Positions 1 through 64,000 of a stretch of DNA of 64,000 nucleotides are shown in pieces. This stretch comes from Amycolatopsis sp. WAC 01376 (GTDB lineage: Bacteria > Actinomycetota > Actinomycetes > Mycobacteriales > Pseudonocardiaceae). Every line of letters begins with the position of its first letter. Within the stretch, counting starts at the first letter, position 1. The DNA lies in contig NZ_QHKL01000007.1 of NCBI RefSeq assembly GCF_003947415.1, positions 124,001-188,000 on the forward strand, written 5' to 3'. The position numbers were made by a program, and so were the translations under genes. The notes under the pieces were generated by a model that saw nothing but the letters and a program-made list of their open reading frames with translations, was not told the DNA's origin and made no database searches.

Positions 1-949
1 GGTGCTCGACAGCGCCGACGACGTCTGGGCGACCGGTGAGCTGGTGCTCAAGGTCAAGGAGCCGATCGCCGAGGAATACCACCGGCTGCGGCGCGACCAG
101 CTGCTGTTCACCTACCTGCACCTCGCCGCGAGCGAGCCGTGCACGCGGGCGCTGCTGGACGCGGGCACGACGTCGGTGGCGTATGAGACCGTGCAGCTGC
201 CGAACGGTTCGCTGCCCCTGCTGTTCCCGATGAGCGAGGTCGCCGGGCGGCTGGCCCCGCAGGTCGGCGCGCAGACGCTGATGCGCGCCAACGGCGGACG
301 CGGGGTGCTCATCGGCGGCGTCTCCGGGGTGGCCCCGGCGCGGGTGGTCGTCCTTGGGGCCGGTGTCGCGGGGATGAACGCGGTCGCCGGCGCGGCCGGG
401 ACCTGGGCCGACGTCGTCCTGTTCGACAAGAACGTCGACAAGCTCCGTGCCGCGGACCGCATGTACCAGGGCCGGATCCGTACCGCCGCGGCCAACGCGT
501 ACTCGATCGAAAAGGCCGTGCTCGAAGCGGACCTCGTGGTCGGCGCGGTACTCGTGCCCGGTGCCAAGGCGCCGAGCCTGGTGTCGAACGAGCTGGTGTC
601 CCGGATGAAGCCGGGCAGCGTGCTCGTCGACATCTCCGTCGACCAGGGCGGCTGCTTCGAGGACACACGGCCGACGACGCACGCGGAACCGACGTTCCCG
701 GTGCACAACTCGGTGTTCTACTGCGTGGCCAACATGCCCGGCGCCGTCCCGCACACCTCGACGTACGCGCTGACCAACGTCACGCTGCCCTACGCGCTGG
801 AGCTGGCGAACAACGGCCTCGCCGGGGCCGTCGCGCGGTGCCCGGAGCTGCGTGGCGGGGTCAGCACGGTGGACGGGCGGCTGACGTCCGCACCGGTCGG
901 CGAGGCGCTCGGGATCGGATCGGTCGCGCTCGACGACGTGCTCGGTTAG
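1..949 (+). CDS. ald: alanine dehydrogenase, 5' truncated by window edge
   Basis: This NAD-dependent enzyme interconverts L-alanine and pyruvate plus ammonia in the cytoplasm. About 315 residues are visible; the family has about 370, so roughly 55 N-terminal residues lie outside the window and the GTG at base 2 is probably internal. The KVKEP substrate-binding segment is near the visible start, followed by the LHLAAS histidine, a Rossmann motif ([12 protein letters not shown]) near visible residue 117, SVDQGGC with the catalytic Asp, and the conserved [18 protein letters not shown] block. In taurine pathways that start with Tpa, this enzyme regenerates pyruvate, which fits tpa and xsc lying 12-14 kb downstream. 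It could equally serve general alanine catabolism. Confidence 0.95.
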
Positions 950-955
950 GTGGTG

Positions 956-993
956 TCGGCCGGGATCTGGAGCTAGGTTCAGATCCCGGCCGA
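956..993. terminator. inverted repeat between ald and the MocR gene
   Basis: The 13-bp arms TCGGCCGGGATCT and AGATCCCGGCCGA match perfectly around a 12-base loop and begin 7 bases after the ald stop. No U-tract follows. The hairpin could terminate ald transcription or be an operator for the MocR regulator that starts 20 bases later. Confidence 0.6.
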
Positions 994-1013
994 GTCGCCG
1001 TGAGGAGGTGCCG

Positions 1014-2477
1014 TTGCCGCGAACGTTGATCGAAATCGACCGGACGTCCGCCGAGCCGCTCTACCGGCAGGTGCGACGCGCGATCGAGCACGGCATCGCG
1101 ATCGGCACGTTCGACCCGGCCCACCGGCTGCCGAGCTCGCGTGAGCTGGCCGCCGAACTGAGCGTTTCCCGCAACACCATCAACCTCGCGTACCAGGAGC
1201 TGGTCGCCGAAGGGTTCGTGGAGAGCCGCGAGCGCAGCGGGCTGTTCATCAACGCGGAGATGCGGCCGCACTGCGCGGTACAGGAACGGGGCACCAGCCC
1301 GGCCATCGACTGGAGCGCGCGGGTGCGCCGGTATCCGGACGCCGGCGTGCCGCACGTCGAGAAACGCGTGGACTGGCACACCTATCCGTATCCGTTCCTC
1401 GCCGGGCAGGTGGACGTCACCGCCTTCCCCGCGCGGTCGTGGACCCGCTGCCTGCGTGACGCGCTGTACCGGCCGCACGTGTTCCCGAGCCTGCAGGACA
1501 GCGTCGGCTCCGACGACCCGATGCTGGTCGACCTGATCTGCCGTCAGCTGCTCACCGCGCGGGGGATCGAGGCCGATCCGTCCGAGGTGCTGATCACCGT
1601 CGGCTCGCAGCAGGGGCTCGACCTGCTCGGCCGCGCGCTGCTCGGCTCGGACAGCGTCGTGGCGATGGAGAACCCGGGCTACCTCGACGCCCGGCACATC
1701 TTCCTGCGCACCGGCGCCGGATTACGCGGCCTCGACGTCGATCAGAGCGGCCTCCGCCCGCCGGAGACGCTCGACGGCGTCGATCTGCTCTACCTCACCC
1801 CGAGCCATCACCATCCGACGAACGCGACGTTGAGCATCGGCCGCCGCCGACGGCTGCTCGATCTCGCCGCGAGCGCGGGCACCGTGCTCGTCGAGGACGA
1901 TTACGACAGCGAATTCCGGTACCACGGCAGCCCCACGCCCGCGCTCAAGGCGCTCGACGGCACCGGGGACGCGATCTACCTCGGCACCTTCTCCAAGTTC
2001 CTGTCACCGGGTCTTCGGCTGGGATACCTGGTCGGACCGCGCGAGCTGGTGAAGGAGCTGCGCGAGATCCGGCGGTACGTGCTGCGGCATCCGCCAGGAC
2101 ACCTTCAGCGAGCGCTCGCGTTGCTCATCGACAGCGGCGAGTACCACCGTTCCCTGCGGCGCTACCGCACGAAGCTGATGCGGAAATGGGAGGCGACCGG
2201 GGCCGCGGTCGCCGAGCATCTGCCGTGGGCGCAGACGGCGTATCCGCCGGGCGGGGTCAGCCTCTGGATGACCGGACCGTCCGAACTGGACTGCCGGGCG
2301 CTGATGGACCGCGCCGAGCGCGACGGCGTCCTGATCGAACGCGGGGACATCTTCTTCGTCGGAGAAAGCCCGCCGCGGAACCACTTCCGGATCGGCTTCG
2401 CGGCCGTGCCGTTGCGCGACATCGATCCTGGCATCCGCCTGCTCGGCGAGGCCTGCCGTGATCTCCTCGGCGGCTGA
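1014..2477 (+). CDS. MocR/GabR-type transcriptional regulator (GntR HTH + aminotransferase fold)
   Basis: This is a 487-residue fusion of an N-terminal GntR winged helix (about residues 10-75, with [19 protein letters not shown]) and a fold-type I aminotransferase domain. The PLP lysine is in [14 protein letters not shown] near residue 328. Such proteins sense an amine or amino acid through PLP. The TTG start is preferred because GGAGG ends 5 bases before it; the in-frame GTG two codons earlier would overlap that site. The gene follows ald in the same direction. TauR, a MocR protein, controls taurine genes in Rhodobacter. CTGG-core direct repeats upstream of the next operon, tpa and the permease make the same role plausible here, but the effector is not shown by the sequence. 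Confidence 0.93.
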
Positions 2478-2480
2478 GCG

Positions 2481-2516
2481 GTAACTGGTACCACCGCACC
2501 GGCGCGTTCTGGACCT
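2481..2516 (+). promoter_or_regulatory. candidate MocR operator A (paired CTGG repeats, 24-bp period)
   Basis: GTAACTGGTACC and GTTCTGGACCT form an imperfect direct repeat with CTGG cores at 2485 and 2509. The same 24-bp spacing occurs upstream of tpa and of the amino-acid permease. The pair lies 72 bases before the amidohydrolase start, just after the mocR stop. Assignment to the adjacent MocR protein is inference. Confidence 0.5.
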
Positions 2517-2588
2517 GTTCAGGCGGCCAGACGTGCCGCACTGTCTGGGGATCCTTCGTGAGCCAGGACACGTCGCCAGGAGGTCCGT

Positions 2589-4253
2589 GTGGTGGAGTTC
2601 GTTCGAGAAGATCCCCGGGGTGCCGCCGATTTCGTCGCGCTCGGTGGCACCGTGCTCACCCTCGACCCGGCGGGGAGACGGGTCCGCGCGCTGGCCGCGA
2701 GCGGCGGGCGCGTCATCGCACTGGGGTCCGAACGCGAAGTATCGAAGCTGATCGGGCCGGGAACCACCGTGCTCGATTTGGCCGAGCGCACGGTGATCCC
2801 CGGTTTCGTGGAGTCCCACAACCATCCGGCGTTCTTCGGGATGACGCTGGCCGCGCCGGTCGACGCCGGGAGCCCGCCGAACGACACCATCGCCGACATC
2901 GTCGGCCGGGTCGCCCAGGCGGCCAAGGACCTCGGACCGGGGGAGTGGATCCGCGGTTTCCGGTACGACGACACGCTGCTCGCGGACGGCCGTCACCCGA
3001 CGCGCGCGGACCTCGACCGTGTCTCCGGCCGCAATCCCGTGGTCCTGACCCACGTTTCGGGGCACTTCTGCACCGCGAACTCGCTCGCCCTGCGCGAAGT
3101 CGGGATCACCGCCGAGACACCGGATCCGCCCGGCGGGCTCATCGTGCGCGATGCCAGGGGCGAGCCGACCGGGGTGCTCGTCGAGACGGCGGCCTTCCTG
3201 GTCACGTCCCGGCTGCCCGGCCAGGGCGCCGGCGAACTCGCCGAAGCTCTGCTCCTGGCGGACGAGGAATACCTCGCCAACGGCGTGACCTCCGTGCACG
3301 ACACCGGCATCGGGCTCATCGGCGGCGCCGCAGAGCTCGAGGCGTACGCGCTGCTGCGGCGGGCCGGGAAACTGCGTGTCCGGGTGCGCGGATACCTGTT
3401 CGACGGGCTCCTTCCCGGCCTGGACGAAGGCAGGCCGGAAGCGCCGGACGTCAGGGGCGCGGACGACAAGTTCGCGATGACGGGCGTGAAGATCGTCGCG
3501 GACGGGTCGATCCAGGGCAAGACCGGCTGTCTCGCGGAGGGTTACACCTGCGACCCGGACGAGCACGGCATGATGCTGCTCGAACCCGCCGACCTCGGCC
3601 GCCGGATCGCCGCGCTAGACGCGGCGGGCTGGCAGGTCGCCGTGCACGGCAACGGCGACGCGGCGATCGACGCGATCATCGACGGCTACTCGCGGCTGGG
3701 CTCGCCGCACGGCAGCGGCAGGCGGCATCGGATCGAACACTGCCAGACGGTGCGAGAAGACCAGCTGGACCGGATGGCCGCCCACGACGTCCTCGCGTCG
3801 TTCTTCGTCAAACACGTCTACTACTGGGGCGACCGGCATCGTGACGTCTTCCTCGGGCCCGAACGGGCGCGCCGGATCAGCCCGCTGGTTTCGGCCCGCT
3901 CGCGGGGAATCCACTTCGGACTGCATTCGGACACGCCGGTGACCCCGGTGCCGCCGCTGGAAGGGATCTGGTGCGCCGTCCGCCGGATCACCAGGCAGGG
4001 CAAGGTGCTCGGCCCCGAGCAGGCCGTCGACGTCGACGCCGCGTTGCGCGGCTACACGATCGACGCCGCGTACCTGGCGGGCGAGGAGGACATCAAGGGC
4101 AGCCTGGAGATCGGGAAGCTCGCCGATCTCGCGGTGCTGTCCGGCGACCCCACCACGATCGACCCGGACCGGATCCGCGAGCTGACCGTGGACGCCACCG
4201 TCAGCGGTGGCGAGGTCGTCTGGCGGCGCGAGACGACGGGAGCACGCCCATGA
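2589..4253 (+). CDS. amidohydrolase family 3 protein (YtcJ-like)
   Basis: This 554-residue metal-dependent amidohydrolase has the usual N-terminal composite sheet followed by the metal-binding GFVESHNHP (HxH) near residue 78. Further motifs are VHGNGDAAID, the RIEHCQ histidine and FGLHSDTPVTP, and it ends in the typical KLADLAVLSGDP strand. AGGAGG lies 5 bases before the GTG start. Its stop overlaps the start of a DUF3311 gene, which in turn overlaps a symporter gene, so the three form one operon. Members hydrolyse amide or ester bonds of imported small molecules; the substrate here is unknown. The MocR-type operator upstream would fit an N-acyl amine such as an acyl-taurine, but this is a guess. 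Confidence 0.88.
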   Translation: MVEFVREDPRGAADFVALGGTVLTLDPAGRRVRALAASGGRVIALGSEREVSKLIGPGTTVLDLAERTVIPGFVESHNHPAFFGMTLAAPVDAGSPPNDTIADIVGRVAQAAKDLGPGEWIRGFRYDDTLLADGRHPTRADLDRVSGRNPVVLTHVSGHFCTANSLALREVGITAETPDPPGGLIVRDARGEPTGVLVETAAFLVTSRLPGQGAGELAEALLLADEEYLANGVTSVHDTGIGLIGGAAELEAYALLRRAGKLRVRVRGYLFDGLLPGLDEGRPEAPDVRGADDKFAMTGVKIVADGSIQGKTGCLAEGYTCDPDEHGMMLLEPADLGRRIAALDAAGWQVAVHGNGDAAIDAIIDGYSRLGSPHGSGRRHRIEHCQTVREDQLDRMAAHDVLASFFVKHVYYWGDRHRDVFLGPERARRISPLVSARSRGIHFGLHSDTPVTPVPPLEGIWCAVRRITRQGKVLGPEQAVDVDAALRGYTIDAAYLAGEEDIKGSLEIGKLADLAVLSGDPTTIDPDRIRELTVDATVSGGEVVWRRETTGARP

Positions 4254-4462
4254 TCCGGAGCTGGCCGAGTGTCCTTATAGGACTTTTCGTCCCCGCTTTC
4301 GCCCTGCTGGCCGGAATTCTCCTGCTGTCCGGATCGACGGCATCGGTGTTCGGTATCCCGGTGCTGTTCTTCTGGGTGTTCTGCTGCTGCCCGCTGACCA
4401 CGCTGTGCCTGTGGATCAGCTGGCGTTTCTTCGACCGTGCCCACTACCCGGAGGACGACTGA
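4250..4462 (+). CDS. small DUF3311 membrane protein
   Basis: This is a 70-residue protein with two hydrophobic segments (about residues 6-30 and 34-58) and a C-terminal WRFFDRAHYPEDD tail. The RxxxxxYPxDD-like end and the position directly before a sodium:solute symporter are typical of DUF3311, the small subunit-like partner of these transporters. The ATG overlaps the amidohydrolase stop (ATGA) and the TGA overlaps the symporter ATG (TGATG), so translation is probably coupled on both sides. It is likely to assist assembly or function of the symporter. Confidence 0.85.
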   Translation: MIRSWPSVLIGLFVPAFALLAGILLLSGSTASVFGIPVLFFWVFCCCPLTTLCLWISWRFFDRAHYPEDD

Positions 4463-5901
4463 TGCTGATCGCGATCGTGGCGGTGGTGATGGCGGGTTCG
4501 ATCGGGCTCGCGGTATGGGCCGGGCGGTCCACCCGTGGCGGCGGGATCTCCGAGTTCCTCGTCGGCGGCCGGTCGTTCCCGGCGTGGCTGGTGTACTTCC
4601 TCGCGGTCGGCGAGGTGTACAGCATCGGGACGATGATCGGCTTCCCGAGCGGGATCTACGCGCACGGCGCGAGCTACGGGATCTGGTTCCTCGGCTACAT
4701 CCTGCTCGCGTACTCGCTGGGCTACTTCCTGGCCCCGCTGGTGTGGCGGGCGGCGAAACGGTACGACGCGATGACCGTGCCGGACGTGTTCGGTCGGCAT
4801 TTCGGCAGCAGGCGACTCGAGCTGATCACCTGCGTCACGATGCTGATCGCGCTGATCCCGTGGGGGCAGTACCAGTTCATCGGTCTTCAGGTGGTGCTCA
4901 GCAATCTGGGACTGCGGCTGGATCCCCTGCAGTGCGTGGTGCTGGCGGGCATCGTGGCGTTCGTCTACATCGCCGTCTCCGGGGTGCGGTCGCCCGCGTT
5001 CGTGTCGATCCTCAAGGACGTGTTCATGCTGGTCGGCGTGGTGCTCGTCGGGGTGGCGGTCGTGCTGGCCGCCGGCGGCACCGCCAAGGTCAGCGGACCC
5101 GAGGTGCTCAGCGCGGCCCAGACCACCATGGGCGGTTCGGATCTGACGTTCGCGATGACGACGATCCTCTTCCAGAGCGTCGTGTTCTACCTCGGATTCG
5201 GTGGCGCGTACGTGTTCCCGGCCCGTTCCGAACGCGCGGTGAAGAGCTCGACCGTGTGGATGCCGATGTACATGCTGATCTACCCGTTCCTGGTGCTGGC
5301 CGCCTACTACGGCGTGCGCGCGCATCCGGATCTGGACAACCCGAACACGGTGTTCATGGTTACCGCCAAGGGTTTGCTGCCCGACTGGCTGCTGGGCCTC
5401 GTCGCCGCCGGCGCCGCACTGTCGGGCGTCCTCGTGCTCGCCGCGACCGCGCTCACCATCGGCGGGATGGTCTGCCGCAACCTCGCGCCGAACATCCCCG
5501 CCGCGGCGCAGCGCCGGTGGACCGTCCTCGCGGTGGCGAGTTTCCTGGTGCTGGCGGCGGTACTGACGCTCGTCGCCTCGACGTTGATGCTCACCATCCT
5601 GAACCTGACCTACAACCTGCTGGCCCAGGTCGTCCCCGGCTGGCTCGCGATCCTGTTCGTGCGCCGGGTGCGGACGGCGGCGGTCGCGGCGGGGATGGTC
5701 ATCGGGGTGATCACCGCGATCGTCCTGTACGTCACCGGCGCGACGTTCGGCGGTGTCAACGCGGGTCTGGTGTCGCTCGGGGTGAACCTGGCCGTGGTGC
5801 TGATCTGGAGCCTGATGGCGCCGGACCAGGCTCGGACCCCGGTGGCGCGGTCTTCCGAAAGCGCCCCGGCCGCCGAGGAGGTGCCCTCGCTCAGCCGGTG
5901 A
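4462..5901 (+). CDS. sodium:solute symporter family (SSS) transporter
   Basis: This is a 479-residue integral membrane protein with about 13 predicted helices. Near the N terminus it has the SSS signature region (SEFLVGGRSFPAWLVYFLAVGEVYSIGTMIGFPSGIY), followed by the DAMTVPDVFGRHFGS cytoplasmic loop typical of PanF/YhjB-like members. It is the last gene of the amidohydrolase-DUF3311 operon and is followed 8 bases later by a strong palindromic terminator. It would import a sodium-coupled organic solute, probably the amidohydrolase substrate or its product. The substrate cannot be read from sequence. Confidence 0.92.
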   Translation: MLIAIVAVVMAGSIGLAVWAGRSTRGGGISEFLVGGRSFPAWLVYFLAVGEVYSIGTMIGFPSGIYAHGASYGIWFLGYILLAYSLGYFLAPLVWRAAKRYDAMTVPDVFGRHFGSRRLELITCVTMLIALIPWGQYQFIGLQVVLSNLGLRLDPLQCVVLAGIVAFVYIAVSGVRSPAFVSILKDVFMLVGVVLVGVAVVLAAGGTAKVSGPEVLSAAQTTMGGSDLTFAMTTILFQSVVFYLGFGGAYVFPARSERAVKSSTVWMPMYMLIYPFLVLAAYYGVRAHPDLDNPNTVFMVTAKGLLPDWLLGLVAAGAALSGVLVLAATALTIGGMVCRNLAPNIPAAAQRRWTVLAVASFLVLAAVLTLVASTLMLTILNLTYNLLAQVVPGWLAILFVRRVRTAAVAAGMVIGVITAIVLYVTGATFGGVNAGLVSLGVNLAVVLIWSLMAPDQARTPVARSSESAPAAEEVPSLSR

Positions 5902-5908
5902 TGCGGTG

Positions 5909-5963
5909 GTCCGTGAAGGCCTCCTTCCCTACTTTCAGGGTAGGGAAGGAGGCCCTCACGGAC
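5909..5963. terminator. palindromic terminator after the symporter (GTGAAGGCCTCCTT family)
   Basis: The 23-bp arms starting GTCCGTGAAGGCCTCC have one G-T mismatch around a 9-base loop. It is one member of a dispersed palindrome family in this window that usually lies just after stop codons. Confidence 0.75.
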
Positions 5964-6128
5964 TTTGCTGACTCGCGGCGCCGATGAACGTGCCTACGGG
6001 GGTGGCCGCGAGTGGCGATTCGGGTTCCATTGAGGGGTAAGGCGAACGTGTCGTGTCTCGGGTGAGACGGTGGGCTGGGTGACGCGACACCGTACTCGCG
6101 TGTTCAGACACACGAGTCACGCCTTACC

Positions 6129-6189
6129 GAAGTACATGAAGGCCCCCTTCCTTGCGCTAGACGCAGGGAAGGGGGCCTTCATGTACTTC
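6129..6189. repeat. long palindrome inside MITE copy 1 (GTACATGAAGG family)
   Basis: The arms start GAAGTACATGAAGGCCCCCT and return as its complement around a short CTAGA-like loop. The same palindrome type occurs as a solitary terminator after the GH2 gene at 39136. Confidence 0.8.
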
Positions 6190-6245
6190 GCGACCGGCCG
6201 CCGAAGTCACAGCCGTCCCATTGTCACCAGGGATCACATCCGAAA

Positions 6246-6299
6246 GTAGCGAAAGCCTCCTTCACTACCGTCAGAGTAGGCAAGGAGGCCCTCACTACC
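6246..6299. repeat. second palindrome inside MITE copy 1
   Basis: The imperfect arms GTAGCGAAAGCCTCCTT and AAGGAGGCCCTCACTAC flank a short loop. It has an equivalent in MITE copy 2 near 44656-44710. Confidence 0.65.
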
Positions 6300-6416
6300 A
6301 GGAGAACGCCTACGCAGAAGCGACACCGGCCCCACGCCACGACACGTTCGACATTTCCCTCACTAGAACCACCCTTGCCACTCGCGACCCCGGCAAGTGT
6401 CCACCGAGACCAGCGA

Positions 6417-7640
6417 CTAGCTCGACCGGGTCCGCCACGAGCGCAGGGTGAGGCGTCGCGGCGCGGGCTGAGCGGGCTCGGCTGCCTGGCGTCCGTACAC
6501 CGCCTCCGCGACCGACCGTTTCAGGTCGCGGCACCGCCTGAGGACGTGGGGCGGGAACCCGGTTCCGGCCGGCCGGTCCGGTGCCCCGCCCGCCTCTGCG
6601 TCGAACGACGTCCACCCGGAGCCGAGGTCGATCAGGCTGCGGTGCTTGGTCGTGTAGTACCCGCGCGACACGCTGACCGCGAGACCGGTCGCTCCGGCGG
6701 CCTGGGCGGCGAGGTGCAGGTGGTAGCGGCTGGAGATCCAGGTCTGGCCGGGCGCCGATGGCAGCCCGTTGCGCCAGATGTCGCGGAACGGGTGGAACTC
6801 CGCACCGGCGATCTCGTGTTCCAGCAGTGCCGGAACGGCACGGTCGATCCGGGGGATCCCTTCGACGATCGCGAGTTGTTCGGGATGGACCTCCCACGCC
6901 CGCAGCAGACCCAGCACCTGGGCTGCAAGCATCGACGGCTCGAAAGCGCCGATGTCGGATTGGATGCACAGCACGAATTCGCGCGTCTGCGCGGAGGGTG
7001 TCGGCTCGGGCGGATCGAGGAAGACGTCGTCGCACGTCCGGACGACTCCGGGGAGTAGTTCGGCCGAAGGGTCGTCGCGCACGTCGACGACGTCGAAGCG
7101 GTCGGTGAGGGAGCGGAGAAGGTCCACGGCACCGGGCGGGAACGGGGTCAGCCCCTGTCCGGTCATGGCCGTCCGGGTCCCCGAGCGCCGGGCGGCGGCC
7201 GCGGCGCCCGCGATCAGCCCGATATGCCGGGGCCACAGCGCGTTGAGGTAACCGCCGCCGATCAGGTGGATCACGTCGGTCCGGCCGAGCAGGTCGATGC
7301 CCGCGTCCCATCGCGGTGCGAGGCCGGGGTCGTTGACCGCCGACTGCACCCAGCCCGCGACCTCCCACGGATCGTCCGACGGCGCTTCACCGCACAGCCG
7401 CCACAGGGTGTCCGTGCAACGCAGGCGCGGGTGCAGATCGTTCAGCAGTAGTTGCGCGGGGCCAGGCGAGTGGGTGTCGAGCCAGACGTCGGCCTCCGGA
7501 TCGGTGCGCGCCAAGTAGCGCAGCCACGTCGCCGCGATCAGCTCGTCGCCGTAGTTGGGAAAACCGCTCGGGCCGATCAGATAGTGACAAGCGCGGACGG
7601 GCGGATCGTTCCGCCCGTCCGCGCTTCCGCCGTTGGTCAC
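6417..7640 (-). CDS. polysaccharide pyruvyl transferase family protein
   Basis: This 407-residue protein has the two-lobed GT-B-like fold motifs of the family: FPNYGDELIA (residues 27-36), GGGYLN near 128, MTGQGLTPFPPGA near 160, DVRDD near 187, and WISSRYHLHLAAQAAG near 300. Relatives transfer pyruvate from phosphoenolpyruvate to sugars of surface polysaccharides. Its GTG start overlaps the stop of the upstream lipoprotein gene by 4 bases (GTGA), so the two are probably translationally coupled. No glycosyltransferases are adjacent, so the acceptor sugar is unknown. Confidence 0.85.
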   Translation of the reverse strand: MTNGGSADGRNDPPVRACHYLIGPSGFPNYGDELIAATWLRYLARTDPEADVWLDTHSPGPAQLLLNDLHPRLRCTDTLWRLCGEAPSDDPWEVAGWVQSAVNDPGLAPRWDAGIDLLGRTDVIHLIGGGYLNALWPRHIGLIAGAAAAARRSGTRTAMTGQGLTPFPPGAVDLLRSLTDRFDVVDVRDDPSAELLPGVVRTCDDVFLDPPEPTPSAQTREFVLCIQSDIGAFEPSMLAAQVLGLLRAWEVHPEQLAIVEGIPRIDRAVPALLEHEIAGAEFHPFRDIWRNGLPSAPGQTWISSRYHLHLAAQAAGATGLAVSVSRGYYTTKHRSLIDLGSGWTSFDAEAGGAPDRPAGTGFPPHVLRRCRDLKRSVAEAVYGRQAAEPAQPAPRRLTLRSWRTRSS

Positions 7641-8185
7641 TGTGCGACGGTGATCTGCGTGTTCAACGCCTGATCGCCCTGCGCCTTCTCGTTGCCGGTC
7701 GCTTCGGTCTTGACGCGATCCTTGGCCACGCCCGCTCCTTCGAGCGCGGCGGTGATCGCTTCCGCGCGCTTCTCGGAGAGAGCCTTGGACTTTTCCGCGT
7801 CGGGGTAACCCGCGTGGGTGGCGACGGTGATCTTGACGTCGTTGCCCTGCATGGCCTTGGCGATCTCGCCGAGTGCCGTTTTGCTCTTCTCGGACAGTTC
7901 GGCGCTTTCGGTGGTGAAGGTGATCGGTGACTGCTGCTGCGCCTGTTGGATCGCCGCCGTCACTTTCTGGGCCGCTTCCCCGCCCGCTTGCCCCGCGTCC
8001 CCGGTGCCCGCGCCCGAGGAAGCCGGGGCTCCGGCGCCGGGCGACGACGCGGCGGCCGCGCTTGAAGCGGTTCCATTCGCGCCAGATGCGCCATTCGCAC
8101 CGTTCTCGCCCTCAGAGCCGCAAGCGGTCACCAGGCCGGCCACGATCGCCACACCCGTTACCGTCCGGACAATTGTCCTGCGCAT
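7637..8185 (-). CDS. lipoprotein with OmpA-like C-terminal domain
   Basis: This 182-residue protein starts with a positive and hydrophobic signal (MRRTIVRTVTGVAIVAG) ending in the lipobox LVTAC, so it should be lipidated at Cys22 or thereabouts. An Ala/Gly/Ser-rich linker (about residues 25-75) leads to a domain with the OmpA-like pattern ITFTTESAELSEKSKTALGEIA and SKALSEKRAEAI, which resembles peptidoglycan-associated domains. A longer reading exists, but AGGGAG lies 10 bases before the chosen ATG. It is the first gene of a pair with the pyruvyl transferase homologue and would anchor to the cell envelope. Confidence 0.85.
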   Translation of the reverse strand: MRRTIVRTVTGVAIVAGLVTACGSEGENGANGASGANGTASSAAAASSPGAGAPASSGAGTGDAGQAGGEAAQKVTAAIQQAQQQSPITFTTESAELSEKSKTALGEIAKAMQGNDVKITVATHAGYPDAEKSKALSEKRAEAITAALEGAGVAKDRVKTEATGNEKAQGDQALNTQITVAQ

Positions 8186-8571
8186 GAAGTTCAAACTCCC
8201 TTTGGCCGTCTCCGCTTTGGCTGACGCCACGGATACGAACACGAAAGGGCTAAAAGCGCCAACCGTGATCGAGTGTGACTGACCTCTATCGTGCCGTGGT
8301 CACAGTGTAGTGAAATGACGTCGACCAGGAGACCCCTCGTCGTGACGGACCCGAGTGTCGCATCCGTATGACTGTGAAGGGACGGCAAGTCCACCCAAGT
8401 GAGCGACAACGGGTGCACCTCCGTGCCCTGGCCGAGGCTGTTTTCCCTGACTGGGAAGGGGAACTCGCCGACTCACCCAACCGTCGCGTTCAAGTTGCCG
8501 CACTCCGCGAATGGACTTTGATGGAGGTACGCGCCGGTCATCGGCGCATTCGAACCAGGTGAGGAGTTCTC
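8186..8571. other. divergent intergenic region with a doubtful 64-codon ORF
   Basis: This stretch should carry the promoters of the lipoprotein gene on the minus strand and the antitoxin-like gene on the plus strand. A plus-strand reading frame at 8368-8562 has an ATG, but its third-position GC (about 60 percent) is much lower than in neighbouring genes. No known motif was seen, so I do not call it a gene. No strong hairpin was found. Confidence 0.4.
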
Positions 8572-8871
8572 GTGGGTATCGACTTCGAAGGAATGAAGGA
8601 CAAGGTGAGCGGGGAGCACGTCGACAAGGCCGCCGATTTCGCGAAATCGCGATTCGGCGAACACTCCGACAAGATCGACTCGGCCGCCGACAAGGCGAAA
8701 GGCTTCCTCGGCGATTCCGGCGGCGAGCAGCAGAACGAAGAGCAGCAGCAGGGCGGCGGCTTCGGTAACGACGCCCCTGGCGCCCAGGCGGGCAGTCAAT
8801 ACGGCGGCGATGAAGGACAGCGCGCCGAGTTCGGCGGGAACAGCGGTGAAGAGGGTGGCTACGGCCGCTGA
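8572..8871 (+). CDS. small MT0933/Rv0909-type antitoxin-like protein
   Basis: This 99-residue hydrophilic protein has an N-terminal helical part (about residues 1-48) with the repeats HVDKAADFAKSRFGEH and KIDSAADKAKGFLG, the pattern of the MT0933-like antitoxin family. A Gln/Glu/Gly-rich disordered tail ending EEGGYGR follows. GAGGAG lies 7 bases before the GTG start. No toxin-like gene is adjacent, so an antitoxin role is not supported by context; many actinobacterial members are orphan stress-related proteins. Confidence 0.7.
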   Translation: MGIDFEGMKDKVSGEHVDKAADFAKSRFGEHSDKIDSAADKAKGFLGDSGGEQQNEEQQQGGGFGNDAPGAQAGSQYGGDEGQRAEFGGNSGEEGGYGR

Positions 8872-8907
8872 ACCCACCCACGGATCAGGGACGGGAACCG
8901 GCGGCGT

Positions 8908-10596
8908 TCACCCTTGGGAAAACAGCTCGAGAACGTCCCGGAACGGCGCGTACCCGGACGTCACCGAGGTGTCGAGAACCCGGGACCGGCGATAGAACGG
9001 GCTGAGGTCGAGCCCGACGCCGACCCCGCGGATCTCGACGGTGTTTTCCTGTAGTAGCACCGTTTCCCGTAGATGCTCGTCCAGATAGTGCGGATCGTTC
9101 GCCAGGCTCGTCGCGCTGTCCATGGGGCTGCCGTCGGAGAGGACGAGCAGGATCCGGCGCTCCTCCGTCCGCGCGCGCATCCGGTCGCAGGCCCAGGCCA
9201 CGGCCTCGCCGTCGATCCCTTCCCGGAACAGATCGGCTTTCAGCAGTGCCGCGAGATCGGGGCGCGCCCGGCGCCACGGGGTTTCGGCGTCCTTGAACAC
9301 GACGTGAAGTCGTTCGTTGAGCCTGCCGGGATGCCGTGGCCGTCCCGCCCGGATCCACTCCCGCCTCGGCCTGCCGCCGTTCCAGGCGCCGGTGGTGAAG
9401 CCGAGGACTTCGCAGGCGGCACCGGCGAGTTCGAGCGAGCGCGCGAAGAGGTCGACCAGTGCGGCGACGGGTTCCGCGTGCGCGGTCATCGAACCCGAGC
9501 AGTCGATCAGGAACGTCACGAGCGTGTCCGCCACGGGTTCGATCCGCTCGGTGCGGAAGATGCGGCGTTCGGTGGGCGAACTGATCAGCTGCGCCAGGGT
9601 GCGGCCGTCCAGGTGACCTTCCTCCTGCCCGCCGTCCCAGCCGTCACGGGTGGGTACGGCGAGCACCGCCTTGAGGTCGCGCGCCAGCCGCCCCGGGCCG
9701 ACGCCCTGCCTGCCGACGCGCCGGTCGAGCCGTTCCCGGAGTTCGGTGAGCAGTCCGGGGCGCACCAGGTCCGACGCGCGCCGTTCGCTGTCGTACGCGG
9801 TGGTGAAAACCCGGTACGCCGCACCGGATTCACCCAGCGTACGACTGGTTCCGGCGGTCACGGACGAGATCTGATCGCCTTGGCTCGCGTCGAAGTCGAT
9901 CAGGAGGTTGAAGCGCGGGTCGGTGGGGTCGCCGTCGTCTTCGGCTTCCCGCTCGGTCGCGGTGAGCAGCCCGCCGGCTGTCCGGGCGATCGCCAGCGCG
10001 TGTTCGGCGAACGCCTTCTGATCGGTCCGGTGCCGTCGCAGCCCGGCGAGGTCGTGACCCAGCTTCGGCGCCAGCGCGAATCGGGTCGCCTCGATCAGGT
10101 CCTCGGTCTCCTCGACCACGGGTTCTCCGGTGATCCGCGACCGGCAGATCTGCGCGACCGTGTACAGCAACAGCCCGCGGGCGGTCTCGGTCAGCCCGGA
10201 GCGGTGGAATTCGAGGGACCAGCGGAGGTGGCGAAGGCGAAGGTTCCGCCGCATGCCCGGCAGCTCCGGGGGCGGGAGCGACTCGACGCGGAACTGTTCC
10301 AGCAGCTCGAAAATCCCGCGTTCGGCTGGATCGGGAGGGCACAGGCTCCGATGCAGGGCGGCGTCCGAGGCCCTCAGGCGCAACGCCATCCCGTCCGCGA
10401 TCCCGCGTGAGGACACCAGATCGTCGTCGGTGGAGTGACGCAGATGCGGCGCGTGCAGCGGCAGCGGTTCGCGTCCCCGATGCAGGCGCCGCGCCCGGAA
10501 GTGCAGCGTCGGATCGCCGCTGAGCGCCCGGACCGCGGCCGCGCACAGCTCCTCGACCTGGTGGCGGCGCCGGGTTTCCGTCTGCCCGGCCGTCAT
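8908..10596 (-). CDS. CobT-like VWA-domain protein
   Basis: This 562-residue protein has an N-terminal helical CobT-like region and a C-terminal von Willebrand A domain with the MIDAS motif DCSGSMT near residue 366 and later [11 protein letters not shown]. It overlaps the upstream AAA gene by 4 bases, making a MoxR-VWA pair. Such pairs remodel or metallate partner enzymes. CobS and CobT serve cobaltochelatase with CobN, but no cobN or other cobalamin gene is in the window, so a chaperone role for another enzyme is more likely. The neighbouring IclR and xsc genes suggest, without proof, a link to sulfonate metabolism. Confidence 0.85.
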
Positions 10597-11525
10597 GCCG
10601 AGAGCAGCTGGAGCTCGTCGTCGAAGCAGCGCTGGAAGTACTCCGCCACGAGAGCGCGCTCAGCTTCGTCGCATTTGTTCACGAAGGACAGCCGGAACGC
10701 CGTCGCCGGATCGCCGAAGATCTCGATGTTCTCCGCCCAGGTGATCACCGTGCGCGGGGACATCAGCGTGGACAGGTCGCCGGCCTGGAAACCCTTGCGG
10801 GTCAAGGCGGCCACCGTGACCAGCGACGCTGCCAGCGGTTCCGGTATGCCGGGAACCCTGGACCGCACGATCGCGATCTCCTCGGCGGCGGGCAGGTAGT
10901 TCAGTGACGCGACGATGTTCCAGCGGTCGATCTGCGCGTGGTTCAGCCGCTGCGCGCCGTGGTAGAGCCCGTTGAGGTTGCCGAGCCCGACCGTGTTGGC
11001 GGTGGCGAACAACCGGAAGGACGGATGTGGCCGCAGCACCCGGTTCTGGTCGGTGAGGGTGAACTTGCCGTCGCGTTCGAGGACCCGCTGGAGCACGAAC
11101 ATGACGTCCGGGCGGCCCGCGTCGTACTCGTCGAGCACGAGCGCGACCGGCCGCTGCAAAGCCCACGGGAGGATGCCCTCCTGGAATTCGGTGACCTGCT
11201 TGCCCTCGCGCAGCACGACGGCGTCGCGGCCGACGAGGTCGAGGCGGTTGAGGTGGCCGTCCAGGTTGACCCGCACACATGGCCAGTTGAGCCGGGCCGC
11301 GACCTGCTCGATATGAGTCGACTTCCCGGTGCCGTGCAATCCCTGCACCAGCACGCGGCGGTCGCGGGTGAACCCGGCGAGCAGGGCCAGCGTCACGTCC
11401 GGGTTGAAGCGGTACGCCTCGTCGATCTCGGGGACGTGCTCGCCGCGTTCGCGGAACGCGCCGACAACGAGATCCGAATCGATGCCGAAGAGGTCGCGCA
11501 CCGGGAGCCGAAGCTCGGGGACCAT
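10593..11525 (-). CDS. MoxR/CobS-like AAA+ ATPase
   Basis: This 310-residue AAA+ ATPase has Walker [10 protein letters not shown] near residue 62, Walker B ALVLDEYD near 132, sensor 1 in RLFATANT near 173, and the CobS-like N terminus RDLFGIDSD. It would form a ring and act with the VWA protein encoded directly after it (4-bp overlap). It starts 9 bases after the stop of the divergently controlled iclR gene on the same strand, so iclR-cobS-like-cobT-like may be one transcript. Substrate protein unknown. Confidence 0.88.
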
Positions 11526-11534
11526 GGAAACTCC

Positions 11535-12335
11535 TTACGACGTAACACTTTCCGGTTCGGACGCGCCCTCGGCGTCGACGCGGCTGATCGCCTCGGCCGC
11601 ACGCTGCAACGCCGGGAGCGTCTGGAGCGCTTTGTCCGGTGTCAGCCGCATGACCGGCGCCTGCACCGCGACGCAGAGGTTGGCGCGGCCGGGGACGAGC
11701 ACCGCGACGCACACCAGGCCGGGGAGGAATTCCTCGTCGTCGAGCGCGAAGCCGTCGCGGCGGATGCGGGTGAACTCGGCCTCGAGCGTGTCGAGGTCGG
11801 TGATGGTCTTGTTCGTGTACTGCTTGAGCGGCGCGTGCGCGAGCAGTTTCCGCCGCTGCGACGGGCTCATCTGCGCGAGGATCATCTTGCCGCTGGCCGA
11901 ACAGTGGATCGGCACGCGTGAGCCGGGCCGGAGGTAGAACCGCAGTGGTTCCGGCGTCTCCACCCGGTCGAGGTACACGATCTCGTTGCCCGACAACGTG
12001 GTCACGTTGCAGCTCTCGCCGAGTTCGTCGACGAGGTGGCGCAGGACGGCGTGCCGGGCGCCGTGGTGGGTCGCGTTGAGGAGCAGGTTCTCCGCGAGCC
12101 GTCGCAGCCGGTGGCCGGTGCCGTAATGGCGACCGTCGGCCTGGCGGACCAGCAGGCCCGCCCCTTCGAGTTGCTGCAGCATGCGGTGCAGGGTCGGTTT
12201 CGGCAGGCCGGTCTCCTCGACGAGGCCCTGCAGGGAGACCAGCTGATCCTTGGCGGCGATCAGCTCGAGCAGGGAGAACAGCCGCATGGTCGGCGTGTCC
12301 CCGTTGATCGGATCGGGTTCGCGAAGCAGCTCCAT
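11535..12335 (-). CDS. IclR family transcriptional regulator
   Basis: This 266-residue regulator has an N-terminal winged helix (residues 15-75, with GLPKPTLHRMLQQLEGAGLL) and a C-terminal effector domain (about 85-255) with the family motif CSASGKMILAQM. It is transcribed away from xsc, 144 bases apart, and so probably controls xsc and itself. TTTCGAAA, a perfect 8-bp palindrome, lies directly upstream of its ATG and may be part of an operator. The likely effector is a sulfonate intermediate such as sulfoacetaldehyde, by context only. Confidence 0.92.
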   Translation of the reverse strand: MELLREPDPINGDTPTMRLFSLLELIAAKDQLVSLQGLVEETGLPKPTLHRMLQQLEGAGLLVRQADGRHYGTGHRLRRLAENLLLNATHHGARHAVLRHLVDELGESCNVTTLSGNEIVYLDRVETPEPLRFYLRPGSRVPIHCSASGKMILAQMSPSQRRKLLAHAPLKQYTNKTITDLDTLEAEFTRIRRDGFALDDEEFLPGLVCVAVLVPGRANLCVAVQAPVMRLTPDKALQTLPALQRAAEAISRVDAEGASEPESVTS

Positions 12336-12380
12336 GTTTCGAAAAGTAGCACAGGGCGTCTCGGTTTTCAGAATCTGGCG

Positions 12381-12409
12381 TTGACGCTCGGCGATCCGCG
12401 TCCTATCGT
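12381..12409 (+). promoter_or_regulatory. sigma-70-type promoter of xsc
   Basis: TTGACG is followed after 17 bases by TATCGT. The predicted transcript would have a leader of about 65 bases ending in GAAGGAG before the xsc ATG. This is a pattern match only. Confidence 0.5.
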
Positions 12410-12479
12410 CGGTCGCATCCTGATTTCAGGAACGCCACGTATCGTTTTTTTGTAAATCTGCCTGTCGAAGGAGCGGAAC

Positions 12480-14288
12480 ATGACGGAACGGAAGACGGGT
12501 GACGGCCGCGTGGTCGTCAGCGGCCGGAAGAAGATGACCCCGTCCGAGGCCTTCGTCGAGACGCTCGTGGCCAACGGCGTCACCGACATCTTCGGCATCA
12601 TGGGGTCGGCGTTCATGGACGCGATGGACATCTTCGCGCCGGCGGGCATCCGGCTGGTACCGGTCGTGCACGAACAGGGCGCCGGGCATATGGCCGACGG
12701 CTACGCCAGGGTGAGCGGCAGGCACGGCGTCGTCATCGGGCAGAACGGCCCCGGCATCAGCAACTGCGTCACCGCGATCGCGGCCGCGTACTGGGCGCAC
12801 AGCCCGGTCGTCATCGTGACGCCGGAGGCGGGCACCATGGGCACCGGCCTCGGTGGCTTCCAGGAGGCCAACCAGCTGCCGATGTTCCAGGAGTTCACCA
12901 AGTACCAGGGGCACGTCAACAACCCGAAGCGGATGGCGGAGTACACCGGCCGCTGCTTCGACCGGGCCCACTCCGAACTCGGCCCGACGCAGCTCAACAT
13001 CCCGCGCGACTTCTTCTACGGCGAGATCGAGGCCGAGATCCCGGAGCCCGCCAGGCTCGACCGCGGTCCCGGCGGCGAGCGGAGCCTCGACGAGGCTGCC
13101 GCGCTGCTGGCCACGGCGGAGTTCCCGGTGATCATCTCCGGCGGCGGCGTCGTGATGGCCGACGGCGTCGAGGAGTGCAAGGCCCTCGCCGAACGCCTCG
13201 GCGCGCCGGTGGTGAACAGCTACCTGCACAACGATTCGTTCCCGGCGAGCCACCCGCAATGGTGCGGACCGCTGGGCTACCAGGGTTCGAAGGCCGCGAT
13301 GAAGCTGATCTCGCAGGCGGACGTCGTGATCGCGCTCGGCTCGCGGCTCGGCCCGTTCGGCACCCTGCCGCAACATGGCATGGACTACTGGCCCAAGGAC
13401 GCGAAGATCATCCAGATCGACGCGGACCACAAGATGCTCGGCCTGGTCAAGAAGATCACCGTCGGCATCTGCGGCGACGCCAAGGACGCGGCGGTCGCGC
13501 TGACCCGGCGTCTTGCGGACCGGACGCTGGCCTGCGACTCCACAAAGGACGCCCGCGCGGCGAAGATCAAGGCGGAGAAGGACGCGTGGGAGGCCGAACT
13601 CGACGCATGGACCCACGAGACCGACCCGTTCAGCCTCGACATGATCGCGGAGCAGGAGTCCGAGGAGGGCAACTGGCTGCACCCGCGGGAAGTGTTGCGG
13701 GAACTGGAGAAGGCCATGCCGCCGCGGGTGATGGTGTCGACCGACATCGGCAACATCAACTCGGTCGCGAACAGCTACCTGCGCTTCGAGGAGCCGCGCA
13801 GCTTCTTCGCCCCGATGAGCTTCGGCAACTGCGGATACGCGCTGCCGACCATCATCGGCGCCAAGGCCGCCGCCCCCGACCGGCCCGCGATCTCCTACGC
13901 CGGTGACGGTGCCTGGGGGATGAGCATGGGCGAGATCATGACCGCGGTCCGCCATGACATCCCGGTCACCGCGGTGGTGTTCCACAACCGGCAATGGGGC
14001 GCGGAGAAGAAGAACCAGGTCGACTTCTACAACCGCCGGTTCGTCGCGGGCGAGCTGGAAAGCGAGAGCTTCGCGGGCATCGCGAAGGCGATGGGCGCGG
14101 AAGGCATCGTCGTGGAGAAGCTCGACGAGGTCGGCCCCGCCCTGCAGCGCGCCGTCGACGCGCAGATGAACGAGGGCAAGACCACCGTCATCGAGATCAT
14201 GTGCACCCGCGAGCTCGGTGACCCGTTCCGCCGGGACGCGCTGTCCAAGCCCGTGCGCTTCCTGGAGAAGTACAAGGACTACGTGTAG
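12480..14288 (+). CDS. xsc: sulfoacetaldehyde acetyltransferase
   Basis: This ThDP-dependent enzyme converts sulfoacetaldehyde and phosphate to sulfite and acetyl phosphate. At 602 residues it has the family length. The catalytic Glu lies in VVHEQGAGHMADGYAR near residue 64. The ThDP-Mg motif runs from YAGDGAWGMSMGEI (near 479) to VVFHNRQWGAEKKNQ, and the family block GNCGYALPTIIGAKAA is present. The high Xsc likeness through the whole chain separates it from acetolactate synthases. Divergent iclR upstream and tpa and pta downstream make the taurine route clear. A terminator lies 10 bases after the stop, so tpa has its own promoter. Confidence 0.96.
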   Translation: MTERKTGDGRVVVSGRKKMTPSEAFVETLVANGVTDIFGIMGSAFMDAMDIFAPAGIRLVPVVHEQGAGHMADGYARVSGRHGVVIGQNGPGISNCVTAIAAAYWAHSPVVIVTPEAGTMGTGLGGFQEANQLPMFQEFTKYQGHVNNPKRMAEYTGRCFDRAHSELGPTQLNIPRDFFYGEIEAEIPEPARLDRGPGGERSLDEAAALLATAEFPVIISGGGVVMADGVEECKALAERLGAPVVNSYLHNDSFPASHPQWCGPLGYQGSKAAMKLISQADVVIALGSRLGPFGTLPQHGMDYWPKDAKIIQIDADHKMLGLVKKITVGICGDAKDAAVALTRRLADRTLACDSTKDARAAKIKAEKDAWEAELDAWTHETDPFSLDMIAEQESEEGNWLHPREVLRELEKAMPPRVMVSTDIGNINSVANSYLRFEEPRSFFAPMSFGNCGYALPTIIGAKAAAPDRPAISYAGDGAWGMSMGEIMTAVRHDIPVTAVVFHNRQWGAEKKNQVDFYNRRFVAGELESESFAGIAKAMGAEGIVVEKLDEVGPALQRAVDAQMNEGKTTVIEIMCTRELGDPFRRDALSKPVRFLEKYKDYV

Positions 14289-14298
14289 GCCGCGGTTC

Positions 14299-14353
14299 GC
14301 GCGTGAAGGCCCCCTTCCCTCGGCTCAGCCGAGGGAAGGGGGCCTTCACGCGC
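14299..14353. terminator. palindromic terminator after xsc
   Basis: Perfect arms starting GCGCGTGAAGGCCCCCTTCC meet at a CGGCT-C-AGCCG centre. This is the same dispersed palindrome family as at 5909 and 39301. Confidence 0.8.
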
Positions 14354-14392
14354 ATACGCGTTTAGTCGGCTGGATGCACGTCGTGTGTGGCG

Positions 14393-14468
14393 TTTCGGGT
14401 TAAGGCAAAGGTGGCGCTGGGTGAGGGGTGTGTGGTTTTTGGGTCATCTGACGTCCCAAAATCCACAC
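14393..14468. other. MITE-related remnant and a hairpin between xsc and tpa
   Basis: TTCGGGTTAAGGCAAAGGTG (from 14393) resembles the terminal repeat of the two MITE-like elements and may be a decayed end. It is followed at 14430-14468 by an imperfect stem whose arms are GTGTGGTTTTTGGGTC and GTCCCAAAATCCACAC (14 of 16 pairs). Its role is unknown; it could be a second terminator or an attenuator. Confidence 0.45.
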
Positions 14469-14536
14469 GGTGAGGGACAAGGTCGGGCACCGGGACCGCG
14501 CTCGAACAGGCTCTCGCCTTCAGCAGGGCCGGAAAG

Positions 14537-14570
14537 AAACTGGACCCATCGAACGCCGCCGCTCTGGTGC
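14537..14570 (+). promoter_or_regulatory. candidate MocR operator B upstream of tpa
   Basis: GAAACTGGACCC and GCTCTGGTGC have CTGG cores at 14540 and 14564, the same 24-bp period as the site before the amidohydrolase operon. The pair ends 64 bases before the tpa start. The second repeat is weaker than the first. Confidence 0.45.
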
Positions 14571-14634
14571 TGGGCCGGTGCCAGCCGGGTTGCGAAAGTC
14601 AAGGCACAGACTCGTGTCTCGAAGGAGGTCTCCG

Positions 14635-15999
14635 GTGGACGTCACCCAGCTGCGAGCGCAGGCCCGCAGGCATCTCGGCCCGCACTTCACCCGCAAGGAC
14701 ACCTGGGCCTCGGATTTCCCGGTGTTCGTACGCGGCGAGGGAAGCTACCTGATCGACACCGAGGGACGCCGCCACCTCGACGGTCTCGCCGGGCTCTTCT
14801 GCGTCAACATGGGCCACGGGCGGGCCGACATCGCCAAGGCCGCCGCCGACCAGGTCGGCACGCTCGCCTACGCGAGCAACTGGGGTTCGGCGCACACCCC
14901 CGCGATCGAGGCGGCCACGTTGCTGGCCGAACTCGCGCCGGGCGACCTCGGGACGACGTTCTTCGTCAACTCCGGTTCGGAGGCGGTCGAAACCGCGTTG
15001 AAGTTCGCCCGTCAGTATCACCGCAGCCAGGGCCGGCCCGAGCGGACGAAGATCATCAGCCGCGACATGGCCTACCACGGCACGACCATCGGCGCGCTCT
15101 CGGTGACCGGGCTCGCGAAGATCAAAGAGCCGTTCGGCCCGCTCATGCCCGGCGTCCGGCACGTGCCGAACACGTTGGGGCTGCTGGGTGACTGCGGTCC
15201 GGCGGCCGAATTGGACTGTGTCAGGGCGATCGAGCAGGTCATCCTGGAGGAAGGGCCGGAGACCATCGCGGCGCTGTTCGCCGAGCCGGTGCAGAACGGC
15301 CGCGGCGCGCTCGTCCCGCCGAAGGGGTACTGGCCCGCTTTGCGTGCGCTGTGCGACAAGTACGGCATCCTGCTCGTGTCGGACGAGGTCATCTGCTCGT
15401 TCGGCAGGTTGGGGCACTGGTTCGGGCACGGTCTCACGGGGGTCGTTCCGGACCTGATCACCTTCGCCAAGGGTTCGACGTCGGGGTATGCGCCGCTCGG
15501 TGGCGTGATCGTGCGCGAGAAGCTGGTCACCGAGCTGTACGACTCGCCGAAGGGCGGCGTCTTCACCCACGGCGCCACCTGGGGCGGGCATCCGGTCGCG
15601 ACCGCCGTCGCCGTCGCGAACCTCAGCGCGATGCGGGACGAGAAGGTGCTCGACAACGTGCTCACCGAGGGCCCGGAACTGTTCGGCGCGCTGAACTCGC
15701 TGAAGTCGGCGCACCGGTGCGTCAAGGATGTCCGCGGGACCGGGTTCTTCTACGCCATCGAGCTGATGGCCGATCGCGACAGCGGTCGTGAGCTCACCGA
15801 GGCCGAATCGCTGAAGGTGCTCCGCGAGGTGCTCCCGGAGGCGTTCCGCCGCACGGGCGTCATTCTCCGCGGCGACGATCGCGGCGCGACCATGCTGATG
15901 ATCTCGCCGCCGCTCGTCGCCGATCGCGAGGTGCTGACCGAGCTGCTCCACGGCGTCGACGCGATGCTCAACGACGTCGAGAAGGCCGTCCAGCCCTGA
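14635..15999 (+). CDS. tpa: taurine:pyruvate aminotransferase (class III)
   Basis: This 454-residue PLP enzyme transfers the amino group of taurine to pyruvate, giving sulfoacetaldehyde and alanine. Features in order are the RKDTWASDFPVFVRGEG substrate region, NSGSEAVETALKFARQYH near residue 120, MAYHGTT, VSDEVICSFGRLGHWFGH, and the PLP lysine in TFAKGSTSGYAPLGG near 280. AAGGAGGT lies 5 bases before the GTG start. Other class III transaminases look similar, but the neighbouring xsc and pta and the Tpa-like spacing of motifs support this call. Confidence 0.92.
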   Translation: MDVTQLRAQARRHLGPHFTRKDTWASDFPVFVRGEGSYLIDTEGRRHLDGLAGLFCVNMGHGRADIAKAAADQVGTLAYASNWGSAHTPAIEAATLLAELAPGDLGTTFFVNSGSEAVETALKFARQYHRSQGRPERTKIISRDMAYHGTTIGALSVTGLAKIKEPFGPLMPGVRHVPNTLGLLGDCGPAAELDCVRAIEQVILEEGPETIAALFAEPVQNGRGALVPPKGYWPALRALCDKYGILLVSDEVICSFGRLGHWFGHGLTGVVPDLITFAKGSTSGYAPLGGVIVREKLVTELYDSPKGGVFTHGATWGGHPVATAVAVANLSAMRDEKVLDNVLTEGPELFGALNSLKSAHRCVKDVRGTGFFYAIELMADRDSGRELTEAESLKVLREVLPEAFRRTGVILRGDDRGATMLMISPPLVADREVLTELLHGVDAMLNDVEKAVQP

Positions 16000-16018
16000 A
16001 CCAGCCCTTTCACCCGGT

Positions 16019-16045
16019 GGGGGTCGCCGTCTTCCGGCGGCCCCC
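16019..16045. terminator. GC hairpin between tpa and pta
   Basis: The arms GGGGGTCGCCG and CGGCGGCCCCC pair with one G-T around a 5-base loop. It may attenuate read-through into pta or stabilise the tpa message. Confidence 0.55.
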
Positions 16046-16068
16046 GCTTCGTATGTGGAGGTACTTCG

Positions 16069-17058
16069 ATGAGCCTGACCACCGAGGCCACGCCGGACGC
16101 GACGCTCGGCAGATGGCGGAAGGCGTTGCGTGGCAAGGATCTCCGTGTCGCCCTGCCGGACGGCGATGACGACCGCGCCGTCCGTGCCGCGTTGGCTCTC
16201 CGCGCGGAGGGAGTCGTGCGGCCTTTGCTGTTCGGCGACGGGCCGCGTCTCCGTGCCGCCGGCGTCCCGGACGACGTGATCATGGACGTCGCGGATGCCC
16301 TTGCCGACGGCCGGACCGCGGATGCGTTGACGTCGGGATTCGCCAGTCGCCCGGAAAAGCTCGTCGCAGCCCGGCGTGATCCGGTGTTCGTGGCGGCCGC
16401 CGCCTTGCGGGCGGGCCGGGTGGACGCCTGTGTCGCCGGGGCGACCCGGCCGACCGCCGACGTGTTGCGGGCGGGATTGCGGGTCGTGGGCCTGGCGCCG
16501 GGAGTGTCCACTTTGAGCAGTTGCTTCCTGTTGCTGCTGCCGGATGGGCGGCGGCTGACCTTTTCGGACTGTGCGGTGGTGCCTGAGCCGGGGGCGGCGC
16601 AGCTGGCGGACATCGCCCTCGCCGCCGCGGCCACCCACCGTGGTCTGACGGGCGAGGATCCCGCGGTCGCGATGCTGTCGTTCAGCACGCAGGGGAGTGC
16701 CGACCATCAGCGTGTCGAGGTTGTCCGCGAGGCGACTTCCCTGGTGCGGCAACGGGAACCCAGCCTCCCCGTGGACGGCGAGTTGCAGTTCGACGCCGCG
16801 CTGGTGGCCTCCATCGCGGCGGCGAAGGCGCCCGGATCCGCGGTCGCCGGTCGCGCGAACGTCCTGGTGTTCCCGAATCTGGACGCCGGCAACATCGGCT
16901 ACAAGATCGCCGAACGGCTCGGGGGCGCCGTCGCGCTCGGCCCGATCCTCCAGGGTCTCGCGGCCCCGCTCAACGACCTTTCCCGCGGCTGCTCGGCGTC
17001 CGACATCGAGACGCTCGCGCTCCTGACCGCCGCTCAGGCCCTGGGCGTTCCGTGCTAG
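16069..17058 (+). CDS. pta: phosphate acetyltransferase
   Basis: This 329-residue enzyme converts acetyl phosphate and CoA to acetyl-CoA, the step needed after Xsc. It has the length of the short single-domain Pta and the conserved patterns [35 protein letters not shown], and the C-terminal [19 protein letters not shown] followed by [19 protein letters not shown]. It lies 69 bases after tpa in the same direction. Its TAG stop lies in a CTAG that is also the stop of the convergent exporter gene. Confidence 0.94.
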
Positions 17059-18050
17059 CCGAGCAGGGCCAGTGCGACGTAGGCGATGGTGCCGACCAGC
17101 AGCGTGGAGAGCAGGCCGAGCAGCAGCGCCCGGCCACCGGTGCGGACCAGGGTGCCGATCCGGACCGCGCAGCCCAGCCCGAACAGCGCTCCCGCGAGCA
17201 GCAGCGTGCAGATCACCTTGGCGACGTCGAGTGCCACGCCGGGCAGGATCCCGGTGCTCCGCACCACGACCATCGTCAGGAAACCGAGGACGAACAGCGG
17301 GACCAGCGGGGTGCGCTTCCCGGCCGCGGACGGGCGGCGGCGGCGTTCGTGCACGCTGACCGCGGCGACCATCGGTGCCAGCAGGACGACGCGGCTGAGC
17401 TTCACCACCACGGCGACCGCGACGGCGGCGGTCCCGGCGGGGGTGGCGGCCGCGACCACCTGGGCGACCTCGTGCACGCTCAGCCCGGCCCAGCCGCCGA
17501 TGCGCAGCGCGTCCATTCCGAGCCAGCCGCCGAGGAGCGGGACGGCCGCGATCGCCAGTCCACCGTAGAAGGTGACCAGGGCGACGGCGGTGGCGACGTC
17601 GGAGTCCTCGCGTTCGACGACGCCTTCCATCGCGGCGATGGCCGACGCGCCGCAGATGGAGAACCCGGTCGCGACCAGCATCGCGAGCCCACGCGGAACA
17701 CCGAGGAGCCTGCCGAGACCGATCGTGCCGAGGAAGGTGAGGCCGACCGTCAGCACGACCGCGAGCAGCGTGCCGGGGCCGAGGGAGAGCACCGCCGGGA
17801 GCGCGAGTTGAAGGCCGAGCAGGACGACACCGGCGCGCAGCAGCTTCTTGGTCACCTTCGCGATCGCCTGCCGCGTGCCGTCCGAGAGCACCGGAAGCGA
17901 GCCGGCGAGCACCCCGAGCACGACCGCGAGGGTGAGCGCGCTGAGCACGGGAACGGCGGTGCTCAGCAGATACGCGACAGCCACCCCGAGGGCGGTGACG
18001 GCCAGACCGGTCAGGTGCGGCTTCGTTCGCCGCGCAGACGTGGTGCTCAT
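17055..18050 (-). CDS. yeiH: YeiH-family (PSE) putative anion exporter
   Basis: This 331-residue membrane protein has about 10 helices and the family marks [47 protein letters not shown] and [16 protein letters not shown]. The family has been proposed to export sulfate or sulfite. The position beside the Xsc pathway, which releases sulfite, supports sulfur-anion export here; substrate proof is lacking. A LysR regulator gene is divergent with 72 bases between the starts, the usual yeiH-yeiE-like arrangement. It converges on pta with a 4-base CTAG overlap. Confidence 0.88.
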
Positions 18051-18122
18051 GGTGATGAGCGTCGTCCGGCGACGGCGACGCCGGTAGCCGGGAGAACACC
18101 GGGTAGGTCATGCAGTTTGGCT

Positions 18123-19010
18123 ATGACAGCACCGGAACTGGACGCCTTGCGCCTGCTCGTACTCGTCGACGAACTGGGCAGCATCGGGCAGGCAGCCGCC
18201 ACCCTCGGGATCGCGCAGCCGTCGGCGAGCAACCGACTGTCCTCAGTGGAACGACGGCTCGGGCTGGTGCTGGTCGACCGGACCCGCCGCGGTTCCGCGC
18301 TCACTCCGGACGGACGTGTGATCGCCGGCTGGGCGTACCGCGTGCTCGCCGAACTCGGCGGACTGCTCGACGGCGCCGAGGCCCTGCGGACCCGGCACGC
18401 GGGCGAACTCCGCGTCGCGGCCGGCATGACTCTGGCCGAGCACTTGGTCCCTGGCTGGATCGGCGAGCTCAACCGCGCGAATCCTCGCCTTCACCTCGGC
18501 CTCGAGGTCACGAATTCGGATCAGGTCGCCGAACTGGCGCGTGCGGGCAAGGTCGACATCGGCTTCGTCGAGTCACCAGGGACACCGGCCGGGCTCGCGT
18601 CACGGAAGGTCGCCGTGGACCACCTCGTGGTAGTCGTCCCCGGCGCGCATCCGTGGGCACGGAAAAGTCGCCCGCTGACCCCTGCGGAGCTGGCGATCAC
18701 GCCGCTCGTGGTGCGGGAACACGGCTCCGGAACCAGGGAGACCGTCGACGCCGCGTTGCGCAAGGCCGGGGTGGGCCCGGTGAAACCGTTGCTGGAGCTG
18801 GGTTCCGCGTCCGCCGTCCGCAACGCCGTTGTCGCGGGCGCCGGGCCCGCGGTGATCAGCGCGCTGGACGTGACGGACCGCGAGCTGGTGCCCGTCGCGG
18901 TCGAGGGCGTCGACTTCTCCCGGGTGCTGCACGCGGTGTGGCCCGAAGGACGGCGCCTCACCGGACCGGCAGCGGAACTGCTGGCCTTGGCGGTGCGGCG
19001 ACCGTCCTGA
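18123..19010 (+). CDS. LysR-type regulator divergent from yeiH
   Basis: This 295-residue protein has an N-terminal LysR helix-turn-helix (residues 4-62, with GSIGQAAATLGIAQPSASNRLSSVERRLGLVL) and an effector domain (about 88-290). The ATG at the start of MTAPELDALRLL fits the family length; the reading frame runs open much further upstream but that part is antisense to yeiH. By position it should regulate the exporter gene, as YeiE-like and CysL-like proteins do. Sulfite or a sulfur metabolite is a plausible effector. Confidence 0.9.
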   Translation: MTAPELDALRLLVLVDELGSIGQAAATLGIAQPSASNRLSSVERRLGLVLVDRTRRGSALTPDGRVIAGWAYRVLAELGGLLDGAEALRTRHAGELRVAAGMTLAEHLVPGWIGELNRANPRLHLGLEVTNSDQVAELARAGKVDIGFVESPGTPAGLASRKVAVDHLVVVVPGAHPWARKSRPLTPAELAITPLVVREHGSGTRETVDAALRKAGVGPVKPLLELGSASAVRNAVVAGAGPAVISALDVTDRELVPVAVEGVDFSRVLHAVWPEGRRLTGPAAELLALAVRRPS

Positions 19011-19013
19011 GTG

Positions 19014-19048
19014 GTATCTGGACCCCTTTCCCACATCGTAACTGGCAC
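19014..19048 (+). promoter_or_regulatory. candidate MocR operator C upstream of the permease
   Basis: GTATCTGGACCC and GTAACTGGCACT have CTGG cores at 19018 and 19042, again 24 bp apart. The two half-types match those of site A (2481-2516) but in reverse order. The pair ends 93 bases before the permease start. Confidence 0.5.
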
Positions 19049-19141
19049 TCGCAAAGGGCCGGACTTGTTCCTACGGTGACCGGAACCACAATGGAGCTCC
19101 CAGCGCGACCGCTCCGGCGGTGCGTGCGAGAAGGAGGAGAC

Positions 19142-20593
19142 GTGACTTCAGCGTCGGACCCGGCACAGACCAGCGGCCTGAAACCAGGGCTCAAGCAGCG
19201 ACATATGAACTTGATCGCCCTCGGCGGCGTCATCGGAGCGGGGCTGTTCGTCGGCAGCGGCGTGGTCATCCAGTCGGCGGGACCGGCCGCGGTGGTCTCG
19301 TTCCTCATCGCGGGCCTGATCACCGTGCTCATCATGCGCATGCTCGCGGAGATGACGATCGCCAAACCCGCGCTCGGCTCGTTCTACGTCTACGCCAGAG
19401 AAGCGCTCGGCAACCGTGCCGGTTTCGCCGTCGGCTGGATGTACTGGTACTTCTTCGTCATCGTCGTGGCGGTCGAAGCCGTCGCGGGCGGCCGGATCCT
19501 GCAGCTGTGGGTACCGGATGTGCCACTGTGGGTGCTCAGTCTCGGCCTGCTCCTGATCCTGACCGGTACCAACATGGTCTCGGCGCGGTCCTACGGCGAG
19601 TTCGAGTACTGGTTCTCCTCGATCAAGGTCGTCGCGATCGTCGTGTTCCTGGTCGTCGGCGGCCTGTACCTGTTCGGCTTCTGGCCGGGCGCCCAAGGTG
19701 GCGTGACGAACCTGGTCTCCCATGGCGGATTCGCACCACTCGGTATCGGCGCCGTGCTCGCGGCGGTGGTCCCGTGCATCGGTTTCTACACCGGCGCGGA
19801 GATCGTCACCATCGCCGCCGCCGAATCCGCGGAGCCGAAGCGGGCGGTCGCGAAGGCCATGCGGTCGATCATCCTGCGGGTGGTGCTGTTCTACGTCGGT
19901 TCCGTGTTCATCGTCGTCGCGATCAAGTCCTGGGACGATCCGGCGACCGCGGTCAGCCCGTACGCGGCCGTACTGGAGGTGCTCGGGATCCCGGCGGTGG
20001 CGACGATCATGAACGCGATCGTCCTGACGGCGGTGCTGTCCTGCCTGAACTCGGCGCTGTACACCTCGTCGCGGATGCTGTTCGCGCTCACCAGCAAAGG
20101 CGACGCCCCGAAGGCGTTCACGCGGCTGTCCCGCAGCGGTGTGCCGAGGCGCGCGATCCTCGCCGGGACGGCCATCGGGTACGTGTCCGTCATCGCCGCC
20201 TACACGTCACCGGACCTGATCTTCCAGTTCCTGGTCAACTCCTACGGCGCCGTCGCGCTGTTCGTGTACCTCTCGATCGCGCTCGCGCAGGTGCGGCTCC
20301 GCCGGCGCCTGGAACGCGAGGATCCGGAGAAGCTCACGCTCAAGATGTGGCTGTTCCCTTGGCTGAGCTACGCGACCATCGCGCTGATGGGCGGGGTGAT
20401 CCTGGCGATGGCGCTGCTGCCGTCGACCCGGTCGCAGTTCTGGCTCAGCGCGGTGACGCTCGTGCTGATCCTCCTCGGGTTCGAGATCCGCAGGCGGCGC
20501 GGCAAGCCGGTCGCCCAGGTTCCGGCGGCCCCTGTCGATCCGTTGCCCGATGAGTCCAAACGGGACGCTGCCTCGGCCGCCGTCCGGGATTGA
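19142..20593 (+). CDS. APC-family amino acid/amine permease
   Basis: This 483-residue permease has 12 predicted helices. The first bears the amino-acid transporter signature IALGGVIGAGLFVGSGVVI near residue 24, and MLAEMTIAKPALGSFYVYAREALG follows near 65. It is closest in style to GABA/asparagine/lysine permeases of the AAT group. GAAGGAGGAGAC precedes the GTG start. The candidate MocR operator upstream and the adjacent taurine genes make taurine or a related amine a reasonable substrate, but the family mostly carries ordinary amino acids. A strong palindrome follows the stop. Confidence 0.9.
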   Translation: MTSASDPAQTSGLKPGLKQRHMNLIALGGVIGAGLFVGSGVVIQSAGPAAVVSFLIAGLITVLIMRMLAEMTIAKPALGSFYVYAREALGNRAGFAVGWMYWYFFVIVVAVEAVAGGRILQLWVPDVPLWVLSLGLLLILTGTNMVSARSYGEFEYWFSSIKVVAIVVFLVVGGLYLFGFWPGAQGGVTNLVSHGGFAPLGIGAVLAAVVPCIGFYTGAEIVTIAAAESAEPKRAVAKAMRSIILRVVLFYVGSVFIVVAIKSWDDPATAVSPYAAVLEVLGIPAVATIMNAIVLTAVLSCLNSALYTSSRMLFALTSKGDAPKAFTRLSRSGVPRRAILAGTAIGYVSVIAAYTSPDLIFQFLVNSYGAVALFVYLSIALAQVRLRRRLEREDPEKLTLKMWLFPWLSYATIALMGGVILAMALLPSTRSQFWLSAVTLVLILLGFEIRRRRGKPVAQVPAAPVDPLPDESKRDAASAAVRD

Positions 20594-20612
20594 CAAGCCC
20601 CGCAACGGCTGA

Positions 20613-20667
20613 GTCGCGAAAGCCACTTTCGGGGGACGTCTGATGTCCCCAAAGTGGCTTTCGCGAC
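20613..20667. terminator. long palindrome after the permease gene
   Basis: The arms GTCGCGAAAGCCACTTT and AAAGTGGCTTTCGCGAC are perfect and extend inward through a GGGGAC-type stem. It lies 19 bases after the stop, with no U-tract. Confidence 0.75.
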
Positions 20668-20675
20668 ACGGCGTG

Positions 20676-20694
20676 GTGGTGCCAGCGCTACCAC
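20676..20694. promoter_or_regulatory. imperfect palindrome upstream of the ABC exporter
   Basis: GTGGTGCCAGCGCTACCAC shares GCCAGCGCTACC with the perfect palindrome at 43071-43090 before the serine hydrolase gene. It lies 84 bases before the ATPase start and may be an operator for an unidentified repressor. Confidence 0.3.
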
Positions 20695-20778
20695 GAGTCT
20701 TCCCTCACGCGGGATCGTTTCCACCCCTTGACGGCCGTAGGTTCAGCCGGGAGAGATCACCACGGTTAAGGGGAAACA

Positions 20779-21519
20779 ATGATTGCAGGGGGCGCGTGCG
20801 CCTTGAAGCTGGAATCCGTGAGCAAGGTCTACGGATCCGGTGACGGCGCGGTCACGGCGTTGAACGGGGTGACCGTCGAGGTGCGCAGAGGCACGTTCAC
20901 CGCGGTGATGGGGCCGTCGGGTTCGGGCAAGAGCACCTTCCTGCACTGCGCGGCAGGGCTGGACAAGCCGAGCTCGGGCCGGGTGCTGCTGGGGGACACG
21001 GAGCTGAGCCGGATGCGCGAGAAAGCGCTCACCGAGCTGCGGAGGACCCGCGTCGGGTTCATCTTCCAGGCCTACAACCTGTTGCCGTCGCTGAACGTGC
21101 TGCAGAACATCACCCTGCCGACCAGGCTGGCCGGGCAGAAGCCCGACCCGCAATGGCTGCGTCAGATCGTCGAGAGTGTCGGCATCGCGAAGAAGCTCGA
21201 ACACCGCCCGTCGGAACTGTCCGGCGGCCAGCAGCAGCGGGTGGCGATCGCCCGCGCGCTGATCACCCGGCCCGAGGTCGTCCTCGCCGACGAACCGACC
21301 GGAGCGCTGGACACGCGTACCGCGCGCCAGGTGCTCGACCTGCTCCGGTCCATTGTGGACGAAATGGGGCAGACCGTGCTGATGGTCACCCACGACCCGG
21401 TGGCGGCGTCGGCCGCGCACGGTGTGCTGTTCCTCGCCGACGGCAAGCTGGCGGGCCACCTCTCGCAGCCGACGCCGGAGCGGGTCGCCGAGCGTATGAC
21501 CCACCTCGGGGAGTGGTGA
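20779..21519 (+). CDS. ABC transporter ATP-binding protein (MacB/LolD type)
   Basis: This 246-residue nucleotide-binding protein has Walker A GPSGSGKST near residue 45, the Q-loop FIFQAYNLLPSLNVLQNI near 95, signature LSGGQQQRVAIARAL near 152, Walker B VVLADEPTGALD and the H-loop VTHDP. The Q-loop text and the FtsX-type permease encoded 4 bases downstream place it in the MacB/LolD exporter group. These drive extrusion or extraction of peptides, lipids or drugs. No response regulator is adjacent. Confidence 0.93.
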   Translation: MIAGGACALKLESVSKVYGSGDGAVTALNGVTVEVRRGTFTAVMGPSGSGKSTFLHCAAGLDKPSSGRVLLGDTELSRMREKALTELRRTRVGFIFQAYNLLPSLNVLQNITLPTRLAGQKPDPQWLRQIVESVGIAKKLEHRPSELSGGQQQRVAIARALITRPEVVLADEPTGALDTRTARQVLDLLRSIVDEMGQTVLMVTHDPVAASAAHGVLFLADGKLAGHLSQPTPERVAERMTHLGEW

Positions 21520-21523
21520 CGTC

Positions 21524-24094
21524 ATGTGGGATTTGGCATGGCAGACGACGAAGACCCGCCTGAGCGGTTTCATCGGCGCGTTCATCGCGATCCTCTGCGG
21601 GACGGCGCTGGTCGCCGGCTGCGGCATCCTGATGGAATCCGGTCTGCGGGCCGGTGTCCCGACCCAGCGGTACGCCGACGCGGCGGTCGTCGTCGGCGGT
21701 CAGCAGACGGTCGACCCGCCCGGGGCGGGCCCGCTCGAAAGGAACCAGGTCGCCGAGCAGGCTTCGGTGCCGGTGACGCTCACCGGGGCGATCACCGCGG
21801 TGCCAGGGGTCCGCGGTGTGGTGGCGGAGCAGAGCTTCCCGGCCAATGTGGTGACGGCCGACGGCCGGGCGCTGAACGGGCCCGAGGGTGGCCAGTCCTT
21901 GGGTCACAACTGGGACGCCGCCGCGCTGGCCCCGTTCTCGCTGCGTGACGGCCACGCGCCCGCCGGCGCCGGCGAAGTGGTCCTGGACGCGGAACTGGCG
22001 TCACGGAGCGGCGCGGCGGTCGGCCAGCGGGTGAAGATCGCCATCCGCTCGACCCCGGTGGAGTTCCGGGTCTCCGGTATCGCCGCCCCGAAGTCGGGCG
22101 ACGGCCTCACCCGGCAGTCCGCGGTGTTCTTCTCGCCGGAGAAGGCCGCCGAACTCGCCGGGACACCCGGTCAGGCGCACGCGATCGGTGTGCTGGCGGA
22201 TCCGGGCGTCACGCCGGGCGACCTCGCCGACCGGATCCGCGGCGGGGTCGGCACCGACAAGGTGACGGTGACGACCGGGGTCGAGCGCAGCACGGTCGAG
22301 TTCCTCGACGTCAGCCAGACCCGGATGCTGCTGATGGCGCTCGCGGGCTCCTTCGGCGGCTTCGCGCTCCTCATCGCGGTGTTCGTCGTGGCCAGCACCC
22401 TGGCGCTGGTCATCAACCAGCGGCGCAGGGAGTTCGCGTTGCTGCGGGCGATCGCGGCGACACCACAGCAGATCCGCAAGCTCATCGGCGCCGAGACGAT
22501 GATCGTCGCGGTGGTCGCCGGGGTGCTGGGCAGCGGCCTCGGCGTGGCGGTCGGGTTCGGGCTGCGGAACGCGTTCGGGGCCGTCGGGGTGATCCCGCAG
22601 GACTTCGAGCTGGCGATCAGCCCGATCCCGCTCGTCGCCGCGCTGGCGCTCGGTCTCGGCACGGCGCGCCTGGCCGCATGGTCGGCCTCGCGGCGGCCGT
22701 CGTCGATCCGCCCGGTGGAGGCGCTCGGCGAGGCCGCGGTGGAGCGGCGTGAACTCGGGCGCGTGCGCGTCATCATCGGCTGCGCGCTGGTGGTGGCCGG
22801 TCTCGGCGGATCGATGGTCCCGATCTTCCTCCGCGGTGACGCGGGGCTCGCGGCTTCCGGGGGTTCGTCGCTGATCATCGTGATCGGGCTGGCCGTGGTC
22901 AGCCCGAAGGTGGTCGCCGTCATGACGCGGCTGATCGCGCCGGTGCTCAACCGGATGTCGCGGATCAGCGGCTACCTGGCCGCCGCGAACAGCCAGGCCA
23001 ACTCGCGCCGCCTCGCCGCCGCGGTGACGCCGGTGATGCTGGCGGTCTCGTTCGCGCTGACGATGTTCTACAGCCAGACCTCCGCGGCCGCCGCGCGGCA
23101 GGAGGAGACCGTCGAGTCGACCACCGCGGACCACGTGCTCGCCAGTGGCACGGGCGGGCTCTCGCCGGAGGTCGCCGAGGCAGCGCAGCGGATCCCCGGT
23201 GTCGCCGCCGCGACCTCGGTCGTCCGCACCGAGGTGATCAACACGGTGCAGGAACAGGAAAGCGTGCGTGTCGAGCGGTACGCGGCGCAAGGACTGGACG
23301 GCGCGCAGATCCGCGGGAACCTCGAACTGGGCGTCGTGTCGGGCAAGATCACCGACCTGACCGGGAACACCGTGGCGATGAGCGAAGCGGAAGCCGGCTG
23401 GTACGAGAAGAAGATCGGCGACGAGGTCGAGTTCTACTTCGGTGACGGCGCTCCGGCGAAGCTGCGGCTGGTCGCCACCTACACCCGCGACCAGGCTTTC
23501 GGCCGCTACGTGCTGCCCGCGGAGCTGGCAAGGGCGCACACCGGCGACCGGATGGACGATTCGGTGCTGGTGCGGGAGCAGCCCGACGCGGATTCCGCGA
23601 CCGTGACGGCCGCCCTGAACGACCTCGCGAGCCGCTATCCGGGGCTGGTCGTGACGCCGGGATCGGCGGTGGCCGCGCCCGCCGGCGGGCAGCAGCAGGC
23701 CCAGTTCTACGTGAACCTGGTCGCGGTCGGCGTGATCCTCGGCTACGTCGTGATCTCGGTGGCCAACACGCTGGTGATGAGCACGGCGCAGCGCTCGCGG
23801 GAGTTCGCGCTCCTGCGGCTGATCGGCACCACGAAGCGGCAGGTCATCCGGATGATGCGGTTCGAAGCACTGGCGACGGTGGGGGTCGCGACACTGCTGG
23901 GAACCGTGGTGGCGGGGATTCCCTTGGTCCTGTTGAACCTCGGCCTGCGCGGGACACCGCTGCCGTCCGGAACGGCGACCGTCTTCGGCGGGGTCGTCGC
24001 CGGGGCGATCCTGCTCGGCCTGGTCTCGCTCGGCCTCGCCACCCGCGTGACGCTGCGGTCGAAGCCGATCGAGGCGATCGGCCTCCGCGAATAA
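21524..24094 (+). CDS. ABC transporter permease with two FtsX domains
   Basis: This 856-residue permease has an N-terminal helix, a large extracytoplasmic domain (about residues 40-260), a first FtsX unit of three helices with VINQRRREFALLRAIAATPQQIRKLI near 303, and a short linker. A second N-terminal helix and extracytoplasmic domain (about 490-720) lead to a second FtsX unit with STAQRSREFALLRLIGTTKRQVIRM near 753. This fused arrangement is common in actinobacterial two-gene exporters, where the single permease pairs with two copies of the ATPase. The substrate is unknown. Confidence 0.92.
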   Translation: MWDLAWQTTKTRLSGFIGAFIAILCGTALVAGCGILMESGLRAGVPTQRYADAAVVVGGQQTVDPPGAGPLERNQVAEQASVPVTLTGAITAVPGVRGVVAEQSFPANVVTADGRALNGPEGGQSLGHNWDAAALAPFSLRDGHAPAGAGEVVLDAELASRSGAAVGQRVKIAIRSTPVEFRVSGIAAPKSGDGLTRQSAVFFSPEKAAELAGTPGQAHAIGVLADPGVTPGDLADRIRGGVGTDKVTVTTGVERSTVEFLDVSQTRMLLMALAGSFGGFALLIAVFVVASTLALVINQRRREFALLRAIAATPQQIRKLIGAETMIVAVVAGVLGSGLGVAVGFGLRNAFGAVGVIPQDFELAISPIPLVAALALGLGTARLAAWSASRRPSSIRPVEALGEAAVERRELGRVRVIIGCALVVAGLGGSMVPIFLRGDAGLAASGGSSLIIVIGLAVVSPKVVAVMTRLIAPVLNRMSRISGYLAAANSQANSRRLAAAVTPVMLAVSFALTMFYSQTSAAAARQEETVESTTADHVLASGTGGLSPEVAEAAQRIPGVAAATSVVRTEVINTVQEQESVRVERYAAQGLDGAQIRGNLELGVVSGKITDLTGNTVAMSEAEAGWYEKKIGDEVEFYFGDGAPAKLRLVATYTRDQAFGRYVLPAELARAHTGDRMDDSVLVREQPDADSATVTAALNDLASRYPGLVVTPGSAVAAPAGGQQQAQFYVNLVAVGVILGYVVISVANTLVMSTAQRSREFALLRLIGTTKRQVIRMMRFEALATVGVATLLGTVVAGIPLVLLNLGLRGTPLPSGTATVFGGVVAGAILLGLVSLGLATRVTLRSKPIEAIGLRE

Positions 24095-24112
24095 CGGGCC
24101 CTCGTCGTCCGG

Positions 24113-25462
24113 TCAGCCCTCCGCGGCGGGCCGGACGGCGGGGATCTTCCCGCCGCGGAAGGCGTCCACGAACAACCGGTGGTCCTCCCGCGACTGCTCG
24201 GCGTAGGCCATCCCGAATTCGGTCAGCGCGCGGACGAACTCGTCCTCGCGGTCGCCGATGACCCCGGCGATGGCCTCTTCGCTCTGGAAGCCGACCAGTG
24301 TCTGCTCCGAGTCCGAATCGGACACACAGTGCATCTTCGCGGTGGCCCTGCCGAGATAGTCGAGCACCGGTCCCATCTCCGACGGCTCGGTCAGATCCGA
24401 CCAGTCCAGGTCGTCGACGTAGGGCGACAATTCCGAGACGACGAATCCGAGCCCGTCGATCTCCGTGTACCCGAGCCAAGGATCGGCGTGCGCCTGCAAC
24501 GCGCGCTGGGACACGGCGGTGCGGTGCCCCTCGTTGGAGAAGTAGCCGCGGATGCTCTCCTCGGCCACGATCCGGCTCGGCGCCGCCACGTTCCCTTGTT
24601 TCATCGACAGGACGACGTCGTTCTCGAGTGCCTGTGTCCGGCCCTCGACGAGGATGTTGTACGCGGGCAGCCCGGCCGAGCCGATGCCGAAACCGGTCCG
24701 GCCGACGATGTCCTTGACCCGGTAGGTGATGCTGCCGAACCGCTTGTTCTCCGGGATCGTGTCCAAGTAGGACTCGAAGGCCTTGGTCGCGATCTCGTGT
24801 TCGGCCTTCTCCAGCACCCGGACCCCGGGCCCGTGCCGGAACCTGCGGTCGAAGTCCTCCACCATGGTCAGCTCGTCGAGCAGGTCGATCCGCGTCTTGA
24901 GGCGCGCCCGGAGCAGGATGTCGTGGAGGACGCCCTCGGTGCTGTCCAGTTCGAGCCGGACGAGTTCGTCACCGGGACGCTCGGCGTACTCCCGGACCTG
25001 CTTGACGTAGGCGCGCAGATAGGTGCCGATCAGCATCTCGATGTCGTCGTCGGAGATCGCCTTGCTCCACGCCAGCAGCGCGACACTGGCGGCCAGCCGT
25101 TTGAGGTCCCAGGTGAAGCATCCGAGGTACGCCTCGTCGAAATCGTTGACGTCGAACACCAGCGTCCCGGACGAATCCATGTAGCTGCCGAAGTTCTCGG
25201 CGTGCAGGTCGCCCTGGATCCACACCCGGCTGGTCTTCTCGTTCGCCCACGGATCGTTCTCGTGCGCCATGTCCGCGTAGAACAGGCACGCCGAACCCCG
25301 GTAGAAGGCGAACGGAGCGGCCGCCATCTTGCGGAACTTGCGGCGGAACGCGTCGGCGTCCGCGCGCATGAGGTCTTCGAAGGCCTCCACCAGCACTTCG
25401 ACGATCCGCGCCTGCCGATCGTCCTCGCCGCGCTCGCGGATCCACTCGACCACACCTGTCAT
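24113..25462 (-). CDS. DUF2252 family protein
   Basis: This 449-residue cytoplasmic protein matches DUF2252 with the blocks FRKMAAAPFAFYRGSACLFYADM, WIQGDLHAENFGSYMDSSG, FDVNDFDEAYLGCFTWDLKRLAAS and VGRTGFGIGSAGLPAYNILVEG. The GDLHAENFG and FDVNDFDE pair resembles the catalytic and metal sites of aminoglycoside-phosphotransferase/kinase-like folds, so a kinase-like activity is possible but unproven. The ATG one codon after the first GTG has the better spacing to GGAGG. It converges on the ABC permease gene with an 18-base gap. Confidence 0.88.
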   Translation of the reverse strand: MTGVVEWIRERGEDDRQARIVEVLVEAFEDLMRADADAFRRKFRKMAAAPFAFYRGSACLFYADMAHENDPWANEKTSRVWIQGDLHAENFGSYMDSSGTLVFDVNDFDEAYLGCFTWDLKRLAASVALLAWSKAISDDDIEMLIGTYLRAYVKQVREYAERPGDELVRLELDSTEGVLHDILLRARLKTRIDLLDELTMVEDFDRRFRHGPGVRVLEKAEHEIATKAFESYLDTIPENKRFGSITYRVKDIVGRTGFGIGSAGLPAYNILVEGRTQALENDVVLSMKQGNVAAPSRIVAEESIRGYFSNEGHRTAVSQRALQAHADPWLGYTEIDGLGFVVSELSPYVDDLDWSDLTEPSEMGPVLDYLGRATAKMHCVSDSDSEQTLVGFQSEEAIAGVIGDREDEFVRALTEFGMAYAEQSREDHRLFVDAFRGGKIPAVRPAAEG

Positions 25463-25513
25463 CACGACCTCCAGACGTTTGTCACGGTGCCACAGGTCGG
25501 TTCGCCGGGCAGA

Positions 25514-26362
25514 TCAGATCTTGCGGAAACGCGCGTCCAGCAGCGCGAAGGCGCCGAACGCGGCAATCCCGGCAGCGAGCACGAGGAGCATCGGGCCGCC
25601 GTACGGCTGGGCGGAGAGGGTCTTCAGCGCGGCGTCGAGGCCGCTCGCCTTGGCCGGGTCGAAGGTGACCGCGGCGACGACCGTCAGCACGCCGATGGTG
25701 CCGTACGCGGCGGAGAGCGCGATCCAGCCGATCTGCCCGAGCCGGATCGTCGTGGTCCGGGCGGGCCCGGAGGCGCCGCCGAAGTCGAGCTCCCGAACGA
25801 ACGTCTTCCGGAATCCGCGCTGGGCGAGGAAAACCGCCACCGCGACGACGGCGACCCCGGCGCAGGCGATCAGAACCTGTCCGTACGACTCCGCGAGGAT
25901 CCCGGCGACGAAAGACCCTTGCCCGTCGTCGGCGCCCGCGATGGCGATCTTCACCGCGCTGTAGGACACGAGCCCGTACAGCACGACTTCGATCCCGCTG
26001 ACGATCCGGCGCACCGTCCGCCGCCGCGTCTTCACCTGCCGATGGCCCGTGATCGCCTCGCTGAGCTGCCACAACGCCAGTACGGCCAGCCCGGCCGCGA
26101 TCAGCCAGAGCAGCCACGCGCCGCCCTCGGCGACCACCATCTGCAGAGCGCCCGCCTTGTCCGCCTTCGCCTTGTCGCCGAGCGCGACCTGTGCCGCGAG
26201 CCACGCGACGAGCAGGTGCACGACCGCGTAACAGACGAGCCCGCCTCGGGCGAGCAGGCCGAACGTCTTGCTGTCGCGCATCGGGCGATCCTTGCCGAGC
26301 CGTCCGCTTTCCACCAGGTCCGGCCGGAGCAATGTGTCGGGCAGGTCACTCTTGATCTCCAC
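25514..26362 (-). CDS. DUF1206 membrane protein
   Basis: This 282-residue membrane protein is built of three similar two-helix units, as in DUF1206: RGGLVCYAVVHLLVAWLAAQ (near 39), IVSGIEVVLYGLVSYSAVKIA (near 120) and LGQIGWIALSAAYGTIGVL (near 209). Function unknown. The long reading begins at a GTG without a ribosome site. The ATG 27 codons in, at MRDSKTFGLL, is preceded by AAGGA and may be the true start. It follows DUF2252 closely on the same strand, 51 bases upstream of it, so the two may be cotranscribed. Confidence 0.82.
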   Translation of the reverse strand: MEIKSDLPDTLLRPDLVESGRLGKDRPMRDSKTFGLLARGGLVCYAVVHLLVAWLAAQVALGDKAKADKAGALQMVVAEGGAWLLWLIAAGLAVLALWQLSEAITGHRQVKTRRRTVRRIVSGIEVVLYGLVSYSAVKIAIAGADDGQGSFVAGILAESYGQVLIACAGVAVVAVAVFLAQRGFRKTFVRELDFGGASGPARTTTIRLGQIGWIALSAAYGTIGVLTVVAAVTFDPAKASGLDAALKTLSAQPYGGPMLLVLAAGIAAFGAFALLDARFRKI

Positions 26363-26412
26363 CGAGGTCGAGGGTGAATCCTGGGTTCCACCGACAGTTT
26401 CGAGGAGCGAAC

Positions 26413-26766
26413 ATGAACGAGGACAAGGGTTTCTACTCGATCATCGAGTACGCCGTGGACGGACCGGAGACCCAGGCGGCGCTGGTGGAGGCCTTCGCCG
26501 AGATCCAGGACCGCTGGGTCCGGTTCTACCCGGGTTACGTCTCGGCGCGGTTCCACGCGAGCGTGGACGGGACCCGGGTCGTCAACGTCGTCAGCTGGGC
26601 GAGCGAGGCGGACTACCGGCATTTCGAGGAGACCTCGGACACCGCGGGCAGACTCGCGGCCATCCAAGCGGCACTCGACGGCCTGCCCGGCGAGGTCGAG
26701 TCACTGGTGACCGCGAATCCGCGCTACCGCGTCGTCCGGGAGACCGGCCCCGGCCCGCGGCGGTAG
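26413..26766 (+). CDS. antibiotic biosynthesis monooxygenase (ABM)-domain protein
   Basis: This 117-residue protein is a single ferredoxin-like ABM fold, with IIEYAVDGPETQAALVEAFAEI at the first strand-helix unit, the PGYVSARFHASVDGTRVVNVVSWAS hairpin and a second helix YRHFEETSDTAGRLAAIQAAL. GAGGAG lies 6 bases before the ATG. ABM proteins include quinone and haem oxygenases and many of unknown role. It is divergent from DUF1206 and its 3' end overlaps the convergent DJ-1-like gene by 43 bases. Confidence 0.82.
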   Translation: MNEDKGFYSIIEYAVDGPETQAALVEAFAEIQDRWVRFYPGYVSARFHASVDGTRVVNVVSWASEADYRHFEETSDTAGRLAAIQAALDGLPGEVESLVTANPRYRVVRETGPGPRR

Positions 26767-28070
26767 AGGGCGCGGATCCCGAAGGCGGCGAGCAGCCCGA
26801 GGACGGCCAGCCCGATCGGCCGGAACGCGACCGTCCACGGCCAGGCCGGGCCACCGAGCGCGAGGTGTTCGGTCCGGTACTCCAGCGTCCTGGCCGTCCA
26901 CCGCGTGGTGGCGGTGTCCGTGGTGCGCACCAGGTCTTCGAGCACGGCGTCGAACGGGAACCCGGGCCCGGCGTGCAGATACACCGGTGAGAGCCCGGCG
27001 TACCGATCGGCCGCGTGCGTCGCCGCCGCGTCGGCGCCGGGCACGATCAACCGGTCGAAGTCGCCCGCCACCGGCGTGTCGCGCGGGGCGAAGGTCAGTC
27101 CGTGCCGGGACCGGATCGGCGCGCCGTCGAGACCGACCGCCGTCGTCTCGACCGCAAGGGACTGGCCGTAGGTGTCGAACACGGCGGCGAGCTCCAGTTC
27201 CCGGATCCCGCTGGTCAGCAGGACACCCAGCGTCGGCTTGTCCCAGCGGAAGGCGGTGTTGAACCCGACGACGGTGTCCGCCGCTTCGAAGGTGTTCTGC
27301 GTCATCGGCGGGCTGGAGCCGGGGGAGTAATGGGACCAGCCGACGGCTTGGGCTGTCTGCCGCGCGGTTTCGGTGCCGGCGAAGCGCTCGGCGATCCGCA
27401 GCGCCCCGTCGATCCCGGAGAGGATCCCGGCCGTGGTCACGATGTTCCCGTCGTCGACGTAGCGGGTGCCGCGAATCCAGTCCACGGCGGGGAATTCGTC
27501 GTCGAAGCCGCCGATGCGGAGCCAATGCGCGGTGGCCTTCCGCCCGTCGAGCAGCCCGGCCGAGGCGAGGACGCCCGAACCGTTGCAGACGCTCATGAGC
27601 AGCGCGCCCCGCGACGACTGCCGCTTCAGCCAGTCGGTCACCGGTCGCGTGGTCGGCTCGCCGAGGTCCGGCAACGCGGGCACCACCACGACGTCCGGGG
27701 CGGCGGGGAGCAGCTTGTCGAGCTCGGCGAAACCGAGGTCGGGGATCAGGTCGAGGCCGCCGGTCAGGGTGACCGGCCTGGCCACCGGCGCGACGGTGTA
27801 GACGTTGAACGCGCCGGTCGCAGCCAGGATTTCGTACGGGACGAGCGTGTCGGAGACGACGGCGCCTTCGTTCCCCACGACGACCACCGCGGTGGGTTTG
27901 GCGGGATCGTGCGCCCGGCGTACCGGCTGCGGCGAGATCCCGTCGGTTCTCTGTGCGTAGCGGTTTTCGAAACTGGCGCTGAGTGTGACGGCGCCGAGGG
28001 TGAGCGGCAGGGCCAACGCGGCGACGGTGAACGCCAGCACGGTCAGCGTGACACGGACGACGGTGCGCAT
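26724..28070 (-). CDS. membrane-anchored tandem DJ-1/PfpI-like (GlxA-type) protein
   Basis: This 448-residue protein has an N-terminal hydrophobic helix (about residues 5-30), a DJ-1/PfpI domain (about 65-215) with the Cys elbow SVCNGSGVLASAGLLDG, and a second half (about 260-390, PTLGVLLTSGIRELELAAVFDTYG) that resembles a degenerate DJ-1 domain without the Cys. A C-terminal helix ends in a basic tail (about 420-448). The domains therefore probably lie outside the membrane, between two anchors. GlxA-like relatives are usually AraC regulators, but no HTH is present here. It starts 2 bases after a small membrane-protein gene, downstream of a two-component system. Confidence 0.8.
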   Translation of the reverse strand: MRTVVRVTLTVLAFTVAALALPLTLGAVTLSASFENRYAQRTDGISPQPVRRAHDPAKPTAVVVVGNEGAVVSDTLVPYEILAATGAFNVYTVAPVARPVTLTGGLDLIPDLGFAELDKLLPAAPDVVVVPALPDLGEPTTRPVTDWLKRQSSRGALLMSVCNGSGVLASAGLLDGRKATAHWLRIGGFDDEFPAVDWIRGTRYVDDGNIVTTAGILSGIDGALRIAERFAGTETARQTAQAVGWSHYSPGSSPPMTQNTFEAADTVVGFNTAFRWDKPTLGVLLTSGIRELELAAVFDTYGQSLAVETTAVGLDGAPIRSRHGLTFAPRDTPVAGDFDRLIVPGADAAATHAADRYAGLSPVYLHAGPGFPFDAVLEDLVRTTDTATTRWTARTLEYRTEHLALGGPAWPWTVAFRPIGLAVLGLLAAFGIRALYRRGPGPVSRTTR

Positions 28071-28072
28071 GG

Positions 28073-28471
28073 TCAGAATCCGTACTCGGCGCGACGGCGG
28101 ACCATGGCGGCGAGCATCGCGGGCACCATCAGCACGTGCCCGGCCGTCATCAACGTCGACCCGGACACCAGGCCGGTCCAGTAGAACGGCATGAACAGCA
28201 GGTACGGCACGTACATCGCGGCCGACATCTCCGCGATCGACGCCCAGCCGTGGCGCCGGATCCGCATCCACAGCGCCATGCCGAGCGACATGTTCGTCGC
28301 CATCACCAGCGCACTCGCGGTCACGTTCCCGGCGAGGCCGGGCCACAGGAACGACCAGACCGGTTCGAGGACGATCATCCCCGCCACCATCGCGAGAAGC
28401 ATCTCCACGGCGTGGCGGGTGAAGTGCAGGATGGCCTGCTTGCGGGTCTTGGGTTCTGTCGTGTGGTTCAT
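28073..28471 (-). CDS. four-helix membrane protein of unknown function
   Basis: This 132-residue protein has a short polar N terminus (MNHTTEPKTRKQ) and four predicted helices, with MALWMRIRRHGWASIAEMSAAMYVPY between helices 2 and 3. GAGGGA lies 5 bases before the ATG. It sits between the response-regulator gene (98 bases upstream) and the DJ-1-like gene (2-base gap), so it is probably in one transcript with the latter. I do not recognise the family; similar short proteins occur beside DJ-1-like genes in actinobacteria. Confidence 0.75.
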   Translation of the reverse strand: MNHTTEPKTRKQAILHFTRHAVEMLLAMVAGMIVLEPVWSFLWPGLAGNVTASALVMATNMSLGMALWMRIRRHGWASIAEMSAAMYVPYLLFMPFYWTGLVSGSTLMTAGHVLMVPAMLAAMVRRRAEYGF

Positions 28472-28569
28472 TCCGGCTCCCTCGATCGGTGCGACGGGAG
28501 CAATGTTCGGCCGCGGCGGGGCACGAGGGCAGGTGCCGGAAGTCATGCGTGAGGTCATGTGACCGGGGT

Positions 28570-29217
28570 TCAGAACAGGCCGAGTTCCCTCGCGCGCAGG
28601 GCGGCCTGGGTCCGGTCCCGCACCTGGAGCTTGGACAGGACACTCGTCACGAGGTTCTTCACCGTTCCCTCGGCGAGGAACAGCGCCTTGGCGATCTCCC
28701 GGTTGCTGCGGCCGTCGGCGAGGAGCCGGACCACCTCCAGCTCCCGCTCGGAAAGCGGCGTCATCAATGGCTGGGCCCGCGGTGTCTCGGCGGGTAGCCG
28801 CGCCACCCTGGCGACGAGCTTCGCCGCGACCGACGGCTGCAGCACCGACTCGCCCCGTTCGGCCGCGACCAGCGCTTCGACCAGCTGCGTCGACGAGACG
28901 TCTTTGAGCAGATAGCCGACGGCGCCCGCTCGGAGCGCGGCGAACACGTCCTCGTCGTCGTCGAAGGTGGTCAGAGCGAGGACACGTACGCCGGGCTGCT
29001 CGGCCCGAAGCCGAGCGGTGGCCGCGATCCCGTCCAGCACCGGCATCCGCAGATCCATCAGCGCGACGTCGGGACGGAGTTCGGCGCACAGCCGGACAGC
29101 CTGCTCGCCGTCGGCCGCCTCGCCGACGACTTCGATCCCCGGCTGGACTTCCAGCAGGGTCGCCAACGCTTCGCGGAACAACGCCTGGTCGTCGACGATC
29201 AGCACGCGGACGCTCAT
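28570..29217 (-). CDS. NarL/LuxR-type response regulator
   Basis: This 215-residue regulator has a receiver domain (residues 1-118) with the phosphoacceptor Asp in DVALMDLRMPVLDG near 54, and a C-terminal LuxR HTH (about 145-210, with LSERELEVVRLLADGRSNREIAKALFLAEGTVKNLV). Its ATG overlaps the kinase stop by 4 bases. The kinase would phosphorylate it. Likely targets are the two membrane-protein genes immediately downstream and itself. Confidence 0.95.
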   Translation of the reverse strand: MSVRVLIVDDQALFREALATLLEVQPGIEVVGEAADGEQAVRLCAELRPDVALMDLRMPVLDGIAATARLRAEQPGVRVLALTTFDDDEDVFAALRAGAVGYLLKDVSSTQLVEALVAAERGESVLQPSVAAKLVARVARLPAETPRAQPLMTPLSERELEVVRLLADGRSNREIAKALFLAEGTVKNLVTSVLSKLQVRDRTQAALRARELGLF

Positions 29218-30323
29218 CCCGGCACCTCCACGGTGAGCGTCAGGCCGTGGCCTTCCGCGGAGTCGATCGAAACCCGGCCGCCGAGCCCGGCGACCCGCTC
29301 GCGGAGCCCTACGAGCCCGAAACCCTTGTCCGGCGGGGGTTCCCCGGCGATTCCGAGACCGTCGTCGCGGATCTCGAGCCGGACTCGATCGGCCTCGGCG
29401 TAGTCGAGCACCACGGTCGCGGCCTTGGCACGCGCGTGCTTGTGCACGTTGGTCAATCCCTCCTGGGCCGCCCGGAACAGCGATTCCTCAACCTCGGCAC
29501 GGGTTTCCCGCGCCGCGCCCTTGACCTCGAACCCAGTCGGCACGCCGGCCGCGGAAGCCTCGTCCGTCAGTGCCCGCAACACTTCCGCGAGCGGTTCGGA
29601 GCGCGGTTCCCGCAGTGCGGAGACCGACCGGCGGACCTCCGCCAGCGCCTCCCGCGACTGGTCCTGTGCTTTGGCGAGCATCCCGTCGACCCGTTCGGTG
29701 TCGCCGGTGCCGATCACCGCGCGGGCGGCCTGCAGCATCATCTGCACGACCGTGAGGTGATGACCGAGCCCGTCGTGGATATCGCGCGCGAGCCGGTTGC
29801 GTTCCTGGATCGTGGCGAGCTGTTCGGCCTGCGCGGCTTGGTCGCGAAGACGTTCGTGCACCTCGGCCAGCTCCTCCCGCGCCCGCTTCTCCCGAACGAC
29901 GAGTTCGGTGACCACGGCCGCGAAGATCATGACCGCCAGCGTCCCGAGCCCTTCACGGAGCCCGTCCATCGGCGCCATCGGCAGATGGATCAGCGGGATC
30001 AGCACCGCCACCCCGAAAGCCACGGGCAGCGGCAGCAGCAACACGGTGTGGCTGACAAGGACCACGAGAAGCAGGACGGACCCGACGGCGGCGCCCGAAA
30101 GCGAGAACAGGGTGAAGCCGAGCGGTAACTGAACGCAGACATACGCGATCGCCCACGCACGTCCGTGCTTCTGGACCCAAGGGAAGCCGATGACCGCGAT
30201 CGCCGCGTAGACCAGCCCGGCGACGAGCGTCGGGAGCACGAGCGTCTCGTACTTGGCCGAGCCGAGGGGCAACGTCACGTACGCGACGAGGGTCAGCACA
30301 GCCAAGGCCCGGTTCACGGACAC
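29214..30323 (-). CDS. NarL-type sensor histidine kinase
   Basis: This protein of about 369 residues has five to six N-terminal helices (to about residue 145), a HisKA_3 dimerisation helix with the phospho-His in RLARDIHDGLGHHL near 185, and a HATPase domain ending in LEIRDDGLGIAG and KGFGLVGLRERVAGLGG. No extracytoplasmic loop of size is visible, so it may sense a membrane signal. The start is uncertain: no Shine-Dalgarno sequence is seen, and I chose the GTG before SVNRALAVL. It is coupled to the response-regulator gene. Confidence 0.9.
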   Translation of the reverse strand: MSVNRALAVLTLVAYVTLPLGSAKYETLVLPTLVAGLVYAAIAVIGFPWVQKHGRAWAIAYVCVQLPLGFTLFSLSGAAVGSVLLLVVLVSHTVLLLPLPVAFGVAVLIPLIHLPMAPMDGLREGLGTLAVMIFAAVVTELVVREKRAREELAEVHERLRDQAAQAEQLATIQERNRLARDIHDGLGHHLTVVQMMLQAARAVIGTGDTERVDGMLAKAQDQSREALAEVRRSVSALREPRSEPLAEVLRALTDEASAAGVPTGFEVKGAARETRAEVEESLFRAAQEGLTNVHKHARAKAATVVLDYAEADRVRLEIRDDGLGIAGEPPPDKGFGLVGLRERVAGLGGRVSIDSAEGHGLTLTVEVPG

Positions 30324-30360
30324 ACAATGCTCGACTGCGCGTAGTCGTCGCAAGCGACTC

Positions 30361-30426
30361 CCGCAATTAGTCCTCTGGATGCGGTGGTTGCGCGTGCAAG
30401 GACCGCATCCAGAGGACCCATTGCGG
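30361..30426. repeat. long palindrome upstream of the histidine kinase gene
   Basis: The arms GTCCTCTGGATGCGGT and ACCGCATCCAGAGGAC are perfect, and outer arms CCGCAAT and ATTGCGG extend the stem. It lies 38 bases before the kinase start, in a 378-base region without genes. It also contains a short TGAAGGGGTCCTTCA hairpin near 30471. Confidence 0.7.
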
Positions 30427-30536
30427 CAGGGCGGGGGCTGGCGACCTGGCGTGAGCGCCTGGTGAAGTACATGAAGGGGTCCTTCACGGAGCTAGACACC
30501 TCCTTGACTGTCCATTCGGGACATTTTCGAGATGGC

Positions 30537-30605
30537 AATGCCCGATTTAAGGCATTTGCACTGACCCCCACGTGGAACCGCCCACCTTGGCGCAAATCGG
30601 GCATT
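30537..30605. repeat. inverted repeat with 45-base loop, intergenic
   Basis: AATGCCCGATTT and AAATCGGGCATT form a perfect 12-bp pair around a 45-base interior. No gene or known motif was seen inside. Confidence 0.5.
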
Positions 30606-30673
30606 CAGCTGGAGGATAAAGTCCTCTGTGGACACTCGGGCCCCGTCGACCCAAAGCGCCGCGTGCTCAGGCG

Positions 30674-30701
30674 CCCCGCAATCAGTCACCTGCTTGCGGG
30701 G
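30674..30701 (-). terminator. terminator hairpin of the lacI-type gene
   Basis: CCCCGCAA and TTGCGGGG pair perfectly around 12 bases and abut the stop codon of the minus-strand regulator gene. Confidence 0.55.
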
Positions 30702-31700
30702 TCAGGTGATCGTGCTGTTCCGGATCTCCAGCGAGAACGGCGTCTGGACGTCTTCCGGTTCGAGGTCGCTCCCGCCCGCGATACGCCGCCGCAGCAGATC
30801 GACCGCCGCCCGCGCGATCGCCGCCTTGTCCGGCGCGATCGTCGTGAGCGAGGGCAGGCTGTACGCGCTTTCCTCGTTGTTGTCGAAGCCGACGATCGCC
30901 ATGTCCGACGGCACCTGGACGCCGCGTTCGGCCGCGGCGCGAAGGGCGCCGATGGCGAGAAGGTCGTTGAAGCAGAAGACGGCGTCGGGCGGTTCCGGCA
31001 GCGCGAGGAGATGTGCCATCGCCTCGGCGCCGTTGGCGCGGTGGTAGCGCAGAGCGGGCAGGACGAGTTCCGGAATGGGCGTGAGCCCGGCCTCTTCGAG
31101 CGCGGAGTGGTAGCCCTCCAGCCGTTGCGCGGCCGTGTGGCGCTGCGGATGCGCGCCGATCGCGGCGATCCGGCGGCGGCCGAGTGAGATCAGGTGCCGC
31201 ACGGCGATCCGGGCGGCCTGGACGTTGTCGATGCCGACGTGGTCTATCGGGACGTCGACGACGTGCTCGCCGAGCATCACCAGCGGGACGCCTGGCGCCA
31301 GGTCTTCGAAGTCGTTGGTGTGCAAAGCTTCCGGGCTGATGATCGCGCCGTCGATCAGATGCGGTCCCAGCGCGGACAGGGCGTTGCGCTCCCGCTCCCT
31401 GGTGCCGAGGGTCTGTTCGATGAGGACGTTCCACTCGTGTTCTTGCGCCGCCTGCAGCACCAGCCCCGCCAGTTCGCCGAAGTACGGGATGCTCAACTCG
31501 GGCAGCATCAGCCCGAGGAACCCGGTGCGGCCGCGACGGAGGTTGCGGGCACCGAGGTTGGGCCGGTAGCCGGTCGACGCCAGTGCCTCCTCGACCCGCT
31601 TGCGGTTCTCCGGTTTGACGAAGTCGTAGCCGTTGACCACGTTCGACACGGTCTTGACCGAGACGCCCGCCAGCTTGGCGACGTCCTTGAGCGTGGCCAC
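30702..31700 (-). CDS. LacI family regulator of the sugar locus
   Basis: This 332-residue repressor begins with the LacI HTH (ATLKDVAKLAGVSVKTVSNVVNG, residues 2-24, then the hinge NRKRVEEALASTGYRPN) and carries a periplasmic-binding-like sensor domain (about 60-330). The GTG at VATLKDV is chosen over the longer reading because GGGAGCGAG precedes it and family members start there. It is divergent from the sugar ABC operon, and a 27-bp palindrome lies between them. It should repress the transporter and GH2 genes until a sugar binds. Confidence 0.95.
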   Translation of the reverse strand: MATLKDVAKLAGVSVKTVSNVVNGYDFVKPENRKRVEEALASTGYRPNLGARNLRRGRTGFLGLMLPELSIPYFGELAGLVLQAAQEHEWNVLIEQTLGTRERERNALSALGPHLIDGAIISPEALHTNDFEDLAPGVPLVMLGEHVVDVPIDHVGIDNVQAARIAVRHLISLGRRRIAAIGAHPQRHTAAQRLEGYHSALEEAGLTPIPELVLPALRYHRANGAEAMAHLLALPEPPDAVFCFNDLLAIGALRAAAERGVQVPSDMAIVGFDNNEESAYSLPSLTTIAPDKAAIARAAVDLLRRRIAGGSDLEPEDVQTPFSLEIRNSTIT

Positions 31701-31763
31701 CCTCGCTCCCCTCTGCAGTGCTCCGGCACAGATCCGGCACAGCCTAGCCGCGCGAACGGCGGA

Positions 31764-31790
31764 TTTACAACGTTGTACCAACGATGTAAA
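31764..31790. promoter_or_regulatory. LacI-type operator
   Basis: The 27-bp palindrome has the arms TTTACAACGTTG and CAACGATGTAAA around TAC, with one mismatch per arm. It contains the smaller perfect palindrome ACAACGTTGT. The place between the divergent regulator and transporter genes and the CAACG half-sites fit a LacI-family operator. Confidence 0.75.
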
Positions 31791-31861
31791 TCTGGCATCG
31801 TCCTAATGAGTGACATGGGTCACCGCAGACCCCTGTGCTCGACTTCCCCGAGGAGCGATCG

Positions 31862-32929
31862 ATGTCCCTGCCCATCCGCCGCACCCTGCTCCTGGTGACC
31901 GGCCTCGCGCTCGCGCTGACGGCCTGCACCAGTCGCGAGACCCAGCAATCCGCCCCGTCGGGGGCGGGACCGGCCGCTTCGGCGGCGCCGAACCAGGCCG
32001 CGGGGCCGGGATGCGCCCGCGAGAAGGTCGGCTATCCGCAGGTGGACGTGAAGAACGCGGTCATCGGCTTCTCCCAGTCGGAGAAGGAGGCGAATCCGTT
32101 CCGCATCGCCGAAACGCAGTCCATCAAGGACGAAGCGACGAAACTCGGTGTCCCGGCCGACAAACTCCTGGTCACCAACGCGCAGAGCGATCTCAACAAA
32201 CAGGTCAGCGACATCAAGTCGTTGCTGGACCGGGGCGCGCAGCTGCTCATCGTGGCCCCGCTGAACTCCGACGGCCTTCAGCCCGCCCTCGACGCGGCGA
32301 AGGCCAAGAAGGTCCCGGTCATCACGATCGACCGCAAGGTGACCTCGCAGCCGTGCTCCGACTACCTGACCTTCATCGGCTCCAACTTCGTCGAGCAGGG
32401 CAAGCGCGCGGCGCAGGAGATGGTGAAGGCGACCGGCGGCACCGGCAAGGTCGCGATCCTGCTCGGCGCGTCCGGCAACAACGTGACCACCGACCGCACC
32501 AAGGGTTTCAAGGACGAGATCGCCTCGACCACGGGCATCCAGATCGTCGCCGAGCAGACCGGTGAGTTCGACCGGTCCAAGGGGCAGGCCGTCATGGAGC
32601 AGCTGATCCAGAGCAACCCCGAGATCACCGCCGTCTACGCCGAGAACGACGAGATGGGCATCGGCGCGGTCACCGCGCTCAAAGCCGCCGGCAAGACGCC
32701 GGGCAAGGACGTCAAGATCGTCTCGATCGACGGCACCCGCAACGCGGTCCAGCTCCTCGCCGACGGCAGCTACAACGCGGTGATCGAGTCCAACCCGCGC
32801 TTCGGCCCGCTCGCCTTCTCGACGCTGCAGGATTTCGCCGCCGGCAAGGAGATCCCGCCGACCGTGGTGATCTCCGACGACCAGTACGACTCGGCGAACG
32901 CGGCGCAGAAGCTCGGGAACGCGTACTGA
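31862..32929 (+). CDS. sugar ABC transporter substrate-binding lipoprotein (YtfQ-like)
   Basis: This 355-residue binding protein starts with a signal and lipobox (LALTAC, Cys22), then a low-complexity linker to about residue 52, then a type I periplasmic-binding fold. GFSQSEKEANPFRIAETQSIK, LIVAPLNSDGLQPALDAAK, TGEFDRSKGQAVMEQLIQ and YAENDEMGIGAVTALKAAG closely follow the E. coli galactofuranose-binding protein YtfQ, more than ribose-binding RbsB. It is anchored outside the membrane and delivers the sugar to the two permeases. GAGGAG precedes the ATG. Confidence 0.9.
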   Translation: MSLPIRRTLLLVTGLALALTACTSRETQQSAPSGAGPAASAAPNQAAGPGCAREKVGYPQVDVKNAVIGFSQSEKEANPFRIAETQSIKDEATKLGVPADKLLVTNAQSDLNKQVSDIKSLLDRGAQLLIVAPLNSDGLQPALDAAKAKKVPVITIDRKVTSQPCSDYLTFIGSNFVEQGKRAAQEMVKATGGTGKVAILLGASGNNVTTDRTKGFKDEIASTTGIQIVAEQTGEFDRSKGQAVMEQLIQSNPEITAVYAENDEMGIGAVTALKAAGKTPGKDVKIVSIDGTRNAVQLLADGSYNAVIESNPRFGPLAFSTLQDFAAGKEIPPTVVISDDQYDSANAAQKLGNAY

Positions 32930-32931
32930 CG

Positions 32932-34402
<1,471 letters not shown>

Positions 34403-34410
<8 letters not shown>

Positions 34411-35401
34411 TACCCAGCGAAGAACGGAGGAACCGGGGCCCACCATGACGGATACGGCGAAACCGGTGGACCGGACCCGGTTGGCGCGGTGGCTGCAGGA
34501 GTACGGCGTGTACGTCGCCGTCGTCGCGCTGGTGCTGTTCAACGTCGCGTTCACGGCGAACTTCCTGACCGTCGGAAACTTCCGCACCCAGCTCATCCAG
34601 GCCGCACCGGTGCTGGTGGTCGCGCTCGGGATGGCGCTGGTGATCGGCACCGAGGGCGTCGACCTGTCGGTGGGCGCGGTGATGGCGCTGTCGGCCGCGC
34701 TCGTCCCGCTGTACCTCGGCTACGGGACGCTGCCCGCGGTCGCCATCGCCCTTGCGGCCGGGTTGGCGGCGGGAGCGTTCAACGGTGTTCTCGTGGCCAG
34801 AGTCGGGATCCAGCCGATCGTGGCGACACTCGCCTTACTGGTCGGGGGACGCGGCCTCGCGCTGGTGCTCGCCGACGGTCAGCTCATCCAGTTGCACGAC
34901 GAGACGTTCCTCGCGCTCGGCAACGGCGAGGTGCTAGGGATCCCGGTGAGCGTGCTCATCGCGGCTGTCCTGGCGGTGCTGGTGGCGGCGCTGGTCGGGA
35001 AGACGGCGTTCGGCAGGCGGCTGGTCGCGATCGGCGGCAACCGGCGGGCCAGTGTGCTCGCCGGGCTGCCGGTCAACCGCGTCCTCATCGGCGTGTACGC
35101 GATCTGCGGGCTGCTCGCGGCGCTGGCCGGGGTGCTTTCGACGGCGCGGCTCGGCGCCGGCGATCCCGCGGACGCCGGGTTGCTGATGGAACTGTCCGCG
35201 ATCACCGCGGTCGTGGTCGGCGGTACCCCGCTGACCGGCGGCCGTGTCCGCATCCTCGGCACGGTGATGGGGGTGCTGCTCATGCAGCTCGTCCGCGCCA
35301 CGCTCATCAAGCACAACCTGCCGGATTCGACCGCGCAGATGATCCAGGCCGCGATCATCGTCGTCGCGGTGTACGTCGCACGGGAACGGAGCAGCCGATG
35401 A
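34403..35401 (+). CDS. sugar ABC transporter permease 1 (YtfT-like)
   Basis: This 332-residue BPD_transp_2 permease has about 9 to 10 helices, with GMALVIGTEGVDLSVGAVMALSAAL near residue 75 and the C-terminal VVVGGTPLTGGRVRILGTVMG. The first ATG overlaps the ATPase stop; an internal ATG 14 codons later, after CGGAGG, may be used instead. Two different permeases in one operon are typical of the YtfT/YjfF transporter rather than of ribose systems. Confidence 0.9.
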
Positions 35402-36390
35402 CCGCGGCGCCCACGATGGCCGCTCAGGACTCCACCCGGCGCGAGCTGATGACCGGAGTGCTGCAGAAACAAGGCGCGGCGATCGCGCTGGTGCTCATGG
35501 TCGCCGTCGCGTGGCTGCTGTTCCCGCGCTTCGGCAGCTTGGACAACCTGCGTGACATCGCGTTGCAGAGTTCGTTCCTCGCGATCATCGCGCTCGGCAT
35601 GACTTTCGTGATCATCACCGGCGGGATCGACCTGTCGGTGGGCTCGGTCTACGCGCTCGGCGGGGTCCTCGCCGCCTACGGGTCGCAATGGGGTTTCCTC
35701 GTGGCACTGTTGCTGCCGCTGGCGGTGTGCGGGCTGATCGGGTTGATCAACGGGCTGCTCGTCGCGAAGACCGGGATGGCTCCGTTCATCGTCACACTGG
35801 CGTCACTGCTGTTCGCCCGCGGCCTGCTGCTCGCGATCACCAGCGAGGGCGCGACGACGTACAAGATCCCGGAGGGCGAGGCGTTCGTCGAGCTCGGCCG
35901 CGGCACGATGTTCGGCTTCGGCTACCCGGTGTTCATCGCGGCCGCGTTGTGCCTGATCGGCGGGCTCGTGCTGCGGCGGACCCGGTTCGGGCAGTCGGTG
36001 TTCGCCACCGGCGGCTCGGAGCAGTCCGCGAAGCTGATGGGACTGCCGGTGGCGCGCACCAAGGTCACCGTCTACGTGATGAGCGGCGTCCTTTCCGGGC
36101 TCGCGGGCGCGCTCACCGCGGCTTACCTGCAGTCCGGCGTCACGGTGATCGGGGTCGGCCTCGAACTGGACGCGATCTCCGTCGTCGTCATCGGGGGCAC
36201 CCTCCTGACCGGCGGAATGGGCTCGATTCTCGGAACTGTCATCGGGGTAGGCATCCGAACGGTCATCCAGAACGTAATCAACCAGATAGGAACTCTCGAC
36301 AGCAACTACCAGTCGGTGGTCAGCGGTGCGTTCCTGCTGGTGGTCGTTGTTCTGCAGCGGTCGCTCGCCCGCACGACCGCCCGGAGATAG
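35398..36390 (+). CDS. sugar ABC transporter permease 2 (YjfF-like)
   Basis: This 330-residue BPD_transp_2 permease has the same core motif (GMTFVIITGGIDLSVGSVYALGGVLAA near residue 63) and ends with VVIGGTLLTGGMGSILGTVIGV. Its ATG overlaps the stop of permease 1 (ATGA), so the two are translationally coupled and probably form a heterodimeric channel. The secreted glycosidase gene starts 10 bases after its stop. Confidence 0.92.
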   Translation: MTAAPTMAAQDSTRRELMTGVLQKQGAAIALVLMVAVAWLLFPRFGSLDNLRDIALQSSFLAIIALGMTFVIITGGIDLSVGSVYALGGVLAAYGSQWGFLVALLLPLAVCGLIGLINGLLVAKTGMAPFIVTLASLLFARGLLLAITSEGATTYKIPEGEAFVELGRGTMFGFGYPVFIAAALCLIGGLVLRRTRFGQSVFATGGSEQSAKLMGLPVARTKVTVYVMSGVLSGLAGALTAAYLQSGVTVIGVGLELDAISVVVIGGTLLTGGMGSILGTVIGVGIRTVIQNVINQIGTLDSNYQSVVSGAFLLVVVVLQRSLARTTARR

Positions 36391-36399
36391 GGAGATCGC

Positions 36400-39123
36400 A
36401 TGCACCGAAGAACCGCGCGCGTCCTGAGCGTCGTGGCCGGTCTGCTGGCCGCCGCGACGACACTCGTGCCCGTCGCCCAAGCCGCCCCCGTCCCACTTCC
36501 CACCCCGTGGACGGATCAGGTCTCGCCGTCGAACGCGCTGCCCGAGTACCCGCGTCCGCAACTGGTGCGCTCCGAATGGCTCAACCTCAACGGGACCTGG
36601 GGCTTCACCGGCGCGCCGAATCTGAACTCGCCACCGATCGGCAGGCCGCTGAGCGAGAACGTCCTGGTGCCGTACCCGATCGAGTCGATGCTTTCGGGGA
36701 TCAAACGGCATGAGGACAACATGTTCTACCGCCGTACGTTCTCCGTTCCGTCCACTTGGGACGGTCGACGGGTGAAGCTCAACTTCGGCGCGGTCACCTG
36801 GGAGACCAGGGTCTGGGTCAACGGGACTTCGATCGGAGGCCACACCGGCGGTTTCGACGCGTTCTCGTTCGACATCACCCCGGCGCTCAAGGCGGGGGAG
36901 AACGAGATCGTCGTCGGCGTCGCGTCGCCGGTCGACGGCAGCCGGTACCCGGTCGGGAAGCAGCGGAAGACCCCCGGCGGCATCTTCTACACGGCGGCGT
37001 CGGGCATCTGGCAGACCGTCTGGCTGGAACCGGTCCGAGCCGAGCACATCACCCGGCTCGACACCACTCCCGACGTGCCCGGTGGTGCGCTCGACCTCGT
37101 CGTCCAGGGCACTGCCGGGCAGCAGGCGACCGCGGAAGTCCTTTCGGGCGGTCAAGTGGTCGGTACCGCGAGCGGGGTGGTGGGCTCGCACATCCGGGTC
37201 CCCGTGCCGAACGCGCGGTTGTGGTCACCGGACGACCCGTTCCTCTACGACCTGCGCGTGCGGCTGCCGGGAGGCGACGCCGTCACCGGGTACTTCGGGA
37301 TGCGGTCGCTGGGCAAGGCGATGGTCGGCGGCGTGATGCGGCCGCTGTTGAACGGCAAGTTCGTCTTCCAGCTCGGCACGCTCGACCAGGGATACTGGCC
37401 GGACGGCATCTACACCGCGCCGACCGACGAAGCACTGCGGTTCGACCTCGAACGCCAGAAGGCGCTGGGCTTCAACATGGTCCGCAAGCACATCAAGGTC
37501 GAACCCGCGCGGTGGTTCTACCACGCCGACCGGCTCGGGCTGATGGTCTGGCAGGACATGCCGTCGCTCGACTCGATCGACGAAGTCCCGAACGGGCACA
37601 CGAACTTCGAGTCCGAACTACGGCGCATGATCGAGCAGCACAAGAGCATCACCTCGATCGTGCAGTGGGTCCCGTTCAACGAAGGCTGGGGAGAATACGA
37701 CGCCGGTCGCATCGTGGACCTGGTCCGCTCGATCGACGACACCCGGCTGATCAACCACAACTCCGGATCGAACTGCTGCGTGTCCGATCCGGATCCGGGC
37801 AACGGTGACGTGATCGACGACCACGCGTACCAGATGTCGACCGGGACGAGACAGCCGGACGCGCGGCGGATCGCGGTGCTGGGGGAGTACGGCGGCCTCG
37901 GCAGACAGGTGGCAGGCCACGAATGGGAGCCGGGCAAGGGTTTCGCGTACGGTGCGCTGTACCCGGACGAGACGTCGCTGACGAACCGGTACGTGGAAAT
38001 CACCAAGCAGGTCGGGCGGTTCGTGCACGGCCGCGGGCTTTCCGCGTCGGTCTACACCGAGCCGTACGACGTCGAGAACGAGGTCAACGGCTTCTACACC
38101 TACGACCGCCGCGTGCTGAAGATGACCGAGGCGCGGGTGCGCGAGATCAACCAGAAGGTGCTCGCCATCGCCAAGGGCACGGAGGTGGGCCGGGGCGAAC
38201 TCGTGTCGTTGCGGGTCACCACGGCCGGGTACACGGATCGCTATCTGCGGCACCAGGACGATTTCGTCCGGACAGATGTCCTCGGTGAGGGCAGCGCGGA
38301 CCTGGCCAAGAAGGACGCGACGTTCTGGACCCGGCAAGGGCTGGCCGACGCGTCATGCCTGTCGTTCGAGTCGCGGAACTACCCCGGGCACTTCCTGCGG
38401 CATTCGGCTTCGCGGATCCGCAAGGACGCGAACGACGGCTCGGCCCTGTTCGCCGGGGACGCGACCTTCTGCGCGCGGGAAGGCGTCGGCGGCACGGCAT
38501 TGGAGTCGTTCAACCAGCGTGGCGCGTACCTCCGTCACTATGCCGCGACCGTCTATCTCGCGCGCAGCGGCGGGACGAACCCTTGGGACACGCCGTCGAG
38601 CTTCGCGGCGGACACGACGTGGGCCGCTTCGGTCCCACTCTGGCGCAGCGGTGCCGATCTGCCGCTGGACCAGGCGCGATCATTCAAGGTGACCACACCC
38701 GGCTACACCGACCGCTTCCTGCGGCACCGTGACGGTCTCGCGCGGACGGACGTGGTGAACGCGTCGAGTCCGGCACTGCTGAAGGCGGACGCGACGTTCG
38801 TCGTGCGGCGCGGGCTCGCCGATCCGTCGTGCTACTCGCTGGAGGCGCGCAACTATCCGGGCCAGTTCCTGCGGCACGCGGACTTCCGGGTGCGGCTGGC
38901 CGGAAACGACAACACCGACCTGTTCCGGAAGGACGCGACGTTCTGCGCCCAGCCCGGGACCGGTGGCGTCCGGCTGGCGTCGGTCAACGAACTCGGCACG
39001 AACATGCGGCACTACGCCGAGTACGTCTACGTCGCGGCCAGCGGCGGTGGGCACCCGTTCGACAACCCGGTGTCGTACGACCAGGACGTGACCTGGGCGG
39101 TCTCGGCGGCCTGGGCTCCGTAG
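36400..39123 (+). CDS. secreted GH2 glycoside hydrolase with two CBM42 (AbfB) domains
   Basis: This 907-residue exoenzyme has a signal peptide (about residues 1-29, ending VAQAAP), a GH2 sugar-binding jelly roll (about 40-200, WLNLNGTWGF), an Ig-like domain, and a catalytic barrel with acid/base Glu428 in WVPFNEGWG and nucleophile Glu496 in VLGEYGG. Two AbfB domains follow (about 600-755 and 760-907), each with the repeats GYTDRYLRH/GYTDRFLRH, NYPGHFLRH/NYPGQFLRH and DATFCA. AbfB binds arabinofuranose side chains. GH2 includes beta-galactosidases and galactofuranosidases; with the YtfQ-like importer I favour a furanosidase. A terminator follows. Confidence 0.9.
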   Translation: MHRRTARVLSVVAGLLAAATTLVPVAQAAPVPLPTPWTDQVSPSNALPEYPRPQLVRSEWLNLNGTWGFTGAPNLNSPPIGRPLSENVLVPYPIESMLSGIKRHEDNMFYRRTFSVPSTWDGRRVKLNFGAVTWETRVWVNGTSIGGHTGGFDAFSFDITPALKAGENEIVVGVASPVDGSRYPVGKQRKTPGGIFYTAASGIWQTVWLEPVRAEHITRLDTTPDVPGGALDLVVQGTAGQQATAEVLSGGQVVGTASGVVGSHIRVPVPNARLWSPDDPFLYDLRVRLPGGDAVTGYFGMRSLGKAMVGGVMRPLLNGKFVFQLGTLDQGYWPDGIYTAPTDEALRFDLERQKALGFNMVRKHIKVEPARWFYHADRLGLMVWQDMPSLDSIDEVPNGHTNFESELRRMIEQHKSITSIVQWVPFNEGWGEYDAGRIVDLVRSIDDTRLINHNSGSNCCVSDPDPGNGDVIDDHAYQMSTGTRQPDARRIAVLGEYGGLGRQVAGHEWEPGKGFAYGALYPDETSLTNRYVEITKQVGRFVHGRGLSASVYTEPYDVENEVNGFYTYDRRVLKMTEARVREINQKVLAIAKGTEVGRGELVSLRVTTAGYTDRYLRHQDDFVRTDVLGEGSADLAKKDATFWTRQGLADASCLSFESRNYPGHFLRHSASRIRKDANDGSALFAGDATFCAREGVGGTALESFNQRGAYLRHYAATVYLARSGGTNPWDTPSSFAADTTWAASVPLWRSGADLPLDQARSFKVTTPGYTDRFLRHRDGLARTDVVNASSPALLKADATFVVRRGLADPSCYSLEARNYPGQFLRHADFRVRLAGNDNTDLFRKDATFCAQPGTGGVRLASVNELGTNMRHYAEYVYVAASGGGHPFDNPVSYDQDVTWAVSAAWAP

Positions 39124-39135
39124 CGGGTCTCGTGA

Positions 39136-39190
39136 GTACATGAAGGACCCCTTCCTTGCGCCTGGCGCAAGGAAGGGGTCCTTCATGTAC
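39136..39190. terminator. palindromic terminator after the GH2 gene (GTACATGAAGG family)
   Basis: The arms starting GTACATGAAGGACCCCTTCC are perfect over 26 bases, with the loop CTG. It lies 12 bases after the stop and closes the sugar operon. Confidence 0.85.
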
Positions 39191-39201
39191 CTCGGCAAGG
39201 T

Positions 39202-39248
39202 GTGAAGGTCGAGTTTCCTCGGCTGAGCCGAGGGAAGGGGGCCTTCAC
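39202..39248. repeat. imperfect palindrome, GTGAAGG family
   Basis: The outer arms GTGAAGG and CCTTCAC and the inner arms TTCCTCGGC and GCCGAGGGAA give a stem with an internal mismatch zone. It lies in the 345-base gap between the GH2 gene and the next gene, which holds only palindromes. Confidence 0.6.
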
Positions 39249-39300
39249 GCGCAGCCGCTGTGACTGCTGGTACTCGTGGGGCGAAGGTGGCGGTTATCGA

Positions 39301-39355
39301 GTCCGTGAAGGCCTCCTTGAGGGACCCAGGGTCCCTCAAGGAGGCCTTCACGGAC
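39301..39355. repeat. perfect long palindrome, GTGAAGGCCTCCTT family
   Basis: The arms starting GTCCGTGAAGGCCTCCTTGA are perfect almost to the centre. It is the third palindrome in a row here, upstream of the stand-alone LysR-effector gene, so it may be more than a terminator. Confidence 0.75.
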
Positions 39356-39468
39356 CGAGCCTGGCACCGACCCGCAGCCGGAACCCGCGCAGATACCTAA
39401 GACACCCTTGGCTCTGACCGTCCTTGCCACTCACGAGCGCGATGACCACTCCCGGTAACCTTGCTTCC

Positions 39469-40212
39469 ATGACCGGCCCGGAAACACCCGCCTCCTTCAA
39501 GCTCGCGTACGTCCCCGGCGTGACGCCCTCGAAGTGGGTCCGGATCTGGAACGAGCGGTCGCCCGGCGTCCCCCTCAAGCTCGTCCAGACGACCGCGGCC
39601 GAGGCCGCCGGGCTGGTCCGGGAGCGTGAGGTGGACGCCGTCCTGCTGAGGCTCCCGATCGATCGCGAGGGTCTGCACGCGATCCCGCTCTACACCGAGA
39701 CGACCGTCGTGGTCGTCCCCAAGGACCACCTGATCGCCGCCGCGGACGAGGTCTCCGTCGACGACATCGCCGACGACGTCGTGCTGCACCCGCTCGACGA
39801 CACGCTGGACTGGGAGCGGCCGCCGGGGAAACCCGCGCTGGAGCGCCCCGCCACCACGGCGGACGCGATCGAGCTGGTCGCCGCCGGTGTCGGGCTCCTG
39901 GTCGTCCCGCAGTCGCTCGCGCGGCTGCACCACCGGCGTGACCTGACCTATCGTCCGATCTCCGGCACGCCCGAATCCGGGATCGCGTTGTCCTGGCCGG
40001 ACGAAGAGACCTCCGACCTGATGGAACAGTTCATCGGGATCGTGCGCGGCCGGACCGTCAACAGCACTCGGGGGCGGCAGCAGGCCCCGGAAAAGCAGAC
40101 ACCCGAGAAGAAGGCGCCGGCGAAGAGCAAGCGCCCCCAGACCGCCGGCCGGAAGCCGCAGCCTGGGCAGCGCGGGGCTCCCAAGGGCGGGAAGCGCCGC
40201 CGCCGGGGCTAG
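39469..40212 (+). CDS. stand-alone LysR-type effector-binding domain protein with basic tail
   Basis: This protein of about 247 residues is made of a LysR substrate-binding domain (FKLAYVPGVTPSKWVRIWNE to about residue 200) without any N-terminal HTH. The C-terminal tail of about 45 residues is rich in Lys, Arg, Pro and Gln (ending GKRRRRG), which could bind nucleic acid. The start is uncertain: MTTPGN at 39442 is an alternative, and neither has a clear ribosome site. It converges with a DUF5997 gene with the shared stop CTAG, an arrangement recalled from other actinobacteria. Regulatory mechanism unknown. Confidence 0.82.
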   Translation: MTGPETPASFKLAYVPGVTPSKWVRIWNERSPGVPLKLVQTTAAEAAGLVREREVDAVLLRLPIDREGLHAIPLYTETTVVVVPKDHLIAAADEVSVDDIADDVVLHPLDDTLDWERPPGKPALERPATTADAIELVAAGVGLLVVPQSLARLHHRRDLTYRPISGTPESGIALSWPDEETSDLMEQFIGIVRGRTVNSTRGRQQAPEKQTPEKKAPAKSKRPQTAGRKPQPGQRGAPKGGKRRRRG

Positions 40213-40586
40213 CTCTCGCTGCGGGCGGCCTTGACCCGCGCCTCTTCCTTGCGGACCTCGGCGTGGGTCTCGCGCTCCCGCGTCAGCCAATCCGGGGCGG
40301 CGTTCTTGATCTCATCGATCTGCTCGGTGGTGAGGGCCTCGGTGATCCCGCCGCGTGCCAGGCCACTGATGGAGATGCCCAGCTTCGCCGCGATGACCGG
40401 ACGCGGGTGCGGCCCGTTGCGGCGAAGCTCCCGCAGCCACTCGGGCGGGTCGGCCTGCAGCGCGTTCAGCTCGTCGCGGGAGACGACACCCTCCTGGAAC
40501 TCCGCCGGGGTGGCCTCCAGGTACACACCCAGCTTCTTCGCCGCTGTCGCGGGCTTCATCGTTTGAGGGGTTTTCTGCGACGTCAT
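40209..40586 (-). CDS. DUF5997 family protein
   Basis: This is a 125-residue cytoplasmic protein. The part around TMKPATAAKKLGVYLEATPAEFQEG, and then VSRDELNALQADPPEWLRELRRNGPHPRPVIAAKLGISISGLARGG, look like two small helical, HTH-like units. The length and motifs fit DUF5997. Its function is unknown; the KLGISISGLARGG segment resembles a DNA-recognition helix, so a DNA-binding partner for the LysR-effector protein is possible. The two genes converge and share a CTAG as both stops. Confidence 0.82.
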   Translation of the reverse strand: MTSQKTPQTMKPATAAKKLGVYLEATPAEFQEGVVSRDELNALQADPPEWLRELRRNGPHPRPVIAAKLGISISGLARGGITEALTTEQIDEIKNAAPDWLTRERETHAEVRKEEARVKAARSES

Positions 40587-40609
40587 TGCCTCAGGGTAAC
40601 GCCCTGTGA

Positions 40610-41635
40610 TCAGGCGCCCTTCTCGGGCAGCGCGACGATGCCGAGCCCGGCGAGCACTCCGAGCACGGCGACCACGGCGAGGACGATCCAGGCGATCGGA
40701 TGCCCGAGGTTGAGCGTCCAGTAGGTCCCGACCCGCCGATGCACCAACAGCGCGGGGTCGTTCCGGTTCAGGTAGACCATCCCGGCGGCGTGCCAGTAGC
40801 GGTCGTCGTCGCGTTGTTCGTACCGGGTCTCCGGTTCGTCGCCGGTGGGTGACAACCGGTGCCCGGCGTCGCCTGCCCGGACGGAGAAGACGACCCAGGC
40901 GATGAAGGCGGCGGCGAGCGGCAGGTAGCCCACGATCGTCGTCGGCACCGTCGTCTCGACGATCCCCCAGAGCTGGAGCGAGACAACGAGCATCGTCGCG
41001 TTGACACAGCCCGCGGAGATCAGCAGCAGGCTGAGCACCCCGTGCAGGTACTCCCGGTAGCGCGCCGCCGACGCCGACGGCTGTGCGGCGTCGATTTCGG
41101 GCCGGGCCCGTGAGATCGCGATGGTCAGGGGCGGGACCAGCACCACGACCAGGATCTGCGTGAGGACCGTCGAGAAGTTCGTCGTGCCCTCGAACAGGCC
41201 GATGACCGCCGTGACGACGGCCAGCACCAGCGCCGGCGCCAGCAGGATCCACTGTGGACGGACGGGATCAGAACGCAGCGAGGTGTCGGCGGTGACCGCC
41301 TGCCGTGTCCCGGCGTACCAGCCCTCCTCGCGTTTCGCGGCGACGATCGCACGACTGGCCAGGCCGCCGAGCAGCGAATAGGCCACGACGAGACCGACAA
41401 GGACGACCTCGGGTGCGAGCTCGTCGATGAGGACGACGGCGCAGGCGACGACCGCACCCGCGGCGATTCCCCGGTTGTAGCGGCGGCGCGCGAGGAGGAT
41501 GACGGCCTCTCCGGTGCGCCGGGCCGGGACCCGGACGCCGAAGGGGAGGGTCGGCCGCGCCAGCGCGGGTGCCGAGGCGAAGGCGGCCGCGGTGAACGCG
41601 ACGAGGGCCAGGTTCAGCCAGAGCGGTCCGGTCAT
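40610..41635 (-). CDS. DUF5808 membrane protein
   Basis: This 341-residue protein has about seven hydrophobic helices. It ends in the DUF5808 element DDDRYWHAAGMVYLNRNDPALLVHRRVGTYWTLNLGHPIAW (about residues 272-315) followed by a last helix. The N-terminal part resembles DUF1648-type membrane proteins. The ATG overlaps the stop of the upstream GntR gene by 4 bases, so the two form an operon, as do YtrA-like regulators and their membrane partners in Firmicutes. A role in envelope homeostasis is inferred. Confidence 0.82.
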   Translation of the reverse strand: MTGPLWLNLALVAFTAAAFASAPALARPTLPFGVRVPARRTGEAVILLARRRYNRGIAAGAVVACAVVLIDELAPEVVLVGLVVAYSLLGGLASRAIVAAKREEGWYAGTRQAVTADTSLRSDPVRPQWILLAPALVLAVVTAVIGLFEGTTNFSTVLTQILVVVLVPPLTIAISRARPEIDAAQPSASAARYREYLHGVLSLLLISAGCVNATMLVVSLQLWGIVETTVPTTIVGYLPLAAAFIAWVVFSVRAGDAGHRLSPTGDEPETRYEQRDDDRYWHAAGMVYLNRNDPALLVHRRVGTYWTLNLGHPIAWIVLAVVAVLGVLAGLGIVALPEKGA

Positions 41636-42027
41636 CGCCGGGCGCCAACGGCGAACGAGTCCAGCACGGACCCGCACCGGCTGGTCACTTCGCGCGGGGC
41701 CAGGCCCAGAGCGACGGCTTCGGCGAGCAAGGTGCGCAAGCGTTCCTGCCATTCGTCCGCGTAGCCGTCGTCCGCCGGTCCGGAGGACGCGTCCCGCCGG
41801 ACCACCGCGCCGGTCTTGCGGTTGATGCGGATGAAGCCCTGAGTCCGCAGCAGGTCATAGGCCTTGTTGACGGTGTGGAAGTTGATCCCGAGATCGGCGC
41901 CGAGCTGCCGGGTGGAGGGCAGGGCGCTGCCTTCGGCCAGCACGCCGCCGGCGACGGCTTCGACGATCCGGTCGCGGATCTGCTGGTAGATCGGAACCTC
42001 GCTGTCGAGGTCGAGAGTCAGCAACAC
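41632..42027 (-). CDS. GntR family regulator, YtrA type
   Basis: This 131-residue short regulator has the GntR winged helix (residues 3-70, LDSEVPIYQQIRDRIVEAVAGG, LPSTRQLGADLGINFHTVNKAYDLL) and a brief C-terminal helical part with no large effector domain, as in the YtrA subfamily. I chose the GTG before LLTLDLDSE because family members start there; a TTG one codon later is also possible. It is coupled to DUF5808 and divergent from a 120-residue protein. A direct repeat lies upstream. Confidence 0.88.
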   Translation of the reverse strand: MLLTLDLDSEVPIYQQIRDRIVEAVAGGVLAEGSALPSTRQLGADLGINFHTVNKAYDLLRTQGFIRINRKTGAVVRRDASSGPADDGYADEWQERLRTLLAEAVALGLAPREVTSRCGSVLDSFAVGARR

Positions 42028-42041
42028 CCCGCAAGGATATC

Positions 42042-42059
42042 TGCTATACACTTGCTATA
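42042..42059. promoter_or_regulatory. TGCTATA direct repeat, probable YtrA-type operator and promoter
   Basis: TGCTATA occurs at 42042 and 42053, an 11-bp period, in the gap between the divergent GntR and 42099 genes. The AT-rich TATA segments could also be part of the -10 elements. An operator role is inference from position. Confidence 0.5.
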
Positions 42060-42098
42060 ACAACTACATCAGATGGCTATGGAGGGAAGGCGGTCACG

Positions 42099-42461
42099 AT
42101 GGCGACGATGGACATCACCGAGGGTGGAGTACGGGTGAGGTTCTCGGGCTGGGAGCGGCTGGCCGTATGGCGCGACGAAGTGGTCGTTCCGCGGGCGGCG
42201 ATCAAGGTCGTCGAGCACGTCGACGCGCCCCTGCGACGGACGCGCGGGGGACGGGTCGGGGCGCTGATCAGCGGCGTACTGAAGGTGGGTTACTGGGGGC
42301 TGGGCACAGGGATTCGTCAGCTGGTGTCGGTCCGCAGGGGTGTGCCGGGGCTGCGGATCGAGATCGATCGCGGGGTTGCCGGGCTCTCGTTCGACGAGGT
42401 GCTCGTCAGTGTGCCGAACGCGGCGGAGCTCGCCGACGCGCTCGCGCCGAGCAACGCCTAG
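42099..42461 (+). CDS. small PH-like protein of unknown function
   Basis: This 120-residue soluble protein has alternating strands (ITEGGVRVRFSGWERLAVWRDEVVVPRAAIKVVEHV) and a Gly-rich middle (GALISGVLKVGYWGLGTG), ending in a short helix (NAAELADALAPSNA). The pattern resembles small bacterial PH-like proteins in actinomycetes, but no firm family can be named. It is divergent from the YtrA-type gene and probably controlled by it. Its TAG stop is shared as CTAG with the next convergent gene. Confidence 0.75.
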   Translation: MATMDITEGGVRVRFSGWERLAVWRDEVVVPRAAIKVVEHVDAPLRRTRGGRVGALISGVLKVGYWGLGTGIRQLVSVRRGVPGLRIEIDRGVAGLSFDEVLVSVPNAAELADALAPSNA

Positions 42462-42952
42462 AGGTAGTCGAAGAACCGGTCCCACCACGACGGCGGCCGG
42501 TCCGGGGGATAGAGGGCGTCGAATCCGCTGATCCCGGTGTACTTGGTCCATAACGGGTGTTCGGAGACGGGCAGGTAGCCGAGCGCTTCCAGCTCGTCTT
42601 CGACCCGTCTTCGGACCGGTGCCGGGAAGAACTCCCGTTCCTCGTCTTCGTCGTAACTGCCCGGATTCCCCAGTGTCACCGCGACGAGGCCGCCGAAATT
42701 GCTGACCGTGACGGTCACCTGGTCCCGCGCGGAGGTCGCGCTCGCCGGGATCGCGATCCTGCCGAGGTGGCTGGCGTCCTGGACGTGGCGATCGACATCG
42801 CAGGCGCAGCCGAAACGGTGGTCGAGCCGTTCGGCCAGTCGCTCGAATCGAGCCCGTTCGGCCGGTCCGTCGAAGTCGTGCGGCACCTCCCAGTGGCCGG
42901 GTTCGTCCAGCTCTCGCAGCATTGCCCAGGTCTGCTGTTCGTCGAGGGGCAT
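42458..42952 (-). CDS. hypothetical protein, unknown family
   Basis: This 164-residue acidic soluble protein has a Trp/Phe-rich C terminus (PPSWWDRFFDYL). A Cys pair in FGCACDVDRHVQDASHLGRIAIP is followed by strands VTVTVSNFGGLVAVTLGNPGSYDEDEE. I do not recognise the family; the small acidic character is like immunity or SMI1-type proteins, but no toxin gene is near. It converges with the 42099 gene, sharing CTAG as both stops. Confidence 0.7.
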   Translation of the reverse strand: MPLDEQQTWAMLRELDEPGHWEVPHDFDGPAERARFERLAERLDHRFGCACDVDRHVQDASHLGRIAIPASATSARDQVTVTVSNFGGLVAVTLGNPGSYDEDEEREFFPAPVRRRVEDELEALGYLPVSEHPLWTKYTGISGFDALYPPDRPPSWWDRFFDYL

Positions 42953-43070
42953 CGTCGCCTCCCGGCCTCGGGTGGTCTAGTCCACTTACCGAACTGACCT
43001 TAGCCAGCTACATCACGCGCCGACAATGGTGGGACGAATTCTGGTCCGAAAAATATTCGCGGGAGACGAT

Positions 43071-43090
43071 GGGTAGCGCCAGCGCTACCC
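43071..43090. promoter_or_regulatory. perfect 20-bp palindrome upstream of the serine hydrolase
   Basis: GGGTAGCGCCAGCGCTACCC is palindromic except for its centre and lies 84 bases before the gene start. The related GTGGTGCCAGCGCTACCAC precedes the ABC exporter gene at 20676. It is probably an operator of an unknown repressor. Confidence 0.4.
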
Positions 43091-43174
43091 GTGATTCGGC
43101 AGCCTGCACTCCTGATCTTCGCGTCCGATTCGACCAGGGTCGTAGGCAACGATCCGTTCGAGCAAGGAGTGCGA

Positions 43175-44311
43175 ATGACAGTACGCAAGGGTGTCGTCGT
43201 CCTGACGGTGGCGGGGCTGATGGGCGCCGCGTGGACCACGACGGCGGACGCGGCCCCGGCCAAGGGGTCTGAGCTGCAGAAGGGCCTCGACTCGTTGGTG
43301 CGCCAGGAGAAATTCCCGGCCGCGCTCGCCTACGTGGCCGACGGAAGGCGTACGGCGTCGCTGGTCGCGGGGTCCTCGCGCATCGATCGCCAGGTCCCGG
43401 TGCCCCGCGACGGCATGGTCCGGGCGGGCAGCAACACCAAGACGTTCACGGCGGTCGTGGTCCTGCAACTGGTGGCCGAGGGCAAGGTGGAACTGGACGC
43501 GCCGATCGAGCAGTACCTTCCCGGGATCGTGCGCGGTGAGGGCATCGACGCCACCAAGATCACCATCCGGCACCTTCTGCAGCACACCAGCGGGCTACCG
43601 AACTACACCGAACACCTCGGGGTGCGGGACTTCGAGAAGATCCAGCACCGGTACTTCCCGAACCACGAACTGCTCGCCGCGGCCTTGAGCCATCCGGCGA
43701 AGTTCGCACCCGGCACCAAGTGGGAGTACAGCAACACCGGCTACCTGCTGGCGGGCATGGTGATCGAGAAGGTGACCGGACGTCCGATCCACGAGCAGAT
43801 CACCGAACGGGTGATCAAGAAGGCGGGTTTGAAGCACACCTACTGGCCGCAGGTCGGCGACCAGACCATTCAGGGACGGCATCCGCAGGGTTACGCGATC
43901 GGCAACGCCGCCACCGGCAAGGTGATCGACGCGACCGAAATGGACCCGTCTTGGGGCGGTGCCGCCGGCCAGCTGATCTCGACGCCCAGTGACCTCGGCA
44001 AGTTTTTCCGGGTGCTGCTCGAAGGCAGGCTGCTGCCCGCCGCGCAGCTGGCCGAAATGCGGAAGACGGTCGACGCGCCCCTGTCCCCTGGAACGAAATA
44101 CGGCCTCGGCCTGATGAGCAACCCGCTCAGCTGCGGCGGCGTGTACTGGGGACACGGCGGGGACATCCACGGATTCGAAACCCGCGGTGGGGCCACGGAA
44201 GACGGCCGCACCGTCGGGCTCGCGGTGACCGCGATGCCGGGCACCTTCGGCGACGCGGAGAAGGGCGGAAATGCGGTCATGGCCACTGTGGACACCGCGT
44301 TCTGCAAGTGA
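43175..44311 (+). CDS. secreted serine hydrolase, beta-lactamase/DD-peptidase fold
   Basis: This 378-residue protein has a signal peptide (about residues 1-27, ending TTTADAAPA). Its catalytic motifs are SxxK at Ser86-Lys89 (SNTK), YxN at Tyr185 (YSN) and the third motif HGG at 327. It is therefore a class C-like beta-lactamase/carboxypeptidase family member that acts outside the cell on D-amino-acid peptides or esters. It is close to D-alanyl-D-alanine carboxypeptidases of actinomycetes. AAGGAG precedes the ATG. Its 3' end lies 11 bases from the second MITE-like element. Confidence 0.92.
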   Translation: MTVRKGVVVLTVAGLMGAAWTTTADAAPAKGSELQKGLDSLVRQEKFPAALAYVADGRRTASLVAGSSRIDRQVPVPRDGMVRAGSNTKTFTAVVVLQLVAEGKVELDAPIEQYLPGIVRGEGIDATKITIRHLLQHTSGLPNYTEHLGVRDFEKIQHRYFPNHELLAAALSHPAKFAPGTKWEYSNTGYLLAGMVIEKVTGRPIHEQITERVIKKAGLKHTYWPQVGDQTIQGRHPQGYAIGNAATGKVIDATEMDPSWGGAAGQLISTPSDLGKFFRVLLEGRLLPAAQLAEMRKTVDAPLSPGTKYGLGLMSNPLSCGGVYWGHGGDIHGFETRGGATEDGRTVGLAVTAMPGTFGDAEKGGNAVMATVDTAFCK

Positions 44312-44322
44312 CGGGTGCAGGT

Positions 44323-44797
44323 GGTCGTGAGTGGCGATTCGGGTTCTATTGAGGGGTAAGGCAAACGTGTCGTGTCTCGGGCGAGACGGCAGGCTGGGTG
44401 ACGCGACACCGCACTCGCGTGCTCAGACCCGGATCTCGCGTGTTTACAGGCGTAACTCGCGTGTTTAGAGACGGAACTCGCGAGTGCGGCATCCAGACAC
44501 GCGAGTCACGTCCCCAAGCACGCGAGTTACGCCTTGCCGAAGGACATGAAGGCCCCCTTCCTTGCGCCTAGCGCAAGGAAGGGGGCCTTCATGTCCTTCA
44601 CGACCGGCCGCCGAGGTCACAACCGCCCCACTGTCACCAGGGACCACATCCGACGGTAGCGAAAGCCTCCTTCCCTACTGTCAGAGTAGGAAAGGAGGCC
44701 CTCGCTACCAGGAGAACGCCTACGCAGAAGCGACACCGGCCCCACGCCACGCCACCTTTGCCTTTCCCCTCAATAACCCGAATCGTCACTCACGACC
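44323..44797. mobile_element. MITE-like non-autonomous element, copy 2
   Basis: This 475-bp element has the clearest ends. The left arm starts GGTCGTGAGTGGCGATTCGG and the right arm read on the other strand starts GGTCGTGAGTGACGATTCGG, with matching continuing for about 50 bases at roughly 90 percent. It lacks coding capacity. Compared with copy 1 it has about 90 extra bases formed by tandem CTCGCGTGTTTA-type repeats near 44410-44520. It contains a perfect GACATGAAGGCCCCCTTCC palindrome (44543-44602). It cuts into an ECF sigma remnant on its right side. Confidence 0.82.
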
Positions 44798-44942
44798 ATG
44801 GACGCGCGTTCCTCGTACGTGTCGATCCGCGCCACTCGGCCGGTAACGTCTCCTGCAGCTCACTGCGATACGGCGCGACGAGGTCTCGGAACGCCTCGCC
44901 GTCACCAGTCTTCGCCAAGCTCAGCAGCTCGTCCGCCCCCAT
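44798..44942 (-). pseudogene. ECF sigma factor remnant, interrupted by MITE copy 2
   Basis: Reading the minus strand from an ATG at 44942 gives 48 codons: MGADELLSLAKTGDGEAF then RDLVAPYRSELQ, the start of a sigma-70-like ECF factor. The usual HCYRxLGS region is missing, and QETLPAEWRG follows, matching the later region-2 text. A frameshift then hides IDTYEERAS, which continues the family in another frame. The stop codon lies inside the MITE. AAAGGA precedes the ATG. It is a decayed gene with an internal deletion, a frameshift and a truncated 3' end. Confidence 0.8.
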
Positions 44943-44994
44943 GCCCGGTTCCTTTCTCCTGTGGTGTCCCTCGAAAGGATCGGCGGAAAACCGG

Positions 44995-45024
44995 TTCCCT
45001 GCCCGCGTCTCCGGTGGCTACACT
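44995..45024 (+). promoter_or_regulatory. candidate promoter of the leader peptide and EF-G paralogue
   Basis: TTCCCT and TACACT are separated by 18 bases, and an A-rich stretch precedes the -35 part. The -10 element is 36 bases before the leader-peptide start. Confidence 0.4.
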
Positions 45025-45059
45025 CGCCGCGAATCATCCCGGCGAGGAAGGACAGGACC

Positions 45060-45149
45060 GTGCGTCATCATCACGCCGTCGTCGTCCCCTCGGCCCGCTA
45101 CGAGGTGATCCTCGTGTCTCCGCGCACCCGGTGCCTGCCGCGCGGCTAG
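45060..45149 (+). CDS. candidate leader peptide of the EF-G paralogue
   Basis: This is a 29-codon GTG-started reading frame: MRHHHAVVVPSARYEVILV then SPRTRCLPRG. GAGGAAGGACAGG precedes the GTG with good spacing. It ends 132 bases before the EF-G-like gene. A GC hairpin lies between them and a GCACCGG repeat pairs around its end. Because the downstream product acts on ribosomes, ribosome stalling in this frame could open the main gene, as for other resistance genes. This is inferred from layout and coding pattern; no homologue is known to me. Confidence 0.5.
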   Translation: MRHHHAVVVPSARYEVILVSPRTRCLPRG

Positions 45150-45192
45150 CACCGGCCCGTTGACGAACGCCTGACTTTTTCGCGCGCTCTTC

Positions 45193-45209
45193 CCGTCGCC
45201 CCGCGACGG
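45193..45209 (+). promoter_or_regulatory. GC hairpin in the leader region
   Basis: CCGTCGC and GCGACGG pair perfectly around CCC. The TGACTTTTT tract lies upstream, not downstream, so it is not a classical terminator. It could block ribosome access or be part of an attenuator. Confidence 0.45.
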
Positions 45210-45281
45210 CGAGGGCGCCAGCCCGCGTTCGCCCGAATCGCGCAGTCCGAGCTCCGGAGATCATTTCGAAAGGCCCGCGCC

Positions 45282-47321
45282 ATGCGCACCGTCCCCCTGT
45301 CCGCCGTCCGCAATCTGGGCATCCTCGCCCATGTCGACGCGGGCAAGACCACCCTGACCGAACGGATCCTGTACGTCACCGGCACCACCTACAAACGCGG
45401 TGAGGTCCATGACGGCACGACCGTGACCGACTTCGATTCCCAGGAGCGAGACCGTGGCATCACCATTTTCGCCGCCGCCGTCAGCTGCTCGTGGGACGGC
45501 CATCTCGTCAACCTGATCGACACCCCCGGTCACGTCGACTTCTCCGACGAGGTCGAACGGTCGCTCCGGGTCCTCGACGGCGCCATCGCGGTGTTCGACG
45601 GCGTCGCGGGGGTCGAACCACAGAGCGAATCGGTGTGGCGCCAAGCGGACCGGCACGGCGTACCGCGGATCGCGTTCGTCAACAAACTCGACCGCGCGGG
45701 CGCCGACCTGGACGCGGCCGTGGAATCCATCCGGGAGCGGCTGCATCCGCGTCCGCTGGTGGTCCAGCTGCCGATCGGGGCGGAAGACGGTTTCGCGGGC
45801 GTCGTCGACCTGCTGCGGATGCGGTCGCTCATTTGGGCCGACGGCGGCGAGACGGCCGAGGAGGGACCGGTTCCGGAGTCCCTTGTGGACGAAGCGAACC
45901 GGCGTCGACGGCTGCTCGAAGAGGCCGTGGCGGAACTCCATCCGGCCGCGTTGGACGAGTTCTGCGAGTCGTCCGCGGTTTCGACGGAGACGCTGGTCTC
46001 GGCGCTGCGCGAGCTGACCCGCACCGGGGACGGCGTCGTGGTGCTGTGCGGCTCGGCGTACCGCAACCGCGGTGTCGAGCCGTTGCTGGAAGCCGTCGTG
46101 GCGTATCTGCCCTCGCCGTCGGATGTCCCGCCGGTCCGGGGTGAGTACGAAGGCACAGCCCACGAACGGCCCGCCGATCCGTCGGCGCCGTTCGCGGCAC
46201 TGGTGTTCAAGGTGACGTCGACCGCCACCGGGCGGTTGACGTACCTGCGGGTGTATTCGGGCACGATCCGGACTTCGGAGGCGGTGATGGACGTGGGCAG
46301 CGGCCGGATCGAGCGTGTCGGCCGCATCCTGCGGGTCCAGGCGGACCGGCACACCAGGGTGGACAGTGCCGTCGCGGGCGACATCGTCGCGGTGGTCGGG
46401 CTGAAGACGGCGCGTGCCGGCGCGACATTGTGCACGACGTCGGCACCGCTCCTGCTCGAGCCGCCCGTCGTGGCCGATCCGGTCGTGTCGGTCGCCGTCG
46501 AGGCACGCACGGGAACGGACACGGAACGGCTGATGTCGGCGCTGGCGCGACTGGTCGAGGAGGACCCGTCGCTGGTCATCCGGACCGATCGCGAGACCGG
46601 CCAGACGCTGCTCTCGGGAATGGGCGAACTGCATTTGGAGGTGGCGGTGGAGAAAATCCGGCGCGACCACGGGCTCGACGTCGGCGTCGGGCGGCCTCGC
46701 GTCGCCTACCGCGAGACCGTCGCGCGCGGCGTGTCCGGTTTCGTCTACCGGCACGTCAAACAGGACGGTGGCGCCGGGCAGTTCGCCCACGTCGTCATCG
46801 ACACGGAACCGTTGGCGGAAGGGGAATTCGAGTTCGAGTCCACTGTGGTCGGTGGCCGGGTGCCGCGGGAATACGTCCGCGCCGTCGAAGCGGGTTGCCG
46901 TGACGCGCTGGCGGAAGGCCCGCTCGGCGGGCATCCGGTGACGGGTGTCCGGGTCACGCTGACCGACGGGGCCACCCACTCGAAGGACTCGTCGGAGATG
47001 GCGTTCCGGACGGCCGGACGGTTCGCGCTCAGGGAAGCGTTGCGCGCCGGTGCGATGACGTTGCTGGAGCCGGTCGCCGAAGTGACGGTCACCGTGCCCG
47101 AAAGCGCCGTTGGTGTGGTGCTCGGCGACCTCGCCGCGCGGCGAGGCCGGGTGCTGGGGTCGGCGGTGCGCGCGGGAACGACCGTGGTCACCGCGACCGT
47201 GCCGCTGGCCGAACTGTTCGGCTACGCGACGCGGCTGCGCAGCCGGACCCAGGGCCGGGGCACGTTCACCGCCCGGCCGACCGGCCACGCCCCGGCACCG
47301 GAGGGGCAGCCGGTCCGGTAG
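45282..47321 (+). CDS. EF-G-like GTPase paralogue (FusA2 type)
   Basis: This 679-residue translational GTPase has G1 AHVDAGKTT (residues 16-24), G2 RGITI, G3 DTPGH, G4 NKLDRAGAD and the later domains II to V with [28 protein letters not shown] and the domain V block [19 protein letters not shown]. The domain order equals EF-G. The length is a little below the usual 700, and [20 protein letters not shown] is closer to EF-G than to Tet(M)/Otr(A). It may be a specialised or resistance-linked paralogue. A leader ORF upstream and a 15-bp terminator hairpin downstream set it apart as its own unit. Confidence 0.88.
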
Positions 47322-47326
47322 ATCGA

Positions 47327-47362
47327 CGATGGCCCGCCCACGGCACTGTGGGCGGGCCATCG
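47327..47362 (+). terminator. terminator of the EF-G paralogue
   Basis: The arms CGATGGCCCGCCCAC and GTGGGCGGGCCATCG form a perfect 15-bp stem with a 6-base loop, 5 bases after the stop. Confidence 0.85.
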
Positions 47363-47417
47363 CCCGGACCGCTGTCACCCGGCGATCGGGCGCCGGGCGG
47401 CAGCCGTTTTCAGCCGG

Positions 47418-48191
47418 TCACGCCACCGGCCACGGCGGACGGCAGTTCTGCCGCGGCAACGCGTGCGAACCGTTGATGTACACGCCGTCCGCGATCGTGT
47501 CCTCCATGATCGACCGGTGATCGGCCGGCCGGGCCCACTGGTAACACAGGTGCTGGGCGAAATACCCGCCCGGCGCTTCGACGGTGTCGAAGTGGCAGAC
47601 GCCGTCGGTCTCGATGCAGTAGCGGATGAACGGGATACCGCCGAAGTCGGTGCGGCCGGGCCCGAACGACACGTAGCCGCCGAACGGCGACGGGGCCCCG
47701 GTGCCCGGCGGGAGCACCGCGCTGATCCCGCGTCCCGGCGGACCGACGGGCTGCATCGGGTCGGCGAAGATCTTCGCCCTGAACCGCGACTTGTCCACGG
47801 CCAGTTTCCCGTCGGCGATGTCGTTCAGCACCAGGTTCGCGACCAGCGCGCCCTGCGAGTAGCCGACGACGGTGAATTCCGCGCCGGGGTTCTCGTCGAA
47901 GGAGCTCTGGACGACACGGCGGGCTTCTTCGTGCCCTCGCGCGACGCTCTGGTCCATCGGCGTCTGGTCGCAGTTCGGTGCTCCGGCGGCCCCTGCCGGG
48001 TAGTGGACCACCTTCCGGATCCCGCCTCGCAACCAGGCGTCGTTGTAGACGGTCGCGGCTCCATCGCAGGTGCCGCCGATGAGGATGTAGTACCGCGCCT
48101 GGTCGGCCTGAGCAACCGGCGCGGTGACGCCGATCAGCCCGGCGGCCAGCGCGGCCGCCGCCAGGACCCCCCTGAGTTTCTTCACATTCAT
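47418..48191 (-). CDS. secreted PE-PPE/cutinase-like alpha/beta hydrolase
   Basis: This 257-residue exported protein has a signal peptide (residues 1-29, ending VAQADQ), the family opening RYYILIGGTCDGAATVYNDAWL, and the nucleophile elbow GYSQG near residue 110. Asp and His follow in YCIETDGVCHFDTVEA and FAQHLCYQW. It resembles the PE-PPE (PF08237) esterase domain of mycobacteria rather than true cutinases, because of the GGTCDG start. It should cleave esters of lipid or wax type outside the cell. Its upstream region is short; no operon partner is evident. Confidence 0.85.
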   Translation of the reverse strand: MNVKKLRGVLAAAALAAGLIGVTAPVAQADQARYYILIGGTCDGAATVYNDAWLRGGIRKVVHYPAGAAGAPNCDQTPMDQSVARGHEEARRVVQSSFDENPGAEFTVVGYSQGALVANLVLNDIADGKLAVDKSRFRAKIFADPMQPVGPPGRGISAVLPPGTGAPSPFGGYVSFGPGRTDFGGIPFIRYCIETDGVCHFDTVEAPGGYFAQHLCYQWARPADHRSIMEDTIADGVYINGSHALPRQNCRPPWPVA

Positions 48192-48263
48192 CGTCCCTTC
48201 CGTTCGATTACGGTGCGTGTTCGAACGCTAGGGATGCGTCATGAAATTCTGATGAAACGGCCT

Positions 48264-48614
48264 TCAGCGATGCGACAGCACGTTGACCACGTGACCGCCG
48301 GGGTCACGCACGAAGAACCGCCGGACGCCCCACGGTTCGTCGGTCAGTTCGTGCACGATCTCGGCGCCGGACGCCTTCGCCTCCTCGTACGCCGCGTCGA
48401 CGTCGTCCACCTGGATCGAGACGGCAGGGACGACGGGCGCCGTTTCGTCGTGGGTCATGAGACTCAGCTGCACCTCCGGACGATCCGGATCGGCCAGGGT
48501 CACGATCCAGCCGTGATCCATCACCACTTCGAAGCCGAGCACCCGCTCGTAGAAGGCTTTCGCCTGCTCAAGTGACTTGGTCTCGAGGTCGGCCACCACT
48601 CTCTTGATCGGCAT
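48264..48614 (-). CDS. VOC (glyoxalase-like) protein
   Basis: This is a 116-residue protein with two beta-alpha-beta-beta-beta units. KRVVADLETKSLEQAKAFYERVLGFEVVMDHG is the first, and VSIQVDDVDAAYEEAKASGAEIVHELTDEPWGVRRFFVRDPGGHVVNVLSHR is the second. The metal-site residues His and Glu are partly absent, so activity cannot be stated. Family members bind antibiotics or act as dioxygenases. Its start lies 47 bases inside the 3' end of the upstream MFS gene, a close coupling. Confidence 0.85.
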   Translation of the reverse strand: MPIKRVVADLETKSLEQAKAFYERVLGFEVVMDHGWIVTLADPDRPEVQLSLMTHDETAPVVPAVSIQVDDVDAAYEEAKASGAEIVHELTDEPWGVRRFFVRDPGGHVVNVLSHR

Positions 48615-49836
48615 GCGCCGATAGTGGCACAGCCCTCCGACGGTTTCGGGGGAGCAGGAGCGGCGTCGCGAGCATGAGCGCCCCGGCGATGCCGACCGCG
48701 GCACGCGGACCGGTGAACGCGGCGAGCAGCCCCCACAGCGCGGTCAGGGCCGCGGTGGTGAGTTTTCCGGCGATCGACCAGGCGGAAAGCGTGCGCGCCG
48801 CGCGGTCGAGGGGCACCATTTCGAGCCTGCTGGTGGCGAGCACGGGATTGAACACGCCGATACAGGTGATCAGGCAGAGTTCGACGACGATGACCAGGAT
48901 CAACCCCGGAACACCGGGCTGGATGAAGACGAGCCCGACGGGCCAGCAGATCCGCAGCCAACCGGCGACGAAGAGAACCCTGTCCCGGCCATACCGGGTG
49001 ACCATGGTCCGGGAGAGTCTCGAACCGATCAGCCCGCCGAGGCAGGGCACGGCGAAGGCCACCGCGTACTCCCAAGGCGCGAAACCGAGCTGCCCGAGCA
49101 TCAGGACGGCCATCAGCGGCGCGGTCGCCATGATCAGGCCGTTGACCACGATCGTGTTGACGAACAAAGGTCGCAGCAACGGATGGGTGAGGATGAACCG
49201 CCATCCTTCCCACAGGTCGCGGCCGGTCAGCCGAGGACCCTCCGGGCGCGCTGGTGGCGGTTCCGAACCGCCGACCGCACGGATACCGAGTGCTGAGAGC
49301 AGATAGCTGACCGCGTCGGCGGCGATCGTGATCACCGGTCCGAACAGGCCGACGGCGAACCCGCCGAGCGGCGGGCCGAGCACGGTCGCCGTCCAGGTCG
49401 TCGATTCGAACCGGGCGTTCGCGACCAGCAGATCTTCCGGCGGCAGCAGGGTTTTCAGGAAAGCCCCACTGGCCGCCAGGAAGGTGATGTCCGCCGCGGC
49501 GACGACGACCGACACGGCGAGAAGCTGCCCGAAGCCGAGCAGCCCGAACGCGTACGCCACCGGGACGGTCAGCAACGCCGCGCAGCGGACGAGGTCCATC
49601 GCGATCATCACCGGCCGTTTCCGGCGGAACTCGACCCAAGGGCCAAGCGGCAGCGCGACCACGGCGCCGGCGACGAGCCCGGCCGCCGCGAGGAGCGAGA
49701 CCTCGGTGGTGCCGGCGCCCAGCGCCACGATGGCGATCAGGCTGAACGCGTCGAACGCGAACCTGGTGCCGAAAGCGCTCGCCGCGTACGCCGCCCAAAG
49801 CCAGCCGAACCGTCGCCCCAGCGATCTCCCACCCAC
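48568..49836 (-). CDS. MFS transporter (MFS_3/enterobactin exporter-like)
   Basis: This 422-residue permease has about 12 helices, with VALPLGPWVEFRRKRPVMIAMDLVRC after helix 2, a motif-A variant typical of the MFS_3 group. The long central loop (EPPPARPEGPRLTGRDLWEGWRFI) separates the halves. Members export antibiotics or siderophores. The GTG before GGRSLGRRFGWLW is chosen; an upstream TTG start is possible and neither has a ribosome site. The 47-base overlap with the VOC gene suggests joint expression, as seen for some resistance pairs. Confidence 0.85.
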   Translation of the reverse strand: MGGRSLGRRFGWLWAAYAASAFGTRFAFDAFSLIAIVALGAGTTEVSLLAAAGLVAGAVVALPLGPWVEFRRKRPVMIAMDLVRCAALLTVPVAYAFGLLGFGQLLAVSVVVAAADITFLAASGAFLKTLLPPEDLLVANARFESTTWTATVLGPPLGGFAVGLFGPVITIAADAVSYLLSALGIRAVGGSEPPPARPEGPRLTGRDLWEGWRFILTHPLLRPLFVNTIVVNGLIMATAPLMAVLMLGQLGFAPWEYAVAFAVPCLGGLIGSRLSRTMVTRYGRDRVLFVAGWLRICWPVGLVFIQPGVPGLILVIVVELCLITCIGVFNPVLATSRLEMVPLDRAARTLSAWSIAGKLTTAALTALWGLLAAFTGPRAAVGIAGALMLATPLLLPRNRRRAVPLSAHADQESGGRPRDQVT

Positions 49837-49916
49837 CGCGAGATCAAAGCAAGCCGGGGTCCCGAAGTCGAACAACGGGTCGTTGGCGGGTCACAACCGG
49901 CGGTTGTGCGACCCGC

Positions 49917-51101
49917 TCAGAGCTCCCCGAGCGCGGTGACCGGCGATTCGACGCAGTCGGCGACGAACCGGAGGAATCCGCCGGCGGTCCCGCCGTCGCA
50001 CACCCGGTGGTCGAACGCCAGGGTCAGTTCGCAGATCTTCCTCGCCACCAGCGCGCCGTCGACGACCCAGGCACGGTCGATGATCCGGCCGATGCCGAGG
50101 ATCGCCGCCTCCGGATGGTTGATGATCGCGGCGGAGCCGTCGACGCCGAACACGCCGTAGTTGTTCACTGTGAACGTGCCGCCCGCCGGGCCGGGTTTGC
50201 CTTCCCGGGCCTGTGTGGTCCGTTCGCGAATCGCCGCCGAAAGCTCCCTTGTGGACAGTGAACCCGCGTCGCGGACCACCGGGACGACGAGCCCGCGGTC
50301 GGTCTGCGCGGCGAAACCGAGGTTGATGTCCCGCAGCTGGACGATCTCGTCGCCTTCGACCCGCGAGTTCAACTCGGGATACTTCCGCAGGCCCGCGACG
50401 GCGAACCGGGCGACGAGACCGAGGAGGCTCACCGGGCGGTCCGGTGCCGAAGCGTTGAGCGACTTCCGCGCGGCGACGAGTTCGGTCGCGTCGACGTCGA
50501 CCCAGACCGTCGCCTCGGGGATCTGGCGTCGCGAGGTCGTCAGCTTGTCGGCGACCGCCTTGCGGACCCCGGTCAGCGGAATCCGCTTCTCGCCGTCCTT
50601 CGATTCGGGGACGGTGAGCGCCGCTTCGACGTCGGCGCGCCGGATGATGCCGCCGGGGCCGCTGCCGGTCAGTTTCGTCAGGTCGATCTTGTTGTCGGCG
50701 GCCATCTTGCGGACGAACGGCGAGATCACGCCCGGCGTCTTTGAGGGCTTCGCGGGAGTGGTGACGACGGTGCGCGCCCGGCGGCGCCTCGTCGTGGTGG
50801 TCGTGCCGTAGCCGATGAGGACGTTGCCGCTGCCTTCGCTCGCCGTCGTCACGCCGGGTTCGGTGAAGCCGGAGCCGATGGTGAGCAGGGGAGCGCCGAC
50901 CGGCAGCGACTGGCCGGGTTCGCCGTGGAGGCGGGTGACGACACCGGCGAACGGCACCGGCACCTCGACCGCGGCCTTCGCGGTCTCCACTTCGACGACG
51001 GGCTGGTCGACGCCGACGGTGTCGCCTTCCGCGACGAGCCAGTTCACGATCGACGCCTCGGTCAGCCCCTCGCCGAGGTCCGGGAGCAGGAAGTCAGGCA
51101 C
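49917..51101 (-). CDS. bkdC: dihydrolipoamide acyltransferase E2 of a branched-chain keto-acid dehydrogenase
   Basis: This 394-residue E2 has one lipoyl domain (residues 1-75, with the lipoyl Lys in VETAKAAVEVP), an Ala/Thr/Arg-rich linker, a peripheral subunit-binding domain (about 118-150, SPFVRKMAADNKIDLTKLTGSGPGG) and a catalytic domain ending in FDHRVCDGG with the catalytic His and Asp. It transfers acyl groups to CoA. The GTG start overlaps the E1-beta stop by 8 bases. No E3 gene is adjacent, so lipoamide dehydrogenase must come from elsewhere. Confidence 0.93.
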   Translation of the reverse strand: MPDFLLPDLGEGLTEASIVNWLVAEGDTVGVDQPVVEVETAKAAVEVPVPFAGVVTRLHGEPGQSLPVGAPLLTIGSGFTEPGVTTASEGSGNVLIGYGTTTTTRRRRARTVVTTPAKPSKTPGVISPFVRKMAADNKIDLTKLTGSGPGGIIRRADVEAALTVPESKDGEKRIPLTGVRKAVADKLTTSRRQIPEATVWVDVDATELVAARKSLNASAPDRPVSLLGLVARFAVAGLRKYPELNSRVEGDEIVQLRDINLGFAAQTDRGLVVPVVRDAGSLSTRELSAAIRERTTQAREGKPGPAGGTFTVNNYGVFGVDGSAAIINHPEAAILGIGRIIDRAWVVDGALVARKICELTLAFDHRVCDGGTAGGFLRFVADCVESPVTALGEL

Positions 51102-52092
51102 CGGCCACCACCGGTTCGTCGTGCCACTGCAACCGGGCGACGGTGTCCAGGATCCGGTCGACGTCCGGAAGCTGATGGCGCTCCAGCTTCGGTGGCGGAT
51201 AAGGGATGTCGAGTCCGGTTACGCGCAGGACGGGAGCGTGCAGTTGATGGAAACACTGCTCGGTGACCCGGGCGACCACCTCGGCGCCGTAGCCGCCGAA
51301 GCCGGCCGCCTCGTGGACGACGACCGCGCGCCCGGTGCGGCGCACCGAAGCGGTGACGGTCTCGTCGTCGAACGGGCTCAGCGACCGGAGGTCGACCACC
51401 TCGACGTCCCAGCCCTCGGCGGTCGCCGCCTCCGCGGTCTCCAGTGCGGTGGCGACCATCGGGCCGTACGCGATCAGCGTGACGTCCTTGCCCTCGCGGC
51501 GGACGACCGCGCGGTCCATGGCCGCGCCGTCACGGGTGAAGGACACGGGCTCCTTCGACCAGTAGCGGCATTTGGGCTCGAGGAAGATCACCGGGTCCGG
51601 TGAGTCGATCGAATCGCGCAGGAGGTCGTAGGCGTCCTGGGGAGTGCCCGGCGTGACGACGCGCAGGCCCGGCGTGTGCGTGTAATAGGCCTCGCTCGAG
51701 TCGCAGTGGTGCTCGACGCCGCCGATCCCGCCCGCGTAAGGGATCCGGATGACCATCGGCAGCGACAGCGCGCCGCGGGTCCGGTTGCGCAGTTTCGCGA
51801 CATGCGAGGTGATCTGCTCGAACGCGGGGTACGCGAAGGCGTCGAACTGCATTTCGACCACCGGACGGAACCCGCCCATCGCCATCCCGACCGCGAAGCC
51901 GACGATGCCGGATTCGGCCAGCGGCGTGTCGAAACAGCGTTCCTCGCCGAAGTCGGCGGTGATGCCGTCGGTCACCCTGAACACCCCGCCGAGCGGGCCG
52001 ACGTCCTCGCCGAAGATCAGCACGCGGTCGTCGTCCTTGATCGCGTCACGCAAGGCGGCGTTGAGGGCTTGTGCCATCGAGATCTCGGTCAT
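51094..52092 (-). CDS. bkdB: branched-chain keto-acid dehydrogenase E1 beta
   Basis: This 332-residue subunit has DDRVLIFGEDVGPLGGVFRVTDG near residue 25, FDTPLAESGIVGFAVGMAMGGFRPVVEMQFDAF near 60, and the IPYAGGIGGVEHHCDSSEAYY region, as in E1-beta of keto-acid dehydrogenases. With E1-alpha it forms the ThDP-dependent decarboxylase. The ATG shares an A with the E1-alpha stop (TGATG). Pyruvate-type E1-beta is similar, but the neighbouring Lrp regulator and E2 fit the branched-chain complex better. Confidence 0.92.
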   Translation of the reverse strand: MTEISMAQALNAALRDAIKDDDRVLIFGEDVGPLGGVFRVTDGITADFGEERCFDTPLAESGIVGFAVGMAMGGFRPVVEMQFDAFAYPAFEQITSHVAKLRNRTRGALSLPMVIRIPYAGGIGGVEHHCDSSEAYYTHTPGLRVVTPGTPQDAYDLLRDSIDSPDPVIFLEPKCRYWSKEPVSFTRDGAAMDRAVVRREGKDVTLIAYGPMVATALETAEAATAEGWDVEVVDLRSLSPFDDETVTASVRRTGRAVVVHEAAGFGGYGAEVVARVTEQCFHQLHAPVLRVTGLDIPYPPPKLERHQLPDVDRILDTVARLQWHDEPVVAGA

Positions 52093-53180
52093 CAGGCCTC
52101 CAATTCGGCCGCGACCAGCGCGCGCTGGGCGGCCAGTTGGCGGGTCGGAACGGCGTACACGTGCTCGAACAGCGACATCGGATCCGGCTCGACGTCGGCG
52201 TTGAGGGTGTCGCGCACCCCGGCGGCGAACGTCTCCGCTTCGGCACGGAATCGGTTGATGTCGTTGTCGGACAACAGGTTCTCGTTGGTCAGATAGGTTT
52301 CGAGACGGCGGACCGGGTCGGCCGCACGCCACTTCTCGACCTCGGCCTGGTCGCGATAGCGGGTCGCGTCGTCGGCGTTGGTGTGCGCGTCGATCCGGTA
52401 GGTGTGTGCCTCGACCAGGACCGGCCCGAGACCGGACCGCGCGTGCGCGACGGCGTCGGGCAGCACCGAGAGGACCGCGACGGCGTCGTTGCCGTCGACC
52501 TGCTCGGAACGCACGCCGTAGCCGACACCCTTGTAGGCCAGCGCGGGGGCGGCGCTCTGCTTCTCGAACGGCACCGAAATCGCGAACCCGTTGTTCTGCA
52601 CGAAGAACACCACGGGCGCCTTGAACACGGCAGCGAAGTTGAGCGCCTCGTGGAAGTCGCCTTCGCTGGTGGCGCCGTCCCCGATGAGCGCGAACGCGAC
52701 GCTGTCCTCCCCTCGGCGCTGCATCGCGTGGGCGAGCCCGGCCGCGTGGAGGGTCTGGGTGGCCAGCGGGGTGCACTGCGGAGCGACACGGGTCTTGGCG
52801 GGGTCGTAGCCACAATGCGCATCGCCGCGAAGGAGCGTCAGGATCTCGCCCGGTTCGAGCCCGCGGGCGACGAGCGCGACGGAGTCGCGGTAGGTGGGGA
52901 AGAGCCAATCCGCGTCGGTGAGGGCCAGCGCGCTCGCGACCTGGCAGGCCTCCTGGCCGGCACTCGACGGGTAGACCGCGAGGCGGCCCTGTTTGGTCAG
53001 CGCGGTCGCCTGCGCGTCGAACCGGCGACCGAGCACCATCAGCCGATAGGCCTCGACGAGCCGCTCGGACGGCGGCTCGGAGTAGTGACCGTGCTCGTCG
53101 ACGCGGGTGCCATCCTCGGCGAGGAACCGCACCGGGACTCCGGACGGCAGCAACGCGGCGGCGGGGGTCTCCCTCGACAT
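52092..53180 (-). CDS. bkdA: branched-chain keto-acid dehydrogenase E1 alpha
   Basis: This 362-residue subunit has the ThDP motif GDGATSEGDFHEALNFAAVFKAPVVFFVQNN near residue 165 and YRIDAHTNADDATRYRDQAEVEKW near 265, the phosphorylation-loop region. The MSRETPAAALLP start has a spaced AAAGG upstream; the frame is open for 22 more codons without support. It is the first gene of the E1-alpha, E1-beta, E2 operon, and is divergent from an Lrp-type gene 78 bases away. Confidence 0.93.
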   Translation of the reverse strand: MSRETPAAALLPSGVPVRFLAEDGTRVDEHGHYSEPPSERLVEAYRLMVLGRRFDAQATALTKQGRLAVYPSSAGQEACQVASALALTDADWLFPTYRDSVALVARGLEPGEILTLLRGDAHCGYDPAKTRVAPQCTPLATQTLHAAGLAHAMQRRGEDSVAFALIGDGATSEGDFHEALNFAAVFKAPVVFFVQNNGFAISVPFEKQSAAPALAYKGVGYGVRSEQVDGNDAVAVLSVLPDAVAHARSGLGPVLVEAHTYRIDAHTNADDATRYRDQAEVEKWRAADPVRRLETYLTNENLLSDNDINRFRAEAETFAAGVRDTLNADVEPDPMSLFEHVYAVPTRQLAAQRALVAAELEA

Positions 53181-53258
53181 GGCGCAGCACCACCTTTCAC
53201 AGACATATGATGCTGAGATGGTGGATTCCGGAGTCCCAGTGTTCAAGGCCCAGGCGAA

Positions 53259-53798
53259 ATGAGCGACAAACTGTCCTCAGAATCGGTTCAGCCGAGCCAA
53301 CCGTCCGGTAGTGGCGTGGCTCACGGCCAGGATCCAGGACGTACGGTCCTTGCCCTCGACGACATCGATCGCGCGATCCTGGCCGAGCTGTCCGCCGATG
53401 GCAGACTCGCCGTCCGCGCGCTCGCGGAACGACTGCACATCTCGCGCACCAACGCCTACGCGAGGCTGGACCGCCTGATGTCCGAAGGCGTCATCACCGG
53501 CTTCGGCGCCCGGATCGACCCGCGGCGCGCCGGACTCGGAACGAGCGCGTACATCCTGATCACCGTCGAGCAGACCTCGTGGCGCACGATGTCGGCCGAA
53601 GTGCGGCAGATCCCGTTCGTCGAACATGTTTCGCTCGTCGGCGGCGACTTCGACATCCTGCTGCTGGTTCGGACGCCGGACAACGCGTCGCTGCGGGACG
53701 TCGTCCTGGAACGGCTGCAAGCACTGGACGGCGTGCGGTCCACGCGGACCTGGCTGATCTTCGAGGAGCAGTCGGGCGTCGCCCCTCGCGAGTGGTGA
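53259..53798 (+). CDS. Lrp/AsnC family regulator of the bkd operon
   Basis: This 179-residue protein has an unusual N-terminal polar extension of about 30 residues, then the Lrp HTH (LDDIDRAILAELSADGRLAVRALAERLHISRTNAYARLDRLMSEGVI, about 33-80), and a C-terminal RAM domain (about 95-165). Divergent location from bkdA makes it a BkdR-like regulator sensing a branched-chain amino acid or keto-acid. The gap of 78 bases should hold its binding sites, but I see no clear palindrome there. Confidence 0.9.
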   Translation: MSDKLSSESVQPSQPSGSGVAHGQDPGRTVLALDDIDRAILAELSADGRLAVRALAERLHISRTNAYARLDRLMSEGVITGFGARIDPRRAGLGTSAYILITVEQTSWRTMSAEVRQIPFVEHVSLVGGDFDILLLVRTPDNASLRDVVLERLQALDGVRSTRTWLIFEEQSGVAPREW

Positions 53799-53932
53799 TC
53801 GGCTGCTGTAACGCTCTCCGCCCGCCCGCCGAATACAGGCGGGTTCGACGGCGGAGGGTGGTGCCCCGCGGGCGAGACCGGAGCCGTTGCACCCTGTTGA
53901 TCGAGGCGCACCGCCGGACAGGCCATTCGGGT

Positions 53933-53946
53933 GATAACGGTTCGGC
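53933..53946 (+). promoter_or_regulatory. motif GATAACGGTTCGGC upstream of the 54016 gene
   Basis: It matches GGTAACGGTTCGGC at 57684-57697 in 13 of 14 positions, upstream of the zinc-ribbon gene. Both also share CGAAT or ATTCG text nearby. They may be promoter or operator elements of one regulator. Confidence 0.3.
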
Positions 53947-54015
53947 ATTCGATGTATCTGGTGTGCTCCCCATTGACACCTTCGTGCGATCGCGGCGACT
54001 GGGTGGAGGAATGCG

Positions 54016-54477
54016 GTGACGGTGGAGGACGCGGGTCAGGATTATCTGACGCGGCAGATCGGGGCTCTGCTCGAGGCGATTCGCGAGGAGGGCCCGGTCG
54101 GCGAGGGCAGACGCAGTTTCCGGCTCGCCGGACATCTCGCCGCGGAGGGCGGGTTCCACCTCGGCGACATCCTCGCGGCGACGGCGCACTTGCTGGCGGT
54201 CCACGCTTGGAACAACGGCTACCTCGGCGCGGCGGAACTGCTGACGCGCCGCATGCGGGACTTCGGTGCCGAGTCCGTGGAGCTGGTGCGGTACCTCGTG
54301 AGGCTGGAGACCGGGAGCGAGCAGGGCTGGCTTCCGCGAGACGACCGCGAAGCCCTCATCGACTACGCGCGGCGCGCCCAGCGGCCCGATATCGAGCGGC
54401 GGGCGCAGGCGATCGAGCCGTTGCTACCCGGGGTCAGCGGCCCCGAGCATCCTGATCGGATGGCCAGTGAGTCGTGA
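54016..54477 (+). CDS. hypothetical helical protein
   Basis: This 153-residue soluble protein is mostly helical (TRQIGALLEAIREEG, LGDILAATAHLLAVHAWNNGYLGAAELLTRRMRDFG, VELVRYLVRLETG). I do not recognise the family. The first part may be a dimerising helix and the repeating small helices recall tetratricopeptide-like folds. Its 3' end overlaps the convergent ROK regulator gene by 44 bases. A motif shared with the zinc-ribbon gene lies about 70 bases upstream. Confidence 0.7.
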   Translation: MTVEDAGQDYLTRQIGALLEAIREEGPVGEGRRSFRLAGHLAAEGGFHLGDILAATAHLLAVHAWNNGYLGAAELLTRRMRDFGAESVELVRYLVRLETGSEQGWLPRDDREALIDYARRAQRPDIERRAQAIEPLLPGVSGPEHPDRMASES

Positions 54478-55609
54478 GATAGTGCTCCGGATCCGCGAGA
54501 ACGCCTCGGATCACCGAGCCGGCGGCGCCGCGTACGGCGGCTCCCGTTCCGAGTGTCGATCGGATGACGCGCACCGGCGACCAGGCCGTGCTGGGCACGC
54601 GGCGCTCCAGTTCGGCGAGGAGTGGCTCACGCAGCCACGGTTCGAGCCGCGCGTAGGTCCCGCCTAGCACCACCGCCGGGACGTCCATCAGGTTGACCAC
54701 AGTGGACAGTCCGATGCCGAGGTGGCCGGCGGCGGTGGTGACCGCGGAAAGGGCCGCACTGTCGCCGGATTCCAGCGCGGAGACCAGATCGTCGACCGTC
54801 TCCGCACCCGCGAGCCGCAGGATTTCCTCCTGGCCTGCCATCCGTTCCAGGCAGCCGTTCGCGCCGCAGGAACACGGCGGGCCGTCGGGTGCCACGGGCA
54901 GATGGCCGATCTCGCCGCCCGCGCCGCGCACGCCTTCGAACAGGGCGCGGTCCAGCACGATTCCCGCACCGATCCCGATCTCGCCGGACACGTGGACGAA
55001 ATCCGGCAGCGCCGAGCCGTGCCAGAGTTCGGCGAGCGCCGCGAAGTTGGCTTCGTTGGCGACGGTGAACGTCTCCCCGAGCCGGTCCGCGAGGTCGACG
55101 TCGCGCCATCCCAGGTTGGGGGCCAGCCGCACGAGGCCGGATTCGACCAGGCCGGGAACCGCGATACCGACGCCGCCGATGGGCACCCCCAGCGCGTCCG
55201 CCTGCTTCCGTGCCTTGCGCAGGAACGCCGACACGCGCTGGAAAACGCGAGGGGTCCGGTTGTCCGCGTATCGGACCTCCTCCGCCCGGACGGTGCCGTT
55301 CAGGTCGACGAGGCAGGACGCCAGGTAGTCGACGCCGATCTCGATGCCGAGCCCGTGCGGGCCGGTGGGGGAGAGTGACACGACGGTGCCGCGCCTGCCG
55401 GGGCCCGCCCGGCGCTCCGGCTCGCCTTCGGCCACGAGATCCGCCGCGATCAAGCGGTCGACCACGATCGACACGGTGGCCTTCGTGAGCCCGGTGGCGG
55501 CGGCGAGGCCTGCCCGTGAGGTGCCGGGGCCGTCCGCGATCGCGCCGAGGACGAGGGCAGCGTTGTGCTGCCGCACGGTGTGCTGTCCTGCCGGACGCGT
55601 GCCGATCAT
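54434..55609 (-). CDS. ROK family transcriptional repressor (XylR type)
   Basis: This 391-residue protein has an N-terminal winged helix (residues 10-65, GPGTSRAGLAAATGLTKATVSIVVDRLI) and a ROK sugar-kinase-like domain with IEIGVDYLASCLVDLNG, GIGIGAGIVLDRALFEGVRGAGGEIGH near 220 and the zinc motif CSCGANGCLE. This makes it a xylose-type repressor. The ATG at MIGTRPAGQHTVRQHN is likely although no ribosome site is seen; it may be leaderless. It is divergent from xylA, with two matching operator sites between them. Confidence 0.92.
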   Translation of the reverse strand: MIGTRPAGQHTVRQHNAALVLGAIADGPGTSRAGLAAATGLTKATVSIVVDRLIAADLVAEGEPERRAGPGRRGTVVSLSPTGPHGLGIEIGVDYLASCLVDLNGTVRAEEVRYADNRTPRVFQRVSAFLRKARKQADALGVPIGGVGIAVPGLVESGLVRLAPNLGWRDVDLADRLGETFTVANEANFAALAELWHGSALPDFVHVSGEIGIGAGIVLDRALFEGVRGAGGEIGHLPVAPDGPPCSCGANGCLERMAGQEEILRLAGAETVDDLVSALESGDSAALSAVTTAAGHLGIGLSTVVNLMDVPAVVLGGTYARLEPWLREPLLAELERRVPSTAWSPVRVIRSTLGTGAAVRGAAGSVIRGVLADPEHYLTTHWPSDQDARGR

Positions 55610-55624
55610 CGCGCGAGTGTATTC

Positions 55625-55639
55625 GTTCGATGCCTGAAC
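55625..55639 (-). promoter_or_regulatory. ROK operator 1
   Basis: GTTCGATGCCTGAAC; on the other strand it reads GTTCAGGCATCGAAC, differing in one base from operator 2. It overlaps the start region of the ROK gene and lies just upstream of the xylA -35. Confidence 0.7.
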
Positions 55640-55646
55640 GAAAGCC

Positions 55647-55675
55647 TTGACCCGCCGGATCACCGTCGATAAGTT
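55647..55675 (+). promoter_or_regulatory. sigma-70 promoter of xylA
   Basis: TTGACC and TAAGTT are separated by 17 bases. Operator 2 overlaps the -10 element and the predicted start, so repression would be by direct blocking. Confidence 0.6.
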
Positions 55676-55687
55676 CAGGCATCAAAC
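55673..55687 (+). promoter_or_regulatory. ROK operator 2
   Basis: GTTCAGGCATCAAAC is the inverse of operator 1 with one difference. The centres of the two operators are 48 bp apart. It lies on the xylA -10 and transcription start. Confidence 0.7.
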
Positions 55688-55704
55688 TAATTGGTGGAGG
55701 CGAA

Positions 55705-56874
55705 ATGGCTCAGGCACCGACGCGTGAGGACAAGTTCAGCTTCGGGTTGTGGACCGTGGGCTGGCAGGCGAACGACATGTTCGGCCCGGCGAGCCGGGCC
55801 CCGCTCGACCCGGTCGAAGCCGTGCACCGTCTTTCGGACCTCGGCGCCTGGGGAATCACCTTCCACGACGACGACCTCATCCCGTTCGGCTCTGCCGACG
55901 CGGAGCGCGCGCGGCATCTGAAGCGCTTCCAGGGCGCGCTCGACGAGACCGGTCTCGTCGTCCCGATGGTGACCACGAACCTGTTCAGCCACCCGGTCTT
56001 CAAGGACGGCGGCCTGACCAGCAACGATCGCGACGTCCGTCGCTACGCCCTGCGCAAGGTGCTGCGGAACCTCGACCTCGCCGCCGAATTGGGCGCGTCG
56101 ACGTTCGTGCTCTGGGGTGGTCGTGAAGGCAGCGAGACCGACGCGTCGAAGGACGTCCACGCGGCGTTGGACCGCTACCGCGAGGGCATCGACTTCCTCG
56201 CCCAGTACGTCATCGACCAGGGTTACGGCCTCCGGCTCGCGCTCGAACCGAAGCCGAACGAACCTCGCGGCGACATCCTGCTGCCGACCATCGGGCACGC
56301 GCTCGCGTTCATCTCCACGCTCGACAACCACGAGATCGTCGGCGTGAACCCCGAGGTCGGGCACGAGCAGATGGCCGGGCTCAACATCGTCCACGGCATC
56401 GGGCAGGCCCTGTGGCAGGGCAAGCTGTTCCACATCGACCTCAACGGCCAGCGTGGCCCGCGGTTCGACCAGGACCTCGTGTTCGGCCACGGCGACGTGT
56501 TGTCGTCGTTCTTCCTGGTCGACCTGCTGGAGCACGGCGGCTACGACGGGCCGCGCCACTTCGACTACAAGCCGCTGCGCACGGAGAACATGGACGGCGT
56601 CTGGGCCAGCGCCGAGGCCAACATGGCCAGCTACCTGCTGTTCGCCGAACGTGCCCGAGCGTTCCGTGCCGATCCCGAGGTGCAGGCCGCGCTCGACGCC
56701 GCGCTTGTCCCGGAGCTGGCGACGCCGACCCTCAACGAGGGCGAGACGGCGGCGGATCTGCTGGCGGACCGATCGGCGTTCGAGGATTTCGACCCGGACA
56801 AGGCGGCCGAGCGCGGTTACGGTTTTATCCGACTCTCCCAGCTGGCCCTCGAACATCTCACCGGGGCGCGCTAG
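55705..56874 (+). CDS. xylA: xylose isomerase
   Basis: This 389-residue enzyme isomerises D-xylose to D-xylulose and also D-glucose to fructose. It has the short actinobacterial class I form: His54 and Asp57 in TFHDDDL, metal Glu in [15 protein letters not shown] near 181, [15 protein letters not shown] and the [15 protein letters not shown] end. GGTGGAGG precedes the ATG. No xylulose kinase follows, since the next gene is convergent, so xylB must lie elsewhere. It is controlled by the divergent ROK repressor. Confidence 0.97.
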
Positions 56875-56894
56875 AACCGGTCGACGTCACCTGG

Positions 56895-57650
56895 CTAAGC
56901 GACTTCCGGTTCGACGCCGAGGAAGGCGGCTCGCAGTCTGCGGATCCGGGCCCAGAACTCGGCCTCCCGGCCGGTCTCGAGAACACCGAGATACCCGCCC
57001 GGGACGACGCGGCCGACGAACGGACCGGAAGTCCATACCCGCCAGCCGCCCGTCGCGTCGTCACCCGAGGCGGACGCGGGATCGTCGGTCCCGCGTATCG
57101 CCGCGATCGGGCACGACAGCCGTGTCCTGGCCGGCCCGCGGTAGGTGTTCAGCAATTGGAGGTCGCCCAGCAGCAGATCCAGGGCGTACTCCCAGCTTTC
57201 GGGCGAATCGCGATAGCCCGCGACAGGGGTGAGCCCGGTGCGGCCGAACACCCGGCCGATGGCGGACGCGCCCGCCTTGGCGGTCTTCTCCGGCGAGCGC
57301 CGCTGCGGCGCACACGCGTCCACGACGATCAGCGCGCCCGGGGAGACGCCCAGCCGTTGAGCCGTTTCCAAGGCGACGAAGGCGCCCATTCCGAAACCGA
57401 TGATCACAGAGCGGGAAAACCAGGCCTTCGGTGTCGCGCCTGCCACGAGAGTGGCGAGTTCGTCGAGGGAGGACGCAGGCGTGTCCGCGAGCCGATCCCC
57501 GTGGCCGGGATACTCGACGCCCCAGACGTCCGCGTCCGCCGCCCCGGCAAGCGGACCGAAGGTCTGAAGCGTGCCGCCGGCGGGCGGAAACAGCAGGTGG
57601 CCGGGACCGCGACTGTCTGATGTGGACAGTGGAATGAATGCGGCCTTCAT
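56895..57650 (-). CDS. type II thioesterase homologue lacking catalytic Ser and His
   Basis: This 251-residue alpha/beta-hydrolase resembles type II thioesterases of polyketide and peptide synthases (LLFPPAGGTLQTFGPLAG at 19-36, VWGVEYPGHGDRL at 42-54). The nucleophile elbow, normally GHSMG, reads GFGMG at residues 85-89, so Gly87 replaces the catalytic Ser. At the place of the catalytic His the text is VPGGYLGVL, with Tyr221. The Asp in GTDD (188-191) is kept. It is probably inactive as an esterase and could be a binding or regulatory protein. No synthase genes are near. Confidence 0.82.
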   Translation of the reverse strand: MKAAFIPLSTSDSRGPGHLLFPPAGGTLQTFGPLAGAADADVWGVEYPGHGDRLADTPASSLDELATLVAGATPKAWFSRSVIIGFGMGAFVALETAQRLGVSPGALIVVDACAPQRRSPEKTAKAGASAIGRVFGRTGLTPVAGYRDSPESWEYALDLLLGDLQLLNTYRGPARTRLSCPIAAIRGTDDPASASGDDATGGWRVWTSGPFVGRVVPGGYLGVLETGREAEFWARIRRLRAAFLGVEPEVA

Positions 57651-57683
57651 GATCCGAAAGATACGCGCCGTTAACCCGAATGG

Positions 57684-57697
57684 GGTAACGGTTCGGC
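57684..57697 (+). promoter_or_regulatory. motif GGTAACGGTTCGGC upstream of the zinc-ribbon gene
   Basis: It matches the motif at 53933-53946 in 13 of 14 bases. It lies 116 bases before the zinc-ribbon start and 34 bases from the start of the divergent thioesterase homologue. Confidence 0.3.
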
Positions 57698-57812
57698 TTC
57701 GACCAAGATCAATTCACCCACCAGGGGGAGCTTTCTTCGAGAAGGCCGCCCGGCTGTGTCGTATCTGGCGCTCCCCGTTCGACGTCTTGTTAAGAGCCGG
57801 AAGGAGAAAGCG

Positions 57813-58190
57813 ATGAACACCACGACACTGGCCTCGACCACGCGGCTGAACCCGGTGGGCCGCACCCTGCCGGTTCTGCTGGCGATGGAGGACGACGCGG
57901 AGGACGTCGGCCGCCTGGCCCCGGACGACCGCCTGACCTGTCACGTGCACGGCCGCTGGATCCACCAGTGCGTCGCTTCGCCGCTGCACGTCAACCCGAT
58001 CACCCGGCACCGCTGGTGTCGTTCGTGCGCGACCGCGTTGACCGTTTCCGTCGACGAACTGTCCGGCGACGTCACGATGTCCTGTCCTCGCTGCGGCCAC
58101 GGCGAAAGCGCCGCCTCGGCCAAGCTGATCGCCGCGTGCCGGGCCAGCCTGGCGGCCGCTCGCCGTCACTCCGGCGCACGGGCCGCCTGA
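57813..58190 (+). CDS. zinc-ribbon protein
   Basis: This 125-residue protein has a Cys/His pattern: CHVHGRWIHQC near 49-59, WCRSCA near 74 and SCPRCG near 97, which gives one or two zinc ribbons. An Ala/Arg-rich helix follows. AAGGAG lies 6 bases before the ATG. Its function is unknown; such proteins may bind nucleic acids or act as partners. Its 3' end overlaps the convergent hydrolase gene by 25 bases. Confidence 0.78.
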   Translation: MNTTTLASTTRLNPVGRTLPVLLAMEDDAEDVGRLAPDDRLTCHVHGRWIHQCVASPLHVNPITRHRWCRSCATALTVSVDELSGDVTMSCPRCGHGESAASAKLIAACRASLAAARRHSGARAA

Positions 58191-59050
58191 CCGGCCCAGT
58201 CGAGGACGCGCTCGATGATCCGGTCGCGGTCTTCGGGGCGGAGATAGAGGTAGTGCCCGGCGTCCGGCAGGATTTCGACGTCGGCATGGGGGAGCAGGCT
58301 TTCGAGTCTCGCGGCGGCAGCGGCCGAATCGTGTACGGCGCTGCGGCCGCCGAACAGGGCGAGGGTGGGAATTTCGATGGACCGCAGCGCCTCCGCACTG
58401 GGGAGGACTTGGAACGGCACCCGCGCGCGGTAGCATCTGATTCCCGCCAGTACCAGTTGGGCGGCGGGCTGGTCGAGGATGTCCTCTCCGGCGGACCACG
58501 TCACGAAACGCCGCCACAGGCGGTCGCTGTCGAGTAATGCCGCAGGCAAGCCGTAGCGGAACACTTTCCGGGCGAACGGTGCCGACACGGTGGTCGCGTC
58601 CAGCAACGCGATGGACGCGAGCCTGCCGGGTGCGTGGATCGCCTGGTTGGCCGCGTGCCAGCCGCCGGTCGAACCGCCGACGAGATGCACCGAGGACAGC
58701 TCCAGGCTCTCGAAAACGTCGTCGAGAGCGCTCGCGCGGTCACGGATGTCCTTGAACGGCGCCTTGTGCACGCTTCGGCCCGCCTCGCCGAGAGTGTCGA
58801 TCGCGTAGACCGCGTGCCGGTCCGCCAAAGCGGGAAGCAGCTCCGCGAAACAGGCGGAAGTCGCCATTAACCCTGGCAGGAGGGCGATCGGCGAGCCCTC
58901 ACCGCCGTAGCGGTAGACCCGCGTGCTGCCATGTCGTGTCTCGACGTCGAAGACGCGGGCCGGCTCCGGGCACTCGGCCATGGCACGGTCGTAGGCGGCG
59001 AAATAGCGCTGCTCGGCCGCCGGATTTCTGAAACCTCCGATTTTCGTCAT
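58166..59050 (-). CDS. alpha/beta-fold hydrolase
   Basis: This 294-residue hydrolase has the oxyanion region IALLPGLMATSACFAEL near residue 55, the nucleophile in VGGSTGGWHAANQA near 124, the acid near FGGRSAVHDSAA, and the His in DAGHYLYLRPED near 271. The elbow is GGSTGG. It could be an esterase, epoxide hydrolase-like or haloalkane-type enzyme; the substrate cannot be told. It is divergent from an AraC-type gene 57 bases away, which probably controls it. Confidence 0.88.
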   Translation of the reverse strand: MTKIGGFRNPAAEQRYFAAYDRAMAECPEPARVFDVETRHGSTRVYRYGGEGSPIALLPGLMATSACFAELLPALADRHAVYAIDTLGEAGRSVHKAPFKDIRDRASALDDVFESLELSSVHLVGGSTGGWHAANQAIHAPGRLASIALLDATTVSAPFARKVFRYGLPAALLDSDRLWRRFVTWSAGEDILDQPAAQLVLAGIRCYRARVPFQVLPSAEALRSIEIPTLALFGGRSAVHDSAAAAARLESLLPHADVEILPDAGHYLYLRPEDRDRIIERVLDWAGQAARAPE

Positions 59051-59107
59051 GCTCCGGACGTTAGGCAGAGCCGCGTTCCCGGTCTTGAACGAAAGTAAGC
59101 TGGCGGA

Positions 59108-59944
59108 ATGGGCGGATGGGGTCTCGTGATACCGCGGCAGGACCTCCTTCGCGCGCCCGGCGAGCGGATCCTCCGGTGGCCGCATCCCAGCCTCGGCGCT
59201 CACGTGTCGAGCTACGTCGCGCACGACCTTCCCGACGCGGGCGCGAACTCCTGGCAGGTCACCCCGCTGTCCGTGCTCACCTGGATGATCGACTTCGAAG
59301 CCCCGGATCGCGGCCCGGGGATCCCGGATTCGCCCGTACTGGGGCTGCGGGACCGGCCGCTGCGTCTGGAGCAGTCCGGCTCTTCGCGCGGGATCCTCGT
59401 CACGCTGACCCCGCTCGGTTCGTACGCGTTGTTCGGGATCCCGTTGCGAGAGTTGACGAACGCGGCGATCGCGGCGTCCGACCTGCTGCCGGCCGAGCTG
59501 TTGACCGAACAGCTGGCCGAGGCCCCGGACTGGCCGGAACGCTTCCGGCTGCTGGACGAGTACCTGGCGGCGAGGCTCGCCCACGGTCCCGGACTGGCGG
59601 CCCCGGTCCGGTACGCGTGGGACCGGCTGTCCGCCGGGCCGGTCCGCGTCGACGCCCTCGCCGGCGAGATCGGCTGGAGCAGACAGCATCTCAACGCCCG
59701 GTTCCGCGAACAGATCGGGCTGAATCCCCGCACCGTCGGGCGGATCGCCCGGCTCAATCGCGTGCTGGCGCTGATGAACCGGGAGTCATCTCTTTCCTGG
59801 GCGGAGGTCGCGTATTCGGGCGGCTACAGTGATCAGGCGCATCTCATCCGCGAGTTCCGGGCACTGACCGGATGCAGCCCGACGGAGGCCGGGAAACCAG
59901 GGCTGTTCGTGTCGTCAGGACCGCTCTTCCCTCGAAAAGAATGA
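59108..59944 (+). CDS. AraC family regulator
   Basis: This 278-residue regulator has an N-terminal effector part (residues 1-160) rich in strands and a C-terminal double HTH (about 176-262, with VDALAGEIGWSRQHLNARFREQIGLNPRTVGRIARLNRVL and WAEVAYSGGYSDQAHLIREFRALTGCSPTEA). It is divergent from the hydrolase gene. The start at GGATGGGG is the first ATG of the frame; the ribosome site is weak. The effector is unknown. Confidence 0.9.
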   Translation: MGGWGLVIPRQDLLRAPGERILRWPHPSLGAHVSSYVAHDLPDAGANSWQVTPLSVLTWMIDFEAPDRGPGIPDSPVLGLRDRPLRLEQSGSSRGILVTLTPLGSYALFGIPLRELTNAAIAASDLLPAELLTEQLAEAPDWPERFRLLDEYLAARLAHGPGLAAPVRYAWDRLSAGPVRVDALAGEIGWSRQHLNARFREQIGLNPRTVGRIARLNRVLALMNRESSLSWAEVAYSGGYSDQAHLIREFRALTGCSPTEAGKPGLFVSSGPLFPRKE

Positions 59945-60018
59945 AAGCACGTGGATTTCCCCGAAACGGCAATCCATACAACGAGCGTTCACCCGATCGG
60001 CGGAGGTAGGTTGCGGGC

Positions 60019-60876
60019 ATGACCCTGGTTTCGACGCCCGCCGAGGCTGCCACGCGGATCACCGGACGAGCCGTCGCCGAGCAGAGGAGTCTCTCCAGTG
60101 GAGTGACCGAAGTGGTGCTGGACAGCGGCGACACGGTGGTCGTCAAACGGGGTCATGCCCGGACCGCGACGGCCGCGGAGGCGGCGGGGCTGCGTTGGCT
60201 GGGTGCGCCCGGCGCCGTGCGCGTGCCCGAGGTCCGCGGTCACGACGGCGAATGGCTGGTCACGGAACTGGTCGGCGGTGGACGGCCGACACATCACGCG
60301 GCGGAGCGCCTGGGAAGGGGGCTCGCGGCGTTGCACGCGGCCGGAGCGCCCGCGTTCGGTGCCGCGCCGCCGGACGGGCCGGTCGACGCGTGGATCGGCT
60401 TGGCCCCGATGGTGAACACGCCGGGGGAGGACTGGCCGCGGTGGTACGCCGAGCACCGGGTCCTGCCCTATGTCCGCCGTGCGGTCGACGAAGGCACTTT
60501 GAACGCTGACGAAACCGCTGTCATCGAGCAAGCCTGCGCCCGGCTCCCGGAGGTCGCCGGTCCGGCCGAACCCCCGGCCCGCCTGCACGGCGATCTGTGG
60601 AACGGCAACGTGCTGTGGGGACCCGTCGAGGCCTCGCTCATCGACCCGGCCGCGCACGGCGGCCATCGCGAGACCGATCTGGCCATGCTGCAGTTGTTCG
60701 GCTGCCCACTGCTCGACCGGGTGCTGGCCGCCTACCAGGAAATCGCCCCGCTCGCCGACGGCTGGACCGACCGGATCGGCGCGCACCAGCTGTTCCCGCT
60801 CCTCGTCCACACCGTCCTTTTCGGACGGTCTTATGCCGGGCAGGCGGTCGCGGCGGCGAAGGCTGTCGGCCGGTAG
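60019..60876 (+). CDS. fructosamine kinase family protein
   Basis: This 285-residue kinase has the aminoglycoside-kinase-like fold. It carries VVKRGHARTATAAEAAGLRWL near residue 41, the catalytic loop LHGDLWNGNVLWG near 193 and the metal Asp in SLIDPAAHGGHRETDLAML near 209. Members phosphorylate fructosamines or ribulosamines to remove glycation products. The ATG start is at MTLVSTPAEAATRITG. The flanking gene in the same direction is not related, so it is a single unit. Confidence 0.9.
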   Translation: MTLVSTPAEAATRITGRAVAEQRSLSSGVTEVVLDSGDTVVVKRGHARTATAAEAAGLRWLGAPGAVRVPEVRGHDGEWLVTELVGGGRPTHHAAERLGRGLAALHAAGAPAFGAAPPDGPVDAWIGLAPMVNTPGEDWPRWYAEHRVLPYVRRAVDEGTLNADETAVIEQACARLPEVAGPAEPPARLHGDLWNGNVLWGPVEASLIDPAAHGGHRETDLAMLQLFGCPLLDRVLAAYQEIAPLADGWTDRIGAHQLFPLLVHTVLFGRSYAGQAVAAAKAVGR

Positions 60877-60901
60877 TGACAGCCGGTCGGCACGTCTCAC
60901 C

Positions 60902-61585
60902 TCATTTGTTCGATCGCGCGAGCCGGTCGAGCCATTCGGCGAGCATCGCGTGTTCGGCCGGGGTCAGGACGTCTCCATTTTCCTTCTCCAGCGCGGCTTT
61001 GAGCGCGATCGCACGGCTCGGGATGGCTGAATCCTCTTTCGCGCTGTCGGTGGTGATCGCCGCGATCACGTGTTCGCGCGCGGCGATGATCAGGTCCGGA
61101 TCGCGGTGTCCCGGAGGGCTCGCGAGGAAGGAGAGGATCACGCCCATCCCGGTCGCGTGCACCAGTTGCGCGGCTTGTTCGACCGGGACGCGCAGCCTGC
61201 CCGCCTCGGCGATGCGTTCGACGATGCGGCGGAGCATCGCGTCCGCCTCATGGCGTGCTTCGCGGACACGGGGCTCGCCGTACATGAGCAGGTAGAAAGC
61301 GGGCTGGTGCAGGCCGAACTCGACGTGCAGGTCCCAGCCTCGCCGGAGGTCGCGGACCGGGTCGTCGGTTTCGCCGAGGGCGTGTTTCCCCTCCAGGTAG
61401 CTCTTGAAGCCATACGTCGCGACCGCGTCGAGAAGGCCGTCCTTGTCGCCGAAGGTCCGGTAGAGCGTCGGCGCCTGAACTCCGGCGGCGGCGCTGACCG
61501 CACGCGTCGACAACGCGTCCCGCCCGCCTTCCTGCAGGAGTTCCGCCGCCGCGCGGACCAACCGGTCTTTCGTCGTCAACGTCAT
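60902..61585 (-). CDS. TetR family repressor
   Basis: This 227-residue repressor has an N-terminal HTH (residues 5-50, TKDRLVRAAAELLQEGGRDALSTRAVSAAAGVQAPTLYRTFGDKDGLLDAV) and a C-terminal ligand domain (about 70-200). Divergent from the SDR gene with 92 bases between. Two GTATCGAYGATA sites lie there, one just upstream of its ATG. It should repress itself and the reductase gene. Confidence 0.94.
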   Translation of the reverse strand: MTLTTKDRLVRAAAELLQEGGRDALSTRAVSAAAGVQAPTLYRTFGDKDGLLDAVATYGFKSYLEGKHALGETDDPVRDLRRGWDLHVEFGLHQPAFYLLMYGEPRVREARHEADAMLRRIVERIAEAGRLRVPVEQAAQLVHATGMGVILSFLASPPGHRDPDLIIAAREHVIAAITTDSAKEDSAIPSRAIALKAALEKENGDVLTPAEHAMLAEWLDRLARSNK

Positions 61586-61598
61586 GTATCGACGATAA
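61586..61598 (-). promoter_or_regulatory. TetR operator 1
   Basis: GTATCGACGATAA, adjoining the tetR ATG, matches operator 2 in 11 of 13 bases. Confidence 0.6.
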
Positions 61599-61622
61599 CA
61601 CTCATCGAGTAGCAGTGGTTCG

Positions 61623-61635
61623 GTATCGATGATAC
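61623..61635 (+). promoter_or_regulatory. TetR operator 2
   Basis: GTATCGATGATAC is palindromic, with GTATC and GATAC arms around GAT. It lies 42 bases before the SDR gene start and 37 bp from operator 1. Confidence 0.65.
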
Positions 61636-61677
61636 GGTGATCTGGTTAGCAACGGAAACACTTGATGGGAGCACGTC

Positions 61678-62403
61678 ATGACACGGGTAGCGATCGTCAC
61701 CGGCGGGTCGCGGGGCATCGGCAGGCAGAGCGCCGAGCGGCTGGCGTCCGACGGATTCGCGGTCGTCGTCGTATACGGCGGCAACAAGGACGAAGCGCAG
61801 GCCGCGGTTGAGGCGATCACCGACCGTGGAGGCCAGGCGATCGCGGCACAGGCCGACGTCGCCGACGAGAAGGCCGTCGCGGCCGTGTTCGACACCGCAG
61901 AGAAGGCCTTCGGCGGTGTCGACGTCGTGGTCCACGCCGCGGGCACCATGTACCTCGCGCCGGTGGCGGAACTGGATCTCGACCGCCTGGACAGCTTGCA
62001 CCGCACCAACATCCGCGGCACCTTCGTGGTCGACCAGCAGGCAGCCCGCCGCGTTCGCGACGGCGGCGCGATCATCAACTTCTCCACGTCGGTGCTCGGT
62101 CTCGCCCTCCCGGGGTACGCCGCCTACGCCGCCACGAAGGGCGCGGTCGAGGCGATCACCCTCGTCCTCGCCCGTGAACTGCGCGGCCGCGACATCACCG
62201 TGAACGCGGTCGCCCCCGGCCCGACCGCCACGGCACTGTTCCTCGACGGCAAGGACGAGGAGACCATCGCGAGGATGGCGGCGCAGCCCCCACTCGAACG
62301 CCTCGGCACCCCTTCCGACATCGCCGAGGTCGTCTCGTTCCTCGCCGGCCCGGCCCGCTGGGTCAACGGCCAGGTGCTCCGTGCCAACGGCGGCATCGTG
62401 TGA
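61678..62403 (+). CDS. short-chain dehydrogenase/reductase
   Basis: This 241-residue classical SDR has the cofactor motif VTGGSRGIGR at residues 8-17, catalytic Ser in INFSTSV near 138 and the YxxxK motif in GYAAYAATKGAVEA near 152-160. The end VNGQVLRANGGIV is the family tail. Oxidoreductase of unknown substrate, preferring NADP by the arginine after the glycine motif. It is controlled by the divergent TetR protein. Confidence 0.93.
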   Translation: MTRVAIVTGGSRGIGRQSAERLASDGFAVVVVYGGNKDEAQAAVEAITDRGGQAIAAQADVADEKAVAAVFDTAEKAFGGVDVVVHAAGTMYLAPVAELDLDRLDSLHRTNIRGTFVVDQQAARRVRDGGAIINFSTSVLGLALPGYAAYAATKGAVEAITLVLARELRGRDITVNAVAPGPTATALFLDGKDEETIARMAAQPPLERLGTPSDIAEVVSFLAGPARWVNGQVLRANGGIV

Positions 62404-62413
62404 GCTTCGTGGT

Positions 62414-63016
62414 TCAGACTACGTCCAGGCGAGGCGCGGCGGCAGCAGACTGAGCCGCGTAGGCGATGGAGTTGGCGTCGTTGAGGTTGTTGACCCGCAC
62501 GGTTAACGCCGGAACGGCCCGCTTCGTGTACTTGGTGGTGTAGACCGAGAACGTCTTCGTGGCCCGGGAGTAGAAGATGTGCTTGGTCTGGTTCCAGTCG
62601 ACTTCGAGGAACTGACGACGCACGACTCCGACGAACAGGAAGAGCAATCGGCGGTTCGTGCAGGCGAGCACACCCTGGCCTTCGCCTTGCGCCGCGGTGA
62701 GCGCGAGTACCTGTTCTTCGGGCCGGAGGTAACCGGGGAGGAGATTGACCTCCTTCATCGAGCCCACCAGGACTCCGCGAACATTCTGCAACGCGGCCAC
62801 GATGTCGGGGCGCATCGCCGGGACGGGAGAGGGCTGAACGGCCTGCCGCGGCGGTTCCGCCACTGAAGGTGCTGGAGCGTGGCGCACGGCGGTGTGGAAG
62901 GTCCAGCGATATCCGTCCCAGTACCGCAGCAGCGAGTCGTCCAAGGGGTCGGGAAACCATGACGGAGGACGAGGAGGTGCTTGCGGGGGAGCGGGCGGCA
63001 GAGGGGGATGACTCAT
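62414..63016 (-). CDS. DUF2510-PH domain protein
   Basis: This 200-residue protein has a Pro-rich start (MSHPPLPPAPPQAPPRPP), a DUF2510 domain (about 19-42, WFPDPLDDSLLRYWDGYRW), a linker and a PH-like domain (about 100-185, QGEGQGVLACTNRRLLFLFVGVV). DUF2510 is found on membrane-related and secretion-linked actinobacterial proteins. There is no membrane helix. The ATG overlaps the stop of the GIY-YIG protein gene by 4 bases, so the two are coupled. Role unknown. Confidence 0.8.
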   Translation of the reverse strand: MSHPPLPPAPPQAPPRPPSWFPDPLDDSLLRYWDGYRWTFHTAVRHAPAPSVAEPPRQAVQPSPVPAMRPDIVAALQNVRGVLVGSMKEVNLLPGYLRPEEQVLALTAAQGEGQGVLACTNRRLLFLFVGVVRRQFLEVDWNQTKHIFYSRATKTFSVYTTKYTKRAVPALTVRVNNLNDANSIAYAAQSAAAAPRLDVV

Positions 63017-64000
63017 GTGAGGTCGCCGTCCGAGGACAGATCGCCGTCGTCACCTGCGTCGGTGTTCGACGAGACGGCCGACAGAGCGAGCGAGCGTTCG
63101 GCGTGCGAAGGGTCGGCTTCGCGGCGGGATGCCCGCCATTCGACGGCGTCCGCGGTGTCCTTGTATTCGAGGATGTGGTCGTCGCCGAGCCCGGTGAGAA
63201 GCTCCTTCACCCGCGCCGGCGTGGCGTAGAAGAACTCCCGGCGTGGATTCACCATGTTGACGCGGTCGGTGGCCAGCCGCTGATGCAGGGCGGTTTCGAG
63301 GGCGACGGCGTCTTCGGAGAAGAAGAGCCCGTGGACGTCGAACCGGAACGGGACGGAAGCGTCGCCGAGCTCACGGACCCGGTCCATCGGTTCGAGCCGG
63401 CGCGTCATGCCGATCTTCACCACGTCGGGCCCGAACGCCCCCACGTTCGAGATGACGTAGACGTAGCCCGCGCGGACGTTGGCGGCCCGCTGCTCGACGC
63501 CGGCGATGGCGTCGTCGACGGCGGCCAGCTGCTCCTTCGCACGAGCCCAGCCTTCGGTGTCCCCCTTCGCCTCAAGCCGGGCGAGCACGGTGGCGTAGTG
63601 AGTCCGCTCCTTTGCGAGACGCGCTCGCTCCCGCTCGACCTCCTTCATGACCTTGGCCTCTTCGCGGAGCCTGGCACGTTCTTCCCGCGCCGCCTCGCGT
63701 TCGACCTCGACCTTCATCAGGTGGTCGGCGGTCAGATCGATCTCCTTGAGCCTGAGCCGGTGGTAGTCGCTGGAGATGGCGATGCGCATCAGGATGCCGA
63801 GCTTGCCGATCGTGTCCCGCGTGGTCGTCAGCCGGTTCTTGACGGACTCCACTGTATGCGGCTTGACCACTCGGACCGCGTTGTCGGCTTCGGCGTTGTA
63901 CGCGCGGAGCATCAACTTGGCCATGTCGCGGCCCAGTTTCTGCCCCTCCTTGACCGATCCGTTGACCGCCCAGTCGACCTGGCAGGTCACGGCGTCGGTC
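63013..64000 (-). CDS. DUF4041 / T5orf172 (GIY-YIG-like) protein, 5' end outside window
   Basis: At least 325 residues are visible and the frame is open at the right edge, so the N terminus lies outside. DUF4041 covers about visible residues 1-80 (KLMLRAYNAEADNAVRVV), a coiled coil (about 87-165, KVEVEREAAREERARLREEAKVMKEV) follows, and then the T5orf172 nuclease-like domain (GYVYVISNVGAFGPDVVKIGMT near 172, with RVREL and the LETALHQRL Glu). A polar tail ends SSDGDLT. Such proteins are found in phage and in defence islands. The following DUF2510-PH gene overlaps by 4 bases. Confidence 0.85.
   Translation of the reverse strand, partial: TDAVTCQVDWAVNGSVKEGQKLGRDMAKLMLRAYNAEADNAVRVVKPHTVESVKNRLTTTRDTIGKLGILMRIAISSDYHRLRLKEIDLTADHLMKVEVEREAAREERARLREEAKVMKEVERERARLAKERTHYATVLARLEAKGDTEGWARAKEQLAAVDDAIAGVEQRAANVRAGYVYVISNVGAFGPDVVKIGMTRRLEPMDRVRELGDASVPFRFDVHGLFFSEDAVALETALHQRLATDRVNMVNPRREFFYATPARVKELLTGLGDDHILEYKDTADAVEWRASRREADPSHAERSLALSAVSSNTDAGDDGDLSSDGDLT

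Follow-up and report, generated by a model that had tools for sequence, protein, structure and literature searches.

Sequence comparison leads us to conclude that the thioesterase homologue encoded in the 64,000-nucleotide stretch of Amycolatopsis sp. WAC 01376 DNA analysed here (the window) is a maintained pseudoenzyme, and not the outcome of decay or error. This pseudo-TEII arose through duplication of a type II thioesterase (TEII) whose gene stands first in a five-gene A-PCP/halogenase/lyase cluster; the duplicate lost its catalytic Ser once, gained Asp111 once, and settled beside a xylose-isomerase-like gene (xylA). The overall reading that we modestly favour is that a former carrier-protein thioesterase has turned into a binding protein, which would act through its lid and pocket. 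The features of the locus are collected in Table 1.

Table 1. Features of the pseudo-TEII gene and its surroundings, in window coordinates.
Feature	Position	Strand	Remarks
Pseudo-TEII gene, 251 aa, ATG start	56895..57650	(-)	Gly87, Asp111, Asp190, Tyr220
Nucleophile-elbow codon 87, GGA (Gly)	57390..57392	(-)	Gly in 19/19 orthologues (GGA, GGC or GGG); Ser in 16/16 paralogues
Codon 111, GAC (Asp), end of predicted strand before lid	57318..57320	(-)	Asp in 19/19 orthologues; Gly in 16/16 paralogues
Residues 105-176, end of predicted strand 106-111 and most of lid region	57123..57338	(-)	Strongest constraint within the protein
Codon 220, TAT (Tyr), at catalytic His site	56991..56993	(-)	Orthologues: Tyr 13/19, His 6/19
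-10-like TATCTT, 7 nt before ATG, leaderless-type spacing	57658..57663	(-)	19/19 orthologues, at 6-7 nt (6 in one)
Imperfect dyad CCGTTACCCCATTCGGGTTAACGG	57668..57691	(-)	16/19 orthologues; related block upstream of closest catalytic paralogues
Divergent neighbour, 125-aa zinc-ribbon-like protein	57813..58190	(+)	Beside the gene in 18/19 genomes
Convergent neighbour, xylose-isomerase-like TIM barrel (PF01261)	55705..56874	(+)	Marker of the syntenic locus

A preliminary description of this DNA had reported a TEII homologue with Gly87 in place of the nucleophilic Ser, and the homologue is real. The protein scores 65.8 bits in a Pfam profile search against PF00975 (Thioesterase; cut-off 26.4), and the eight distinct PDB sequences that it matches at E <= 0.001 are all type II-like thioesterases, RifR, TesA and the surfactin TEII among them (best match 6vap, E 2.2e-19; RifR, 3fla, E 7.7e-16). 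Its elbow reads GFGMG, without the GxSxG nucleophile of a type II thioesterase, and the site of the catalytic His reads GGYL; the Tyr described there is present, but it is residue 220 and not 221. The Asp and the fold motifs said to be retained are found as Asp189/Asp190 and FPPAGG, and the catalytic Asp that a type II thioesterase carries after strand 7 is Asp190 in every orthologue. According to an excerpt from PMC11298585, the acid of NRPS thioesterases usually follows strand 6, and that of RifR and RedJ follows strand 7; on a putative structural match, Asp111 and Asp190 would give the window protein acids at both places. An AlphaFold model computed with 11 close sequences was poor (mean pLDDT 57.9, below 50 in the lid).

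Among 80 Amycolatopsis genomes searched, 19 (the window's own included) have a match at 80–100% identity, and 15 of the same 80 hold a total of 16 further copies at approximately 44–58% identity. At the level of the family, 29 of 390 genomes searched have a match at E <= 1e-28, and all 29 belong to Amycolatopsis, one of 46 genera covered. A pattern-based scan of 84,980 species, which takes one genome per species and reaches close relatives only, found 11 loci. Ten are close and belong to A. orientalis, A. keratiniphila, A. decaplanina, A. azurea, A. coloradensis, A. regifaucium, A. thailandensis, A. oliviviridis, A. pittospori and A. roodepoortensis, and the eleventh, from a Granulicella MAG, is weak at 37%.

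The 19 orthologues occupy one shared locus, have the same length of 251 aa, and without exception carry Gly87, which places the absence of the catalytic residue well beyond one strain. The codon varies among GGA, GGC and GGG, and therefore the amino acid has been kept while its codon changed; in two orthologues the elbow reads AFGMG. It had been proposed that an alignment of orthologues would tell whether Gly and Tyr are conserved. This is the case for Gly but not for Tyr, with position 220 being His in six orthologues as it is in all 16 paralogues. Asp111 belongs to a set of five positions (87, 111, 168, 175 and 243) that are fixed differently between the 19 orthologues and the 16 paralogues. 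Relatives with an ordinary elbow and His, which the preliminary description would have taken as a sign of strain-specific change had they been orthologues, do exist (GFSMG and GGH), but they make up the paralogous clade at 44–58% identity.

The dN/dS analysis recommended in the same description favours the conserved-pseudoenzyme side of the alternative that it had set against decay after a recent loss. Over the 171 pairs of orthologues (NG86), the median is 0.22 and the maximum 0.31, and none of the 19 genes has a stop, a frameshift or a change of length. With Gly87 in all of them, the conserved pseudoenzyme stands and the recent loss does not. By segment, dN/dS runs from 0.49 in the weakly constrained residues 1–40 to 0.05 in residues 136–176; the protein is under purifying selection, as a conserved pseudoenzyme should be. 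The ratio of lid dN to N-terminal dN has a median of 0.22 among the orthologues and lies below 0.5 in 168 of their 171 pairs, whereas among the catalytic paralogues (15 distinct sequences, the duplicate L070 being dropped) the median is 1.21 and only one of 105 pairs lies below 0.5; for the 13 close paralogue pairs the median is 1.34, with none below 0.5. The lid region is thus the most constrained part of the pseudo-TEII, which is not so in its catalytic relatives. At 0.21, the dN/dS of the gene is the second highest among six genes of the locus, the others being xylA (0.065), an SDR (0.11), a phosphotransferase-like gene (0.12), the zinc ribbon (0.16) and the neighbouring hydrolase (0.215).

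The catalytic paralogues (L057-L072) have Ser, Asp and His intact, in GFSMG and GGH contexts, together with Gly111. All 16 head the same one-strand run of genes, which encodes the thioesterase, an A-PCP protein, an FAD halogenase, a Na+/H+ exchanger-like protein and a beta-eliminating lyase (Pfam assignments taken from one locus). The chemistry of this cluster is plausibly the halogenation of PCP-bound tyrosine or tryptophan, followed by release by the thioesterase and cleavage by the lyase, and its product may be a halogenated phenol or indole. The open-licence papers listed by a literature search included no obvious description of it. The cognate A-PCP (66–68%) occurs in five of the 19 Gly-clade genomes, and those five carry both types of thioesterase. 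The remaining 14, the window's genome among them, are without the cluster, as both its lyase and its cognate A-PCP are missing: A-PCP matches there reach at best 48% and fall on A domains that belong to different NRPS proteins, and in the window's own genome no lyase match was found at E <= 1e-60. Lyases of the cluster type were also seen at L114 in G004 (83%) and L113 in G049 (75%), with no close TE relative found nearby.

In a tree rooted by four ordinary TEIIs, the Gly clade forms one side of a branch with support of 100/99. Its nearest relatives are five Ser copies in orientalis-group genomes (100/98), which with this rooting fall within the Ser clade. When the tree is built without the columns for residues 87, 111 and 220, the change at each of them takes a single step, although the group with Tyr220 has modest support (74/77). 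The order of events read from the tree is that the loss of Ser and the gain of Asp111 occurred at the base of the clade, and that the replacement of His by Tyr came later and was partial.

The upstream region appears to share this ancestry. TANNNT is a -10 element, and directly upstream of the TATCTT hexamer lies the dyad GTTACCCCnnnCGGGyTAAC, which is recognisable at three or fewer mismatches in 16 of the 19 orthologues and has been lost in three, including the window's nearest relative. The five nearest catalytic thioesterases have the same block 331–380 nt upstream with 0–2 mismatches; L064 has it with three, L057 and L058 with four and the left half intact, and the other eight paralogue loci, at 4–7 mismatches, have no clear copy. 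Local alignment of the window's 60 upstream nucleotides with eight paralogue upstream regions gave scores of 36–61, against shuffle maxima of 29–32, and therefore the gene and its promoter probably moved together. In five cluster loci (L059-L062 and L068), a leader of about 300 nt separates the promoter block from the start of the thioesterase, and in some of them it contains a second dyad-like element, CTAAC...GTTAG; an Rfam search of five catalytic-cluster loci gave no match.

Searched for in its own genome with as many as three mismatches allowed, the exact dyad occurs at a single site. A looser consensus gave 24 matches against seven for a reversed control; the idea of a dyad regulon was dropped, the two next-best sites not being followed by TATCTT, and no regulator for the dyad was found. 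A longer dyad pattern recovered none of the one expected site in this genome because the spacer of the window's copy is shorter than that of the pattern. A scan of the genus with a pattern derived from the promoters of the cluster returned no sites beyond the seven of those promoters; their recovery is circular, and only the lack of others is informative.

In 18 of the 19 genomes, xylA lies within about 3 kb of the pseudo-TEII gene, and in 13 of the 19 an epoxide-hydrolase-like gene, absent from the window, stands between the two. The exception is G002, where approximately 96 kb lies between xylA and the pseudo-TEII gene, and the latter is directly adjoined on the other strand by an NRPS frame of 2260 aa; at this locus (L053), a large insertion of about 96 kb that includes the NRPS frame separates the two genes. 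In four outgroup genomes (xylA at 88–90%), xylA and a ROK gene are present and the thioesterase and the zinc ribbon are absent from the 20 kb fetched. The zinc-ribbon-like protein, whose orthologue in L040 has no Pfam match, was considered as a functional partner and rejected: it is not beside the thioesterase in one of the 19 genomes, and 15 other Amycolatopsis regions have its orthologues with no thioesterase adjacent. The reported lack of a synthase cluster in the vicinity holds, as the nearest PP-binding match on the contig (E <= 0.001) starts at C24:327888, some 146 kb from the gene at C24:180898-181650. The gene is therefore not encoded together with a PKS or NRPS in the window, as a type II thioesterase would be, G002 being the exception among the orthologues.

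Our preferred reading of a binding protein supposes that thioester hydrolysis has been lost, and that the old carrier-protein face, the lid and the pocket would bind a ligand without turnover. An excerpt from PMC11298585 places the lid of NRPS thioesterases between strands 6 and 7, in contact with the substrate. The ligand would most likely be an acyl or aminoacyl group, either bound to a carrier protein or free, which the protein could hold, shield or deliver, or whose presence it could sense, with the promoter region inherited from the cluster presumably still driving expression. The cognate A-PCP is missing in 14 of 19 genomes and therefore cannot be the general partner, but the window's own genome has 78 PP-binding matches, and so other carriers are possible partners. 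Against the binding reading stand the weak constraint on residues 1–40, a whole-gene dN/dS that is the second highest at the locus, and the loss of the dyad in three orthologues; the analysis found no partner or ligand. More speculatively, and we regard this as unlikely, the protein could be a stand-alone binder of an aminoacyl-carrier or free haloaromatic ligand that has kept the promoter of a lost haloaromatic amino-acid cluster, a retained sensor or protector through which A. orientalis-group strains would detect, or tolerate, a product made by only part of the group.

Carrier proteins need not be involved at all. The protein might be a ligand sensor or receptor that signals through a partner, its pocket binding some free small molecule related to the cluster product, such as a phenol or an amino acid that is aromatic or halogenated. 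We hold this to be possible, if on the unlikely side. The persistence of the gene in the genomes without the cognate A-PCP, its distance from the nearest carrier domain, and the fixation of the extra acid Asp111 beside the old active site all point this way, as do the neuroligins, which according to an excerpt from PMC12931606 bind partners with an alpha/beta-hydrolase fold that has no catalytic serine; against it, no signalling partner is linked to the gene, the zinc ribbon being inconstant beside it and elsewhere not next to such a thioesterase. The strongly conserved lid, the two Asp sites, the intact PPAGG loop and the His kept in six orthologues could also suit a protein that has remained catalytic through a different mechanism, such as Asp111 with a bound water, or acyl transfer independent of Ser. 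This is improbable in our judgement, as His too is lost in the other 13, the elbow (GFGMG, or AFGMG in two) offers no other conserved nucleophile, and in the TEII LgnA, as stated in a part of PMC8748450, replacing Ser by Ala put an end to product formation.

Explanations that deny the protein any role fare worse. Slow decay, in which catalysis is gone and the protein is drifting to extinction, would account for a whole-gene dN/dS three times that of xylA and for the loss of His after Ser. It is nevertheless very improbable, since all 19 reading frames are intact, dN/dS in residues 136–176 is as low as 0.05, Gly87 has been kept through synonymous changes, and TATCTT is kept in every orthologue. 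As for a strain-specific mutation or a sequencing error, 18 further assemblies carry Gly at this position, ten of which were also retrieved under species names, and the three different codons that specify it across the 19 assemblies leave this explanation with a negligible chance.

A Gly at the elbow is not confined to this clade. From 74 other TEII-like genes picked from a genus search listing, 72 could be read, and of these 68 have Ser and four have Gly; elbow Gly has thus arisen more than once in the genus. Three of the four form one orthologous group in three orientalis-group genomes (L140, L166 and L175), with GHGMG and with His and Asp kept; in G024, the GHGMG gene lies near sensor-kinase-like and response-regulator-like frames. 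The fourth has GAGLG (L116/L156, G060:C1:4273677-4276100) and directly precedes an A-PCP-like protein that is stand-alone and roughly 600 aa long. Apparent replacements of His by Tyr in four ordinary TEIIs (39 of 40 read) were artefacts of pairwise alignment, His being present in the multiple alignment.

TEIIs are known for their housekeeping role on the assembly lines of NRPS and PKS systems. With the proofreading enzymes RifR, TesA and SrfA-D (PF00975), the window protein shares the Asp after strand 7, the PPAGG loop and the lid insertion, but it differs from them in lacking Ser, in having the additional Asp111, in having no PKS or NRPS beside it in the window and, in 13 of 19 orthologues, in having Tyr for His. 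The TEIIs of the five-gene cluster are its closest relatives, and the nearest of them share its promoter block; unlike the window protein, they have the catalytic motifs and Gly111 and stand at the head of a cluster. Inactive thioesterase domains are already known: in a part of PMC8748450, the TE0 of PacP (pacidamycin, A-T-TE0) is believed to be inactive as it lacks the typical triad. This domain, which we liken to the pseudo-TEII by its description in that part only, is fused within an NRPS protein, whereas the pseudo-TEII is stand-alone and away from carriers. The neuroligins, as described in the excerpt of PMC12931606, use a Ser-less alpha/beta-hydrolase fold for binding, but are eukaryotic proteins of a different family and fold branch and serve as an analogy only. 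None of the open-licence papers listed by our literature search deals with a stand-alone TEII in which Gly replaces the nucleophilic Ser, and a syntenically fixed, stand-alone pseudo-TEII looks like a new form of the inactive thioesterases already known.

With Ser lost in the ancestor of a group of species, His later lost in part and the lid region almost frozen, this clade constitutes a natural test of whether the lid and the carrier-protein face of a thioesterase are of any use without catalysis, and the related catalytic copy present in some of the same genomes provides a ready control for the pseudo-TEII.
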